Origin: a virus
IMG/VR virus record: IMGVR_UViG_3300022746_000029
Location: 1-49,061 of that record
Direction: 5' to 3' (one strand)
DNA length: 49,061 nucleotides
Position 1 is the first letter of the stretch, and each line of letters opens with the position of its first letter. Positions 1 to 49,061 of the stretch are shown piece after piece. Both the position numbers and the translations under genes were made by a program. The notes beneath the pieces are model-generated. The model was not told the origin of the DNA. It saw only the letters and a program-made list of their open reading frames with translations, and did not search any database.

Positions 1-127
1 GGTAATCCACTTCTTAAGCGAGGCTGCGGCCTACGAACCAGCTACATCTTCGGGCGCGGAGTTGAGTTTGGTAATCTGCAGCCTCGCTTCCAGAAGGTCT
101 TCGACCTGCCACAGAACCAAGACGTTT
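1..127. repeat. terminal direct repeat, left copy (circular closure overlap)
   Basis: Bases 1-127 are identical to 48935-49061. The repeat begins and ends inside the portal reading frame without disturbing it, so joining the ends over one copy restores a continuous gene. A length of 127 is a common assembler k-mer, which favours a circular contig over a packaged terminal repeat. The unit genome is then about 48,934 bp. Confidence 0.95.
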
Positions 128-1221
128 TGTTTAGCCCAGAGGCGCAGGTAATCAACGAGCGTAGCCACTTCACTGATGGCCAGTTCTTTGTGCTTGGCAA
201 TGTATCGACCAAGGCTTTCCAGCGTGTGCCATTTGATCAGATCACCGCAATCGTAACCAATCCAGACGATAACGAAGACGTATGGTACTTCCGTCGCACT
301 TGGACTCGCAAGGCACAGGACCTTGGCGGCACTAGTGCAAAAGAACAGCAGATGAACGTCTGGTACCCTGCTGACACCTATGCTCCGGAGAATGGCCGTT
401 ATGTTGGCCGCATCCAAGATCAGCCTGTAGACATTAACTTCCGCCTCTTTGCTAGCCGCGTTAACCGCCGAGCTGGCAACGTATGGGGCATCCCTGACGC
501 ATTCCCAGCCCTGCCATGGGCTCACGCATACAACGAGTTCCTAAAGGATGGCTCGCGCATGCTCAAGGCTCTCAGTATGTTTGCATGGCAGCTCAAGTCA
601 AAGACTAAGACTGCCGGTCAGGCAGCTGCAGCAGCAATTGCAAATGGCGGAACTGCCGGATCAACTGCCGTCATGGGCGATAACATGGAGCTTTCATCGC
701 TACCTCGTGCAGGATCAGTAGATCTTGGTGATGGTCGCCCACTTGGCTCAATGGTTGCATCGGCACTTGAAGTATCAGTAGTCGCACTGCTTTCGGACCC
801 GGGATCATCGGGCGCTTATGGCACTGCACAGACGCTTGACGTACCGACCCTCAAGGCAATGGAAGCTCGCCAGCACGTCTGGACTTTGTTCTACCAGCGC
901 ATCCTTAACTTCATGGGCGTCAAGGACGTTGACATTAACTGGCCGAAGATTGAAACCGAGCCTTCGCAGCGAGTTGCACAGTCACTGATCCTTGCTTACG
1001 AAGCTGGATCGATCTGGGAAGACGAACTCCGTGACGCAATCGTAGAGGCTCTCGACATTAAGAAGATGCGAGCTGACCTGCCGACTGCTAACGGCACTAA
1101 GAATAGTGCAGCAGCTACTGGCGGCAGTGTTGTGCCATCGCAGGGTAATAGCGGAGCTGTTGGTTCAACCCAGAGCAACACAAATGCAACCCGCAAGGCT
1201 GACGCTAAGCCAATCGCTTAA
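1..1221 (+). CDS. portal protein, C-terminal part (gene spans the window junction)
   Basis: This is the main part of a gene that starts at 48731 at the other end of the window; once circularised it encodes about 474 aa. The portal is the dodecameric ring at the head vertex through which DNA is packaged. I assign it by position (after the large terminase and HNH gene, before protease, decoration protein and capsid), by length, and by the general look of the sequence (FASRVNRRAGNVWGIPD, then a DGSRMLKALSMFAWQLKSK helix-like segment); no single motif proves it. The Ala/Ser/Asn-rich C-terminal 40 residues look unstructured. Base 1 is the first base of a codon. A TTG at 127 could be mistaken for a start but is an artefact of the cut. 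Confidence 0.8.
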   Translation, partial: GNPLLKRGCGLRTSYIFGRGVEFGNLQPRFQKVFDLPQNQDVLFSPEAQVINERSHFTDGQFFVLGNVSTKAFQRVPFDQITAIVTNPDDNEDVWYFRRTWTRKAQDLGGTSAKEQQMNVWYPADTYAPENGRYVGRIQDQPVDINFRLFASRVNRRAGNVWGIPDAFPALPWAHAYNEFLKDGSRMLKALSMFAWQLKSKTKTAGQAAAAAIANGGTAGSTAVMGDNMELSSLPRAGSVDLGDGRPLGSMVASALEVSVVALLSDPGSSGAYGTAQTLDVPTLKAMEARQHVWTLFYQRILNFMGVKDVDINWPKIETEPSQRVAQSLILAYEAGSIWEDELRDAIVEALDIKKMRADLPTANGTKNSAAATGGSVVPSQGNSGAVGSTQSNTNATRKADAKPIA

Positions 1222-1231
1222 TTCTTGTGTG

Positions 1232-1240
1232 TGGTATACT
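1232..1240 (+). promoter_or_regulatory. extended -10 promoter before the protease gene
   Basis: TGGTATACT is an extended -10 element (TGn plus TATACT) with no convincing -35. It lies just after the portal stop and 33 bp before the protease start. The same nine bases occur before the portal gene at 48701-48709. Confidence 0.5.
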
Positions 1241-1272
1241 TAAACCTAGCATTACAACGCTATGGAGAATTT

Positions 1273-2268
1273 ATGACCACTCAACTCACTGAGAGTCTGG
1301 ACTTCTCACTTGCTGCACCCACTAAGGGCAACAAGTGGAAGGTGAAGGTTATTGAAGCTGGCTGGGGTAGCTCGGGCTACTACGGTGCTGATATGCTCGC
1401 ACACTACGGTCCAAACGTATTTACCAAGGGTACTAAGGTTTTCATGAACCACCCTTCAGTTTCGGAAGCCAGCGATCGCCCAGAGCGTAACGTTGAGAAG
1501 CTTGCTGGAAAGCTTGTTTCGGACGCTTACTTCACTGAAAACGGCCTTGTTGCCGATATCGAATTCTACTCCCACTACGCTCCAATTATCAAGGAGATGG
1601 CTGGCGATGTAGGTCTGTCTATTCACGCCATGGGCTCTGCCGTAATGGGTGAGGCAGAGGGTCGCCAAGGCCCAATCATCGAGTCGCTAGTCTCAGATCC
1701 ACTGACCAGCGTAGATGTTGTTACCGTAGCCGGAGCTGGTGGCAAGTTCTTGTCATTGCTTGAGAGCTACACCAGGAACGATACTGAAACCGAACAGGTT
1801 GCAGAATCCCTATCGGAAGGAAATGGAATGTCCATTACCAAGGAAGAGTTTGAGGCTGCAATCGCTGACCTCAAGACCGCCTTCGTTGAGGCACTCTCGC
1901 CTGTAATTGAGTCTGTGTCGGTTCTGGCAGAAGCTGCCAAGCCTGCTGAGGCTGAAGAGGGCGTAGAGGGCGAAGCCGCAGAGGCCGAGCCAGAGATCGA
2001 TCCAGTCGACCTCGCTGCTAAGCTCAACGAGTCGGGCCTCCCAAAGGTTGCCCTAGCTCGCGTAGTTGAGGCCCTCAAGGCAGAGGCAAACACCAAGACC
2101 GCAGACGAGATCATCGCAGACGAGAAGGCATATGTCACCTCGGTTAGCGAGTCGGCTGCTGTTGCTACTTCGACCGGTGCCACTTTCGGCAAGATCGAGG
2201 AAGCTTCGACCCCAAACACCCCTGCAAACGAGCTTGACGCTATCGTCGGCCGTATCGCTGGTAAGTAA
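1273..2268 (+). CDS. probable capsid maturation protease / scaffold
   Basis: A 331-aa protein. The N-terminal 170 residues form a compact domain beginning with a strand-rich WKVKVIEAGWGSSGYYG segment and containing FMNHPS (about residues 57-62), LSIHAMGSA and SVDVVTVAGAGG, which resembles actinophage head maturation proteases. The C-terminal half is acidic, Ala/Glu-rich and helical (about 190-260), as expected of an attached scaffold. ATG 1273 is preferred over a GTG-type start at 1225 because GGAG lies 5 bp upstream and the upstream promoter would otherwise sit inside the gene. Position between portal and capsid supports the role. The active-site triad is not proven. Confidence 0.7.
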   Translation: MTTQLTESLDFSLAAPTKGNKWKVKVIEAGWGSSGYYGADMLAHYGPNVFTKGTKVFMNHPSVSEASDRPERNVEKLAGKLVSDAYFTENGLVADIEFYSHYAPIIKEMAGDVGLSIHAMGSAVMGEAEGRQGPIIESLVSDPLTSVDVVTVAGAGGKFLSLLESYTRNDTETEQVAESLSEGNGMSITKEEFEAAIADLKTAFVEALSPVIESVSVLAEAAKPAEAEEGVEGEAAEAEPEIDPVDLAAKLNESGLPKVALARVVEALKAEANTKTADEIIADEKAYVTSVSESAAVATSTGATFGKIEEASTPNTPANELDAIVGRIAGK

Positions 2269-2284
2269 GAAAAGGAATAAGTAA

Positions 2285-2629
2285 ATGGCTCTTAACGAGA
2301 TTTACAAAGTAGCCAGTGAGCTGGTCTTCCCTGTAGCGAGCACCGTTGTTTCGGGCGACTTGGTACAGGTCGGTCAGGTTGTTGGCGTAGCACAGCAGAA
2401 TGCTGTGACTGGCGAGGATGGCAACACCTACGCAACCCTCAAGCTCGATGGCGTTTTCAAGCTGACCTCGTCGGCTGCATTCACCGTTGGCGCAAACGTT
2501 TACCTGACCTCGGCTGGCGTCGTTAACGCTACCGCTTCGGGTAACAAGTTCATCGGTCACGCCATCAAGGCTAAGGCTACCACCACCGCTGGCGACGTTC
2601 TCGTTCGCTTGGTCTCGGCAGCAGCGTAA
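2285..2629 (+). CDS. DUF2190-like head decoration protein
   Basis: A 114-aa protein rich in Val, Ala, Thr and Gly with predicted beta strands. The pattern GDLVQVGQVVGVA, then GANVYLT near the middle, then GHAIKAKATTTAGDVLVRL at the end, matches the DUF2190 (capsid decoration/cement) family style. It sits 10 bp upstream of the major capsid gene with SD AAAGGAATAAGTA. It probably trimerises on the capsid surface. Codon use is strongly biased (GTT, TCG, AAG), like the capsid gene, suggesting high expression. Confidence 0.7.
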   Translation: MALNEIYKVASELVFPVASTVVSGDLVQVGQVVGVAQQNAVTGEDGNTYATLKLDGVFKLTSSAAFTVGANVYLTSAGVVNATASGNKFIGHAIKAKATTTAGDVLVRLVSAAA

Positions 2630-2638
2630 GGATAAATT

Positions 2639-3739
2639 ATGGAAAACGTTACTTCACGTCAGGTCGAGGCAGCTAAGCTCCTCGAAGGCGCAATCCGTGG
2701 CGATAAGAGCGACCAGCTCAAGCTCCGCGAAGGCATTGCAACCAGCGACCTCCCTGTGCAGCTGGCCCCAACCATCAACAAGATCATGCTTCAGAACTAC
2801 GCAGACCAGCCAAAGGTCTGGGGTTCGTTCGCTCAGAAGCTCGTTGTTGACGACTTCCGCCCAGTCAACTACATGAACCTCGCTTACGAGGACGACGGCG
2901 TTGACAACATGGGTGACAAGTTCCGCGAGGGATCGCTGCCTACCGTTGGCGAGTACGACGAGTACCCAACTGCTGGTTGGTTCTCATTTAGCGAGGCCGA
3001 GTTCGCAGTTAAGAAGTCGGGTTCGCGTATCCGCTTCTCGTGGGAGTCGATTGTCAACGACAACAACATCTCGATCCTTGAGCGTCTGCCTCTCGAGCTT
3101 GCTCGCAAGGCTGCTGGTAAGGAAGACGAAGAGGCCACCAAGCAGCTCGTCTCGGCAACCGGCCTCAACACCGGCAACTTCAAGTCGGGCAACCAGAACC
3201 TCCTGGCTGGCAACCCAGCTCTGACCCTAGAGTCGCTTGAGGCAGCTATCGTTGCAGCTAACGTCCAGACCTACAACGGCAAGACCATCACTCCGTTCAG
3301 CCGTTTCGTACTGGTTGTTAACGCTGGTCTTGAAATGACCGCTAAGAAGATCCTTGCTATCCAGCAGGTTCGCACTGAGGTCACCAACGGTAGCACCGTA
3401 ACCTCGACTGTTTCGGGCAACCCAATTGCTGCAAACATTCAGGTTGTTGTCAACCCATGGCTGAAGAAGATCAACGCTAGCTCGGACAACTACTGGTTCC
3501 TGATCCCGGTTCCTTCGGACACCCTCAACCCAGGTGTTGTTCTTGGCTTCCTCCGTGGCTACGAGTCGCCAGAGCTCCGCGTTAAGGCTAACGGCGGTCT
3601 CTACATCGGTGGCGGTCTGGTTCCTGCTCGCGAAGGTTCGTTCGACAACGACGACTTCGAGATGCGAATCCGTCACATCGCAACTGGTGGCATGATCATG
3701 CCTACCGGTACCATCGCCTCGACTGGTGCTGGCGCTTAA
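2639..3739 (+). CDS. major capsid protein
   Basis: A 366-aa HK97-fold type major capsid protein. Evidence is position after protease and decoration genes, length, a very strong codon preference indicating high expression, an N-terminal helical arm, a central DNMGDKFREGSLPTVGEYDEY loop-like segment, and a C-terminal DNDDFEMRIRHIATGGMIMP strand typical of capsid P-domain ends. SD is AAGGATAAATT. The gene is followed within 12 bp by a strong terminator at 3751-3790, so head transcription ends here. No N-terminal scaffold domain is visible, consistent with a separate scaffold in the upstream protease. Confidence 0.88.
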   Translation: MENVTSRQVEAAKLLEGAIRGDKSDQLKLREGIATSDLPVQLAPTINKIMLQNYADQPKVWGSFAQKLVVDDFRPVNYMNLAYEDDGVDNMGDKFREGSLPTVGEYDEYPTAGWFSFSEAEFAVKKSGSRIRFSWESIVNDNNISILERLPLELARKAAGKEDEEATKQLVSATGLNTGNFKSGNQNLLAGNPALTLESLEAAIVAANVQTYNGKTITPFSRFVLVVNAGLEMTAKKILAIQQVRTEVTNGSTVTSTVSGNPIAANIQVVVNPWLKKINASSDNYWFLIPVPSDTLNPGVVLGFLRGYESPELRVKANGGLYIGGGLVPAREGSFDNDDFEMRIRHIATGGMIMPTGTIASTGAGA

Positions 3740-3750
3740 TAACGTTGCAT

Positions 3751-3790
3751 AAGATATCCCCTGCCCACTCGGGTGGGGGATATCTTTTTA
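3751..3790. terminator. intrinsic terminator after major capsid gene
   Basis: AGATATCCCC pairs perfectly with GGGGATATCT around a 14-nt GC-rich inner loop, followed by TTTTT. The A-rich 5' side makes it usable in both directions. It separates the capsid message from the tiny gene at 3803. Confidence 0.9.
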
Positions 3791-3802
3791 GAAAGGAATA
3801 TC

Positions 3803-3898
3803 ATGGCAGCTCACAGGGATTCCAAGAAGGATTCAGGTAAGAAGCATAAAGAGAAGAAGCGAGACAAGTCCCACAAGAAGGACTCTCGCCGCAAATAA
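3803..3898 (+). CDS. 31-aa lysine-rich protein
   Basis: A 31-aa protein, about half Lys or Arg and with no hydrophobic core (begins MAAHRDSKKD, ends KKDSRRK). SD GAAAGG lies 6-7 bp before the ATG. It is flanked on both sides by strong intrinsic terminators (3751-3790 and 3904-3936), so it forms its own unit or is read by transcripts that pass the first one. Such a basic peptide could bind nucleic acid or the inside of the capsid. No family is recognised; the function is unknown. Codons (AAG, TCC, CGC) match the structural genes. Confidence 0.7.
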   Translation: MAAHRDSKKDSGKKHKEKKRDKSHKKDSRRK

Positions 3899-3903
3899 AG
3901 AGA

Positions 3904-3936
3904 TCCCCTCGGCCTTCGGGTCGGGGGTTTTCTTTT
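3904..3936 (+). terminator. intrinsic terminator after the lysine-rich gene
   Basis: A roughly 9-bp GC stem (CCCTCGGCC with GGTCGGGGG, including two G-T pairs) closed by a TTCG tetraloop and followed by TTTTCTTTT. It is a textbook rho-independent terminator on the plus strand. Confidence 0.9.
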
Positions 3937-3948
3937 GTGCTGGTGTTG

Positions 3949-3957
3949 TGCTATAAT
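3949..3957 (+). promoter_or_regulatory. extended -10 promoter for the nrd operon
   Basis: TGCTATAAT is a consensus extended -10 with no clear -35, placed directly after the terminator and 35 bp before nrdH. It gives the ribonucleotide reductase genes their own promoter independent of the capsid message. Confidence 0.7.
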
Positions 3958-3991
3958 GTTCTTCCGTCAAAATTTAGCAAAGGAGAAAATC

Positions 3992-4216
3992 ATGGATGTA
4001 ACCGTATATTCACTGCCATCATGCGTTCAGTGCGACAGCACCAAGCGACTACTCAAGCGAGAGAACATCGCCTTTAACGAGGTGGATCTTTCGGAGGATG
4101 CAGCAGCAATGGAGCTCGTTCGATCGCTTGGCTATCAGGCTGCCCCAGTAGTTATCGCTGGCGACAAGCACTGGAGCGGATTCCGCATGGATCAAATTAT
4201 GCAGCTCGTAAACTAA
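3992..4216 (+). CDS. nrdH: NrdH-type glutaredoxin-like protein
   Basis: A 74-aa thioredoxin-fold protein with the redox motif CVQC at residues 11-14 (SLPSCVQCDSTK) and the downstream AAPVVIAGDKHWSGF segment with the cis-Pro typical of NrdH. NrdH passes electrons to the C-terminal cysteine pair of class Ib reductase. ATG 3992 has SD AAAGGAG 7 bp upstream; a longer frame upstream would run into the promoter. It sits 18 bp before nrdE, in the usual NrdH-NrdE-NrdF order, without nrdI. Confidence 0.92.
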   Translation: MDVTVYSLPSCVQCDSTKRLLKRENIAFNEVDLSEDAAAMELVRSLGYQAAPVVIAGDKHWSGFRMDQIMQLVN

Positions 4217-4234
4217 CACACAAAAAGGAGCCAA

Positions 4235-6352
4235 ATGGAAAACAACTATAATTACCATGAACTAAACGCAATGATCAACCTCTGGGATTCAGAGGGCAAG
4301 TTACAGTTGCACAAGGATAAGGAAGCAGCACGATCATACTTCCTTGATCACGTTAACCAGAATACTGTATTCTTTCACAGCCTTGAAGAGAAGCTTAACT
4401 ACCTCGTCGAGCATGACTACTACGACCAGTCTGTGCTGGACCAGTATGGCTTCGAGGATGTCAAGGCGGCATTCCAGCAGGCCTACGCTCATAAGCACCG
4501 CTTTGAGGCGTTTATGGGCGCATACAAGTTTTATACCTCGTATGCCCTGAAGACCTTCGATGGTACTCGCTACCTAGAGCGATTCGAGGACCGTGTGGTC
4601 ATGAATGCTCTCGTACTGGCACAGGGTGACATTAAGATGGTCAAGAAGCTTATCGATGAAATCATCACCGGTCGTTTCCAGCCAGCAACCCCGACGTTCC
4701 TGAACGCAGGTAAGAAGCAGCGTGGTGAATTCGTCTCGTGCTTCCTGCTTCGCACCGAGGATAACATGGAGTCGATCTCTCGTGCAATCAATTCGTCGTT
4801 GCAGCTATCGAAGCGTGGCGGTGGTGTTGCACTCAACTTATCGAATATTCGTGAGTCAGGTGCGCCGATCAAGAAGATCGAGGGTCAGAGCTCAGGCATC
4901 ATCCCGGTAATGAAGCTTCTCGAAGACAGTTTCAGCTATGCCAACCAGCTGGGCGCACGTCAGGGTGCAGGTGCCGTCTATTTGAACGCACACCACCCAG
5001 ACATCATGAAGTTCCTTGACACCAAGCGCGAGAACGCAGACGAGAAGATCCGTATCAAGTCGCTCTCAATCGGTGTCGTCGTTCCTGACGTGACCCTCGA
5101 GCTGGCTCGCACCAACGAAGACATGTACCTGTTCTCGCCATACGACGTCGAGAAGGTTTACGGCATCCCATTTGGCGACATCTCGGTCACCGAGAAGTAC
5201 CAAGAGATGGTCGACGATCCACGCATTAAGAAATCGAAGATCAAGGCTCGTGTGCTGTTTGAGCGAATCGCTGAGTTGCAGTTCGAGTCAGGTTACCCAT
5301 ACATCATGTATGAGGATACCGTTAACAAGGCTAACCCAATTGCCGGTCGCATCAACATGTCGAACCTATGCTCGGAGATCCTCCAGGTGAACAGCCCGTC
5401 TGTTTACAACGAAGATCTTTCATATGCCGAGATCGGAACTGACATTAGCTGCAACCTTGGCTCATTGAATATTGCTAAGGTAATGGATGGTGGCAATCTG
5501 GCTCAGACCGTAGATGCCTCAATTCGGGCTCTAACGTCTGTCTCAGACCTTAGTAGCATCGAGTCGGTGCCATCTATCAGGGATGGCAATAAGCGGGCTC
5601 ATGCGATCGGCCTAGGCCAGATGAACCTACATGGATTCCTCGCTCGCGAGCATATCCATTACGGATCGGAAGAGGGCGTAGACTTTACGAACATGTACTT
5701 CTACGCAGTGGCTTACCACGCAATCAAGGCAAGCAATAAGATTGCCAAGGAACGCGGTGAGACGTTTGCTGGGTTCGAGAACTCGAAGTATGCAACTGGT
5801 GAGTTCTTTGACAAGTACATCAACCAGGAATGGAAGCCGGCGACCAAGAAGGTTGAAGATCTATTTGCCAAGTTCGGTATTGAGCTCCCTACTGTGCATG
5901 ACTGGGAGCTTCTAAAGAAGTCTGTCAAGGCATATGGTATCTACAATCAGAACCTACAAGCTGTACCACCTACCGGTTCGATCAGCTACATCAATAACTC
6001 CACCTCGTCGATTCACCCGATTGCTTCAAAGATTGAAACTCGCAAGGAAGGCAAGCTTGGACGTGTTTACTATCCAGCTCCTTACCTCAGCGACGACACC
6101 ATGGAGTACTTCCAAGACGCATACGAGATTGGCCCAGAGGCTATCATTGATACCTATGCTGCGGCAACTCAGCATGTTGATCAAGGCCTCTCGTTGACTC
6201 TGTTCTTCAAGGATACTGCAACTACCCGAGATGTTAACCGAGCACAGATCTACGCTTGGAAGAAGGGCATCAAAACTATTTACTATATCCGTATTCGCCA
6301 AATGGCTTTGGATGGCACTGACGTTGAACAATGCGTCAGCTGCATGTTGTAA
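4235..6352 (+). CDS. nrdE: ribonucleotide reductase alpha subunit, class Ib
   Basis: A 705-aa catalytic subunit that reduces ribonucleoside diphosphates to deoxy forms. Visible hallmarks are [15 protein letters not shown], the redox cysteines in FVSCFLL (about C169) and DISCNLGS (about C406), the NLCSEI active-site signature (about 375-380), and the C-terminal relay pair in EQCVSCML (C700, C703). Length is normal for NrdE, with no ATP-cone extension at the N-terminus, as usual for class Ib. SD is AAAAAGGAG. The gene lies between nrdH and nrdF and supplies dNTPs for phage replication with ThyX and dUTPase encoded elsewhere. Confidence 0.95.
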
Positions 6353-6358
6353 GGATGA

Positions 6359-7312
<954 letters not shown>

Positions 7313-7329
7313 TCTACAATTGAATAGTA

Positions 7330-7338
7330 TGATATAAT
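7330..7338 (+). promoter_or_regulatory. extended -10 promoter for a short RNA
   Basis: TGATATAAT is a consensus extended -10 18 bp after the nrdF stop. Transcription would start near 7344-7346, that is at the 5' side of the hairpin at 7343-7365, and would stop at the terminator at 7377-7422. Confidence 0.6.
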
Positions 7339-7343
7339 ATATA

Positions 7344-7422
7344 CGCGGATACCTCCTTTCCGCGTGTGTGTGTTACAAGACCCCCTTGTTGAGCCTTCTT
7401 GCTCCGAGGGGGTCTTTTCTTT
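7344..7422 (+). ncRNA. putative small RNA with anti-Shine-Dalgarno loop
   Basis: About 75-80 nt bounded by a consensus extended -10 promoter and a strong intrinsic terminator, with no reading frame. Its 5' end forms a 7-bp stem (ACGCGGA at 7343-7349 with TCCGCGT at 7359-7365) that presents the loop TACCTCCTT. ACCTCCTTTC reproduces the 3' end of 16S rRNA that pairs with Shine-Dalgarno sequences, and the flanking GGAT is also present in rRNA. The RNA could pair with ribosome binding sites of host or phage mRNAs. The alternative is a chance hairpin in the nrdF 3' UTR. Confidence 0.5.
7377..7422 (+). terminator. intrinsic terminator after nrdF and the short RNA
   Basis: AAGACCCCC pairs with GGGGGTCTT (9 bp), with an inner GAGC/GCTC extension, followed by TTCTTTT. 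It ends both the nrd message and the short RNA. Confidence 0.92.
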
Positions 7423-7431
7423 TGTTCACGA

Positions 7432-7437
7432 TAGAAT
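7432..7437 (+). promoter_or_regulatory. -10 element before the first fibre gene
   Basis: TAGAAT ends 9 bp before the ATG at 7447. No Shine-Dalgarno sequence lies upstream of that ATG, so the message is likely leaderless or nearly so, a common initiation mode in actinobacteria. GATAnAATAG-like sequences recur at 15982, 23693 and 13605. Confidence 0.4.
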
Positions 7438-7446
7438 AGACGTACA

Positions 7447-8334
7447 ATGATCATTTTTCCAGATAACAATCTCCCTCAGCAGTCGCAGGATTGGGCTGAT
7501 AAGGTTGAGAATGAAATAAAGAAACTAGACAAGAAGTCTGGTGGATCTGGCGCACCCGGAAGCGATGGAGTTCCGGGACCAAAGGGCGAACAGGGCGAGC
7601 AGGGTGTACAAGGAGAGCAGGGGCCAGAGGGCCTCGTTGGACCGCAAGGTATCCAAGGCGAACAAGGAATACAGGGTATCCAAGGTGAGGTCGGACCTCA
7701 AGGAGCTCAAGGACTTGAGGGGCCTGAAGGTCCGCAAGGTATCCAAGGTCCACAGGGCGAAACTGGACCTATGGGACCGCAGGGTCCTCAAGGAGAGCAG
7801 GGCCCAGCTGGCGCAGACGGCAATACTGGACCGCAAGGAATCCAAGGTATTGCTGGTCCTCAAGGACCACAAGGCATACAAGGCGAAACTGGTCCTGCTG
7901 GTCCACAAGGTGATACTGGTCTCACGGGTTCTATGGGGCCTATGGGTCCTTCTGGTGCAAAGGGAGATCAAGGCCTTCAAGGAGATCAGGGCCTAACTGG
8001 CCTCTCAGCCTATCAGGTCGCACAGCTAAATGGATTCAATGGAACCGAGCAAGACTGGCTAGCGTCGCTAGTCGGCGCAGATGGTGCTACTGGCCCACAG
8101 GGGCCTCAAGGTGACGCTGGAATCCAAGGACCCGCCGGCCCTAAAGGTGACACCGGTTTAACTGGTCCACAGGGCGTACAGGGTCTTACTGGACCTAAAG
8201 GTGACACCGGAGCTACTGGTCCACAGGGACCATCTGGCGTAGCCTATGCAACATCGCCTGTTGAATACAACTCTGGCACACAGACCATCTCGCTGAATTA
8301 CAATCTACTTATCATCAATGGCGGTACCGCATAA
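7447..8334 (+). CDS. collagen-like tail fibre protein
   Basis: A 295-aa fibre. Residues 1-35 form an anchor (IIFPDNNLPQQSQDWADKV) resembling the start of the tail protein at 22976. Residues about 37-265 are Gly-X-Y repeats (GPQGIQGPQGETG style) forming a trimeric collagen-like rod, interrupted near 190-215 by LTGLSAYQVAQLNGFNGTEQ, a non-collagen knob common in phage fibres. The C-terminus ends INGGTA, shared with the fibre ending at 9528. It overlaps the next gene by one base. Probable role: side fibre or host contact. The DNA is itself repetitive and prone to recombination. Confidence 0.85.
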   Translation: MIIFPDNNLPQQSQDWADKVENEIKKLDKKSGGSGAPGSDGVPGPKGEQGEQGVQGEQGPEGLVGPQGIQGEQGIQGIQGEVGPQGAQGLEGPEGPQGIQGPQGETGPMGPQGPQGEQGPAGADGNTGPQGIQGIAGPQGPQGIQGETGPAGPQGDTGLTGSMGPMGPSGAKGDQGLQGDQGLTGLSAYQVAQLNGFNGTEQDWLASLVGADGATGPQGPQGDAGIQGPAGPKGDTGLTGPQGVQGLTGPKGDTGATGPQGPSGVAYATSPVEYNSGTQTISLNYNLLIINGGTA

Positions 8335-8750
8335 TGACTACTGATCTACCAACTAACCTAGGTTATGGCACTGTGATTGGCCGCTTCCTATTGGCCTATG
8401 CTGACAGTGCAGACGCTGGCAATGAGCCTGACGGCATTGCAGCCGTAGGCAGCGTCTTCTTTGTGCCATCTGTAAATGCAGTCAAGAACCCGACTGCCAG
8501 TCCAGCACCGGTAACGATCATGCCAGCCACTGTAGAATGCACCCTCGATACAGAAGGCTATCTCTATGGTCCACAGGGCGGACGCGGTGTGAGACTGATT
8601 GCCACTGATGATCCTGACACTATTCCAAATAACTGGTACTGGACTGTGAAGTTTAAACTTACCGATCAGGGTGGCACTCCACTCAATGGGCTCGACAATA
8701 AGATGCTAACCCTGTCTGGCGGCGAGACCCTAGACTTGACTCTGGTATAG
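8334..8750 (+). CDS. fibre-associated protein, paralogue of the next gene's N-terminus
   Basis: A 138-aa beta-rich protein. It shares over most of its length the pattern DLPTNLGYGTVIGRFLLAYADS, then PATVECTLD, then LIATDDPD, then W.V.FKLTDQ with residues 1-135 of the gene at 8758. The pair therefore arose by tandem duplication, and this copy lacks a collagen rod. It starts at TAATG overlapping the upstream stop. It could be a fibre adaptor or base domain; no family is named. Confidence 0.75.
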   Translation: MTTDLPTNLGYGTVIGRFLLAYADSADAGNEPDGIAAVGSVFFVPSVNAVKNPTASPAPVTIMPATVECTLDTEGYLYGPQGGRGVRLIATDDPDTIPNNWYWTVKFKLTDQGGTPLNGLDNKMLTLSGGETLDLTLV

Positions 8751-8757
8751 GATAATA

Positions 8758-9528
8758 ATGCCGATCATTGATTTACCTTCAAACCTAAGCTACGGAACCG
8801 TAACTGGCCGCTTCCTGCTAGCATACGCTGATAGCGTTGATGGCGATATATACCCAGATGGCCAAGCAGCCAAGGGCTCGATCTTTTTTACGCCATCGCC
8901 AGCCTACTTGCTAGATGCTACTGCTAGTCCAAATCCAGTCACCGTTGTTCCAGCTACAGTTGAGGCAACTCTAGATGCAGATGGCTACCTATGCGGCTAT
9001 GGAACAACTCGCGGCATTTGCCTCCTCGCTACTGACGATCCGCAGGCCAACCCAGTTAACTGGACTTGGGAAGTAAGCTTCCGTCTCACCGATCAGACTG
9101 ATACTCCGGTCAACATTGAGCCATACAGCTTCAGCCTGCTATCCGGCACGACCATTGACCTCACCGCCCTCGCCCCTGTGCCAGGAGCTGATGGAACGTT
9201 CTATACCATCGGCCCCACTGGCCCACAGGGTGAACAGGGAATCCAGGGTATTCAAGGCATCCAGGGTATTCAAGGCATCAAGGGCGACAAGGGAGATACT
9301 GGCGATCAGGGCATCCAAGGTATTCAAGGTGTTAAGGGTGACAAGGGCAATACTGGAGATACTGGTCCTCAAGGCATTCAGGGAATCCAAGGCGAGCAAG
9401 GTATTCAAGGACCTCCGGGATCGCTTGACAATCTGAACGCAACAGCCCCTATCGTGTATAATAGTACTACATCAACTTTGACATTCGATCCTACTTATGT
9501 CACATTTATTAATGGAGGAACGGCGTAA
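8758..9528 (+). CDS. collagen-like fibre with duplicated head domain
   Basis: A 256-aa protein in two parts. Residues 1-140 are homologous to the whole upstream protein. Residues about 150-222 are collagen-like repeats dominated by GIQGIQG and GDKGDTG. The last 30 residues (APIVYNSTTSTLTFDPTYV, ending INGGTA) match the C-terminal domain of the fibre ending at 8334. The gene is thus a mosaic of its two upstream neighbours. SD is AGGATAAT. It overlaps the following gene by one base. Confidence 0.85.
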   Translation: MPIIDLPSNLSYGTVTGRFLLAYADSVDGDIYPDGQAAKGSIFFTPSPAYLLDATASPNPVTVVPATVEATLDADGYLCGYGTTRGICLLATDDPQANPVNWTWEVSFRLTDQTDTPVNIEPYSFSLLSGTTIDLTALAPVPGADGTFYTIGPTGPQGEQGIQGIQGIQGIQGIKGDKGDTGDQGIQGIQGVKGDKGNTGDTGPQGIQGIQGEQGIQGPPGSLDNLNATAPIVYNSTTSTLTFDPTYVTFINGGTA

Positions 9529-10307
9529 TGCCAGTCCAAACTCGAATTCAGCTGCGTCACGATACTGCAGCCAACTGGACTTCTATTAACCCAGTTCTAG
9601 CTTCTGGTGAAGTTGGCGTTGAGAGTGATACTAGGCTCTCGAAGATTGGTGATGGATCAACTGCATGGGTATCACTTGCTTATGCTGCAGATAAATCTGG
9701 TCTTCCAACTGGTGGAACTGCAGGACAGATTCTCGCCAAAGTCGACGGTACCAACTACAACACGACTTGGATTGACAACTTCTCGGAATCAATTCGTCAT
9801 CAAGTCAAGGCTGCTGTTGCCATCAATAAGGGTCAGCCAGTTTATGTAAGTTCTGCTGACGGCACGAACATGATTGCGTCTTTGGCATCAAATGATTCTG
9901 AAGCAACTTCATCAAAAACTATGGGCCTACTTGATGCAACTGTTGCAATCAACGGATTTGCCAACGTCATCACCGAGGGCTTGCTTGCTGGACTAAATAC
10001 CTCTACTGCAACTGCTGGTGACCCTGTTTGGCTGGGTGCTTCAGGAGCACTGCTTTATGGTCTAGCGAATAAGCCAGTTGCTCCAGCGCATCTAGTCTTC
10101 ATTGGTATCGTTACTCGCGTCAGCGCTACTGTTGGTGAAATCTTTGTTCGCCCGCAAAATGGTTTTGAAATTGATGAACTGCATGATGTACTGATCGCTA
10201 ACAAGACCGACGGTCAAGTACTTACTTACGAGGCATCGAGCGGTCTCTGGAAAAACAAATCTGTATCAGGTGAATCATTTCACCCATTCCTACTAATGGG
10301 AGCATAA
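9528..10307 (+). CDS. tail fibre with Mtd-type N-terminal domain
   Basis: A 259-aa protein. The first 55 residues (RIQLRHDTAANWTSINPVL, then ASGEVGVESDT, then KIGDGSTAWVSL) match the N-terminal assembly domain of Bordetella phage major tropism determinant and related fibres. The remainder is beta-rich with KAAVAINKGQPVYVSSADG and GDPVWLGASGALL, as in capsid-decoration-like or fibre shaft domains. It starts at TAATG. Likely part of the receptor-binding apparatus. No reverse transcriptase or variable repeat is seen, so there is no diversity-generating element. Confidence 0.8.
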   Translation: MPVQTRIQLRHDTAANWTSINPVLASGEVGVESDTRLSKIGDGSTAWVSLAYAADKSGLPTGGTAGQILAKVDGTNYNTTWIDNFSESIRHQVKAAVAINKGQPVYVSSADGTNMIASLASNDSEATSSKTMGLLDATVAINGFANVITEGLLAGLNTSTATAGDPVWLGASGALLYGLANKPVAPAHLVFIGIVTRVSATVGEIFVRPQNGFEIDELHDVLIANKTDGQVLTYEASSGLWKNKSVSGESFHPFLLMGA

Positions 10308-10310
10308 CCA

Positions 10311-10652
10311 ATGGCTAATACTTACAAGATTCTTGGGCAAAATAGATACGCAGCGGGCAGTAGTACTACATACGAAACTGCATATACTGTGCCGACTTCA
10401 ACTAGCGCTGTTATCTCAACCATCGCTTTGTGCAATACGACACCATCGGCTTATACAGTTCGCCTTTGTGTAGTTCCTTCTGGCGGAACTCCAAGCGCTA
10501 ACAATGCGCTTATGTATGACACGTCAATCCCCGCAAACACTATTGTACCGTTGACTATTGGTATAACACTTGCTACTGGTGATTCAATTCGACTTGCATC
10601 ACCCATGTCGGGCTGGATAACTACGCATGTATTTGGTTCGGAGATTGCATAA
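10311..10652 (+). CDS. small fibre/tail-associated protein
   Basis: A 113-aa beta-sandwich-like protein: YETAYTVPTSTSAVISTIALCN, then LCVVPSGGTPSANNALMYD, then GDSIRLASPMSGWITTHVFGSEI. This type is common next to fibre genes in environmental phages and may be a trimeric accessory or attachment domain. It starts 4 bp after the upstream fibre and overlaps the next gene at TAATG. Function is inferred only from context. Confidence 0.7.
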   Translation: MANTYKILGQNRYAAGSSTTYETAYTVPTSTSAVISTIALCNTTPSAYTVRLCVVPSGGTPSANNALMYDTSIPANTIVPLTIGITLATGDSIRLASPMSGWITTHVFGSEIA

Positions 10653-11338
10653 TGGCAATTAGTCAATTCCCTGCAGCTAGTAGCTCTAGTAAGACGCAGA
10701 AAATTCTAGTATTTACTTCCTCGCAATCTTGGACTACTCCAGTTGGAATTACCGATTATGAATACACCATTGCTGCTGGCGGTGGCGGTGGCGGCTCTGG
10801 AACTCAAGCTGGTGGAGGTGCTGGCTCTGTCTCTTATGGAACAGTTACTTTAACTGCTGGTTTCACTTACACAATTACCATTGGTGGTGGCGGAAATGGA
10901 GGAGCTCAAGGTACAAATAGCGTTGGCTCTGATGGAAGCATCAGTGGAATTTATCATCCCGGACTTGCTAGTTGGGTAGTAAATGCACTAGGAGGCGCTG
11001 GCGCAGCTACTGCTGGAGCAGTTGGAAAGGGATATGGAGGGAGTGGTGGAGGTACTTGGACGTCTAGTATCTCCTCGCCCGGTGTATACACCTGCGTAAA
11101 TGGTGGTGTGGGGTTTATGGGTATTGGCGGCGGAGGCGGAGCAGGATTAGCAGGAACTGGTAACTGTGTCCCTGCTGTTGGTCAGCATGGTGGTGGTAGA
11201 AGTGGTGGAAACAGTACTACTGGGGCTGCTGCTATTGCCAACACTGGTGGTGGCGGTGGTGGCGGTGGCTACAATGGAACCTACTGGGCAGGTGGAGCGG
11301 GCGGTTCTGGAGTAGTAATTATTAAGTATTGGGCGTAA
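10652..11338 (+). CDS. glycine-rich tail fibre tip / adhesin
   Basis: A 228-aa protein. The N-terminal 45 residues (ILVFTSSQSWTTPVGITDYEYTI) are the common start of glycine-rich adhesins. Residues about 45-220 carry dense Gly clusters (AAGGGGGGSG, GIGGGGGAGLAG, NTGGGGGGGGYNG) separated by short beta segments, as in polyglycine-II sandwich fibre tips. The C-terminus GVVIIKYWA is also typical. It probably binds the host surface at the end of a fibre. DNA is GG-rich and repetitive. Confidence 0.75.
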   Translation: MAISQFPAASSSSKTQKILVFTSSQSWTTPVGITDYEYTIAAGGGGGGSGTQAGGGAGSVSYGTVTLTAGFTYTITIGGGGNGGAQGTNSVGSDGSISGIYHPGLASWVVNALGGAGAATAGAVGKGYGGSGGGTWTSSISSPGVYTCVNGGVGFMGIGGGGGAGLAGTGNCVPAVGQHGGGRSGGNSTTGAAAIANTGGGGGGGGYNGTYWAGGAGGSGVVIIKYWA

Positions 11339-11340
11339 AA

Positions 11341-11580
11341 ATGGCACACTTTGCAAACATTGAAAATGGCGTAGTGACTCAAGTTGTCGTAGTTGACAAC
11401 GAGCATGAGGCATACGGTGAGAAATATTTGAACGACCTTGGCCTCGCTGGTCAGTGGATTCAGACATCATACAACAATAATTTCCGTGGCAAGTACGCTG
11501 CGATTGGCGATTCATACGACGTAGAGTTAGATGAGTTTATCTCGCCACCAGTTGTAGAAGAACTACCAGTAGAGGAATAA
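11341..11580 (+). CDS. small tail protein, cyanophage-like MAHFA family
   Basis: A 79-aa protein starting MAHFANIENGVVTQVVVVDN, a start seen in small proteins of aquatic phages near fibre or neck genes, with the Trp-Ile-Gln-Thr-Ser-Tyr and FRGKYAAIGDSYD pattern that usually follows. ATG 11341 is chosen over a frame extension to 11329 because that would start inside the previous gene without a better SD. The acidic tail ends PVEE. Exact role unknown; association with the tail is known only by context. Confidence 0.75.
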   Translation: MAHFANIENGVVTQVVVVDNEHEAYGEKYLNDLGLAGQWIQTSYNNNFRGKYAAIGDSYDVELDEFISPPVVEELPVEE

Positions 11581-11581
11581 A

Positions 11582-11986
11582 ATGCCTACCGTACCAGACA
11601 TTTACCCACCCGACTACAGCACTGCAGTCGGACAGGTCCGTCTGCTAATCCCAGATGTTGAGCAGTTGGTCGATCCGGCCAATCCGCTCGGCTCTGGCGA
11701 GTACCTATTTAACGATGCACAGATTCAAGCATTCGTTTCAATGTACTCCGACAACATTAAGCGAGCAGCCGCTCAGGCCAAGCTAGTTCTTGCAACTAGC
11801 GAGGCACTGATCAATAAGGTGATCCGCACTACTGACTATACTACTGATGGCGCAAAGCTTGGTGCCGAACTTCGAGCTCAGGCAAAGATGCTGCAGGATG
11901 AAGCCGCTCAGGACGACGCTCTTGACTCAGCTGACAGCTTCCTAGTCGTTGGATATACTACTAAGTGGGATAACTCTTGGCTCTAA
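11582..11986 (+). CDS. head-tail connector (adaptor) protein
   Basis: A 134-aa alpha-helical protein. It starts with a short proline-rich segment (VPDIYPPDYSTAVGQVRLLIPD), then DAQIQAFVSMY and a helical hairpin of Ala/Lys, resembling gp6/gp15-like adaptors of long-tailed phages. It lies first in the neck gene run before the stopper, tail completion and terminator candidates. SD is GAGGAAT. Confidence 0.7.
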   Translation: MPTVPDIYPPDYSTAVGQVRLLIPDVEQLVDPANPLGSGEYLFNDAQIQAFVSMYSDNIKRAAAQAKLVLATSEALINKVIRTTDYTTDGAKLGAELRAQAKMLQDEAAQDDALDSADSFLVVGYTTKWDNSWL

Positions 11987-12444
11987 ACTCTCGCGGATCA
12001 ATTGATCCTCGCTGGCTAACCCATAACCGATCAGTCGGTTATGGGCTTCAGCTTGCTCAAGTTGAAATTTACAATCCAGACAGCACTGGACAGACTTACG
12101 ATCCAGTTACTAACACCTGGACCGGCGATAAGCTGATCAGCTACACTGGACCAGCCCGTATGCAACAGATTGGAAACGCAGGCGATGCAGGAGACACCTA
12201 CAATCCAACGCTATTCCAGAACGTTCGTGTTGAGATTCCGTTTGGCAAGAACACGCTCGCTGGAAGCAATGGAATCGTTCCAGACATTCGCCCGAACGAT
12301 CGACTTATCGTCACTGCGTCACCATATAACGATGTTTTGACTAAGTTTGTATTCAGCGTTGTTGGCGTTATCAACTCAAGCAATGCCTGGGAGCGCACCC
12401 TTCTGTGCAGAGTTGACACTGAATTGGATCCAACGAATAGCTAA
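11977..12444 (+). CDS. head-tail stopper / neck protein
   Basis: A 155-aa beta-rich protein starting at TTG inside the end of the previous gene (10-bp overlap). Features include RPNDRLIVTASPYNDVLTKFVFSVVGV, a pattern seen in stopper and neck proteins that carry an OB-like barrel, and EIPFGKNTLAGSNGIVPDIRPND. Assigned by its place between the adaptor and the tail completion gene. Translational coupling is likely. Confidence 0.6.
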   Translation: MALNSRGSIDPRWLTHNRSVGYGLQLAQVEIYNPDSTGQTYDPVTNTWTGDKLISYTGPARMQQIGNAGDAGDTYNPTLFQNVRVEIPFGKNTLAGSNGIVPDIRPNDRLIVTASPYNDVLTKFVFSVVGVINSSNAWERTLLCRVDTELDPTNS

Positions 12445-13190
12445 TGACTAGAAGGAATGTTCCTGGCGTTCGTCGCATTAGGCGCGGAGAGAGAAACCCT
12501 AGTAGGGCTCATAGGGCTGGAACTAGACGCGCTAGCACTAATCGCTCGCAGACGGGCGAGGGTTACTCGACTAATCGTGGCGACTCACGCACTCACTTTG
12601 AGATCTCAATCGAGCATGGTGACTGGGGCAATACAGTTGCGGCGGCAAAGCGTATCATTGATCAGAACCTAGGTAATGTTCAGAAGTTCTTCAGCAGTCT
12701 GGAATCTGAAAGACTTCAGGTTCCTCGCGGCAATTTTGGTGAATCTATTACAATGTCTTTTAAGAGCAAAGAAAAGAAGAACATTGATAAAGCTACTATC
12801 GATCCATTCCTAGCTCTCCAGCATTTTCCGATCAATGCTGCTCGCGAGCTGCTAAATGATATTGGTACAATCGGCATCAGTGAGATCCAGCATGGAATCC
12901 GTAATCCTGAAGGCCGCCCACGAAGTGCTCGATACGATACTGGCCTCATGTATAACAGCGTTGACCAACGTATCCGATATAATCAAAACAGCACTACTGT
13001 GCAAGTTGGCTGGAACAGAACGTTCCGCAAATACTTTGACTACCAAGAGCGAGGAACGTTCCTTGTTGGTCCTATGAACGCCATTCAAGGCGGATACCGT
13101 AGAACGCTGCCAAAGGCATACAACCTTATGTCACGTTATTTTGCAAACTACTCGAAGAAGACTGGCTTCTCAGGAAGGTATGACAAGTGA
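12444..13190 (+). CDS. tail completion / HK97 gp10-like protein
   Basis: A 248-aa protein. The first 45 residues are unusually basic (RRNVPGVRRIRRGERNPSR...), followed by a mixed domain ending in DTGLMYNSVDQRIRY and TVQVGWNRTF...YFDYQERGTF, the 'tGxLrnSi...vgwgg.....y...qe.GT' pattern of HK97-gp10-like neck/tail proteins. It starts at TAATG and overlaps the next gene by 4 bp. The Arg-rich head may contact DNA. Confidence 0.7.
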   Translation: MTRRNVPGVRRIRRGERNPSRAHRAGTRRASTNRSQTGEGYSTNRGDSRTHFEISIEHGDWGNTVAAAKRIIDQNLGNVQKFFSSLESERLQVPRGNFGESITMSFKSKEKKNIDKATIDPFLALQHFPINAARELLNDIGTIGISEIQHGIRNPEGRPRSARYDTGLMYNSVDQRIRYNQNSTTVQVGWNRTFRKYFDYQERGTFLVGPMNAIQGGYRRTLPKAYNLMSRYFANYSKKTGFSGRYDK

Positions 13191-13609
13191 GCCTAGACCT
13201 ACTAGCTGTGCATGATCAGATAACGGCAAAGCTCCGTGAGCTGCCACAGGATGTATACGAGACTACCGCACCGGATGATAGCAAGCTACGCTTTGACGGA
13301 TCTGGAAACGTGCTACCATACATCGTTATCACCTACACTGACATGTACGAGAACACTGACTCGAATGGTATTCTAAGCACTCGCTATGATACTAAGGTTT
13401 CGTATGCAGATGTTATCTGCGTTGGCCCAACTGAGCGATCAGCTCGACAGGTGTCCAATATAGTCCGAGATAAACTTCTTGGCTTTGTTCCTAGCGATGC
13501 TGGTGAACTTAGGCTAGAAGGCGGCACAGCATATGCCGCCAAAGATAACAAGCCAAACCGTTATTCTGCTGAGATCTCATTCGCGTTCCCAGTTAACACT
13601 GTATGGTAA
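13187..13609 (+). CDS. tail terminator protein
   Basis: A 140-aa alpha/beta protein of the length and position of lambda gpU-like terminators that cap the tail tube. Visible segments are LLAVHDQITAKLRELPQDVYE, PYIVITYTDMYENTD and KVSYADVICVGPTERSARQ, with a final EISFAFPVNTVW strand. Starts GTG in a GTGA overlap. Followed by an extended -10 element for the tail genes. Confidence 0.7.
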   Translation: MSLDLLAVHDQITAKLRELPQDVYETTAPDDSKLRFDGSGNVLPYIVITYTDMYENTDSNGILSTRYDTKVSYADVICVGPTERSARQVSNIVRDKLLGFVPSDAGELRLEGGTAYAAKDNKPNRYSAEISFAFPVNTVW

Positions 13610-13612
13610 AAT
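13604..13612 (+). promoter_or_regulatory. extended -10 element before tail genes
   Basis: TGGTAAAAT overlaps the stop codon of the terminator gene and lies 23 bp before ATG 13636. No -35 is seen. The surrounding GGTAAAATAG matches other late -10 elements in this genome. Confidence 0.4.
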
Positions 13613-13635
13613 AGAAGGTAAATGGAAGGATTCTG

Positions 13636-13860
13636 ATGGCTCTCGCTAAGAATACCAAGACCGGTGAAACGGTCACCGTTCCAGCGCACTATCTGGGACA
13701 CCCAGTTTTGGGCAAGAACCTCGTTGCTATTGGCACTGAGGCTCCGGCTGCACCAAAGAAAGAAAAGAAAAAGGAGCAGCCAGCTCCGGAGGTTGAGCTA
13801 GTAGTAGCTGAACCAGAACCAATCATCAACGAAAATGAGGAACTAGAAGATGGCAACTAA
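13636..13860 (+). CDS. small basic/acidic linker protein before major tail gene
   Basis: A 74-aa protein. An N-terminal 35 residues (AKNTKTGETVTVPAHYLGHP) is followed by a charged stretch (PKKEKKKEQPAPEVE) and an acidic tail (NENEELEDGN). SD is GGAAGGATTC. It overlaps the major tail gene by 11 bp. Similar short proteins occur before major tail genes in actinophages, but I cannot name the family. Confidence 0.6.
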   Translation: MALAKNTKTGETVTVPAHYLGHPVLGKNLVAIGTEAPAAPKKEKKKEQPAPEVELVVAEPEPIINENEELEDGN

Positions 13861-14926
13861 GCTGCTTCGACCTAATGTTGGTATCTACGTTGCTGCTGCA
13901 GACGCTTTTGCAAACTGGGCAGCTCCGACTCTCACTGAGATCACCAATGCCACCAAGGTCTTTAACATTTCACAGGCTGTAACCGATGCTTACACCCTGA
14001 ACATGACCGACTCAGACGTTGACAACTCGCTCGCGATTGTTGACAACGCTTCGGTTTCGACCCCAACCATGTACAACTATGAGGCCTCGCTTGACGGCTT
14101 CCGTGACGCTAACCCAGCAGCTGACTCAGCTTACAATCTGTTCTACAGCAAGTTTGCAGCAGCTCCAGTTGGTACCAAGTACTTCCTGATCAAGCGTATC
14201 GGCAAGTCACACGATGCAGCCTTCGCTGCTGGTGACCTTGTTAGCGTTTACGGCGTTACCACCGACTTCCCAGTTGACATTGTTGCCGATGGCGCAATGA
14301 TCATGACCGGTGCTCGCTTCCTCACTACTGGTCAGGTTGCAGTTAACGTTGCAGTAGCAGCTGGTACTGCTGGTGCGGGCCCGCTCACTAAGGCAACTGT
14401 TGGCACTAAGATCCAGTCGAACGGCAACCTTGCTGTGTATTGGGTTCCAAAGGCTGATATTGTTGACGAGGCTGCATTCCTTGCAACCCCTTACGACGTG
14501 CAGATCACTGGCGGCGTTAACCTGACCGATGCAATCGCATGGGATGGTTACGAGCTCGGTGCAGCTGAGTCGAACAAGGTCGACGACAAGGGTATCGCTG
14601 ACGCATCGAACGCACAGAACCGCGGCTTTGCCCAGTTCACTGGCTCGCTTACCTTCTTCCGTGGTATTACCTCGGAGGCTGGCACTGCTTACGCTAACGC
14701 ATTTGACACCTTCAAGGCTGCAACTGACGTTCGCCCAGAAGGCTTCCTCGTATCTCGTATCGGTGCAGGTGCTGGTGCAGTTACTGCAGCTGACGTAGTT
14801 TCGATCTTCAAGTTCGTAGCTGACGCAGCTAGCGACAACACTGAAGGTGAAGACTCGGTTAAGTTCACCGTCAAGTTCCAGCCACAGGGACAGATGGCAA
14901 TCAACAAGACTGTGTTGCTTGACTAA
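13850..14926 (+). CDS. major tail (tube) protein
   Basis: A 358-aa protein with the strong codon bias of the capsid gene, as expected for an abundant virion protein. It starts ATKLLRPNVGIYVAAADAFANWAAPTLTE, contains a central AVNVAVAAGTAGAGPL domain, and ends in DSVKFTVKFQPQGQMAINKTV, a typical tube-protein terminal strand. It lies between tail terminator and tail chaperones and is followed by a strong hairpin. Longer than the minimal tube fold, so an inserted surface domain (about 130-220) is likely. Confidence 0.85.
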   Translation: MATKLLRPNVGIYVAAADAFANWAAPTLTEITNATKVFNISQAVTDAYTLNMTDSDVDNSLAIVDNASVSTPTMYNYEASLDGFRDANPAADSAYNLFYSKFAAAPVGTKYFLIKRIGKSHDAAFAAGDLVSVYGVTTDFPVDIVADGAMIMTGARFLTTGQVAVNVAVAAGTAGAGPLTKATVGTKIQSNGNLAVYWVPKADIVDEAAFLATPYDVQITGGVNLTDAIAWDGYELGAAESNKVDDKGIADASNAQNRGFAQFTGSLTFFRGITSEAGTAYANAFDTFKAATDVRPEGFLVSRIGAGAGAVTAADVVSIFKFVADAASDNTEGEDSVKFTVKFQPQGQMAINKTVLLD

Positions 14927-14935
14927 TTAAAAGCT

Positions 14936-14977
14936 GGTCGGGGGAGGGTTTGCGCCCGTTGCTCTCCCCCGACCTTA
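14936..14977 (+). terminator. terminator-like hairpin after the major tail gene
   Basis: GGTCGGGGGAG pairs perfectly with CTCCCCCGACC (11 bp), with a nested GGG/CCC pairing inside. The downstream tract is only TTAAAC, so it may be a partial terminator or mRNA-end stabiliser, reducing expression of the chaperones relative to the tube protein. Confidence 0.75.
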
Positions 14978-15017
14978 AACACTCAATGGGCGATTTTCCA
15001 TCGGAAGGCGCAATCAA

Positions 15018-15587
15018 ATGGATGAAATCGATAACGTAATTAGCCTCGTTGAGGCCGCACAAAAAAAGGGAACCTTTAGCCTCGCAGATGCGATTCAGGG
15101 TAAGGCGAACCCAAAGGATGATGTTGAGGTATACCTCGACGCAGAGACAGCTTATGAGCTGATCAAGCTTAATGAAGAACTTATTGGTCAGCCAGATCCA
15201 GAGCTAGCCGACAAACTTAAGGCAGAAGCCGACAAGCTGGCAGAGAAGATCCAGCAGTCAAAGGTGATCTTCCACATGCGTGGAATTGATCAGCGCGAGA
15301 CTGAGCTCATTGAGAAGCGTGTTCGTGCAAAGTTTGAAGATATTGACGATGAAGAAGAAGTCATGGTCAGCTACTTGTGCGAACTTGTAGCAGCCAACAT
15401 CGTTAGTGTTGAGGATGCAGACGGCAACCTAGACGAGCATGTGTACACTGGCCGAGAGATCGCCAACGTTCGCAACGTAATGCCAGTTGAGTCATGGAAC
15501 AAGATTGTCCAGACCATGCAGGGACTAACTCTAGCTACCGGTTACTTCAAGGGGCTGACTGACGCAGGTTTTTTACCGAAGTCCTAA
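15018..15587 (+). CDS. tail assembly chaperone, short form (gpG-like)
   Basis: A 189-aa, acidic helical protein (DEIDNVISLVEAAQKKGTFSL at the start, EADKLAEKIQQSKVIFHMRG in the middle). Its place between the major tail and tape measure genes, and the slippery sequence at 15569-15575 just before its stop, identify it as the G-type chaperone. A fraction of ribosomes slip back one base to make the G-T fusion. SD is GGAAGG. Confidence 0.85.
   Translation: MDEIDNVISLVEAAQKKGTFSLADAIQGKANPKDDVEVYLDAETAYELIKLNEELIGQPDPELADKLKAEADKLAEKIQQSKVIFHMRGIDQRETELIEKRVRAKFEDIDDEEEVMVSYLCELVAANIVSVEDADGNLDEHVYTGREIANVRNVMPVESWNKIVQTMQGLTLATGYFKGLTDAGFLPKS
15569..15575 (+). promoter_or_regulatory. programmed -1 frameshift site T TTT TTA
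   Basis: In the reading frame of the upstream gene the codons are GGT TTT TTA, giving the heptamer T TTT TTA. After a -1 slip the next codon is ACC at 15575, which opens the frame running to 15991. The zero frame stops 12 bp later (TAA at 15585-15587). This matches the lambda gpG/gpGT design. Confidence 0.85.
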
Positions 15588-15991
15588 CTTGGGAATATAA
15601 CCGCGCCTACATAACTAAAATTCGTGCAGCATTGAAGGCCGGCATTCGTCCGGTCTCAATGCTGTTTCACGAGCAGCCGACTGATCCATGGAATGAATTT
15701 GACTTCCTACTGGTCGAGGCAATGCAGATCTTGGAAGATGAAACCTGTTCAGACTGCGGTAACCCGATCTGGATCTGTCGCAATGAAGACGCATCCAATG
15801 TTGGGTTTAAAATTAAGGTTTCAACTTGCTTTGCTAAGGCTGAACTAGATCGCTGGAGTGAATCAAACAAGAAGCGCAAGAAGGAACTTGGCCCTGGCGA
15901 AGCTCCTTATATCGTTGCATACACATACGACGGAAGCGATATGCCAACACGCATGTCATTCTATGAGGGCCTATCCGATAAGATAGAATAG
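15575..15991 (+). CDS. tail assembly chaperone, frameshift extension (gpT-like part)
   Basis: The -1 extension adds about 138 residues after residue 186 of the upstream protein, giving a fusion of about 324 aa. Its sequence begins TEVLTWEYNRAYITKIRAA, continues KAGIRPVSMLFHEQPTDPW, and has a CSDCGNPIWIC cysteine pattern plus a later Cys that could bind zinc. A start codon within it (TTG at 15632) has no SD, so independent translation is unlikely. The fusion helps assemble the tail tube around the tape measure. Confidence 0.8.
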   Translation, partial: TEVLTWEYNRAYITKIRAALKAGIRPVSMLFHEQPTDPWNEFDFLLVEAMQILEDETCSDCGNPIWICRNEDASNVGFKIKVSTCFAKAELDRWSESNKKRKKELGPGEAPYIVAYTYDGSDMPTRMSFYEGLSDKIE

Positions 15992-15997
15992 TATAAA
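15984..15997 (+). promoter_or_regulatory. -10 elements before the tape measure gene
   Basis: TAGAAT (15984-15989) and TATAAA (15992-15997) overlap the chaperone stop and lie 25-33 bp before the TTG start at 16022. No -35 is recognisable. Confidence 0.35.
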
Positions 15998-16021
15998 GTT
16001 TCTACGATACGGCGGTTTGCT

Positions 16022-19000
16022 TTGGCTACTAACATCCTGAACCTTGAAGCTCGACTTCAATTTTCTGCAGGCAATCTAAAGAAAGAGGTCACCAAGTCTA
16101 AGGGTGACCTCGATTCTTTGCGTAAAGCCCTGACTGATACTGCAAAGAGCATTGGAACCAGTGCCGCTGCAAACAGTAGCAAGAATATCCAGAATGTTCG
16201 TGCTGAGATTACTCGCATGATCAAGGAGATTGATCGCCTTAAAGCTGCCGGCAACAAGAATCTATCAGAAGCTACTCCACTCCGGCGCTCAAGCGTATAT
16301 GGTGGAGCGGCTGCTATTAGTAAGAACCTGAACAAGGGCCTCAACCTTAACGCCGCTGGTATCGACAAGGATATTGCTAAGAAGGCTGCTGAAGAGCAGA
16401 AGCTCTACAATATGCAGCTTACTGATGCTCGCGAGAAAGCTCGTAATGCTGGCACCGAGCTTGAGCGTCTATTCTACATTATGCACCGAGGTAATGGTGA
16501 AGTTGTTGACTTCTCGCAACACGCTATCAGCCTTCGTTATGCGCTTTACGATCTATCAGCTGTATCACGCAATGTTGGAACTAACTTCCTACAGTTTGCC
16601 ACCGCAATGGTTATGGCTGGCGCAAAGCAGGAGAGCGCATTCACTCAGGTCGAAAAGACTCTTGAGGGCGTAGATGCCAATGGTGTGCAAAAACTTAAAG
16701 ATGGCCTAATTAAGCTATCGCAGACTATCCCAGTTGCCTTCGCTGATGTATCAAACATTGCCATGCTTGGTTCGCAGCTTAACGTTGCACAGGATCAATT
16801 GATTGGCTTTACCGATACGGTAGCTAAATTCTCAACGCTGTCTGGAATGTCGGCTGAGGAATCAGCTATGGGCTTTGGTAAGATAGCTAACGTTCTTGGA
16901 CTTGTAGACGCACAGGGTAAGATCAGCGGTGACGCCATGAAGTACCTTGGTTCTGCAATTGTTGCAGTTGGTTATAACGCAGCAGCCACTGAATCACAGA
17001 TCATTGCTACCGCTAAGCAGATCGGCGCAATCTCTACCGCTGCTGGTATTAGCGCTACTGATACTATCGCTCTTTCTAGCGCACTGGCTTCGCTTGCAAT
17101 CGCCCCAGAAGAAGCTCGCGGCGTTACTGTGCAGCTCTTTAGCGAGATTAACAAGGCAGCCAATTCACTATACAAGGGCCTTGACTCTGGCAGTGAGCGA
17201 CTTCGCGTATTTGCTGAAGTTGCTGGCATGTCGCAAAAAGAATTTGCTGCGGCTTGGAAAGACAAGTCTTCGCAGAATTACTTCCGTACTATTGGCGAAG
17301 GTGCTAATGCTAGCAAAATTGCCATGAATGGTGCCACCTACGCTTTTGAGGAATTCATTGCTGGTCTAGGCAAGGGCTATGACGTTCAGGACGTCCTTAA
17401 GAAGATTGGCCTTGATGGCGTTCGCACTAGTAAGGGCATTACTGCGCTTGCAGGTGGCTTTGCTGGACTACAGCAGCAAATTGATATTGCTCGCCAGAAC
17501 GGTCTTGAGGGAACCTTCCTTGATAAAGCGTATGGCGTTATCGCAGATGATATTAATTCAAAGTTGACCAAGATTAAGAACAGCTTTGAAGCACTCATGG
17601 CTGTTGGCACCGATAATTCGCCAATGAAAAATATTCTTGGTGGACTTCTTGATGTCATTAATGCGCTACTAATTGGATTGCAGAAATTTAGCTCCAATGG
17701 TTTTGGGTCAGCAATGACGGCTATCGCTGTATCATTGGCTGCAATTATTGGTGCTATCGGTGTGCTTGGATCGATGCTGCTTGTTGGAGCCGGATCGATG
17801 CTAGCGATGCGTACTGCATTTGCTAATGCGGCACAGGCTGGTGTTTCATTCAATGGCACTTTGATGCGTATCATTGCGACCATGCTTGGCTTTAATAAAA
17901 CGCAGATCGACACAATTGTGTCAGCGCAGGCTGCTAAGATTGCTGCCGAAAAGGAGGCAGCAGCACTTGCTGCCGTTGGCGTCAGTGGCGAGGTTGCATC
18001 TACCGGAATTAAGGCGGCTACTGTAGCTACCAAGGCATTCAAAACAGTGATCGCTAGCAGCCTTATTGGAATTGCGCTATATGCAATCCTTGCAATCGCT
18101 GAAGGCTTCATGAGTGTTGATGATGCTGCCACTAGTGCTGCCAATGGTGGACTCAATGGAGCCCAGCAGGCAATGAAGGATGCTAGCAAGGAAGCATCTA
18201 CCCTAAAATCAGAGCTGCAAGACCTATTTGATGCTTATACTGTTGGCGCAACTAACTCACGCAAATTAGATAATGCACTTTACTCAACTGGTCGCGCGGC
18301 TAAGGATGTTGCTGGTCAGTTTGGTGTAAACTCGCAAGCTGTCCGTGACTATGAGGAAACTGTTAGTGGAGTTATCTCTGCAGCTGTCGCCATGTATGGT
18401 GACAATACCTCTAACCTAAAGGCGTACCTGATCCAGTATCTGGCATTTATCCAGAAGACTGGTATTGCTACTCAGGGTGCAATTGACATGCTTAATGGCA
18501 TTATCAATGGTGCACTTCAGGGTGTCAATGCTTCATCGCTAAAGGTGCCATTCGAGCAGATCACTGCTGGCATGAAAGATACTGGAGCAGCGGCTCGCGG
18601 TGCGGCTGTCGACGTTAAGACTCTCCTCGAGGTTGTGCAACAAGCGCTCAAGAGCATGAATAATGCTTCAGCTATGTATGCAGCACTTCGCGACCTTGGC
18701 GATTCAATCAAGGGTGTTGGCAAGAGCTTTAGCACCATGACCAATGAAGGTTCAGCTGCATTTGATTCGCTCAACTCTTCGATTGAGCAGATTGTAACTA
18801 ACGCTAATGAGAATCCGCAAAAGGCAGCCAACCAACTCGGAGCGCTCCGTAAGGCACTCTGGCAGGTTGGCGTGACCTCACGCTCGGCTTACATCATGAT
18901 TGATAAGGCCATCTCTGCGACTGGCAAGAAGGCTAAAGTTTCCGCCAAGGATGTAACTACTTACTTCAAGCAGCTAGCTGCTGGACTTACCGGATCAACT

Positions 19001-20524
19001 CAAGATCAAGCTCGTACTATCAATGACTGGGCTGATGAAGTTGCCGGTGTGATTAAGGATGCACTTGACATCCGTTTCCGCAGCGGAACTGCACAGGACG
19101 CAATCACCAGCGGATGGCGTAGCATGGCTGATGCAGCTCGCGATGCCGCTGATGCCATTGACTCGGCAAAGCAATCACTTGACGAGATTAATGCCAATAA
19201 GAACGTGCTCCAGTACCAGCTTGGAATTGCAATTAAGTATGGTGATACTCTTCGTGCAAATCTGCTTCAATCACAGATTAACAAAGCTAACTCGGATGCT
19301 GCAAAGGCGGCTAAGGATCTAGCTGACGCACAAGCCAAGCAGAGCACCTCGCTAACTGACAACTCAGATGCAGCGATCCGCAATCGTGGTGCGATGCTAG
19401 AGATGGTCGGAAAGTATCAGGCGTACTTGGTGACCCTCGCTAAGACTACTACTGATCAGGCTAAGCTTAAGGCTGAAGCTGAGAAGCTCCGTGGTGAATT
19501 TGAGTCACAGGCTAAGGCACTTGGCTTCCTACCGGGAGACATTAAGGAATATGCGGACTCGATCAGTGGCGACTTTGTAACTGCTATTAATGAGATACCA
19601 ACTAATATCACCCTAAAAATGACTGGTGATACTGCTATTATTCAGGCGCTAAAGAATTTTGCGATTAAGGCAAATGCAACTCTAGCAACCATTAAGACTA
19701 CTATCACCCCAACTGTTACTCCAGTTTCTGGATCGGCTGCGCAGACCGGCGCAAAGGCTACTACGGTATTTAGTGGTGGAACTAGCACTGGTGGAGCTCC
19801 GATTACTCCAAATGGGGGAATGCCATCGACGGCAACTCCGAATAATACTGGATCAATTGATCTCGGTAATGGAATGATCTTGTCGCCGTCTCTATATGCT
19901 CGCAAGTCGATGCTCCGTGATGATCCAAGCACTCCTGAGCTAGATCCTAACTGGGTAGCAATCTCTGATAACACTATCAAGATCAGCCGCAGTGGACGAC
20001 CAATTCCAAGTTCGGCAGCCCAGACTACTCTTACTGCCCGTGAAACTGCACTGAATAACGAGATGGCTAAGTGGCTGTCATATACTCCAGCGCAGAAGAA
20101 GCAGCAGAAGGCTGGACATGATGCTAACGTCAAGATGTTGTATGACTCAATCAAGAGTTATTACGCAACCTACGGTTATGGATATGCAACTGGTGGCTAT
20201 GTAAGCGGTCCGGGAACTGGAACTAGCGACTCGATCAATGCTCGTTTGAGCAATGGTGAGTTTGTTATGAAGGCTGCTGCTGTGCGAACCTATGGCGCAG
20301 ACTTCATGAACGCCCTTAACCAGATGCAGTTGGCTCGACCAAGCTACCAAGGCGGCTCAACAGCAGCCGGATCCGGCTCGACCATGGTATACTTGAGTCC
20401 AGAAGATCGGGCGCTTTTGCGAGCAGCCATTGACCGTCCAGTGAACCTTTACACTGAGACCACTAAGATTGCACAATCAGCCAATGAAGGCAATATTGTG
20501 CTCGCACGAAGGGGCATGAAGTAA
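16022..20524 (+). CDS. tail tape measure protein
   Basis: A 1500-aa protein, the longest in the genome; by the usual rule of about 1.5 Angstrom per residue the tail would be near 225 nm. The N-terminal 350 residues are helical, followed by hydrophobic segments (about 550-605 and 670-700: SAMTAIAVSLAAIIGAIGVL and VIASSLIGIALYAILAIAEG) thought to interact with the host membrane. The C-terminus contains YGYATGGYVSGPGTGTSDSI, SNGEFVMKAAAVRTYG and a tail-tip region. TTG start, weak SD. The C-terminal overlap TAATG couples it to the next gene. Confidence 0.95.
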   Translation: MATNILNLEARLQFSAGNLKKEVTKSKGDLDSLRKALTDTAKSIGTSAAANSSKNIQNVRAEITRMIKEIDRLKAAGNKNLSEATPLRRSSVYGGAAAISKNLNKGLNLNAAGIDKDIAKKAAEEQKLYNMQLTDAREKARNAGTELERLFYIMHRGNGEVVDFSQHAISLRYALYDLSAVSRNVGTNFLQFATAMVMAGAKQESAFTQVEKTLEGVDANGVQKLKDGLIKLSQTIPVAFADVSNIAMLGSQLNVAQDQLIGFTDTVAKFSTLSGMSAEESAMGFGKIANVLGLVDAQGKISGDAMKYLGSAIVAVGYNAAATESQIIATAKQIGAISTAAGISATDTIALSSALASLAIAPEEARGVTVQLFSEINKAANSLYKGLDSGSERLRVFAEVAGMSQKEFAAAWKDKSSQNYFRTIGEGANASKIAMNGATYAFEEFIAGLGKGYDVQDVLKKIGLDGVRTSKGITALAGGFAGLQQQIDIARQNGLEGTFLDKAYGVIADDINSKLTKIKNSFEALMAVGTDNSPMKNILGGLLDVINALLIGLQKFSSNGFGSAMTAIAVSLAAIIGAIGVLGSMLLVGAGSMLAMRTAFANAAQAGVSFNGTLMRIIATMLGFNKTQIDTIVSAQAAKIAAEKEAAALAAVGVSGEVASTGIKAATVATKAFKTVIASSLIGIALYAILAIAEGFMSVDDAATSAANGGLNGAQQAMKDASKEASTLKSELQDLFDAYTVGATNSRKLDNALYSTGRAAKDVAGQFGVNSQAVRDYEETVSGVISAAVAMYGDNTSNLKAYLIQYLAFIQKTGIATQGAIDMLNGIINGALQGVNASSLKVPFEQITAGMKDTGAAARGAAVDVKTLLEVVQQALKSMNNASAMYAALRDLGDSIKGVGKSFSTMTNEGSAAFDSLNSSIEQIVTNANENPQKAANQLGALRKALWQVGVTSRSAYIMIDKAISATGKKAKVSAKDVTTYFKQLAAGLTGSTQDQARTINDWADEVAGVIKDALDIRFRSGTAQDAITSGWRSMADAARDAADAIDSAKQSLDEINANKNVLQYQLGIAIKYGDTLRANLLQSQINKANSDAAKAAKDLADAQAKQSTSLTDNSDAAIRNRGAMLEMVGKYQAYLVTLAKTTTDQAKLKAEAEKLRGEFESQAKALGFLPGDIKEYADSISGDFVTAINEIPTNITLKMTGDTAIIQALKNFAIKANATLATIKTTITPTVTPVSGSAAQTGAKATTVFSGGTSTGGAPITPNGGMPSTATPNNTGSIDLGNGMILSPSLYARKSMLRDDPSTPELDPNWVAISDNTIKISRSGRPIPSSAAQTTLTARETALNNEMAKWLSYTPAQKKQQKAGHDANVKMLYDSIKSYYATYGYGYATGGYVSGPGTGTSDSINARLSNGEFVMKAAAVRTYGADFMNALNQMQLARPSYQGGSTAAGSGSTMVYLSPEDRALLRAAIDRPVNLYTETTKIAQSANEGNIVLARRGMK

Positions 20525-21393
20525 TGGCAGGCACTGTCTACTTTGGTAATAAGGATACGCAAGCATGGATTAAAGCCCCTGCTTCGGGCATGAAGGCCTC
20601 AAGCGTCAGTTGGTCAGCAGAGACCCAGCTCCTCAATGGAAGGGCTTCTGTGCGCCGCTCAGGGGCTTCTCACCGCAGGTTTGAACCTAGCTGGCGTGGA
20701 TCAATGAATAGTGCTGATGATGCTTCGCTGCAGAAGATCCGTAACTTTGCTATCGGCCTGTATGGCAATGGCCCATTCTACTTCTTGGACCCATTCGCCC
20801 TGAACCAGAACATCCTACCCGAGCACTGGTCTGCACCGATGCTTGGTGATAAAGACTGGCCGCAGCTGGATGATGACGTCACTGTGACTTATCACAGCGC
20901 GACCGTTGCCAACGACTATCCTTCAAGCTATGCCAAATTTTCAATCACCACTGATCTTTATGAGTCGCAGAAGCGACAGATTGTAATCATCCCTGAAGGA
21001 TATAAGCTTCACTTCGGCTGGCATGGCCCAGCTGCTAGTGGCAGCCTAGGTGTCCGCATTGTGCCACATCTCCGCTCAACTGGAGAAGCTGCAACTGCGA
21101 TCAATCCGACTAGGCTAAATGCAGGAGGAACTCGACGTACCAATGTTTCCGTAAATGGAAATACCTACTCCTACGTCGAGATTTTCCTTGCACTTGATGA
21201 GTTTGCAGATGTTGATATTACCGCAATGATTGCACAGGTTCTCCCTGAAGATCAGGTTCCGGAAACCGGCGGCTTTATCGTTGGCAAGGGAACTAGTGGA
21301 CTAGAATTCCTAAGCGCTCCTGATATTGACTACTATTCTTCGGAGATTAATGACGGTCAGATTGGAATGGCAGCAGTCTGGGTAGAGGTATAA
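20524..21393 (+). CDS. distal tail / minor tail protein
   Basis: A 289-aa protein after the tape measure. The N-terminus (VYFGNKDTQAWIKAPASGM, then LLNGRASVRRSGASHRRFEPSWRG) resembles actinophage minor tail proteins corresponding to Dit, the hub that joins tube and tip. The C-terminal half is a beta-sandwich-like domain, possibly carbohydrate binding (SGSLGVRIVPHL, YSYVEIFLALDEF). Starts at TAATG and is followed without a gap by the next minor tail gene. Confidence 0.75.
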   Translation: MAGTVYFGNKDTQAWIKAPASGMKASSVSWSAETQLLNGRASVRRSGASHRRFEPSWRGSMNSADDASLQKIRNFAIGLYGNGPFYFLDPFALNQNILPEHWSAPMLGDKDWPQLDDDVTVTYHSATVANDYPSSYAKFSITTDLYESQKRQIVIIPEGYKLHFGWHGPAASGSLGVRIVPHLRSTGEAATAINPTRLNAGGTRRTNVSVNGNTYSYVEIFLALDEFADVDITAMIAQVLPEDQVPETGGFIVGKGTSGLEFLSAPDIDYYSSEINDGQIGMAAVWVEV

Positions 21394-22974
21394 ATGACTT
21401 ATAAGATCACATTCAATAGCGGATCGGGCTCAATCCAGCCTGATTCGCTTAGTGAGTTTTCCTACTCGGAGAGCGTTCCACCGCTAGAGCCATCTGATAG
21501 TTCTGGCGGAATCTCGCAGCTTACCATGACCGCTGGATTAGTTGACGAGTTTAAGAACTCTACTACTAACCGATTTATGGATAGCCGCCTCCTGATTAAT
21601 AATGAAGTAACTGTAACTGATCAGCTTAACGGCTCACTCAGTGCAACCGTTAACAAGGTATCGATCGCTGGAGGCAATGTATCGATCACTGCTGACACTG
21701 CTATGGGTCGCCTAAATAAAGTGGTAAGCGCACCACCTGTGCATGGTCATCTGATTGATGCTATTAATCAGTATTGCGATCTTGCTAACGTATCAGCCGT
21801 GGTAGATGGCTACATCTTGTCTGATGTAGAGAGTCTAGTAGTTAACATCCCGGCGTGGACTGGCAACCTATGGGATCAGATGAAGCTGCTGTGCTCATCC
21901 ATCACGGTTAATGGATACAGTATTGAAGTGATTGCTAACTTCGATGGAATGTACTTCCGCAAAGCTATTGATGGCTCTACCTCTAAGCTAGACAGCCGCA
22001 TGTCTGACTACACTTTGTCGATCGATTCATTCGATGCTGCTCAGACTATCTCTGTGCCAATTACGCACTCATGGTATGGTGTTGACCAGCCGGTATATGA
22101 GGCCTCAAGCTACGACCCAACTACTCCAGTTAAGGAACGTTTCCTAGCTAGCGTCACTGACTCGATGCAGGTTGAAGCTGGGGCCACTGTAACCAAGCGT
22201 TTCCAAGTAAATGCCACACTCACTAGTGTGCAACAACCGGTATGCGTTAGCACTATTACTCGTACTCCGCCTGCACCATATGCTGGCTCTACTGGCGAGT
22301 ATGTGATCGTTGGTAGCGATAACCTGCCGATCAAGCCAGCACAATGGATTGGCCTCGGTGGATCGCTTAGCGTGACTCTGACTGAGAATCCTGGCGAGCT
22401 TGAGCTTACCGTAACTGCACCACCACTTAGCGAACTTGAGCGCGAGTCTGGTGGCAATGGTCTTGCTCCATATTCGATTGGTGTCGAGTCTTCAGGTGAT
22501 GCTGACTACCCTGCACTTTGGATCGTAGGTACTGGTGTATTCTATTACACAGAGCAGAGAACCATCCCAACTGGTTCAGGTAGCTTTGACTCAAAAGATT
22601 CAAGCACTGGAGTAACCTCTCCATTTATTATGTCTGAGGATAGCTTTTGGAGCAAGGCTGCGCTATCTGCACAGAAGGCATGTGGACCACTGATTGAGAT
22701 GAATATCACCGCTCCGGGCGATATTCCATTTGGTCAGGCGATCGGCTCGGTAATCGAGCGCAACTTTAACCGCTATCGAATTGTATCGGCAAATTACGGA
22801 CCAGCTGAAGTATCCATGACTGCAACCCCTTGTGCAACATTCAGCAACTTTAACGCTGTGAACACTGGCGACTTTGCATCGTTCACCAGCTTAGCTGGAG
22901 AGCCAGATGCTCCGAATGTGCCGCAGGCATTGCAATTCAACGAATTTACAGTAGTACCATTGATGAAGGGCTAA
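21394..22974 (+). CDS. minor tail protein (tail tip / Tal-like)
   Basis: A 526-aa protein with many beta segments; the N-terminal 100 residues (GGISQLTMTAGLVDEFKNSTT, then LLINNEVTVTDQLNG) look like the gp27-like hub barrel, and later parts contain a probable receptor or peptidoglycan-facing domain. The length and position after Dit fit the tail-associated protein of long-tailed phages. No enzymatic motif is seen. It ends one base before the next gene. Confidence 0.7.
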   Translation: MTYKITFNSGSGSIQPDSLSEFSYSESVPPLEPSDSSGGISQLTMTAGLVDEFKNSTTNRFMDSRLLINNEVTVTDQLNGSLSATVNKVSIAGGNVSITADTAMGRLNKVVSAPPVHGHLIDAINQYCDLANVSAVVDGYILSDVESLVVNIPAWTGNLWDQMKLLCSSITVNGYSIEVIANFDGMYFRKAIDGSTSKLDSRMSDYTLSIDSFDAAQTISVPITHSWYGVDQPVYEASSYDPTTPVKERFLASVTDSMQVEAGATVTKRFQVNATLTSVQQPVCVSTITRTPPAPYAGSTGEYVIVGSDNLPIKPAQWIGLGGSLSVTLTENPGELELTVTAPPLSELERESGGNGLAPYSIGVESSGDADYPALWIVGTGVFYYTEQRTIPTGSGSFDSKDSSTGVTSPFIMSEDSFWSKAALSAQKACGPLIEMNITAPGDIPFGQAIGSVIERNFNRYRIVSANYGPAEVSMTATPCATFSNFNAVNTGDFASFTSLAGEPDAPNVPQALQFNEFTVVPLMKG

Positions 22975-22975
22975 C

Positions 22976-23689
22976 ATGGTATACCCAAATAACAATCTAC
23001 CAACTGCATCGCAGCCATGGGGCAAGGCAATCCAGCGTGATCTGGAGGCCTTGCAGTCCAAGGTTGCTAGCAATGAGGTAAACAACAAGGCTCGCGATGA
23101 GCAGTTGAATGCTGCCCAGCAGCGTCTAGCGGCTCAAGTAACCTCAATCTCAGAGCTAGCTAGCCAAGCTGTCACCACTGCAAACTCGGCTGCTAGTGCG
23201 GCTGCTAATGCGCAGGCCAGTCTAGTCCTGGCGAATGAGGCAATTACCCAGATCCAGTACATTCTTGGAATTCTGCAGAAGCCAGCCCCACCAACTACTA
23301 GCAACAGCGGGTCATGGACTATTGGTGGCCCTTCTGGATCGTTTGGAAGCACTCAGGTTCTTGCTGTAACTGTTAGCAATCCGGGATCGTACACCAATGC
23401 AGATATCTCTGCTAGTGTTATCTTCCACGCAACTGCTGAAGTTACTGCACAGGCTACATCTGGTGCATTCTACCTGACTGATGGTGTTACCGCAAATAGC
23501 AGCACGTCATGGGCTATGCCTACTGGATCTGGCAGCTATCCAAAGACCAATAGTTACTCGCAGTCATACACTAAGAGCTACACTACCGGCAGCTCAAAAA
23601 CGTTGTATTTGTATGTTAATTCAAGTGCTCTCCCTAGCGAGTATGCAACGCTGGATGCAACGATCAATCTATCGGCAACTTGGTCATAA
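22976..23689 (+). CDS. minor tail / fibre protein with shared anchor motif
   Basis: A 237-aa protein. The start VYPNNNLPTASQPWGKAI matches the pattern of the collagen-like fibre at 7447 (FPDNNLPQQSQDWADKV), suggesting both dock to the same tail site. Residues about 25-100 are a coiled coil (AAQQRLAAQVTSISELASQ, then ANSAASAAANAQASL). The C-terminal half is a Ser/Thr/Gly-rich beta domain. Likely a trimeric tail-tip fibre. Confidence 0.7.
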   Translation: MVYPNNNLPTASQPWGKAIQRDLEALQSKVASNEVNNKARDEQLNAAQQRLAAQVTSISELASQAVTTANSAASAAANAQASLVLANEAITQIQYILGILQKPAPPTTSNSGSWTIGGPSGSFGSTQVLAVTVSNPGSYTNADISASVIFHATAEVTAQATSGAFYLTDGVTANSSTSWAMPTGSGSYPKTNSYSQSYTKSYTTGSSKTLYLYVNSSALPSEYATLDATINLSATWS

Positions 23690-23694
23690 CCAGA

Positions 23695-23700
23695 TACAAT
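23695..23700 (+). promoter_or_regulatory. -10 element before the lysis region
   Basis: TACAAT in the context GATACAATAGTA, 16 bp before ATG 23717, with SD AGAGG in between. No -35 is seen; matches the late -10 style of this genome. Confidence 0.35.
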
Positions 23701-23716
23701 AGTAAAGAGGTTTAAC

Positions 23717-24076
23717 ATGGCAACTACCACCAACCGAGGGGTCTATCACCCCACTTCTACCGACTCGATTGCACCGCTCGAGACGCACTTTGCGCTACTC
23801 GCATCTTCGGTAAGCGATCGCCTAGCAATGTCGGGTCGTAAGGCATTTACTGGACCAGCTGCAACTGCTGGCACCGTAGCTGTGTCGGTTACGTTTGATA
23901 CTCCATACACTTCAATCCCGCTGATCAATGCATCAGTTGAGGGAACTTCAGTATCAAGTCCATATGTAGCTACGATCCATAGCGTTACTACGACTGGTTT
24001 CAGTGCCGTTGTATATCGTGTCGCTGGCAGCACTGCCGAGAATCTATATCTAAACTGGATCACGGTGGGAGCGTAA
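23717..24076 (+). CDS. small tail-associated protein
   Basis: A 119-aa protein. Residues 1-45 hold THFALLASSVSDRL, and residues about 55-119 (AVSVTFDTPYTSIPLINASV, then GFSAVVYRVAG, then LNWITVGA) resemble the small beta-sandwich found at the ends of phage fibres and in H-type lectins. It probably belongs to the tail tip or fibre. It stops one base before the endolysin gene. Confidence 0.65.
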   Translation: MATTTNRGVYHPTSTDSIAPLETHFALLASSVSDRLAMSGRKAFTGPAATAGTVAVSVTFDTPYTSIPLINASVEGTSVSSPYVATIHSVTTTGFSAVVYRVAGSTAENLYLNWITVGA

Positions 24077-24077
24077 T

Positions 24078-24527
24078 ATGACTTGGGTAATGCCTCTTAA
24101 GGGTAAGTTTAATCGTGGTCCAGCATTCGGTGTAGTCGACGACTGGCACCCAAATGGCCACCGTGGCTGTGACTATAATGGTTTCAAGGCTGGCACCCCA
24201 CTGCTGGCCGTTAACGATGGCGTGATCGCCCTCGTCAAGGAAAGCGCTATCTTGGGCAACATTGTTGTGCTTCAGGTTGGCAAGCACTTCTTTGGCTACT
24301 GCCACATGCAGCTGCCTTGTGCGCTTAAAGTGGGGACTAAAGTAAAGTCGGGTCAGGTTATCGGTTTTGCCGGAACAACTGGATCTGCATCATCGGGCGT
24401 TCATCTTCACCTTACGCTTTCACTCAATGTGAATGGCGTATTCGGTGGTAAAGTATATGACGCTGACGGCTTCCTTAAGAAGGTAATTGCCGCTCAGCTC
24501 GCAAGAGCAAAGGCAGCTAAGCAATGA
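24078..24527 (+). CDS. M23 (LytM-type) peptidase endolysin
   Basis: A 149-aa zinc endopeptidase that cuts peptidoglycan cross-bridges. Zinc ligands are visible: H28 and D32 in HRGCDY and H111 in HLHL, with H109 (and H76 in YCHMQL) as the catalytic histidines. No signal peptide and no cell-wall binding domain, so it needs a holin. The Lys/Ala-rich C-terminus is short. It overlaps the holin-like gene by 4 bp (ATGA). It could alternatively be a virion-associated hydrolase, but position before membrane genes favours lysis. Confidence 0.88.
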   Translation: MTWVMPLKGKFNRGPAFGVVDDWHPNGHRGCDYNGFKAGTPLLAVNDGVIALVKESAILGNIVVLQVGKHFFGYCHMQLPCALKVGTKVKSGQVIGFAGTTGSASSGVHLHLTLSLNVNGVFGGKVYDADGFLKKVIAAQLARAKAAKQ

Positions 24528-24874
24528 AAAAGCTTAAGGAACTACTGACTCGATCAGTAGGTGTAATTATGTTTGCGGCTATTCCCGGAATGGCTACTGG
24601 CGCAGCAACTGGCATTGGCCCGCTGCTTGGTGCGCTTAATGGTGTAGCTACCGTATTCTCGTCGATCATTATCTTCTTCGGTGTGCAGTTGGCATGGGAT
24701 GCAAATGTATCACAAGAAGACATTGAGAAGGGCTTCCGAGCTGCAGTTGCCAAGCAGGCAGCTGACAACAAGGATGTAGCTGGAGCAGTTGAAACTTCGG
24801 CTAAGAAGACTCTAGAGATCGAAGACGTATTTGGCGATCTTGAAGAGTTGTTTGACGGGGACGATCTGCGCTAA
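24524..24874 (+). CDS. holin-like membrane protein
   Basis: A 116-aa protein with a short basic start (MKKLKELLTR), two hydrophobic segments (about 11-34 and 37-58, the second SSIIIFFGVQLAW), and an acidic cytoplasmic tail (EDVFGDLEELFDGDD). This layout resembles a class II holin. It is translationally coupled to the M23 endolysin upstream and the XhlA-like gene downstream by 1-4 bp overlaps. Confidence 0.7.
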   Translation: MKKLKELLTRSVGVIMFAAIPGMATGAATGIGPLLGALNGVATVFSSIIIFFGVQLAWDANVSQEDIEKGFRAAVAKQAADNKDVAGAVETSAKKTLEIEDVFGDLEELFDGDDLR

Positions 24875-25137
24875 TGCCGGACGACTACACTGAAGTATTA
24901 GTAGCTATTGGGCGCATTGAAGAAGGGGTACGCTTCTTGCGTGAGGGAATGGAGCGCTTGGAGCAAAACCAGAACGCTCAAAAAGAAGAAATTAACGATG
25001 TCAAGAAAGACATTCGTGAGCTTGAAATGGATGTGCGTGAGCTCAAGACTCAGCGCACCTCGGCTAAGGGCAGTGTTGCCCTAGCATTGTCGATCATCTC
25101 AGTTGCGGCAATGGTTGTAGGCCTCCTACTAATGTAG
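24874..25137 (+). CDS. XhlA-like coiled-coil membrane protein
   Basis: An 87-aa protein: residues 5-60 form an amphipathic coiled coil (EGVRFLREGMERLEQ, then DIRELEMDVRELKTQR), and residues 67-87 are a C-terminal membrane helix (VALALSIISVAAMVVGLLLM). This is the layout of XhlA-type haemolysin/holin partners. Last gene of the rightward late block; a bidirectional terminator follows. Confidence 0.75.
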   Translation: MPDDYTEVLVAIGRIEEGVRFLREGMERLEQNQNAQKEEINDVKKDIRELEMDVRELKTQRTSAKGSVALALSIISVAAMVVGLLLM

Positions 25138-25159
25138 GTTGGAAGTAACCCGACAAGAC

Positions 25160-25200
25160 AAAAGGACCAGCCCGAGGTGAGCTGGTCCTTTTGCTTTATT
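25160..25200. terminator. bidirectional terminator between converging arms
   Basis: AAAAGGACCAGC pairs perfectly with GCTGGTCCTTTT (12 bp). T-runs follow on both strands, so it ends both the rightward late message and the leftward early message. Confidence 0.95.
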
Positions 25201-25409
25201 TAATTTTCGAGTCGTTTGATCTCGTCTTCGATATACCAGATTGCCTTACGCAGATCTTGGATATCAGAGTTGCCGTCTTTTAGTCCAGCTCTCCAGAGAT
25301 ACTTAATCGCATTGCCAATTGCGAAGTTTCTATGTCGCACAATGGTAATGCACTCCACTCCACTTGGATCGCTAGTGTAATGCGGTGGGTGATTTACTGC
25401 ATCTGTCAT
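25200..25409 (-). CDS. DUF3310 family protein
   Basis: A 69-aa protein starting TDAVNHPPHYTSDPSGVEC, continuing GNAIKYLWRAGLKDGN and DLRKAIWYIEDEI. These are the signatures of DUF3310, a small phage family often beside nucleotide metabolism genes. Last gene of the leftward arm, overlapping thyX by one base. Biochemical role is not established. Confidence 0.85.
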   Translation of the reverse strand: MTDAVNHPPHYTSDPSGVECITIVRHRNFAIGNAIKYLWRAGLKDGNSDIQDLRKAIWYIEDEIKRLEN

Positions 25410-26095
25410 TATGGTGCAACCCTTCGGTTCTTTACGAATGACGCATGAGTAGCTGGCATCCAGCCTGAGAAGATTGCTTCCATCTTTTCGGCAACCATCT
25501 CGATCTCGCGCTGCGGGAACGAAGGGAATGCACTGTTATCGTCCTTGGTGCGAAGGCTCAAGAAGTTCATCAGCGATCGTGCGTTCATTGTTACATACAT
25601 CGATGAATAGATATTAACTGGCAGCACAACACGAGCAACCTCACGTGCAATGCCAGCTGCTAACATACTCTCGTAGCGATTATATGCTTCCTTTGACGCG
25701 CTGATGATTGACTCAACAACTAGGTCGTGTTGCTCTTCTGTGCCCGGAATGAACTCATAAGCTCCCGGCTTGCCAATCTGAATCAGATTACGCTTACCGC
25801 CTGGAACGTAGAAAACAGGCTCTAGCTCCTTGTATCGGCCGCTCTCCTCATTATATGAGGCCATGCGGTGACGCATGAACTCGCGGAACACGAAGATTGG
25901 CGCTTCAATGCGGAACGTAAACACGGCGTGTTCAAATGGGCTGCCATGTCGGTCGCGCATTAGATAGTTAATGAGCCCAGCGTCACGATCTTTATTGTCA
26001 CTAGCACCAGTAGAAACTCGAGCCGCCTTGACGATGATATCGTCAGAAGCCATAGCATCAATAAGATCAACTGTAACATCGGTCCTGTACTTCAC
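25409..26095 (-). CDS. thyX: flavin-dependent thymidylate synthase
   Basis: A 228-aa enzyme that makes dTMP from dUMP using FAD and methylene-tetrahydrofolate. The ThyX signature RHRMASYNEESGRY is at residues 75-88, with SPFEHAVFTF before it and an active-site region LPVNIYSSMYVTMNARSLMNF after it. Length is normal. It works with the adjacent dUTPase, which supplies dUMP, and with NrdE/F. One-base overlaps with neighbours indicate an operon. Confidence 0.96.
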   Translation of the reverse strand: MKYRTDVTVDLIDAMASDDIIVKAARVSTGASDNKDRDAGLINYLMRDRHGSPFEHAVFTFRIEAPIFVFREFMRHRMASYNEESGRYKELEPVFYVPGGKRNLIQIGKPGAYEFIPGTEEQHDLVVESIISASKEAYNRYESMLAAGIAREVARVVLPVNIYSSMYVTMNARSLMNFLSLRTKDDNSAFPSFPQREIEMVAEKMEAIFSGWMPATHASFVKNRRVAP

Positions 26096-26511
26096 TATAC
26101 TCCCGTCGATCCAAAGCCGCCGCCTCCACGCTCAGTTGCATCTAGTGAATTAACCTCGTTGAATTCCGCAACAACGTGTCGTACAAATACCAGCTGAGCA
26201 ATACGGTCGCCCGGTTTAATCGGGAACCAGTCTTCGCTTGCATTGTGCAAGATAACGCCGATCTCTCCACGGTATCCAGAGTCGATGATTCCCGGTGCGT
26301 TAAGCACGAAGATACTATTCTTCAGCGATAGCCCTGATCGTGAACAGACCATACCGACCATGCTCTCTGGAATTGCAATTGACGTTCCAGTCTTTACAAG
26401 CCTTGTCTGTCCCGGAGTAAGCGTTAGCTCCTCGGTTGAGACCAGATCAGCCCCTGCGTCACCAATCTGTGCATATGCTGGCACATTCCCAATCACATTA
26501 ATCTTTGCCAT
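26095..26511 (-). CDS. dut: dUTPase (trimeric)
   Basis: A 138-aa enzyme that converts dUTP to dUMP and pyrophosphate. All five motifs are present in order: DAGADL, CSRSGLS, GIIDSGYRGEIGVIL, GDRIAQLV and the flexible glycine-rich RGGGGFGSTG at the C-terminus. Directly upstream of thyX in the same operon. SD is AGGAGGAAC. Confidence 0.96.
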   Translation of the reverse strand: MAKINVIGNVPAYAQIGDAGADLVSTEELTLTPGQTRLVKTGTSIAIPESMVGMVCSRSGLSLKNSIFVLNAPGIIDSGYRGEIGVILHNASEDWFPIKPGDRIAQLVFVRHVVAEFNEVNSLDATERGGGGFGSTGV

Positions 26512-26518
26512 GTTCCTC

Positions 26519-26902
26519 CTAATACTTCTTCTTGCCAGAACCAGTCATAACCCATAGGGTTACATCTGGAACCAGCTCTTTGATCTTCGCTAGAATAGCA
26601 CGATTGTTATCAGTGAAGTCAGTGATGTTATTACGCTTAATAACCCCAGCCTTCTTCTCTGCAACTTGAGCTTCTGATCCACTGACAAATACTACTCGCT
26701 GGCAGTTTGGAAAATTGTCATTAACCATTGCGCTAATGGCACTATGCACAGCTGGGATATCTGGCTGAGCAGTGATAATAATAAAGTTGCCAGTCGGTCG
26801 ATGAATGACCTTTGCTTCCTTAATGTTGGCTACCATTTGTGCAGTATTGTAGACTGAGTAATCGATCTTTACGAGTGTGTCAACTAGATCGTAGGCCTGC
26901 AT
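26519..26902 (-). CDS. HAD-like protein (phosphatase fold), uncertain
   Basis: A 127-aa protein. It starts AYDLVDTLVKID, which resembles HAD motif I (hhhDxDxT) but with Val at the second Asp position. FIIITAQP fits motif II, a Lys in AEKKAG may be motif III, and ITDFTDNN fits motif IV. The fold is therefore plausible, but the altered motif I raises doubt about hydrolase activity. In an operon with dut; it could act on nucleotides or nucleic-acid ends. Confidence 0.5.
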   Translation of the reverse strand: MQAYDLVDTLVKIDYSVYNTAQMVANIKEAKVIHRPTGNFIIITAQPDIPAVHSAISAMVNDNFPNCQRVVFVSGSEAQVAEKKAGVIKRNNITDFTDNNRAILAKIKELVPDVTLWVMTGSGKKKY

Positions 26903-27087
26903 TATTTAGCCTTCTTGTCGCCCGGCCAAGTGCCGCCCGGATCCATCTTCTGAGCAATTGAGATGGCAACCATCTGTGCAATCGCTGCCTGCTTGTTTGG
27001 GTGACAGCCATGAATCTTCTTATCCGAACTGATCACAGCCCAGCGGCCTTTGCAGTCTTTTTGTGTCTTGCTAATGTAATACGGCAT
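26902..27087 (-). CDS. small conserved-type phage protein
   Basis: A 61-aa basic protein: PYYISKTQKDCKGRWAVIS, then GCHPNKQAAIAQMVAIS, then DPGGTWPGDKK. This layout is common in actinophage small proteins whose 'H.tk..A..q..AI' segment is sometimes seen beside proteases or nucleotide genes. Function unknown. One-base overlaps with both neighbours. Confidence 0.75.
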   Translation of the reverse strand: MPYYISKTQKDCKGRWAVISSDKKIHGCHPNKQAAIAQMVAISIAQKMDPGGTWPGDKKAK

Positions 27088-27299
27088 TACTCCTCCTTCT
27101 TGTTTCTATCGGTCCGGTAGAAACCTGAACCCTTAAATGTCACTGCGCCAAAGTTATACTTGCGAGTCATTGCCTTTTTACAATCTTCACAAGCCGGTTC
27201 AGTAACTGTATCCTTAATGTTTGCGACGATTAACAGCTTGGTTTTGCAATCCTTACATTCATAATCATACGTCGGAATCTTCTTCACCACCGATCTCAT
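27087..27299 (-). CDS. FmdB-like zinc ribbon protein
   Basis: A 70-aa protein with PTYDYECKDC near the start and EPACEDCKKAM after it: two CxxC knuckles forming a zinc ribbon, like FmdB/regulatory ribbon proteins, then FGAVTFKGSGFYRTD, a standard FmdB ending. The start is uncertain: ATG 27299 has no good SD and GTG 27290 is possible; both lie inside the end of the upstream gene. Confidence 0.75.
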   Translation of the reverse strand: MRSVVKKIPTYDYECKDCKTKLLIVANIKDTVTEPACEDCKKAMTRKYNFGAVTFKGSGFYRTDRNKKEE

Positions 27300-27543
27300 C
27301 TGCTGGGAATTCGTAGTTATCGAATTCATCCAATGCTTTACATCTGATGCAGTCTACCACATTGCATGGATTATCGCAATGGATACAGGTATATTCATCT
27401 CGATCAATCTTCTTAAATGATGGAGCGTCACAGGCACACACTAGATGGACAATAACATTCGCGTCCATCTCTTCGCTGTACATATGCAACACATGCTCCT
27501 TATAACCCGCTGGAACAACAAGTGGAGGGAGCTCTTTTAACAA
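27265..27543 (-). CDS. cysteine-rich protein of unknown function
   Basis: A 92-aa protein when started at TTG 27543, which has GGAGG 5 bp upstream and follows the exonuclease stop; a longer form from GTG 27627 would overlap the exonuclease by 62 bp without an SD. It contains HLVCACDAPSF and YTCIHCDNPCNVVDCIRC, a cluster of about seven Cys that likely binds zinc, and an acidic C-terminus. No family recognised. Confidence 0.6.
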   Translation of the reverse strand: MLKELPPLVVPAGYKEHVLHMYSEEMDANVIVHLVCACDAPSFKKIDRDEYTCIHCDNPCNVVDCIRCKALDEFDNYEFPADEIGGEEDSDV

Positions 27544-27565
27544 GCCCACCTCCACATAATTGCGC

Positions 27566-28303
27566 TTAAACAGCCGAGCGAAGAGCGACGTTAGATACCG
27601 CAGTACCGCCACGCGTCCACTTCCCACAGTTCTTGCACTGGTAACGCTGGTATTTAGCTACGGTAGTATAGCTAAAGCCACGTCGCTCCATGTTAGTTGA
27701 TGCACAGTTGGGGCAGCCATCCAGAACATCGTCGTGCAGTGCTCGGTTCGGATGGTTCTTGATCCAAGGCAGTAGCTTATCATAAAGGTCGATCAGCAGG
27801 TCTACGTCATGAATCTGATACTTCTTCATTTCCGCCCACGCTTTGTTGTCTCCTGCCATGCAAGCGACCCATAGATCAAAACCCGAGTGCTTAACTTTAG
27901 AACCAACTCCAAGCTTTTGCGCCACATAATCGAGTTTGTTTGACGGGAACTTAAACTGTGAACGCACAACACGCATGAGATCAAGCTCTTTGTACGGTGA
28001 CGGTGGGGTGTAGCCGTTCTCAAGGAGCTCTCGCTTAATGTGCTTAGAGTCAAAGCTTTGGCTATTCCAGCCCACAAGTACATCAGCCTCATTAACAAGT
28101 TCCCAAAGCGTATCAAGCATCGCTTCTTTGCCGTCATGGTGTACAGACTTGAAGGTAACTTTCTTTTCACCATTCCACCTTGCTCCGAAGCAGATCACTT
28201 CGGTTGACTTTACCATTTGGTTGATAGATACATTCTGGTTGAACAATCCCCAAACATATGCCATGTTCGGGCTTGTCTCCAGATCCAAGAATAGAATCTT
28301 CAT
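27566..28303 (-). CDS. DEDD-type 3'-5' exonuclease with C-terminal zinc ribbon
   Basis: A 245-aa protein. ExoI is FLDLETSP (D7, E9), ExoII is LVGWNSQSFDSKHI, and ExoIII is YQIHDVDLLIDLY, the family of PolB-like and DnaQ-like proofreading exonucleases. Residues about 195-230 add a zinc ribbon (GCPNCAS..., YQCKNCGKW), unusual for a proofreading domain and suggestive of DNA binding. No polymerase domain is attached, and none is found elsewhere in the genome. Confidence 0.85.
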   Translation of the reverse strand: MKILFLDLETSPNMAYVWGLFNQNVSINQMVKSTEVICFGARWNGEKKVTFKSVHHDGKEAMLDTLWELVNEADVLVGWNSQSFDSKHIKRELLENGYTPPSPYKELDLMRVVRSQFKFPSNKLDYVAQKLGVGSKVKHSGFDLWVACMAGDNKAWAEMKKYQIHDVDLLIDLYDKLLPWIKNHPNRALHDDVLDGCPNCASTNMERRGFSYTTVAKYQRYQCKNCGKWTRGGTAVSNVALRSAV

Positions 28304-28304
28304 A

Positions 28305-28751
28305 TTACTCCTTCCACCCGGCTTCTAGCGTGGGCTTGTGCTTTTTGTTGCGGAGGTAGATAACACCATGACGAACAGCATCCATTGCATGTCCTCGGCT
28401 CGGTGTATATAGACCCATCTTCTTAAGGCGCTCATCGTCGCATAGAGGCTTCATTGACGGTTCCTGATAGATAATATCATCGGACTCGTGTAAGGCCTCT
28501 AGTGCCCCGATTATGTACGTTGGCGACAGGTCTACGCCGTAGACTCCTTCGCGGAGAGTGAATGACTCGCAGATGATCTCACTATAGAGCCAGTCTTGCA
28601 ACTGATCCCAGTGAAAATTTAGGAAGCCCTGCAGGCCGCCTTCGATCTGCTTGTGCCAAATAATACTTGGCGCAGTTTCTTCATCATACTCTAGAAGGGC
28701 AACACCAGTTGTGCCACCCGGATCGAGGCATAGCAGTCTAGACTTCCACAC
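28305..28751 (-). CDS. RuvC-like Holliday junction resolvase
   Basis: A 148-aa RNase H-fold nuclease. Catalytic acidic residues are recognisable: Asp in LLCLDPGGTTGVALLEY, Glu in IICESFTLR and Asp in HAMDAVRHGV. Such proteins resolve branched DNA before packaging. Starts GTG at 28751, overlapping the upstream 55-aa gene by 14 bp. Functions with the recombination genes at 31.8-33.8 kb. Confidence 0.85.
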   Translation of the reverse strand: MWKSRLLCLDPGGTTGVALLEYDEETAPSIIWHKQIEGGLQGFLNFHWDQLQDWLYSEIICESFTLREGVYGVDLSPTYIIGALEALHESDDIIYQEPSMKPLCDDERLKKMGLYTPSRGHAMDAVRHGVIYLRNKKHKPTLEAGWKE

Positions 28752-28905
28752 CGTAGGCCTCCTTCAGGATTCGTAGATACTGATAGCACTGCTTTGCCAG
28801 CTTGTCAGTAGCTCCAGACTCATAGCGATCGCAGTGGAATCGCAGAGCCTTTGTATCTTGCTTTACTTCCTCAAATTTGGCTTTGCGTGACATTAGATCA
28901 GCCAT
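28738..28905 (-). CDS. 55-aa helical protein
   Basis: A 55-aa protein (MADLMSRKAKFEEVKQDT..., then DKLAKQCYQYLRILKEAYGV), charged and probably helical. SD AAGGAGGA 4-5 bp before the ATG is strong. It overlaps the upstream HTH gene by 8 bp and the resolvase by 14 bp, so it belongs to the operon. Function unknown. Confidence 0.7.
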   Translation of the reverse strand: MADLMSRKAKFEEVKQDTKALRFHCDRYESGATDKLAKQCYQYLRILKEAYGVEV

Positions 28906-29302
28906 TGTCCTCCTTAAGTTTCTTGCTAATTGTGCTCTGGCTTACGCCAGTTAGCTTTGCAACCATGTGTTGTGATGTTCCGAGCTCTACCGCCTGTGAG
29001 ATCAGGTCAAAGTCTGACTCTGATTCTGCTCGGCGGTATAGCACAGAGCGTAGCAGCTCTAATGAGCCCGGGTTCAGGCTGCCACCAGACTTGTTGCTCT
29101 TGCCTGTTATGCGAGCAACTGACTGATGGCTTACCCGACCCGCTGTAATAGCTTGTATCTGGCGGTTGGAGAACACACCGAACACAGCTAGCCGCTTTAC
29201 ACCATCCTCGATATCCACGCGGGACAGCAGGTGGATGTTATCCCTCAGCCAGATAGCTTCATTCAGTGCTGATGCTACCTTCAATGCTTCGTTACGATCC
29301 AT
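28898..29302 (-). CDS. helix-turn-helix DNA-binding protein
   Basis: A 134-aa protein with two HTH-like stretches: VSHQSVARITGKS near the middle and TSQHMVAKLTGVSQSTISKKL at the C-terminus, the latter a good homeodomain-like HTH. It could be a transcription regulator of early genes; it is one candidate for the factor that reads the GATAAC repeats near 41-42.7 kb, but nothing in the sequence proves this. It overlaps the primase-helicase stop. Confidence 0.7.
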   Translation of the reverse strand: MDRNEALKVASALNEAIWLRDNIHLLSRVDIEDGVKRLAVFGVFSNRQIQAITAGRVSHQSVARITGKSNKSGGSLNPGSLELLRSVLYRRAESESDFDLISQAVELGTSQHMVAKLTGVSQSTISKKLKEDNG

Positions 29303-31497
29303 TATCCAATCACCTCCAAATACGTTTTCTGGTTTTCTATTACTTGCTGCACACGCGCCTGCGATTGCAGGGCCTGTACCATTTCGTCGAATTCGCGCTT
29401 GCGCTTGTTGTTAAACTTGCGATACGCTTCTTCATAACGAATTCGCCCACCCTTATCCATGACTAACGCTTCAAGTTTGTCGACGTCGCGCTGCCATTCA
29501 GAGTTTGAGATCGCACTAGCCATCTCAGTTAGGTTGGCAAACCAGTCTTCAGAATAGTAAATAGCAATAAGCATATGCTTAAGTCTTACTTCATCTGACT
29601 GGTCATACATAGCCAATAGGATTGCACACTTCCAAACAGATAGCGCTAGTCGCTGTCGGCTAGGTTCGATCGATTCGTATTCTGGGTGGGACTCGGCAAA
29701 GTTTCCCATCTCCCATTTGAATCGGTTGAACCGCTCCAGTGCCGAGTGATCCAATCGGATCGGTCGCGGCATTGGCGAGCCCTTCTTCTGCCAGTAGGTA
29801 ACTGCGCTATAAAGTGACTTAACCAAAGAGTCTAGCTTACCATCTTTAATGATCGCTTCATGCTCTTCGGCCTGTTGGATATCCTCCATCTCACGAGTAC
29901 GGTCTGGCGTCTTGGCTGTAACATAAATGAAACGCGCCAAGAAGCCAGACTTAAAGTACTCAGTAGTGAGAACATCAGCTGTCTTCGATCCGATACCCAT
30001 AAGATACATTACGAAGTTTGTGGTTGCTCGCTCAGTCTGGGATTTGCCCTTGCCTGATCGGATTACAACCGGAACATGGCCGTCATACAATTCAGTGAAT
30101 CGCTCGGCTGCTGAGGCCATGTAGGTTTTGTTCATGAAGTCTTTGAACATACCTTGGACTTCATCTCTGTGCAATAGGGAAGTCTTTCCGTCTCGCTCAG
30201 AAAGGATAGACGTAACACCTTCCGGCGTTGCATCCGAACCAATGTCGATCTGGTAGCCAGAGAACTTTTCATACTCGCGAATCAGTCGCAACATAAGGTT
30301 ACGGCTAGTTGACTTACGAGTAAGAGTTGTTTCACCTAGCACCATAAACCACAGGTTCAGGCCCATACGTCCGTACTTTGGCACAGCATAACCAATGTCG
30401 GAGAATACGCACGATAGCGCAGTAAATGCACTAGCGATCTGATAACTGATCGCACCGTCCGTCTTCGATGTGGCCCATCCTAGATATTCATCCACGAACG
30501 TTGGCGTCTCCATGACCAAAGAACGCTCGTCGTCGCTTAGGAATACAGCTCGTTCGGGCTCCTGCGAGATCACAATGGTGTCGAGTGGCTCGATACGCAC
30601 TGGCTCAAGCATTCCGCCCTCTGCAACGAACGACTGGTGCGCTCGCTGCACTTCACGCCATAGATCGCCATCTGCATCCATGCGCTTTGATCGTAGTGGT
30701 GAGTGATACTTGTTGCACTTCGCACCGCGACATACAACGAATACCTCTCGCTCACTTAGGCCTTGGCGATACAAGGCGATCTCTAGCTTCCACAGAAGTT
30801 TGGACCAGTCTGCATTCGGAGAAGGCTCGTTGATATATAAGCCAAGCACTTCTGGATTACTCTGGACCTTATTCAGTGTAGTCATGAGGTCTGGGAATTC
30901 TGGTGGGAGTTCTGAGATTGTCAGTTCCCGAATTGGTTCAACTTCAACATCACCATAGTGCAGCTCGATATCATCAAGCGTGTATAGTGATCCGTTGCTA
31001 ACGGCCGTAACGCTAAATGGTTCGCGCTTTAGGTTCATTGAGTTTGGCACACGGAGAAGCTTAGTGGTATTCCAGCCCGACTTGTCACAGCCTTGGTGTG
31101 CGTGAGCGTGTGCGATCTTCTTGGATAGAAGTGCAGCTACCTGTGGATCTGTCTCTTCAGTCAGCATCCAGTAGGTATGCCAGCGATCTGGCGAGGTCTG
31201 CACGACGATCGAAGGCTCGATCAAGAAGTTGTCTGGCTCACAAGTGTCTGCATCGGAATAGATAACTGATACAGTCTTAGCATTTTCTTTAATACGACGT
31301 GGCGAGTTGAAAAGAATTGGTGAGAAGTAAACATCTTCGCGAGTGTGTAGATTGCAGTATGCGATCATCTCGTCTTTGCGCTCTGGATACTCGTAGAACC
31401 GCTGCTCGGTTAGTTCGCCAGTAGCACCTTTGGTTACGATAGTCGCTAGTCCACGGCCATCGCCAAATACTGCAGAAAAAAAATCCGCTGTCTTCAT
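29302..31497 (-). CDS. primase-helicase (AEP-type N-terminus, DUF3987-like C-terminus)
   Basis: A 731-aa replication protein. Residues about 60-200 hold an archaeo-eukaryotic primase-like core: VIYSDADT (hDhD metal motif), SPDRWHTYWML (sxH) and DKSGWNTTKLLRVPNS. Residues about 330-700 form a DUF3987-like ATPase, with GETTLTRKST in place of a P-loop, then SLLHRDEVQGMF (Walker B-like) and YLMGIGSKTADVL. It probably primes and unwinds phage DNA for host polymerase. SD AAAGGAGGA is excellent. Downstream are HTH and resolvase genes. Confidence 0.85.
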   Translation of the reverse strand: MKTADFFSAVFGDGRGLATIVTKGATGELTEQRFYEYPERKDEMIAYCNLHTREDVYFSPILFNSPRRIKENAKTVSVIYSDADTCEPDNFLIEPSIVVQTSPDRWHTYWMLTEETDPQVAALLSKKIAHAHAHQGCDKSGWNTTKLLRVPNSMNLKREPFSVTAVSNGSLYTLDDIELHYGDVEVEPIRELTISELPPEFPDLMTTLNKVQSNPEVLGLYINEPSPNADWSKLLWKLEIALYRQGLSEREVFVVCRGAKCNKYHSPLRSKRMDADGDLWREVQRAHQSFVAEGGMLEPVRIEPLDTIVISQEPERAVFLSDDERSLVMETPTFVDEYLGWATSKTDGAISYQIASAFTALSCVFSDIGYAVPKYGRMGLNLWFMVLGETTLTRKSTSRNLMLRLIREYEKFSGYQIDIGSDATPEGVTSILSERDGKTSLLHRDEVQGMFKDFMNKTYMASAAERFTELYDGHVPVVIRSGKGKSQTERATTNFVMYLMGIGSKTADVLTTEYFKSGFLARFIYVTAKTPDRTREMEDIQQAEEHEAIIKDGKLDSLVKSLYSAVTYWQKKGSPMPRPIRLDHSALERFNRFKWEMGNFAESHPEYESIEPSRQRLALSVWKCAILLAMYDQSDEVRLKHMLIAIYYSEDWFANLTEMASAISNSEWQRDVDKLEALVMDKGGRIRYEEAYRKFNNKRKREFDEMVQALQSQARVQQVIENQKTYLEVIG

Positions 31498-31525
31498 GTA
31501 TCCTCCTTTATGTATGGTTCTCCCG

Positions 31526-31597
31526 CTGCCCCTGCTGGACTCGAACCAACAACCTTGAAGTTAACAGCTTCCTGCTCTGCCATTGAGCTAAGGGGCA
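31526..31597 (-). tRNA. tRNA-Asn (anticodon GTT)
   Basis: A 72-nt cloverleaf on the minus strand: acceptor TGCCCCT/AGGGGCA, U8-A9, D arm GCTC...GAGC, anticodon loop CTGTTAA with GTT at 34-36, and T arm GTTGG-TTCGAGT-CCAGC. The anticodon stem has one mismatch at its base. CCA is not encoded. Asn codon AAC is very frequent in the structural genes, which may explain carriage. Confidence 0.9.
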
Positions 31598-31669
31598 AAA
31601 TATCCTGCAGCTGCCTTGGCCACACTACAGGACCCACATGTCGGCCACTTACGGAGAACATGCAGTTTG

Positions 31670-31753
31670 TGCCCGGAGCAAGAATCGAACTTGCATCAGC
31701 TAACAGAAAGGAGAAAGAAAGGAAGACACCAAAGCTTTAACACCAGTCCGGGC
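31670..31753 (-). tRNA. degenerate or unusual tRNA-like element
   Basis: On the minus strand a perfect 7-bp acceptor (GCCCGGA with TCCGGGC, followed by A) and a perfect T arm (GCAAG-TTCGATT-CTTGC) are spaced as in an 84-nt tRNA. The middle lacks a D arm and an anticodon stem; instead it contains a pyrimidine run of about 20 nt. U8 is replaced by C. It may be a decayed tRNA, a tRNA split by an insertion, or a tRNA mimic. No anticodon can be assigned. Confidence 0.5.
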
Positions 31754-31795
31754 GTTGGGTCAGTTTTAAATCATGACCTAGGATTTTGTTTTCGA

Positions 31796-32263
31796 CTAGA
31801 AGACGTCGCCTACTGGCTTTGCGCCCAAAGCAGCAGCGAGGGTTGCTGCGCCGTCTGGCTTGTCGAAGCCGCCGATCTCGTTTCGAGGCTGTCCGTTCTG
31901 ATCAGTGCCGATCTTGACAGTGACACCGATTGGCTTACCGAGCAACTCGGTGGTCTCTGGAACGGTGAACTTGCCCGACTTCATGTCGTAGCCAAGCGCC
32001 GAGAAGAACGCCTTGGTCTTCCAGAAGTCACCAGCAGCGTAGAGCGAGACGTAACCAAATACGCGACGGTTCTCAACGCCCTGACCACCGAGACGGAACT
32101 GGATGTTGAAGCGCGGCTTACCCTCGTTTGGGCCCGACTTGACCTGCTCCGACTTGACGTCGAAGATCGTGGCGTTGTACGAACCTGCTGGAACTGGCTC
32201 ATAGCTCGATGAATTGGCAGCTGCTAGAGCTTCCTCGGTGATGTCGAATGAAATGTTAGTCAT
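31796..32263 (-). CDS. single-strand DNA-binding-like protein (DUF669 type)
   Basis: A 155-aa protein: SYEPVPAGSYNATIFDVKSE, then GKPRFNIQFRLGG, then RRVFGYVSL and LLGKPIGVTVKIGTDQNG. This is the pattern of DUF669-like phage SSBs with an OB fold that coat ssDNA during replication and annealing. Adjacent to the Sak4-like ATPase and overlapping it by one base, as in known phage recombination cassettes. SD GGAGGAAACAACTA. Confidence 0.8.
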   Translation of the reverse strand: MTNISFDITEEALAAANSSSYEPVPAGSYNATIFDVKSEQVKSGPNEGKPRFNIQFRLGGQGVENRRVFGYVSLYAAGDFWKTKAFFSALGYDMKSGKFTVPETTELLGKPIGVTVKIGTDQNGQPRNEIGGFDKPDGAATLAAALGAKPVGDVF

Positions 32264-32994
32264 TAGTTGTTTCCTCCTTCGTTAATGAGATCAAAGATCT
32301 TCTTCATGGTTGGTGCGTAAATCTTCGGTGGCAAACCGAAGCGGTTCTTAGTTACGAGTCGATCCGAGTTTCCGGTGACGAGGACACGCTGTGGCCCCTC
32401 ATCGCCCATCTCGAACGTCATGTAGCCAACGATATCAGGGATGCCCGGAAGTGTTCCCTTGAATGAGCCCGGAAGCATTGCAGTAGTCTTCACTGCTCCC
32501 GTTGATTCGTCCTTGTCGTCAAGTGCGTGTGCAATAATGATCGATGTGAACGAAGCAGTATGAAGATCACGGAAGACTTGGTTAGCCCAGTTCTTCAGGT
32601 CACCCCAGCGGCCGAACTTGTTGTTCTTGTTCTCAGGCTTCTCGCCAAAGAACTTCTCAGCTCGGTCCATGACAACCCCAATGGTGTCGATGATCACTGC
32701 GTTGTAGTAGTCAGGGTTTGCAAGAAGCTCCTCGATAACCTTGACGAAGCCCTCGTGAGTCTTCACGCTGATAACGTCTACGTTCTTCCAGTCTCGAGCG
32801 ATAGCTGATGCGCCACCCTCAACGTCGATCAAAAGAACCTTGTCATAACCCTCGACCTCTGAGATCGAAGCGGCCAGCCAAGTCTTGCCCTTACCCGGAT
32901 CTGCGAATAGCAAGATCGAGTTTGGCTTATTAAGCTGTTCTGCCTTGTGGATGAGCTTCTGGAATGAGAAGCCCGGAAAGTCGGTTGCCGACAT
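32263..32994 (-). CDS. Sak4-like RecA-family ATPase
   Basis: A 243-aa protein of the Sak4/RecA family that loads or anneals ssDNA with the adjacent SSB. Walker A is ADPGKGKTW (about 31-39), Walker B-like is AVIIDTIGVV, and SIIIAHALDDKDEST follows. ATG 32994 is chosen over the in-frame ATG 33042 because GAGGAGG lies 5 bp upstream and the longer form would include the promoter's -10. Confidence 0.85.
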   Translation of the reverse strand: MSATDFPGFSFQKLIHKAEQLNKPNSILLFADPGKGKTWLAASISEVEGYDKVLLIDVEGGASAIARDWKNVDVISVKTHEGFVKVIEELLANPDYYNAVIIDTIGVVMDRAEKFFGEKPENKNNKFGRWGDLKNWANQVFRDLHTASFTSIIIAHALDDKDESTGAVKTTAMLPGSFKGTLPGIPDIVGYMTFEMGDEGPQRVLVTGNSDRLVTKNRFGLPPKIYAPTMKKIFDLINEGGNN

Positions 32995-33022
32995 TAATTC
33001 CTCCTCTGTTTGTGTGTAATAC

Positions 33023-33052
33023 ATTATACCACATTTAACCAATTGTAGTCAA
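33023..33052 (-). promoter_or_regulatory. strong promoter for the SSB-Sak4 operon
   Basis: On the minus strand TTGACT (33047-33052) is separated by 18 bp from a perfect TATAAT (33023-33028) that also has TGG upstream (extended -10). Expected start near 33016, 20 bp before the Sak4 ATG. Confidence 0.85.
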
Positions 33053-33070
33053 ATATGTTACTGCGTGTCG

Positions 33071-33772
33071 CTAAATTCCCATAGAACATTTGAAGCAATG
33101 CTCATTGGGTGGATAGTTATCTGGATGAGCTCCATCTTGCAGTTCGTTCCACAGGGCAACTAGTCGATCCCATAGTGCAATCGCTATCTGTCCCTCGTAA
33201 GGAATAGAATAGGTCCAGATATCTTCGGCATATGTGCCGTCGCGATTGATAAACACGATCGTGATATCATCGATTTTAGTTCCGGCCTGATTCAATCCCC
33301 AAGCATACAGCTGGGTTTGGCCGATATACTTCTGAAGCGTATACTCCGAAGCCGGACTCTGCTTAATGCCGTCTACTAGATCTTTGATCAGCTTAACCTT
33401 CTTACGGCTGCTAGTCTTCCAGTCGATTAGATGATTAATGCTAGGAAGAACGAGGTCAGGCTTGCTGCTAATGCCACCGTAACCATCGATATAACCCAGT
33501 TCAATCTTACGCTCAACAATAGCATCGCTAAAGATATGCTCTGTGCTAGTATCAATAGCGTTTTCAATAAAGCTATGGATAGCTGTTCCAATCTTACCTC
33601 CCAACCAATACTTTGCCGGCGGTTCTTTCTCACCAATCAGCGCTTTTGCTAAATGTCTAGTGCATGGATCGGAGATCTGACTTGCTCCGACTTTGCGTTG
33701 CTTATCTCGTTCTGATTCCTGTAGAAACAGATCAACTGTAAGATCCTTGATAGAGCGTTTCAATAAGGTCAT
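33071..33772 (-). CDS. PD-(D/E)XK exonuclease (Cas4/RecB-like)
   Basis: A 233-aa nuclease. The core motif is seen in SKPDLV...LIDWKTS (Asp, then D-x-K with downstream Ser) and IGTAIHSFIENAI supplies the RecB-like helix. YIGQTQLYAWGL is the QxxxY motif. The C-terminal EHCFKCSMG may hold metal. Likely resects DNA for Sak4/SSB recombination. ATG 33772 has GGAGGAGG 5 bp upstream. It overlaps the WhiB gene by 41 bp. Confidence 0.85.
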   Translation of the reverse strand: MTLLKRSIKDLTVDLFLQESERDKQRKVGASQISDPCTRHLAKALIGEKEPPAKYWLGGKIGTAIHSFIENAIDTSTEHIFSDAIVERKIELGYIDGYGGISSKPDLVLPSINHLIDWKTSSRKKVKLIKDLVDGIKQSPASEYTLQKYIGQTQLYAWGLNQAGTKIDDITIVFINRDGTYAEDIWTYSIPYEGQIAIALWDRLVALWNELQDGAHPDNYPPNEHCFKCSMGI

Positions 33773-34262
33773 ATTCCTCCTCCTGTGTAAAATCAATGCC
33801 ACCCCAAATACCTTGGTTGACTTCGGCCGCTACTGCATAGTCGTAGCACAGCTTGATCAGTGGGCAGCCATGGCAAGCTTCTTCGGCCATGTCTTCCGAT
33901 ACTGGATATTGTCTATCTACATAGACAGATTCAGCACCTTTGCACTTTGGATCATTCTCACTAATAGCATACTGCAACTCTCGCCACTTGTCAATAGCGT
34001 CAGCTGATAGCGTGTTCTCATACTCGATGATCACTTGCCGAATCTTCTTCTGGCGTGACGCTCCGGTTAGCTCCTTGTTGCGCTGATACTTCTCACGAGC
34101 ATACTGCTTGCGACATTCTCGGCACACGCGGGCCTTATCATACGCTCGAATGAATGTATTCTCTGGCGTAAACTCATGGCCCTTAGAACAGTGTGTCCCT
34201 CGCTTGCGCTTCTTGCCCCACGGATTATGGTTCTCTGCTTCCTCCCACTCGTATTTACTCAT
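33732..34262 (-). CDS. zinc-finger / WhiB-like fusion regulator
   Basis: A 176-aa protein of two parts. Residues about 20-65 form an HNH-type zinc module (HCSKGHEF, then TFIRAYDKARVCRECRKQY). Residues about 100-165 are a WhiB domain: C107, then C130-HG-C133-PLIKL-C139 and the turn GIWGG at 151-155, which bind a 4Fe-4S cluster and sigma factor region 4. WhiB proteins are restricted to actinobacteria and their phages, so this supports the host assignment. It may control phage or host promoters. Overlaps both neighbours. Confidence 0.88.
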   Translation of the reverse strand: MSKYEWEEAENHNPWGKKRKRGTHCSKGHEFTPENTFIRAYDKARVCRECRKQYAREKYQRNKELTGASRQKKIRQVIIEYENTLSADAIDKWRELQYAISENDPKCKGAESVYVDRQYPVSEDMAEEACHGCPLIKLCYDYAVAAEVNQGIWGGIDFTQEEEYDLIETLYQGSYS

Positions 34263-34482
34263 CGAATACTAGGTCGCGAATCTTGGCTAGCGCAGCTTCT
34301 GGTGTGCAATCATCTTCCTCCATTAGAATGTCATAGATCTGATTGTAGACCTCTTCCTTCTCTAGCAGGATAGCCTCTCGCAGGAACTCCTCTGGCGTCC
34401 ATTGGTGTGATACCCATTCCTTTGCCCGCTTCCATTCAACATACTGCTGAGTAAAGCTTAGTTTCTCTACTGCGTCCTTCAC
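34255..34482 (-). CDS. 75-aa helical protein
   Basis: A 75-aa protein (SFTQQYVEWKRAKEWVSHQW, then EEFLREAILLEKEEVYNQIYDIL, ending KIRDLVFDE), charged and helical. It starts GTG in a GTGA overlap with the upstream gene, whose conserved tail supplies its SD (GGGAGAG). Function unknown. Confidence 0.7.
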   Translation of the reverse strand: MKDAVEKLSFTQQYVEWKRAKEWVSHQWTPEEFLREAILLEKEEVYNQIYDILMEEDDCTPEAALAKIRDLVFDE

Positions 34483-34772
34483 TTGTTCTCTCCCTTGATA
34501 AGAGCGATGCGACGGTGGGCATCTTGCAGAATCTCTAGGATTTGTTTCTGCTGCTGCGTCTCACGGTGCTCGTCTAAGTGCCACTTGAGGATAAGGTCTG
34601 TCGGTGTATCCTCCGAAATGCCTATGTCGCCTTTGCACTCAGCGCAACGAAGGAAACCGTCTGCTGAGCGTTCAAACTCAATAACTTCAGGTTCGATAGG
34701 TGACGCAAACACTTCCTCGGAGAAATCAAGTCCTCGTGCTTTTGGCGGAACTGCAATTCGTAATGTCTTCAT
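34479..34772 (-). CDS. 97-aa protein with possible C2H2 finger and conserved IKGENK tail
   Basis: A 97-aa protein (start MKTLRIAVPPKARG). FLRCAECKGDIG...LILKWHLDEH has two Cys and two His spaced like a C2H2 zinc finger. The C-terminus IALIKGENK recurs in neighbouring genes, and its codons contain the SD of the next gene. ATG 34772 overlaps the previous stop (ATGA) and has GGGAGAG upstream; a longer start is not needed. Confidence 0.7.
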   Translation of the reverse strand: MKTLRIAVPPKARGLDFSEEVFASPIEPEVIEFERSADGFLRCAECKGDIGISEDTPTDLILKWHLDEHRETQQQKQILEILQDAHRRIALIKGENK

Positions 34773-34990
34773 TTGTTCTCTCCCTTGATAAGAGCGATAG
34801 CCTCTAGCCAACTACCGCACCAACATTCAACCAGTTCTTTATCTTTCTCGCACATCTTTTCCTCTAGTAGTTTGATAATGCGTTCAATCTCGTCTTCCCG
34901 AATCTCTTTCACGTCTGCGCAGCAACAGATTGCGTCACCAGGGTGAAGGTCTGTTATGACCCAACAAAATTTGTCATGTGGCTCACTCAT
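34769..34990 (-). CDS. 73-aa cysteine-rich protein with IKGENK tail
   Basis: A 73-aa protein (MSEPHDKFCWVITDLHPGD, then AICCCADVKE, then ELVECWCGSWLEAIALIKGENK). Six cysteines and helical middle. ATG 34990 has SD AAAGGAGAG from the conserved tail of the upstream gene and ATGA overlap with its stop. Function unknown. Confidence 0.7.
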   Translation of the reverse strand: MSEPHDKFCWVITDLHPGDAICCCADVKEIREDEIERIIKLLEEKMCEKDKELVECWCGSWLEAIALIKGENK

Positions 34991-35148
34991 TTGTTCTCTC
35001 CTTTGATACGAAATGCAAATACAACTGAACGTTTTCCAAATGAAAGGCGAAAGTGCCATACCGCCATTTCACCTAGCCAATCCATCGTGCTTCCAAACGC
35101 TAGCCCAAACTCATACTCTCGCCTACGAGACACAAATACATTAATCAT
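34987..35148 (-). CDS. 53-aa protein with IKGENK tail
   Basis: A 53-aa protein (MINVFVSRRREYEFGLAFGS, then MDWLGEMAVWHFRLSFGKRS, ending RIKGENK), mixed beta and basic. ATG 35148 is preceded by the repeat SD GGGAGAG (AAGGGAGAGAAGTAA). Stop is shared with the next start as ATGA. Function unknown. Confidence 0.65.
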   Translation of the reverse strand: MINVFVSRRREYEFGLAFGSTMDWLGEMAVWHFRLSFGKRSVVFAFRIKGENK

Positions 35149-35226
35149 TTACTTCTCTCCCTTGATAAGACCTGCCAATTCCATGTAGACCTCTCGGTTT
35201 GGGTCTTCATCCCATGCTGGATTCAC
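35149..35226 (-). CDS. 25-aa micro-protein with IKGEK tail
   Basis: A 25-aa reading frame (MNPAWDEDPNREVYMELAG, ending LIKGEK) starting GTG 35226, with SD AAAGGAGAG and a GTGA overlap with the upstream stop. Its tail supplies the SD of the next gene. Being so short, it may act mainly to carry the ribosome forward, but the conserved tail and overlaps argue that it is translated. Confidence 0.55.
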   Translation of the reverse strand: MNPAWDEDPNREVYMELAGLIKGEK

Positions 35227-35426
35227 TTGTTCTCTCCTTTGATAATCTTCAACAATCCAACCAGATCATCGCTAAGCGAATCACCCATCCAGTCACACAG
35301 GACAACCTCCGACCAGATCCGATCGCGCTCAGCCAGCTTTACGGCCTCCTGAATGTTCTCCAGCGAGGCCAGCTCCTGGCTCGTTGGGTTGCTAATCTCT
35401 AGGCCGCGGCTAGTAATCTTAATCAT
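35223..35426 (-). CDS. 67-aa protein with IKGENK tail
   Basis: A 67-aa protein (IKITSRGLEISNPTSQELAS, then NIQEAVKLAERDRIWSEVV, ending LLKIIKGENK). SD AAGGAGAAG before ATG 35426. First gene of the run of genes that share the IKGENK tail. Function unknown. Confidence 0.7.
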   Translation of the reverse strand: MIKITSRGLEISNPTSQELASLENIQEAVKLAERDRIWSEVVLCDWMGDSLSDDLVGLLKIIKGENK

Positions 35427-35465
35427 TTCTTCTCCTTATCGTGGCAGCTACACTTGCAGCTATAG

Positions 35466-35579
35466 TTAGTTATCTGGGTTGGACACAGGTTGCACTGGGC
35501 TGTCAGGCACCAGCCAAGCCACGCCTTCTTCAAAGTCTCCATACATCTCCTGCAACCATAGCTCATTCATCTTCGACAA
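35466..35579 (-). CDS. small acidic protein after the helicase
   Basis: A 37-aa protein if started at TTG 35579, which has AGGAGG 6 bp upstream; a 34-aa form from ATG 35570 (MNELWLQEMYGDFEEG) is also possible. The start lies inside the end of the helicase gene. It ends PVQPVSNPDN. Function unknown; 40 bp separate it from the next gene. Confidence 0.55.
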   Translation of the reverse strand: MSKMNELWLQEMYGDFEEGVAWLVPDSPVQPVSNPDN

Positions 35580-36936
35580 CTTGTCCTCCTCGTAGTGTTC
35601 CATTCATCTCAAGCTGGCGCTTAAGCAGTGTGTCTAGCTGGCCTTCATCGTAGGTGTCTCGGGCTACGATATCGTAAACCTTGACAGCTTCCTTCTGGCC
35701 ACGGCGTCGAATACGATCCAACACCTGCTGGTTCATCAGGTTGTTGTCGCTGTGCGATAGCCATACGACAGTAGAGCATGATTCCTGCAACCCGTCCACG
35801 CCTTCAGCGATCGCCGGAATAACCGCGACGATATACTGCAGATCACCATTGATAAACGCTTGCTTGGCCGTCTCGCGTTGCTTCTGGTTTGCTTGACCAG
35901 ACCATTCAAACGCGACTGCCGACTTGGCATTCAATCTGTTAGTTACAATCTTAGCATACTTTTGGCTATCTGTCAAGATCAACATCTTGTCAGTTGGGTT
36001 ATCGCTAACCAGATCGTGTAGCGCATTCCACTTGGTAGACACTGCATCATCCTCAAAATAGATCTCGCCTTCATCGCCAATGCTAGGCACAGCTAGCGTC
36101 ATTTGACGCAAGCGAATACGAGCAGCCACTGGGACTTCCGCTACCAGCGGATTGTCCTTAAGCCATACGACCAGATCCTTCTGGAACTTGTCATATATCT
36201 TCTTCTGCGCTGGTGCGAGATCAACGAAGATCGTCTCTTCAATCACTTCAAGATTGTGGTTTGGTTCAATGCGAACATAGCATGGCAGGTTCGCTGCATA
36301 CATTCCGGGATTCTTTTCGCCTAGGATCTCATACTTAGTGAACGGTGACCAGCCCATGTCGCACCACTCGTGCGCCCAATTCCAAAATGAATTCGGAACT
36401 TGCTCTTTCCAGAGCCACTTGGTCACTGCCCACGCACCTTCAAAACGGTTGCCAAACGGCGTTCCTGACATGGCTAGCTTGCGCTTGGCATTCAGTCCCT
36501 TGAGAGCTTTGAAACCCTTGCTCGATCGGTTCTGGAACGACTGCACTTCATCCACCATGGCGTAGTCAATCTTGGTAAACTTGCTCCACTCCTTGGTGCG
36601 GAAGTATTCGCGGCCAATGAAATACCAGCCATGCTTTCCGGTCTGCAATTCTTCCATGGCGATCTTGCCATTCTTGCTAGAGTCAATCTTCACTACTCTG
36701 GCAAAGTAATCCGTCTGGCGCATGATCGTGTCATACCAGCCCCAGAAGGTATTCAGTGGGCCGATGATCAGCACGACTTCAGAAGCTGTCCTCAATGCGA
36801 CTTCGGTAGCCATTAGAGTCTTGCCAGAGCCCATTAGGCTGGCGTTGAGGGCTGACATAGTATCCTCTGAGATAATCCTCTCGCATACCGCTAGCTGCTC
36901 GGCTTCCAGTGTAAGCTTCGGTAGCTGTGGTCTCAT
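35563..36936 (-). CDS. SNF2-type DEXD/H helicase
   Basis: A 457-aa superfamily 2 ATPase. Walker A is SLMGSGKTLMA (about 33-42), Walker B is YAMVDEVQSF (DEVQ instead of DEAH), motif III is LAMSGTPFGNR, and the C-terminal RecA domain shows VIPAIAEGVDGLQ and the arginine finger motif QQVLDRIRRRGQ. These match Snf2-like phage helicases that remodel DNA or restart forks. ATG 36936 has SD AAGGAG. Confidence 0.9.
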   Translation of the reverse strand: MRPQLPKLTLEAEQLAVCERIISEDTMSALNASLMGSGKTLMATEVALRTASEVVLIIGPLNTFWGWYDTIMRQTDYFARVVKIDSSKNGKIAMEELQTGKHGWYFIGREYFRTKEWSKFTKIDYAMVDEVQSFQNRSSKGFKALKGLNAKRKLAMSGTPFGNRFEGAWAVTKWLWKEQVPNSFWNWAHEWCDMGWSPFTKYEILGEKNPGMYAANLPCYVRIEPNHNLEVIEETIFVDLAPAQKKIYDKFQKDLVVWLKDNPLVAEVPVAARIRLRQMTLAVPSIGDEGEIYFEDDAVSTKWNALHDLVSDNPTDKMLILTDSQKYAKIVTNRLNAKSAVAFEWSGQANQKQRETAKQAFINGDLQYIVAVIPAIAEGVDGLQESCSTVVWLSHSDNNLMNQQVLDRIRRRGQKEAVKVYDIVARDTYDEGQLDTLLKRQLEMNGTLRGGQVVEDE

Positions 36937-37012
36937 TAGTCTGCTCCTTCTTCAAGTTCCTATTCACCAGTAGCGTGTAGAACGCAACTAATGCAAACAT
37001 TAGTATGATCAA
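36779..37012 (-). CDS. possible small membrane protein overprinting the helicase start
   Basis: A 77-aa frame that starts TTG 37012 (or ATG 37000) within the end of the upstream gene. Its first 20 residues (MFALVAFYTLLVN core) would form a membrane helix; the rest runs in a different frame through the first 158 bp of the helicase. The non-overlapping part otherwise leaves a 72-bp gap. No good SD is seen, so the gene is only possible. Confidence 0.3.
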   Translation of the reverse strand: MIILMFALVAFYTLLVNRNLKKEQTNETTATEAYTGSRAASGMREDYLRGYYVSPQRQPNGLWQDSNGYRSRIEDSF

Positions 37013-37233
37013 ATCAAACCCTCTAGCGGATCGGTGTAGTCGTAGTCCGGCAGCTTCTCCTGATACAACCGCTTGACGCGATCCTCAAGATCATTAATAC
37101 TCTCGAAGTATTCACGGCCATTCGTCCGGCCGCAATCCAGCCACGCATCTCCGTCTTCTACACCCATTACGATATTAGCGCCTAGCTCTGTGCTGTAGTA
37201 TTCAGCTAGGTCAATCAATTCAAGCTCGTCCAC
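37009..37233 (-). CDS. 74-aa acidic protein
   Basis: A 74-aa acidic protein (DELELIDLAEYYSTELGAN, then EYFESINDLEDRVKRLYQEK, ending DPLEGLI), probably helical. GTG start at 37233 with SD AAGGAG, 14-bp overlap with the upstream gene. Function unknown. Confidence 0.7.
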   Translation of the reverse strand: MDELELIDLAEYYSTELGANIVMGVEDGDAWLDCGRTNGREYFESINDLEDRVKRLYQEKLPDYDYTDPLEGLI

Positions 37234-37717
37234 GAATCTCCTTCATAATTTCCTGCACAAGGGCAAGTCGGTATACCAGAGTGGCAACCCACAGATCTCC
37301 GTCAATGGCGGTAAAGTTCACGCCGTCTTCATCCAGCGTAATGGTAGTCTCACCAGTGCGCTTATCATCGCCCAAGTTCCATACCTGCAGATAGTAGCTA
37401 CCGTCTTCTAGCGCGGCGATCTTCCAGCTTGAACCTCCGGTGCTATCCTCTGATACACTCACATCTGCCAGTGACTGCTGGATCAGCGTGTTGATCGTGT
37501 GCGGATCACTAGTGCCATATGCTGAAGCAATTGATCGCTTGCTCGCTCCGCTAAGGTATGCGTCGCGAACGGCCGCTAGCACAGAAGCCCTAGCGTCTGC
37601 TGTCTGCTCTGCAATGAAGGCCTTCGCCCTGATCTTTGCTTCCTCAATTCGTGCCTTCTCTCGTAGCCTAGCCTTAGCGATCGGCTCTACGTCTACGCTA
37701 TTCTTCGTTCTTGCCAT
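37220..37717 (-). CDS. 165-aa protein with helix-turn-helix region
   Basis: A 165-aa protein. The basic N-terminus (ARTKNSVDVEPIAKARLREK and a helical KARIEEAKIRAKAF) is followed by an HTH-like SGASKRSIASAYGTSDPHTI (about 57-75), then a beta-rich domain (WKIAALEDGSYYLQVWNLG, TITLDEDGVNF). It may bind DNA. Overlaps both neighbours. Confidence 0.7.
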   Translation of the reverse strand: MARTKNSVDVEPIAKARLREKARIEEAKIRAKAFIAEQTADARASVLAAVRDAYLSGASKRSIASAYGTSDPHTINTLIQQSLADVSVSEDSTGGSSWKIAALEDGSYYLQVWNLGDDKRTGETTITLDEDGVNFTAIDGDLWVATLVYRLALVQEIMKEIRGRA

Positions 37718-37901
37718 TTAAAATATCCTCTACTGTAATTTGGTGCTTATCAATCTTACCAGAGATCAGCGGATATTCAATGGTCAATGCGCTAAACTCT
37801 GGATCTTTGCTAATGTCCATGGCGTGTGCCATGGCAGAGAACGCCAAGTCCTTGCTCTCATACACTCCCATGAATTGCCCCGTCTTCTCAACCACGTTCA
37901 C
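37698..37901 (-). CDS. 67-aa protein of unknown function
   Basis: A 67-aa protein (VVEKTGQFMGVYESKDLAFS, then HAMDISKDPEFSAL, ending DILNGKNEE). GTG start with a weak SD; overlaps the next gene by 20 bp. Similar in style to other small acidic early proteins here. Function unknown. Confidence 0.6.
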   Translation of the reverse strand: MNVVEKTGQFMGVYESKDLAFSAMAHAMDISKDPEFSALTIEYPLISGKIDKHQITVEDILNGKNEE

Positions 37902-37911
37902 ATATACAATG

Positions 37912-38118
37912 TTAATCCGTCTTGCTCCCTTCAGAGATCAACATCTCCATGAAGGTAGCTTGCGTTAGCGTGAGTGCCAGCACCTGCCGTTCGGTCAGCT
38001 CTTGAAACGTTCTCACATCTTCGGTGGCGTTAGCTGGTCGGTATTCATCTAGCTTTGCCTTCGACTTGCTCGTAAACACTGGCCTAAAGCCGGTCTTCTC
38101 ATATACGGCGTAGATCAT
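37912..38118 (-). CDS. 68-aa protein of unknown function
   Basis: A 68-aa protein (MIYAVYEKTGFRPVFTSKSK, then TFQELTERQVLALTLTQA). ATG 38118 overlaps the upstream stop as ATGA and has SD GGAGAG; a longer frame from TTG is less likely. Function unknown. Confidence 0.65.
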   Translation of the reverse strand: MIYAVYEKTGFRPVFTSKSKAKLDEYRPANATEDVRTFQELTERQVLALTLTQATFMEMLISEGSKTD

Positions 38119-38456
38119 ACGCGTTCTCTCCAATCGTAAATCTCATACTCTGGTAGGTCAGCTAGGCGGCCAGCGGTCTTCGGTGCTAGCAACGCTAGTG
38201 GTCGCTCGTGGGTTGGCTTCAGCTCGACCCATACATCTTCGGTCTCATCAATGGCAATGCCGTAGGTGTCCAAGATCCACTGGTCTACGATCTCGCGCTC
38301 TACTTGTGGCACAGTGAAGCTATCATATAGCTCATCGGTCATGGTCTGAATCGTGCCGTTGATACTGATCTCAAGGTGATAGAGCGAGAATACTAGCTCA
38401 TTCCCTTCGTGAGTATACCACATGTTCAGGTCGTAGTCGCGTGTCTTCTTGTTCAT
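38115..38456 (-). CDS. 113-aa protein of unknown function
   Basis: A 113-aa acidic protein: NKKTRDYDLNMWYTHEGNEL, then TQTMTDELYDSF-like and EREIVDQWILDTYGI, then PEYEIYDWRERV. SD AAGGAGAAACC. Translationally coupled to the next gene. No family recognised. Confidence 0.7.
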   Translation of the reverse strand: MNKKTRDYDLNMWYTHEGNELVFSLYHLEISINGTIQTMTDELYDSFTVPQVEREIVDQWILDTYGIAIDETEDVWVELKPTHERPLALLAPKTAGRLADLPEYEIYDWRERV

Positions 38457-38465
38457 GGTTTCTCC

Positions 38466-38972
38466 TTACCAGCTCGATGAATAGTAGAACGATAGCTTAT
38501 CAAAGTCTTCGCTCTGTGCCAAGTGCTTGATCAGTTGTAGCGTGTATTCCAATTGCTCGAAGTAGTATTCACCATACTCGTAGCTTCCAAAGAAGAAGCC
38601 CTGCTCGACCGGCAGTAGCTCTTCAGCTACAGCGATACGTTCCTCTGTGCCGGCTGGAACATCCAAGATCTGGTCAATGATCAAACCCAGCTCGCCCAGC
38701 TCTTCCTGCGTGACCATATACTCGCCGCAATCATCCTCGCCGTCTTGAATGTTCTCAACAAACCAGCGGTGGATCTGGTTGGCTTTGCGCCACTTACCAA
38801 CGACCATGCTAACCGAACCGCCAGCGAAGTCTGCAAACTTGCTCAAGCCCTTTGGGAAGTTGTCAGCTACCAGCGTCTCGTAGCGTGGATTGGCTTCGTA
38901 GTCCTGTGCTTCCTTGTTGTAAACCTTGCGCGATACATACTGACGCGCTTCCAAATACTGATCCAGCCCCAT
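38466..38972 (-). CDS. 168-aa conserved-type phage protein (MGLDQYL family)
   Basis: A 168-aa protein starting MGLDQYLEARQYVSRKVYN, a start seen in a widespread phage family of unknown function whose members then show W.Kan.iH.wFv...QdG.D(N/D)C, here GKWRKANQIHRWFVENIQDG followed by DDCGEYMV. The C-terminus is rich in Phe/Tyr (GFFFGSYEYGEYYFEQ). Function is not known. Confidence 0.75.
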   Translation of the reverse strand: MGLDQYLEARQYVSRKVYNKEAQDYEANPRYETLVADNFPKGLSKFADFAGGSVSMVVGKWRKANQIHRWFVENIQDGEDDCGEYMVTQEELGELGLIIDQILDVPAGTEERIAVAEELLPVEQGFFFGSYEYGEYYFEQLEYTLQLIKHLAQSEDFDKLSFYYSSSW

Positions 38973-39131
38973 TTAGTTTTCTCCTGCCATTTCTAGTGTG
39001 TATCCTTCATTCTCAATTGCCCACTGTAGATCGTGGCCAAACTTACCTTCAAAGATCTTAATCGCGTGTCCAACGTTCTTTGCGCGGATCACGATCGTAG
39101 ACCCCTTCTTAACCAAAACTTCATTAACCAT
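38973..39131 (-). CDS. 52-aa protein
   Basis: A 52-aa protein (MVNEVLVKKGSTIVIRAKNV, then GHAIKIFEGKFGHDLQWAIE, ending EMAGEN). Starts with an 8-bp overlap with the upstream stop and ends directly against the next ATG (TAAATG). Its last codons AGGAGAAAAC supply the SD for the next gene. Function unknown. Confidence 0.65.
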   Translation of the reverse strand: MVNEVLVKKGSTIVIRAKNVGHAIKIFEGKFGHDLQWAIENEGYTLEMAGEN

Positions 39132-39354
39132 TTACTACATCCTCTACTATCGAATCAATTAACCAATAGGCGCTAGCCCATACTGAATCATCACTATTAA
39201 CGCGTTCCGCTATTAGCGGGAAGCGGCTTCGCTTATCGGGTGGGATTGGGAAGTGTCTGGCTAGATACATCTGCCAGATCACCGCTTGCTCTTTATCTTC
39301 AATGGTCTGAAGGTAGTTGATCAAGCCGCGAATGGTCATGGTCGTGTGTTTCAT
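39124..39354 (-). CDS. 76-aa protein of unknown function
   Basis: A 76-aa protein (KHTTMTIRGLINYLQTIEDK, then EQAVIWQMYLARHFPIPPDK, then AYWLIDSIVEDV). The layout suggests a helical fold. Overlaps both neighbours by 4-8 bp. Function unknown. Confidence 0.7.
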   Translation of the reverse strand: MKHTTMTIRGLINYLQTIEDKEQAVIWQMYLARHFPIPPDKRSRFPLIAERVNSDDSVWASAYWLIDSIVEDVVNG

Positions 39355-39533
39355 CGTGTGCCGTAGATCGCTTCTGATCGTTGCTTAGTCCACTCCAAGA
39401 TCGTGGCTTCATCGAATTGTCCGCGTAGGTTCTCCATGCGCTGTTCGGCCAGCTTCTCCGCTCGTGGATCATCCGACCAGCAAGCGGTCAAATAGTCGTC
39501 AATGACATACTGTGCGTTCTCTGGCATATCCAT
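39351..39533 (-). CDS. 60-aa protein of unknown function
   Basis: A 60-aa acidic, helical protein (DMPENAQYVIDDYLTACWSD, then QFDEATILEWTKQRSEAIYG). ATG shares a base with the preceding stop (TAATG) and its end overlaps the next start. Function unknown. Confidence 0.65.
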   Translation of the reverse strand: MDMPENAQYVIDDYLTACWSDDPRAEKLAEQRMENLRGQFDEATILEWTKQRSEAIYGTR

Positions 39534-39817
39534 TAGTCTTCCTCATAATCTTCATCGCTGTTTAACCAGCTGTCTAGGTGGTGTGATTCAATGATAGCAA
39601 TAGCCGGTGCTACTGTCAAACCTTTATACCCAATTCCCATGGGTAGCGAGATCAGGCGATCCCAATCTTCATCATGACCAGCTTCAATCGCTTCGATACA
39701 GGTCGGGATCATACTCGTTGGCACAGGTGGGAAGTGGTTATAGGTTAAGTGCCATGCCAGCTGTTGCTCTAGTGCCGCGTGGCTGTCAATGATTCCTTCG
39801 GTGGTGGTGTAGCCCAT
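39533..39817 (-). CDS. 94-aa protein of unknown function
   Basis: A 94-aa protein (GYTTTEGIIDSHAALEQQLA, then WHLTYNHFPPVPTSMIPTC, then GLTVAPAIAIIESHHLDSWL). 'W.lt.NH.PPvp..M...' recurs in small actinophage proteins of unknown role. TAATG overlap with the upstream gene. Confidence 0.7.
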   Translation of the reverse strand: MGYTTTEGIIDSHAALEQQLAWHLTYNHFPPVPTSMIPTCIEAIEAGHDEDWDRLISLPMGIGYKGLTVAPAIAIIESHHLDSWLNSDEDYEED

Positions 39818-39987
39818 TAGTTATACTCCTCTACTTCGTCAAGGTGGAACAGGTCGTGGCTTTCGCCTAGGTAAGCTTCCAAGATCTCAAACGATCGCTC
39901 TTCGGCTTCTTCCTCGCTCTGGCATTCGTCAATCGTAATCGTCATGACCGCCAGATCAGCGACCCAATGCGTGTTATAGCTCTTCAT
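39817..39987 (-). CDS. 56-aa acidic protein
   Basis: A 56-aa acidic protein (MKSYNTHWVADLAVMTITID, then ECQSEEEAEERSFEILEAY, ending DEVEEYN). N-terminal strand plus helix layout (sensory 'tit.ea.seeeA...A') resembles the 49-aa protein at 44076. TAATG overlaps at both ends. Function unknown. Confidence 0.65.
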   Translation of the reverse strand: MKSYNTHWVADLAVMTITIDECQSEEEAEERSFEILEAYLGESHDLFHLDEVEEYN

Positions 39988-40286
39988 TAGTTGGTCTCCT
40001 TCTTAAGTGACTTGAATACGGCGTGAGCTAGGTCGAAGTGGTAGTGGTAGATGTCGGTAGCCATAAGGTCGAAGATAGTCTGCCCGTTCTCGTAGCCGAA
40101 GTCCATCCAGCGGTTGCGGTCGTCCATGGCCAGCGTGTCCCAGACTTCCACGATCTTAGCGTAGTAGATCGGGTTCAAGCTGTCAGCTACGGCGTGGCAG
40201 ATCTCTGCGTAGTCGTAGTCCGCGAAGTCTGGATAGTCCTCGAGGATCATAGCTTTGATCTCGTTGAAGGTTGAAGCGCGGTTCAT
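39987..40286 (-). CDS. 99-aa protein of unknown function, first gene after the iteron region
   Basis: A 99-aa protein (NRASTFNEIKAMILEDYPDF, then ADSLNPIYYAKIVEVWDTL, then QTIFDLMATDIYHYHFDL), acidic and helical. SD AAAAGGAG lies 8 bp before ATG 40286. Its promoter is at 40334-40363 and would be controlled by the iteron repeats. Function unknown. Confidence 0.7.
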   Translation of the reverse strand: MNRASTFNEIKAMILEDYPDFADYDYAEICHAVADSLNPIYYAKIVEVWDTLAMDDRNRWMDFGYENGQTIFDLMATDIYHYHFDLAHAVFKSLKKETN

Positions 40287-40312
40287 GGGTGGATCTCCTT
40301 TTTTTTGCGTGT

Positions 40313-40349
40313 GACCATATATGATTCTATTTAACCATATTTGATTCCA
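40313..40349. repeat. iteron pair A
   Basis: GACCATATATGATTCTA (40313-40329) and AACCATATTTGATTCCA (40333-40349), starts 20 bp apart. Copy 2 overlaps the -10 and copy 1 the start site of the leftward promoter, so a protein bound here would repress it. Confidence 0.8.
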
Positions 40350-40363
40350 TAATGATATGTCAA
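40334..40363 (-). promoter_or_regulatory. leftward promoter under iteron control
   Basis: On the minus strand TTGACA (40358-40363) is 18 bp from TATGGT (40334-40339), giving a start near 40327 and reading into the gene at 40286. The -10 lies inside an iteron. Confidence 0.6.
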
Positions 40364-40444
40364 CACATATTATGTCTCAACATATTAGATTATGGTATAA
40401 CATTTTAAAACATAAGGTTATTCTGGATTTGGATCAGAATAGGC

Positions 40445-40480
40445 GACCATATATGATTCTAAACGACCATATTTGATTTC
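40445..40480. repeat. iteron pair B
   Basis: GACCATATATGATTCTA (40445-40461, identical to the first copy of pair A) and GACCATATTTGATTTC (40465-40480), again 20 bp apart and 132 bp from pair A. No -35/-10 pair is evident here, which favours an architectural or origin role. Confidence 0.8.
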
Positions 40481-40562
40481 GAATAGGGTTTTTTTATTAT
40501 TATCTTATATATTAATATATATATTATTATAATATAATATAGTAATTAGAAGAGAGTAGGGG

Positions 40563-40823
40563 CTACTCGACAAACCGATCCACGAAGTCGTGAACCTGTT
40601 CGGGTGAGAGCGCGTAAGTCTGAAGTGCGAGACCTAGGATCTGGATCGTCTTCAAGTCCATGTTGCCCAGATCTGCGCCGATCGGGTAACAACGACCCAT
40701 TGCGTTCATGAGAACAAGCGGTGCGCTCTGGTCGCGGTAGCTGTCGAGCAAGTAGTAGACGCTCCAGATACCTTGTGACGCGGCGACCTTTTCGGCGGTT
40801 GCTTGATCATTAATCGTATACAT
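40563..40823 (-). CDS. 86-aa protein of unknown function
   Basis: An 86-aa protein (YTINDQATAEKVAASQGIWS, then LLDSYRDQSAPLVLMNAMGR, then SPEQVHDFVDRFVE). SD GAAAGGAATTCC before ATG. It stands alone between a strong promoter (40865-40892) and the AT-rich region, which makes it a candidate origin-binding or early regulatory protein, but no motif supports a function. Confidence 0.7.
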   Translation of the reverse strand: MYTINDQATAEKVAASQGIWSVYYLLDSYRDQSAPLVLMNAMGRCYPIGADLGNMDLKTIQILGLALQTYALSPEQVHDFVDRFVE

Positions 40824-40864
40824 ATCGGGAATTCCTTTCGTGTTGTTTGCTTCCTGATATCTCT

Positions 40865-40892
40865 AATCTAGCACAACCCAAACGCTTGTCAA
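40865..40892 (-). promoter_or_regulatory. leftward promoter of the 86-aa gene
   Basis: Minus-strand TTGACA (40887-40892), 16-bp spacer ending TGC, TAGATT (40865-40870). Lacks the GATAAC repeats of the promoters upstream. Confidence 0.75.
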
Positions 40893-41104
40893 GTGTTTTT
40901 CCAAACTTTTTTATAACAGATTAATAACGGCAACTCTGTGCCACGATCTATATAGCTAGGGCAAAAGATCCAAAAACGCCGTAAAACGCCCGTAGAAGCC
41001 ACGAAGATATCAGAATGGGGAATCATACCGACCAATAGCTGAAAAGCCCGCTAGCGGCCGCTGGTGGCTTCGTTGATTGTGATCTAATTGTTATTGTTTC
41101 GGGG

Positions 41105-41133
41105 TTGACAAAGTGGATGCGAATCTATAGAAT
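41105..41133 (+). promoter_or_regulatory. consensus rightward promoter against the leftward arm
   Basis: TTGACA (41105-41110), 17-bp spacer, TAGAAT (41128-41133). The predicted start near 41140 is covered by a GTTATC-n5-GTTATA site (41138-41154), the same repeat pair that lies upstream of the leftward promoters. The transcript would be antisense to the leftward leader and GP88 gene. Confidence 0.65.
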
Positions 41134-41175
41134 GCCCGTTATCGTTTCGTTATACATGATCCGGGTATCAGATCT

Positions 41176-41226
41176 AGCTTAGTTGATAGACTGTTGGTTG
41201 TCAAGTGTTGTTATCTAATCGTTATA
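41176..41226 (-). promoter_or_regulatory. GATAAC-module promoter, copy 1
   Basis: Minus strand: TATAAC and GATAAC hexamers 11 bp apart (41221-41226, 41210-41215), 5 bp, TTGACA (41199-41204), 17 bp, TAAGCT (41176-41181). The DNA it would transcribe has no clear gene for about 350 bp. Confidence 0.75.
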
Positions 41227-41315
41227 TTGTTGCACAGGGTAGGGCCGGTTATCTCCCGTGTGTTTACTAAGCTCATCGGGCCGGACTTAATGGATCGCTT
41301 TTGAATTATGAGACA

Positions 41316-41367
41316 AGTCTAACGGGGATCTTGATCTTTGTCAAGTCTCCGTTATCAACTTGTTATT
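41316..41367 (-). promoter_or_regulatory. GATAAC-module promoter, copy 2
   Basis: Minus strand: AATAAC and GATAAC 11 bp apart (41362-41367, 41351-41356), 6 bp, TTGACA (41339-41344), 17 bp, TAGACT (41316-41321). Its upstream repeats overlap the end of the GP88 gene. Confidence 0.75.
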
Positions 41368-42097
41368 TCTTGGTTGCGCTAAACAGAATGTCGTTGCGAT
41401 TGAATACGCATTGCGAGCAAGTGACGCAAGCCGAACCCTTGTCGGTGATCAAAGCTAGCTTGCGGTTGTTCTCAGGGCATGGGATCGGTGACTTATCCTG
41501 AATGGTCTCAAAGTCGCTTTTACCTTCGGCAAAGGTGTTAGCTAGGTATGCAAGCTTCACGCCATATTGCTTCTTAAGCTTGATACCCAACACGCGGTTA
41601 GCCATGTCGGTGGAAAAGTAAAGCGATAGGTTGCCGATATTGATCAATAGCGGAACGGCAAATTCGCTTCTGGTATATGCCCAAAATTGAATGTCGGCGT
41701 TAGCTTCGATCACGTTACGCCACGCGATCGTGTAAGTCTCATTAAAAAAGTCGCCATCCCAATGGATTCGGAATAGCTTCTCGGCGTTGCGCTTGTCGCA
41801 ATCCTTGCGGAATTCATCGATCATCGCGGCCAGATAGGCCGTAGCTTCTTCTTCAGTGGCGTTCTCGAGCATAGCCCAATTGTGCAACAGAACATCCTTA
41901 ACGCCTTTGTAGATCCTCTCAAGGTTGCCGGCATAACAGATCTTCTCGCAAACGGTTGTTGCGCCCGGGCACGAGAAAGCTTTGCCGCTAGGCAAGCCAA
42001 AGGTGTTAGCGATCGCCGGCGCTTTGCCGTTAGGCGTGATAGCGTTAGCGACTTTGCGATCCTTCGAACGCTTAAGGGTTAGTTGTGTAGTAGTCAT
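41363..42097 (-). CDS. GP88-family protein
   Basis: A 244-aa protein. FSCPGATTVCEKICYAGNLER (Cys cluster near residues 39-52), FRIHWDGDFFNETYTIAWRN and FWAYTRSEF are signatures of the GP88 family first named from mycobacteriophages. CVTCSQCVFN near the C-terminus adds further cysteines, so an iron-sulfur or zinc site is likely. The enzymatic role is not established. It supports an actinophage origin. Confidence 0.85.
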   Translation of the reverse strand: MTTTQLTLKRSKDRKVANAITPNGKAPAIANTFGLPSGKAFSCPGATTVCEKICYAGNLERIYKGVKDVLLHNWAMLENATEEEATAYLAAMIDEFRKDCDKRNAEKLFRIHWDGDFFNETYTIAWRNVIEANADIQFWAYTRSEFAVPLLINIGNLSLYFSTDMANRVLGIKLKKQYGVKLAYLANTFAEGKSDFETIQDKSPIPCPENNRKLALITDKGSACVTCSQCVFNRNDILFSATKK

Positions 42098-42112
42098 GTC
42101 TCTAGCCTATCT

Positions 42113-42253
42113 CTAGTTTAGCTCAATGTCAACCCAAGAATGGGTGCAAGTAATGCCTTGCTTTTCAAGTGCAAATACAACGCGGTGGAATTGGTTTAGC
42201 TCGATTTTGCGAGTAACGCCATCGCTAAAAGTAGCGCGATAGAAAACGTGCAT
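42113..42253 (-). CDS. 46-aa protein
   Basis: A 46-aa protein (MHVFYRATFSDGVTRKIELN, then HRVVFALEKQGITC, ending WVDIELN), predicted beta-alpha. SD GAGGA; the ATG shares a base with the previous stop (TAATG). Function unknown. Confidence 0.65.
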   Translation of the reverse strand: MHVFYRATFSDGVTRKIELNQFHRVVFALEKQGITCTHSWVDIELN

Positions 42254-42390
42254 TAGTTGTCCTCGCAATCAACATAAAAAGTGTCACAATCTAGGCAATC
42301 AACGCCCGCGCAAGTGTAGTCCTCGCAATCGTGAAAATACTCGGCCGTGAAGTGTCCTTCATGCAGCTTCAAAAATTCTTGCTCGTTCAT
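42253..42390 (-). CDS. 45-aa cysteine-rich protein, paralogue of 42749 gene
   Basis: A 45-aa protein (NEQEFLKLHEGHFTAEYFHD, then CAGVDCLDCDTFYVDCEDN). The HDCE...C...DCLDC pattern is also in the 80-aa protein at 42749. Likely zinc binding. First gene after the tandem GATAAC-module promoters. Function unknown. Confidence 0.65.
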   Translation of the reverse strand: MNEQEFLKLHEGHFTAEYFHDCEDYTCAGVDCLDCDTFYVDCEDN

Positions 42391-42417
42391 TCCGTGTCCT
42401 TTGTTCGGTGTAGTAAT

Positions 42418-42468
42418 AGTCAAGCATAGGGTTTGGATCTTGTCAAGTAGCGTTACAAAATTGTTACA
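42418..42468 (-). promoter_or_regulatory. GATAAC-module promoter, copy 3
   Basis: Minus strand: two TGTAAC hexamers 11 bp apart (42463-42468, 42452-42457), 5 bp, TTGACA (42441-42446). The -10 is poor (TTGACT at 17 bp), so it may need an activator. Start would be about 20 bp before the 42390 gene. Confidence 0.6.
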
Positions 42469-42486
42469 TAAGCTTGGCCGGACCTC

Positions 42487-42537
42487 GAGCTAGCATAAGC
42501 TCGGCCGGTTGTCAAGCTTTGTTACCAAATTGTTATC
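42487..42537 (-). promoter_or_regulatory. GATAAC-module promoter, copy 4
   Basis: Minus strand: GATAAC and GGTAAC 11 bp apart (42532-42537, 42521-42526), 5 bp, TTGACA (42510-42515), weak -10 TAGCTC (42487-42492). An inverted repeat GAGCT-n6-AGCTC lies at the -10. Confidence 0.6.
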
Positions 42538-42619
42538 TGTTGTTAACCTAAAGTAAACGGGCAGGGTGGATTTTGAACCGTTGTGTTACCGGGCATATCG
42601 GACCAAACCCATTAGTTAA

Positions 42620-42670
42620 AGCTTAGCTGCTTTTGTGCAGCTTGTCAAGTGCTGTTATCGAATTGTTATC
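42620..42670 (-). promoter_or_regulatory. GATAAC-module promoter, copy 5
   Basis: Minus strand: two perfect GATAAC hexamers 11 bp apart (42665-42670, 42654-42659), 5 bp, TTGACA (42643-42648), 17 bp, TAAGCT (42620-42625). The spacer is itself an inverted repeat (AGCTGC-n4-GCAGCT), a possible operator. Confidence 0.75.
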
Positions 42671-42748
42671 TCGAGCTAGCCGGCTGTAGATCGGTGGCCT
42701 GGCCGGTCCCGAGGATCATCTCCCCGGGCCGGCCGGTGTGCTCGCCGG

Positions 42749-42991
42749 TTAGTGCCCCGGGCAACCGCAACAATCGAGGCAGTATTCCTGTTGCGCCGGG
42801 CACTTCATGACTTCCATGCGAATCTCGCCGTCAAAGTCTGGGTTCTGGCAATCCTCGCATAATAGCCCGAGGCAATCGGTCGAGTAGGTTTTGCAATCTA
42901 GGCAATCAATCGCCCCACACGCGTCGCTCTCGCAATCGTGCCAGTGCTCAACGGTATTGCAACCATCATGTAGTCGCTCAAATTCTTTCAT
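42749..42991 (-). CDS. 80-aa cysteine-rich protein
   Basis: An 80-aa protein with 13 Cys: HWHDCESDACGAIDCLDCKT, LLCEDCQNP, KCPAQQEYCLDCCGCPGH. The cysteine pattern suggests two zinc knuckles or ribbons. The N-terminal half matches the 45-aa protein at 42253. It may bind nucleic acid or protein; function unknown. Confidence 0.7.
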   Translation of the reverse strand: MKEFERLHDGCNTVEHWHDCESDACGAIDCLDCKTYSTDCLGLLCEDCQNPDFDGEIRMEVMKCPAQQEYCLDCCGCPGH

Positions 42992-43001
42992 GGATCTTCC
43001 T

Positions 43002-43103
43002 TTACTTGCTTGTGCCGAATACGGCTTTGCGGGTGCGGGCTTTGCGTAGGTCGATTGCTCGAGCCTTCGCGTGAATGGTGCGCTTCGAGTCTGGGCGGGC
43101 CAT
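43002..43103 (-). CDS. 33-aa basic protein
   Basis: A 33-aa basic protein (MARPDSKRTIHAKARAIDLR, ending FGTSK), helical. SD GGAGGG lies 7 bp before ATG 43103. It follows the 65-aa gene by 2 bp. Could bind DNA or RNA; function unknown. Confidence 0.6.
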   Translation of the reverse strand: MARPDSKRTIHAKARAIDLRKARTRKAVFGTSK

Positions 43104-43105
43104 GT

Positions 43106-43303
43106 CTAGCCCTCCCATTCGCTGGTGTCGCGGCCGTTCAGGCAGGCTTCAATGAAGTGAATGCGCTCGCGGTCTGAGACGCCCGAGAGGGTCTCCCACT
43201 GGTCGTCTGATAGGTCGTGAGGGTTGAACACGATTACGTGCTGGTAAGCCGAGTATTCCCCTTCTGCCGTCACGAATGCGGTGTTCATTGCGGTGTGTGC
43301 CAT
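43106..43303 (-). CDS. 65-aa protein with hairpin leader
   Basis: A 65-aa protein (MAHTAMNTAFVTAEGEYSAY, then DDQWETLSGVSDRERIHFIE, ending DTSEWEG). ATG 43303 is chosen because the purine tract AGAAAGAAAAGAAC stands directly before it as in three other leader genes; a longer frame would translate the leader hairpin. Function unknown. Confidence 0.65.
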   Translation of the reverse strand: MAHTAMNTAFVTAEGEYSAYQHVIVFNPHDLSDDQWETLSGVSDRERIHFIEACLNGRDTSEWEG

Positions 43304-43394
43304 GTTCTTTTCTTTCTGTGTGTTTTGTGTAGGCGTGTTGCCTAGAAGAAGCATAGCACACTTTCGTGCGCTATGCCCCAACTATACGACACGA
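43304..43394 (-). promoter_or_regulatory. hairpin leader, copy 1
   Basis: Minus strand: hairpin of 11 bp with a GAAA tetraloop (43354-43379), then TAGGCAACACGCCTA (43330-43344), then AGAAAGAAAAGAAC and ATG. The first hairpin may also end the upstream message, though only TTCTTCT follows. Confidence 0.65.
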
Positions 43395-43757
43395 TTACCA
43401 AACTTGTTGGATACCGCTAACGCGCTGTTCTTCCTGAACGTATTCCCAAAGTTGCTCTAGGGCTTCTTCGATTGTCTCGAAGGTCTGGAAGTCGTGCGTG
43501 TGGATTCCGCCGCCATTGATTGCTTCGCGGACCGAGAACAAGCGGGCAGATCCGTCGAAGTTGTTTTCGCGAGTCACGAACAAGTAGTTGTTCGCGCCGA
43601 CCGGATGAATCGAAAGCCATGCAACTTCACAATTCCAGAAGGACATTGCGGCCGGCGAAAACCAAGTTGGGTTCTCGGCCAGCACCTTCTTCCATGCATC
43701 GCGCTTGAAGTAGCCATTGAATGACCCGGCCGGAATATTTGGGGTGATTGCGTTCAT
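43395..43757 (-). CDS. 120-aa protein of unknown function
   Basis: A 120-aa protein: AGSFNGYFKRDAWKKVLAEN, then FWNCEVAWLSIHPVGANNYL, then THDFQTFETIEEALEQLWEY. Aromatic-rich mixed fold. It has the AGAAAGAAAGAAC purine tract before ATG but no hairpin, since it follows the membrane gene by 11 bp. Function unknown. Confidence 0.7.
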   Translation of the reverse strand: MNAITPNIPAGSFNGYFKRDAWKKVLAENPTWFSPAAMSFWNCEVAWLSIHPVGANNYLFVTRENNFDGSARLFSVREAINGGGIHTHDFQTFETIEEALEQLWEYVQEEQRVSGIQQVW

Positions 43758-43768
43758 GTTCTTTCTTT

Positions 43769-43993
43769 CTACTTGTTGAATCCGAAGACGCGGCTGAGTT
43801 GCGGGCCGAAGGTGAAGGTTACGGCGACCGAGATAGCAACCGCTAGGCCGCTGTTGTAGGAATCGACTAGGCGGGCAATTGAGTCCACGCTAGGGAACAG
43901 GCTCGCGGCGGTCATGTAGGCGAAGACGTTAGCCCCGGCGATGAATGGGATGGCGATAGCCGAAGCAATCGCGCGGCGAAGTGTGTGCTTCAT
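43769..43993 (-). CDS. small membrane protein with two hydrophobic segments
   Basis: A 74-aa protein: basic start (KHTLRR), hydrophobic segment about 8-32 (AIASAIAIPFIAGANVFAYM) and a second about 47-63 (SGLAVAISVAVTFTFG), basic end. It could be a small inner-membrane protein or a second holin, but lies far from the lysis genes. Preceded by hairpin leader copy 2. Confidence 0.65.
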   Translation of the reverse strand: MKHTLRRAIASAIAIPFIAGANVFAYMTAASLFPSVDSIARLVDSYNSGLAVAISVAVTFTFGPQLSRVFGFNK

Positions 43994-44075
43994 GTTCTTT
44001 CTTTCTGTTGTTGGGTTAGGCGAATTGCCTAGAACAACCCTAGCACAAGTCTAGGGCTGAACTACACGATTCGAG
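43994..44075 (-). promoter_or_regulatory. hairpin leader, copy 2
   Basis: Minus strand: 7-bp hairpin CCCTAGA-n5-TGCTAGGG type (44038-44056), then TAGGCAATTCGCCTA (44017-44031), about 10 nt, AGAAAGAAAGAAC and ATG 43993. Nearly superimposable on copy 1. Confidence 0.65.
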
Positions 44076-44225
44076 CTAGTTGGTCTCGACTTCTAGCTGG
44101 TTGTCGATTAGCTGTAGGCGGTCGTCATCCTCGGCCATGTAGGTCGCGACCAATTCCTCGGCCTGTTCGGCCGACTCAGCTTCAATCTTGTAAACGTAGG
44201 TCTCGACTACAGTGAAGGTTGCCAT
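44076..44225 (-). CDS. 49-aa acidic protein
   Basis: A 49-aa protein (MATFTVVETYVYKIEAESAE, then QAEELVATYMAEDDDRLQL, ending LEVETN); beta-alpha layout with 'y.iea.s.eqAee.v'. Resembles the 56-aa protein at 39817. Preceded by leader copy 3. Function unknown. Confidence 0.65.
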   Translation of the reverse strand: MATFTVVETYVYKIEAESAEQAEELVATYMAEDDDRLQLIDNQLEVETN

Positions 44226-44292
44226 GTTCTTTCTTTCTTTCTGTTTGGTTGTGGATAGGCCTTTTAGAGACTTGCCTAGGTCTAAGTCTAGC
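44226..44292 (-). promoter_or_regulatory. hairpin leader, copy 3
   Basis: Minus strand: TAGGC...GCCTA stem with a 13-nt loop (44256-44278), then AGAAAGAAAGAAAGAAC and ATG 44225. The longer loop distinguishes it from copies 1 and 2. Confidence 0.6.
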
Positions 44293-44568
44293 CTACTGGC
44301 CAGCGTTGCGCATTACATTCCAACGGCCGTTAGCGGCGTGTGTTGGGGTTGCTTGACGCCAGACGCGTTGCCCTGGCTCGAGGCTCAAGGCCATGGCCTG
44401 AGCGGTGTCTGTGATTGCCTGAATCTCAATCTGGAAGCGGATAAGTTCTTTGCCGTTAGCGGCAGTGTGACGCTCGCTAACTTCGGTGATTACGCCAACA
44501 AAGTATTCGTTTGCGTAGGTCATGCCAAGCACTGGCACGAAGTCGGTTGTTGCGTTGCGCTTTGACAT
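44293..44568 (-). CDS. 91-aa protein of unknown function
   Basis: A 91-aa protein (SKRNATTDFVPVLGMTYANE, then EYFVGVITEVSERHTAANGK, then LEPGQRVWRQATPTH). Beta-rich, possibly an OB or SH3-like small barrel. ATG shares a base with the upstream stop (TAATG). Function unknown. Confidence 0.65.
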   Translation of the reverse strand: MSKRNATTDFVPVLGMTYANEYFVGVITEVSERHTAANGKELIRFQIEIQAITDTAQAMALSLEPGQRVWRQATPTHAANGRWNVMRNAGQ

Positions 44569-44717
44569 TAGTAGCGTTCCTCTCGCTCATCCCAAGTTAG
44601 GTCTTCGTAGCAATCGCGGCAGATAGGTTCTGCCTTAGCGCCTTCGTTGAAAACTCGGCATTCGTCGGCATAATCCCACTTGCCGCAATCGGCGCAAGTA
44701 ATCGTTTCGTTGCTCAC
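44568..44717 (-). CDS. 49-aa zinc-ribbon protein
   Basis: A 49-aa protein with CADCGKWDYADEC and PICRDCYEDLTW: two CxxC knuckles forming a zinc ribbon. GTG start 44717 is preceded by AGAGAAAGAAAGAAAC, the purine tract of the leader genes. First gene of the leftward arm. Function unknown; could be a small regulator. Confidence 0.65.
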   Translation of the reverse strand: MSNETITCADCGKWDYADECRVFNEGAKAEPICRDCYEDLTWDEREERY

Positions 44718-45108
44718 GTTTCTTTCTTTCTCTAGTAGTTTCGGCTAATCCAGCCACTAAACCTAGGGCATTAAATCCCTAGGCCTAGAATCCGATTAGG
44801 CGCTTCGTGTATCTCTATTGAGTTTCCAAGTTTCAAGTCGGCTTTCGGAATCCTTCGGGCTAACCCGTCTTCCTCGGCGACAAGAACAAAGTTAGCACCC
44901 AATTTTAGATCCGCGCAATCAAAAAACCAGGGGAAACAAATCTTTTTATTCCAACAGCTAGGCCGGTCCTGGGCGGCGCACAACCGCGCAAAAATTCCAG
45001 ATCAATCTGTAAAAAATTCCATCTCCGATCACCAGCCCCTAAAAAATTTTTCGCCGGTATTTTTAAATCTTTTGGACTTTGTAGCAATCTTGTGGTAGGA
45101 TGTATGTC
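44718..45108. other. divergent non-coding region with leader hairpins
   Basis: It separates the leftward arm from the rightward arm. On the left it contains a 7-bp perfect hairpin CCTAGGG/CCCTAGG (44762-44783) next to a GCCTA/TAGGC hairpin (44783-44801), the fourth leader copy. The middle (about 44900-45080) is AT-rich with A/T runs. A possible 70-aa leftward frame (44771-44983) has internal ADLKLG repeats but no SD, so it is not called. Confidence 0.6.
45072..45101 (+). promoter_or_regulatory. rightward promoter of the terminase arm
   Basis: TTGGAC (45072-45077), 18-bp spacer, TAGGAT (45096-45101). The predicted start falls 7-8 bp downstream, at or next to ATG 45109, so the message would be leaderless; the AGGA inside the -10 would then not serve as an SD. 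Confidence 0.55.
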
Positions 45109-45351
45109 ATGAGCGAAATACTTATCACCCTAGATGGATATGGCAAAGCCACCCTATCACTAGACCTGATCGACGCAGCAGGCGACAATGAGATCGAGGT
45201 TTGGCGTGGCATCTTCAAAGAAGACAATGACGCACCAGAGACACTCTGGGAGGTCTACTTCGAGATGGATCCAACAATCGGCTATGAAGTCTGGGACCTA
45301 ATCAACGAGGCAATTTACACATACAAAATGGAAGCGGAGGCAATACAATGA
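45109..45351 (+). CDS. 80-aa acidic protein, first gene of rightward arm
   Basis: An 80-aa protein (MSEILITLDGYGKATLSLDL, then NEIEVWRGIFKEDNDAPETL, then YEVWDLINEAIYTYKMEAEA). ATG 45109 is chosen over 45100 because of the promoter position and the AGGA spacing. ATGA overlap with the next gene. Function unknown. Confidence 0.7.
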   Translation: MSEILITLDGYGKATLSLDLIDAAGDNEIEVWRGIFKEDNDAPETLWEVYFEMDPTIGYEVWDLINEAIYTYKMEAEAIQ

Positions 45352-45584
45352 CATTTGAAGAATGGCTACAGCAGGGATACGATAACGGCTGGTGCGGACC
45401 ATCGGTTTGCTACACTCACGACGGACTGCCAATGTCCGACCTTGAGTTCCAGGAGTTCGAGGACGGCAATGACCCATGCATGCACGTCATTCGCCTTTAC
45501 GAGGACGTCGAGCAGAAGACTCAGATTGAGGACAACCACACCCCATCACAGTGGCGAGCAACCAATGAAGGACTGATCGCGTGA
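45348..45584 (+). CDS. 78-aa conserved-type actinophage protein
   Basis: A 78-aa protein: TFEEWLQQGYDNGWCGPSVC, YTHDGLPMSDLEFQEFEDGN, DPCMHVIRLYED. This pattern is common in small early proteins of actinophages. Function not known. SD GCGGAGG. Confidence 0.75.
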   Translation: MTFEEWLQQGYDNGWCGPSVCYTHDGLPMSDLEFQEFEDGNDPCMHVIRLYEDVEQKTQIEDNHTPSQWRATNEGLIA

Positions 45585-45778
45585 GCCGGGGTCTAACTGA
45601 TCCGATCCCACAGCAGCAAGGCAATGACGACCTCCCCACTGTGCAAGAGATGGACCAAGCAATCGCGCAGCTATTCGAGGTTGTCAACGATCTACAGTCG
45701 CAGATCACCACGCTGAAGGACATTATCGGCGCATCGATCGGAACCGCCAAGCGAGATAACCATTTGAAAGGTTTGTAA
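45581..45778 (+). CDS. 65-aa coiled-coil protein
   Basis: A 65-aa protein with a proline-rich start (SRGLTDPIPQQQGNDD) and a helical heptad stretch (EMDQAIAQLFEVVNDLQSQI). GTG start in a GTGA overlap. Just before the small terminase candidate. Function unknown. Confidence 0.65.
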   Translation: MSRGLTDPIPQQQGNDDLPTVQEMDQAIAQLFEVVNDLQSQITTLKDIIGASIGTAKRDNHLKGL

Positions 45779-46290
45779 TGGGCAAAGAGATATCAGTACT
45801 AGATGACCTACTACTGCGATCAGCAGCAGGTGGCAAGTCTGGTGTAGAGATTGAGCGAATCACTGGCATTCCAGCCGATCAAGCTGTGCAGCATGTTAAG
45901 CAACTGCTAGCAAGCCGCGATATCTGGACCGAGCACGAACAGCGATTGCTGCTTTTGCAGGAGCTACAAGAGCTCAAGGAGTCGCTGCAGGGAGCTGCTA
46001 TTAAGAACGGCGACCCAGAGTCTGCACGACTGCTGCTCAAGACGCTGGAGCTCATTGGCAAGCGACTGGATTCCCAGAAGGTTGAGATCGACGAGAACCT
46101 GCTTAAGCTAACCCGCTTCCAAGAGCGCATCTTGTTGCGAGCAATGGACTCTGCATTGAACTTTGCCAAGAAAGAACTGGCAGCTAAATATCCAGATATT
46201 CCAAGCTATGAGCTAGATGAACTAGTGGCCGACGGCCTTGTGCGAGCAAAGTATGAGATTCTTGAGGAGGAGAATGGGCAACAAGTTTAA
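45778..46290 (+). CDS. probable terminase small subunit
   Basis: A 170-aa helical protein. Residues about 15-45 (GGKSGVEIERITGIPADQAV) look like a helix-turn-helix, followed by a long coiled middle (QRLLLLQELQELKESLQG) and a C-terminal region. DNA-binding plus oligomerisation domains and the position before the large terminase fit a small subunit that recognises the packaging site. A methyltransferase gene lies between. Assignment is by context. Confidence 0.65.
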   Translation: MGKEISVLDDLLLRSAAGGKSGVEIERITGIPADQAVQHVKQLLASRDIWTEHEQRLLLLQELQELKESLQGAAIKNGDPESARLLLKTLELIGKRLDSQKVEIDENLLKLTRFQERILLRAMDSALNFAKKELAAKYPDIPSYELDELVADGLVRAKYEILEEENGQQV

Positions 46291-46762
46291 TAACGAACAC
46301 CACGTTATGAAGACAGATATATGGCTCACCCCACCTCACATCCTTGAATCGCTGGGCCACTTTGATCTAGATCCATGCTCGCCAATCGAGCGACCCTGGG
46401 ATACTGCTGACAAGCACTACACCATTGAAGACGATGGGCTGATCCAGGACTGGGAAGGTCGAGTCTGGATGAATCCGCCATACGGACCACAGATGGGCAA
46501 GTGGATGAAGAAGCTTGGTGAGCATGGCAATGGCATTGCGCTGGTGTTTGCGCGAACCGAGACTAAAGCGTTCTTTAACCATGTATGGCCAAGGGCGGAT
46601 GCGCTGTTCTTCCTCAAGGGGCGTCTACGCTTTTGCAGCCTGCAAGGCGAGGCTCAGGATAATGCTGGCAGCCCATCTGTGCTAATCGCATTTGGACAGG
46701 ATAATGTCAAGGCCCTAGAAAACTGTGGCCTGGAAGGAAAGCTGGTTTATCTTGATCGATAA
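46274..46762 (+). CDS. DNA N6-adenine methyltransferase (phage Dam family)
   Basis: A 162-aa enzyme. The catalytic motif NPPYG is seen in VWMNPPYGPQMGKW, and the start TPPHILESLGHFDLDPCSP is the hallmark of the phage DNA N-6-adenine-methyltransferase family. It methylates adenine with S-adenosylmethionine, probably for protection from restriction. ATG 46274 has SD GAGGAGGAG. It overlaps both terminase candidates, so its expression is tied to packaging genes. Confidence 0.92.
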   Translation: MGNKFNNEHHVMKTDIWLTPPHILESLGHFDLDPCSPIERPWDTADKHYTIEDDGLIQDWEGRVWMNPPYGPQMGKWMKKLGEHGNGIALVFARTETKAFFNHVWPRADALFFLKGRLRFCSLQGEAQDNAGSPSVLIAFGQDNVKALENCGLEGKLVYLDR

Positions 46763-48263
46763 CGTATTTGATAACGTAATCGCAGACCTGCGAAAGCGCT
46801 CTAAGAAGGCCGAGTACCTGACTGACCCTGCACTATGGGCAAAAGAAGTGCTAGGCAAACACATGTGGTCGAAGCAGCGCGAGATTGCACAGAGTGTTGT
46901 GCACCACTCTCACACTGCTGTGGTGTCATGTAACGGTGCTGGCAAATCTGGCTTGGCCGGTATGCTTGGCGTGTGGTGGATTGCTACCCACGATCCATAC
47001 GACGTTGCGCTGATCTGTTCGGCTCCGACGTATGTACAGATCGCCCGAGTGCTGTTTCGTGAGCTTGGAGACAACTTCAAGCTTGCAAAGCAGAACGGTC
47101 ACCCAATGCCAGGCTACATTACCCAGGGCCAGGAATGGAAGCTTGACGATGGCACAGTGATCGCGTTCGGTCGCAGACCAGCCGACAAGGATATTGTTAG
47201 CGCGTTTCAGGGTATCCACCGCCGATACGTCATGGTTATCCTTGACGAGGCTGGTGGTATCCCAGAGGACCTGTATACCGCTACTGAAGCAGTTACTAAT
47301 ACCGAAGGTGCGCGAGTACTTGCGATTGGAAACCCAGACAACCGAGGTACCCCATTCCACAAGATCTTCCGCGATGACCCAACGTGGAACAAGCTGAAGA
47401 TCTCGGCATACGACACCCCAAACTTTACCGATGAAAAGAATGAAGTTCCAGAAGATCTGCTACCACTGCTGATTCAGCCCGCATGGGTTGAGAAGCAGAA
47501 GATCTCATGGGGCGAGGATTCTGCACGATTTCGTTCCAAGGTGCTGGCTGAGTTCCCAGATGAAGCTGACAACACATTCTTTACCCAGAGCAACATTGAC
47601 TCCGGTATTGATACAGATATCCCAGAAGATATGGAATACCAGTGCGTACTCGGCGTGGACGTCGCTCGCTTCGGTGAGGATGATTCTGTAGTTTATATTA
47701 ATCGAGGCGGAAGGTGCCGAAAAGTTGATCACTGGAATAAAGCAACAGCTATTGAAACTGCGAACCGTATTCACCACCTTGCGATCGACAACGGGGCCAG
47801 TGAAGTTCGTATTGACGCTGCTGGCCTTGGTGGTCCTGTTGTGGATCTGGTTGCTAGCCTTGCTAGGGACCGTTATCTGGTTATCTCTATGCTCGGCTCT
47901 GCTGCGTCTCCTGACAAAATGCGCTGGCTTAACGCTCGTGCAGCGAATTATGACAACCTCAAAGAGGGTCTATCTTCAGGCAAGGTTGACCTTGATCCGG
48001 ATGACAAGGTTCTTCTAGAAGAGCTACTGATGATTCAATATAAGTTCACTCAGAAGGGTGCAATTCAGATTGAGTCAAAGGACGACATGAGATCACGCGG
48101 AGTTAAATCCCCGGACCACTTGGATGCGCTGGTTTACGCCACTGCAGACCTAAGCCGAATCATTGAATCACCATACGCAGATAAAAAGCCCGGTGATCTG
48201 GTGACATTTGACCATCTTGAGCTCGACTCAAGAGACCCCTTCCTCTCGGGGTGGAGCTGGTAG
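46752..48263 (+). CDS. terminase large subunit
   Basis: About 503 aa. The packaging ATPase has Walker A in VVSCNGAGKSGLAG and Walker B in YVMVILDEAGGIPE. The nuclease domain shows LGVDVARFGEDDSVVYI (first Asp) and RIDAAGLGGPVVDLVASL, and SPDHLDALVYATADL near the C-terminus supplies the last acidic residues. The start is uncertain: TTG 46752 (GGAAGG about 13 bp upstream) or GTG 46725; both overlap the methyltransferase. Confidence 0.93.
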   Translation: MIDNVFDNVIADLRKRSKKAEYLTDPALWAKEVLGKHMWSKQREIAQSVVHHSHTAVVSCNGAGKSGLAGMLGVWWIATHDPYDVALICSAPTYVQIARVLFRELGDNFKLAKQNGHPMPGYITQGQEWKLDDGTVIAFGRRPADKDIVSAFQGIHRRYVMVILDEAGGIPEDLYTATEAVTNTEGARVLAIGNPDNRGTPFHKIFRDDPTWNKLKISAYDTPNFTDEKNEVPEDLLPLLIQPAWVEKQKISWGEDSARFRSKVLAEFPDEADNTFFTQSNIDSGIDTDIPEDMEYQCVLGVDVARFGEDDSVVYINRGGRCRKVDHWNKATAIETANRIHHLAIDNGASEVRIDAAGLGGPVVDLVASLARDRYLVISMLGSAASPDKMRWLNARAANYDNLKEGLSSGKVDLDPDDKVLLEELLMIQYKFTQKGAIQIESKDDMRSRGVKSPDHLDALVYATADLSRIIESPYADKKPGDLVTFDHLELDSRDPFLSGWSW

Positions 48264-48302
48264 CCATAAATCATGCCTTTTATGACAACATATTATTGCA
48301 TT

Positions 48303-48713
48303 ATGAGAATATGTACTTTATGTGGTCAAGAGAAATCCATTGATAATTTTTTCAAATCATCAAAAAGTAAAGATGGCCTTGAGCGCAGATGCAAAGAATG
48401 CAAAGTAGCGGTTAATAGGGCGTCATATCTTAGGCATAAAAGAGTCGTCAAGTGGCGAAGCGTTGAGCGCAAGTACAAAATTACTGAAGAACAGTTCAAC
48501 GACTTCGCCATTGATGGCTGTCAGGCATGTGGATCGCAAGCAAACCTTTGCGTTGACCATGATCACTCGTGTTGCGATACAGCCATAACGTGTGGAAAAT
48601 GTGTTCGTGGCGTATTATGCAAAAGATGCAACATTGCAGAGGGTTTGTTTAAAAATGATCCACAAAATATGCATAAATTAATTAAATATATGCACGATCA
48701 TGGTATACTTTAA
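48303..48713 (+). CDS. HNH endonuclease (Endo VII type), free-standing
   Basis: About 136 aa. Two N-terminal cysteine pairs (CTLCGQEK, CKECKVAVNR) and the EndoVII-type core ACGSQANLCVDHDH...CGKCVRGVLCKRCNIAEG are clear. It sits between the large terminase and portal, the classic place for homing-type HNH genes, and its DNA is more AT-rich with less biased codons than either neighbour, suggesting recent transfer. ATG 48303 is preferred because the domain starts there; ATG 48273 would add ten residues. Confidence 0.88.
   Translation: MRICTLCGQEKSIDNFFKSSKSKDGLERRCKECKVAVNRASYLRHKRVVKWRSVERKYKITEEQFNDFAIDGCQACGSQANLCVDHDHSCCDTAITCGKCVRGVLCKRCNIAEGLFKNDPQNMHKLIKYMHDHGIL
48701..48709 (+). promoter_or_regulatory. 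extended -10 promoter before portal gene
   Basis: TGGTATACT, identical to 1232-1240, overlapping the end of the HNH gene and 21 bp before the portal ATG; no -35. Confidence 0.5.
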
Positions 48714-48730
48714 TAATCGAAAGGTATAAC

Positions 48731-49061
48731 ATGGATTTTAAGAAGCTGTCAGAAGAGTTCGCTGCTATGAGCCAAGAGAACGAATTACTCAAGGAGTCTT
48801 ACTCAAGCATGGCGACCGCCATCCTGGCATTTGATGATGCTGGATGGAACACGGTTAGCAGTGCTACCTCAAATGGAAGCTTCACCCTCGATGAATTGCA
48901 GAAAGCTGCAGCTCGCATTCGCGAGACTAGCGAGGGTAATCCACTTCTTAAGCGAGGCTGCGGCCTACGAACCAGCTACATCTTCGGGCGCGGAGTTGAG
49001 TTTGGTAATCTGCAGCCTCGCTTCCAGAAGGTCTTCGACCTGCCACAGAACCAAGACGTTT
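48731..49061 (+). CDS. portal protein, N-terminal part (continues at base 1)
   Basis: The start of the portal gene, with ATG 48731 and SD GAAAGG 7 bp upstream. It reads MDFKKLSEEFAAMSQENELL, then RETSEGNPLLKRGCGLRTSY and FGRGVEFGNLQPRF. From 48935 on, the frame continues at base 1 without a shift, giving about 474 aa in all. Confidence 0.85.
   Translation, partial: MDFKKLSEEFAAMSQENELLKESYSSMATAILAFDDAGWNTVSSATSNGSFTLDELQKAAARIRETSEGNPLLKRGCGLRTSYIFGRGVEFGNLQPRFQKVFDLPQNQDV
48935..49061. repeat. terminal direct repeat, right copy
   Basis: Identical to bases 1-127. When the circle is closed only one copy remains and the portal frame is continuous. Confidence 0.95.

Follow-up and report, generated by a model that had tools for sequence, protein, structure and literature searches.

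A phage-borne family of small RNAs with an anti-Shine-Dalgarno loop and its possible role in translational switching

The virus sequence analyzed here (hereafter the window, that is, the complete virus record, 49,061 bases long) contains a promoter-hairpin-terminator unit of approximately 75-80 nt (positions 7330-7425) that represents a well supported RNA family, in which an anti-Shine-Dalgarno (anti-SD) loop remains constant on top of a covarying stem. The putative RNA would act in trans, masking strong SDs on the early mRNAs of the phage and sparing the late genes, and would thus work as a switch, an interpretation that we consider probable although far from certain, in the absence of any RNA, protein, reporter or structure data. 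What can be read from the genomes is the unit itself, its conservation, the covariation under a constant loop, the synteny, a neighboring gene with a predicted leaderless mRNA and an asymmetry of SD strength that is linked to the RNA; that the unit is transcribed, that its RNA pairs and represses, that it acts late and that it affects the host are inferences.

Structure and conservation of the unit

In the window, the unit starts with an extended -10 element (TGATATAAT, 7330-7338, + strand) that was read directly from the sequence and is not accompanied by a clear -35 element. It is followed on the same strand by the anti-SD hairpin (7342-7366, arms 7342-7349 and 7359-7366; minimum free energy (MFE) fold and six covarying pairs), with a stem of 7 bp plus a closing G-U (8 pairs) and the loop TACCTCCTT (7350-7358, + strand), which includes the anti-SD core CCUCCUU, the complement of AAGGAGG. 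A GU-rich single-stranded linker of 10 nt (GUGUGUUAC..., 7367-7376, + strand), which is found in about half of the family and is very short in the remainder according to the alignment, precedes an intrinsic terminator (7377-7416, with a U tract to 7425, + strand; fold, alignment and outer-stem covariation) that in the window consists of a 16-pair hairpin with a two-base UU bulge and the U tract behind it. The MFE of the 84-nt stretch is -38.2 kcal/mol (z = -6.8; none of the 200 shuffled sequences was as good), and both this fold and the reading of the sequence bear out the extended -10, stem, nine-base anti-SD loop and terminator described in the first-pass annotation. The placement of the anti-SD in an unpaired hairpin loop is supported by the fold, the individual instances and the covariation.

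The TGn extension of the -10 element is present in 33 of the 44 aligned instances, and in 30 of the 44 the end of the -10 element is 5-6 nt away from the first hairpin base, so that transcription is predicted to begin at the hairpin or directly beside it, with the hairpin as the 5' end of the RNA; the start had previously been placed at the first base of the hairpin, in agreement with this spacing. In the window, the RNA would start near 7343-7346 and end near 7417-7425, with its own promoter and its own terminator, both of which are conserved at the sequence level in all aligned instances (no transcription has been shown). An inner motif of the terminator, GUUGAG...CUCC, is retained across most of the family together with the UU bulge (7389-7390); such conservation exceeds the needs of a terminator, and contact with a protein or an RNA is possible. 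Wherever this motif occurs in a terminator context in the loci examined, it is preceded by the anti-SD hairpin.

Because a sequence of the length of the window should contain the octamer ACCTCCTT by chance about once, the motif alone is no proof, and the question becomes that of conservation in relatives. Relatives were fetched by homology to the major capsid protein alone, the hairpin being ignored in choosing the denominator. This gave 72 loci; in 53 of them the sequence also extends over the tail-fibre gene downstream, and the unit is present in each of these 53, with CUCCU in the hairpin loop of every covered locus without any selection on the loop (the 44 distinct aligned instances had been collected using the CUCCU core, so that its presence there is selected). 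The loop keeps CUCCU, usually as CCUCCUU, and the flanking loop letters drift; the stems are unrelated among relatives (GTCACG/CGTGGC, GTCGCG/CGCGAC, GTCCCA/TGGGAC, AGCAGG/CCTGCT, GTAAGG/CCTTAC and others), with 31 distinct stem pairs altogether. A simple hairpin scan of whole contigs detects one copy or none, never two.

A covariance model built from the 44 close-lineage instances only gave 65 matches in 1 Mb, representing 51 distinct sequences. In these 51 sequences, each of the six anti-SD hairpin pairs shows two-sided changes and 90% of the cells are paired; for the whole structure, 96.4% of the cells are paired, compared to 69.9% in shuffled and 39-53% in slid controls, and 226 two-sided changes were counted against 74 in the shuffles. 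The outer stem of the terminator also covaries. Given that the model alignment is fitted to the structure, a model-free exchange of 3' arms between instances was also performed, and the mean best stem dropped from 7.0 to 4.8 bp. With a MAFFT alignment, in which the stems were misaligned, RNAalifold did not recover the anti-SD hairpin; the covariance model solved this problem. The proposal that related phages would keep the loop constant and let the stem covary between a -10 element and a terminator was thus put to the test and passed decisively, and no covered locus has kept the terminator but lost the loop, the outcome named in advance as a refutation. The similarity of the window to 16S rRNA outside the loop (GGAT) is coincidental, given that the stems of the relatives differ completely and only (C)CUCCU is kept.

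Distribution and genomic context

A strict pattern (TATAAT-CCTCCTT-CCYYGTTGAG) matched 36 viral contigs, and 34 of these are real; the 13 matches obtained from bacterial and archaeal genomes (257 Gb) all lack the hairpin. The model also recovers two cultured phages on which it was not trained, Clavibacter phage CN1A (E 0.002) and Stenotrophomonas phage Jojan60 (E 0.018), in both cases behind the capsid gene (the capsid proteins are 37-42% identical), and 9 of the 10 loci fetched with these capsid proteins contain a model match, one being the record of CN1A itself. A fused form, in which the terminator behind the capsid gene itself displays the loop, occurs in Arthrobacter phages Amigo and Molivia (UUCCUCC at its tip, on stems that differ between the two phages) and in Microbacterium phages Lupine and ISF9, where loops of the CUCCUCCUCC type are nested within it. 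No such unit was found behind the capsid genes of Nonagon, Lifes, LeeroyJenkins, TripleJ, LuckyBarnes, Montesquieu, MinS1 and Blf4, and the post-capsid CU-rich stretches of Streptomyces phages Satis, Kela and Frankenweenie and Clavibacter phage CMP1 form no clear hairpin. Among 80 loci of NrdF homologs, none has the hairpin; this route to relatives failed because nrdEF is a passenger whose homologs belong to other phages.

Two further sets of matches were rejected. An exact search with GGATACCTCCTTTCC hit 23 contigs, where the hairpin is present only in the sibling of the window phage and the rest are mostly reverse-complemented ribosome binding sites (RBSs), and weak model matches in large nrdF-type phages (G023, G024, G027 and G039) lack a CUCCU loop.

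The syntenic anchor of the family is the major capsid protein gene (2639-3739, + strand; tblastn matches with annotated major capsid proteins, for example 42% over 100%), and the usual order in the relatives is the capsid gene, a terminator, the small RNA (sRNA) unit and a tail-fibre gene. In the window, nrdE and nrdF (4235-7312, + strand; ORFs) form a lineage-specific insert between the capsid gene and the unit, an arrangement shared with a few other phages and absent from most relatives. The capsid-sRNA gap is a site where nrd genes and a glutaredoxin-like gene have landed (4235-7312 in the window and three other loci, L142, L159 and L163). In other phages (L028, L035, L041, L043 and others), a conserved promoter and leader are located just behind nrdF; an inverted repeat in this leader (TTGTTAG...CTAACAAGGAG) extends into the SD, so that an SD-sequestering leader is possible. 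The relatives of the capsid protein and NrdF of the window phage point, by sequence, to an Actinomycetota host. Jojan60 (L226), although recorded from a gammaproteobacterium, has the capsid gene, gene order and sRNA in common with the actinobacterial phages.

Immediately downstream of the unit, with the order kept in the relatives, is a collagen-like tail-fibre gene (7447-8334, + strand; ORF) with a TAGAAT -10 box 9 nt upstream of its ATG (7432-7446, + strand), the apparent promoter of a predicted leaderless mRNA. In all 40 readable instances, a -10 box is located 4-10 nt upstream of the ATG of this gene, and an SD-like stretch of any kind precedes it in only 5 of the 40. The tail-fibre mRNA is therefore predicted to be leaderless and not to need an SD. 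The gene behind the capsid gene or the sRNA unit is predicted to be leaderless in nearly all relatives and also in phages without the hairpin (Nonagon, CMP1), an observation that speaks against the proposed switch.

The fixed position between the capsid and tail-fibre genes could also suggest an element that acts in cis, such as an attenuator of the tail-fibre gene, a DNA cruciform or a packaging or replication signal. This we regard as very unlikely, considering that a separate promoter for the tail-fibre gene follows immediately after the terminator, that both the G-U pairs of the stem and the invariant succession of promoter, hairpin and terminator favor an RNA, and that the anti-SD loop would be left unexplained. 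Still less credence can be given to a decoy of the 16S rRNA 3' end that would sequester a ribosomal protein, an initiation factor or a processing enzyme: the loop is identical to part of the 16S tail, and in the window even GGAT/TTTC is similar, but only (C)CUCCU is conserved, the 16S-like flanks are gone in the relatives and the stems are unrelated. For the same reason, namely that conservation is limited to the SD-pairing core and does not extend further along the 16S 3' end, the ribosome mimic suggested in the first-pass annotation becomes less likely. A chance combination of a promoter-like and a hairpin-like intergenic stretch, to which the expected abundance of the octamer lends its only support, can be practically dismissed, since the unit is found in 53 of the 53 loci and the stem covaries under a constant loop; it is equally hard to reconcile with the model matches in distant phages and with the specificity of the strict pattern for viral contigs.

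Comparison with known anti-SD RNAs

By analogy, the phage RNA may work like the bacterial sRNAs with anti-SD loops but, judging from its architecture, location and covariance model tests, it is a member of no family tested. Staphylococcal RNAIII and RsaE-type RNAs block SDs with CU-rich (C-rich) loops but these bacterial RNAs differ from the phage RNA in having defined regulons and a larger size or another architecture. The RNAs of the RF02278 family are presumably of anti-SD character as well. These betaproteobacterial toxic small RNAs are short (57-92 nt) and end in a terminator (PMC4603805), features shared by the phage RNA; however, they are chromosomal, with unknown function, and their covariance model has no match in the window or in nine carrier-phage loci. 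The alpha-r14 (NfeR1) and 'cuckoo' RNAs of Rhizobiales and other proteobacteria combine ultraconserved anti-SD loops with variable stems and repress by RBS occlusion, through pairing around the start of translation (PMC10746234). The anti-SD in a hairpin loop, the constancy of the loop and the variability of the stems are a shared property rather than homology: these chromosomal RNAs of bacteria contain three hairpins carrying CCUCCUCCC, a criterion that the phage RNA does not meet by fold or alignment, whereas the phage-borne RNA, encoded behind the capsid gene, has a single 5' hairpin with CCUCCUU or variants thereof. The actinobacterial 6C (B11) RNA binds RBSs with C-rich loops and also represses by RBS occlusion (PMC10470900). 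It resembles the phage RNA in being short with a C-rich loop, but has two loops of cytosine runs, and the 6C covariance model yielded no match at the gathering threshold in the window and none at E up to 5 in the nine carrier-phage loci. A search against Rfam gave nothing at gathering thresholds in the window and, at the unit, only weak, chance-level scores at relaxed ones. Bacterial sRNAs with anti-SD loops are known as specific regulators; in line with the first-pass annotation, which knew of no described phage RNA of this kind, we found none from a phage in the open-access literature.

SD strength and the putative translational switch

Under the proposed mechanism, the 5' hairpin would display CCUCCUU, the anti-SD of 16S rRNA, and the RNA, acting in trans, would base-pair with strong SDs (GGAGG/AGGAGG) in the early mRNAs of the phage, and probably also in host mRNAs, and keep 30S subunits from binding there. 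Late structural genes would escape because their SDs are weak or because, as in the case of the tail-fibre gene, there is no leader, and the net effect would be an early-to-late switch of translation.

The distribution of SDs was assessed with simple ORF calls in which the start was chosen for the best SD, with identical treatment of both strands, and an SD of 6 nt or more was considered strong. Across the carriers, strong SDs precede 5% of the ORFs on the late strand and 33% on the early strand; for the first 13 carriers, the counts are 26 of 470 late-strand ORFs and 135 of 383 ORFs on the opposite, replication-gene strand (p = 2e-29). Two permuted motifs show no strand asymmetry, and almost none was seen in the control positions inside genes. 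Phage by phage, the split has the expected direction in 18 of the 20 carriers and 5 of the 6 phages with the fused or distant form, compared to 5 of the 15 phages without the RNA (p = 2e-5 and 0.005, respectively). The two exceptions among the carriers are fragments with fewer than five opposite-strand ORFs (three carrier contigs are of this kind); Lupine, from the group with the fused or distant form, shows no asymmetry, and LeeroyJenkins shows a mild one although it lacks the RNA. The carriers are related, so that they do not amount to 20 independent observations, a concern that the distant-form phages help to alleviate. Furthermore, strong SDs are more abundant on the early genes of carriers than on the early genes of phages that lack the RNA.

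The best predicted duplexes between the loop and RBSs involve mostly early-strand replication genes and differ between phages; the predicted targets include primase, ATPase, SSB-like protein, dUTPase and nuclease (names assigned here by inspection of the proteins). A search of the predicted duplexes for one target gene conserved across the carriers found none. In the phages with the GU-rich linker, a CA-rich stretch is located upstream of the SD in 26 of 178 early genes compared to 7 of 216 late genes; such stretches could extend the pairing with the linker (7367-7376 in the window).

Pairing of the RNA with SDs is likely, and repression is supported only indirectly, by the distribution of SDs. 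Among the suggestions of the first-pass annotation, pairing with RBSs that represses messages remains the best-supported reading, in keeping with the genome-wide asymmetry, but undemonstrated. A trans-acting RNA of this type might instead fine-tune one or a few specific targets, such as the replication ATPase or primase, without any global switch, as the limited regulons of known sRNAs with anti-SD loops and the CA-rich stretches before some early SDs would allow. We consider this rather unlikely because the best predicted targets are numerous and vary by phage, only the SD-pairing core of the loop is kept while the flanking letters drift, and the depletion of strong SDs spans the entire late strand. 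It is more doubtful still that the RNA serves mainly in host takeover, blocking SD-led host mRNAs, with the SD pattern of the phage as a by-product of self-protection of late genes: the anti-SD is generic, the late genes avoid strong SDs and one of them is predicted to be leaderless, but the early genes of carriers are enriched in strong SDs compared to phages without the RNA, and an early shut-off would harm them.

The weakest step of the proposed early-to-late switch is the inferred late timing, for which the sole hint in the sequence is the place and strand of the unit in the late module; the promoter looks host-type, with an ordinary extended -10, and so provides no reason for late timing. 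A broader version, in which the phage sorts its genes by SD strength and a single sRNA shuts the strong-SD class, including SD-led host mRNAs, at the onset of the late phase, can be put forward only tentatively. If true, it would be a simple mechanism of translational timing, and perhaps of host takeover, through a genome-wide partition of SDs, and could be turned into a programmable tool for switching translation from SD-led to leaderless mRNAs or back. Cultured phages, namely Jojan60 and Arthrobacter phage Amigo with its relatives, allow a direct test of the anti-SD RNA idea.

In the window, the early region consists of replication-type genes (26095-33802, - strand), several of which have strong SDs and are predicted targets of the loop; AAGGAGG precedes the genes at 29302-31497 and 31796-32263 on this strand, and a tRNA gene (31526-31597, - strand) is located in the same region.
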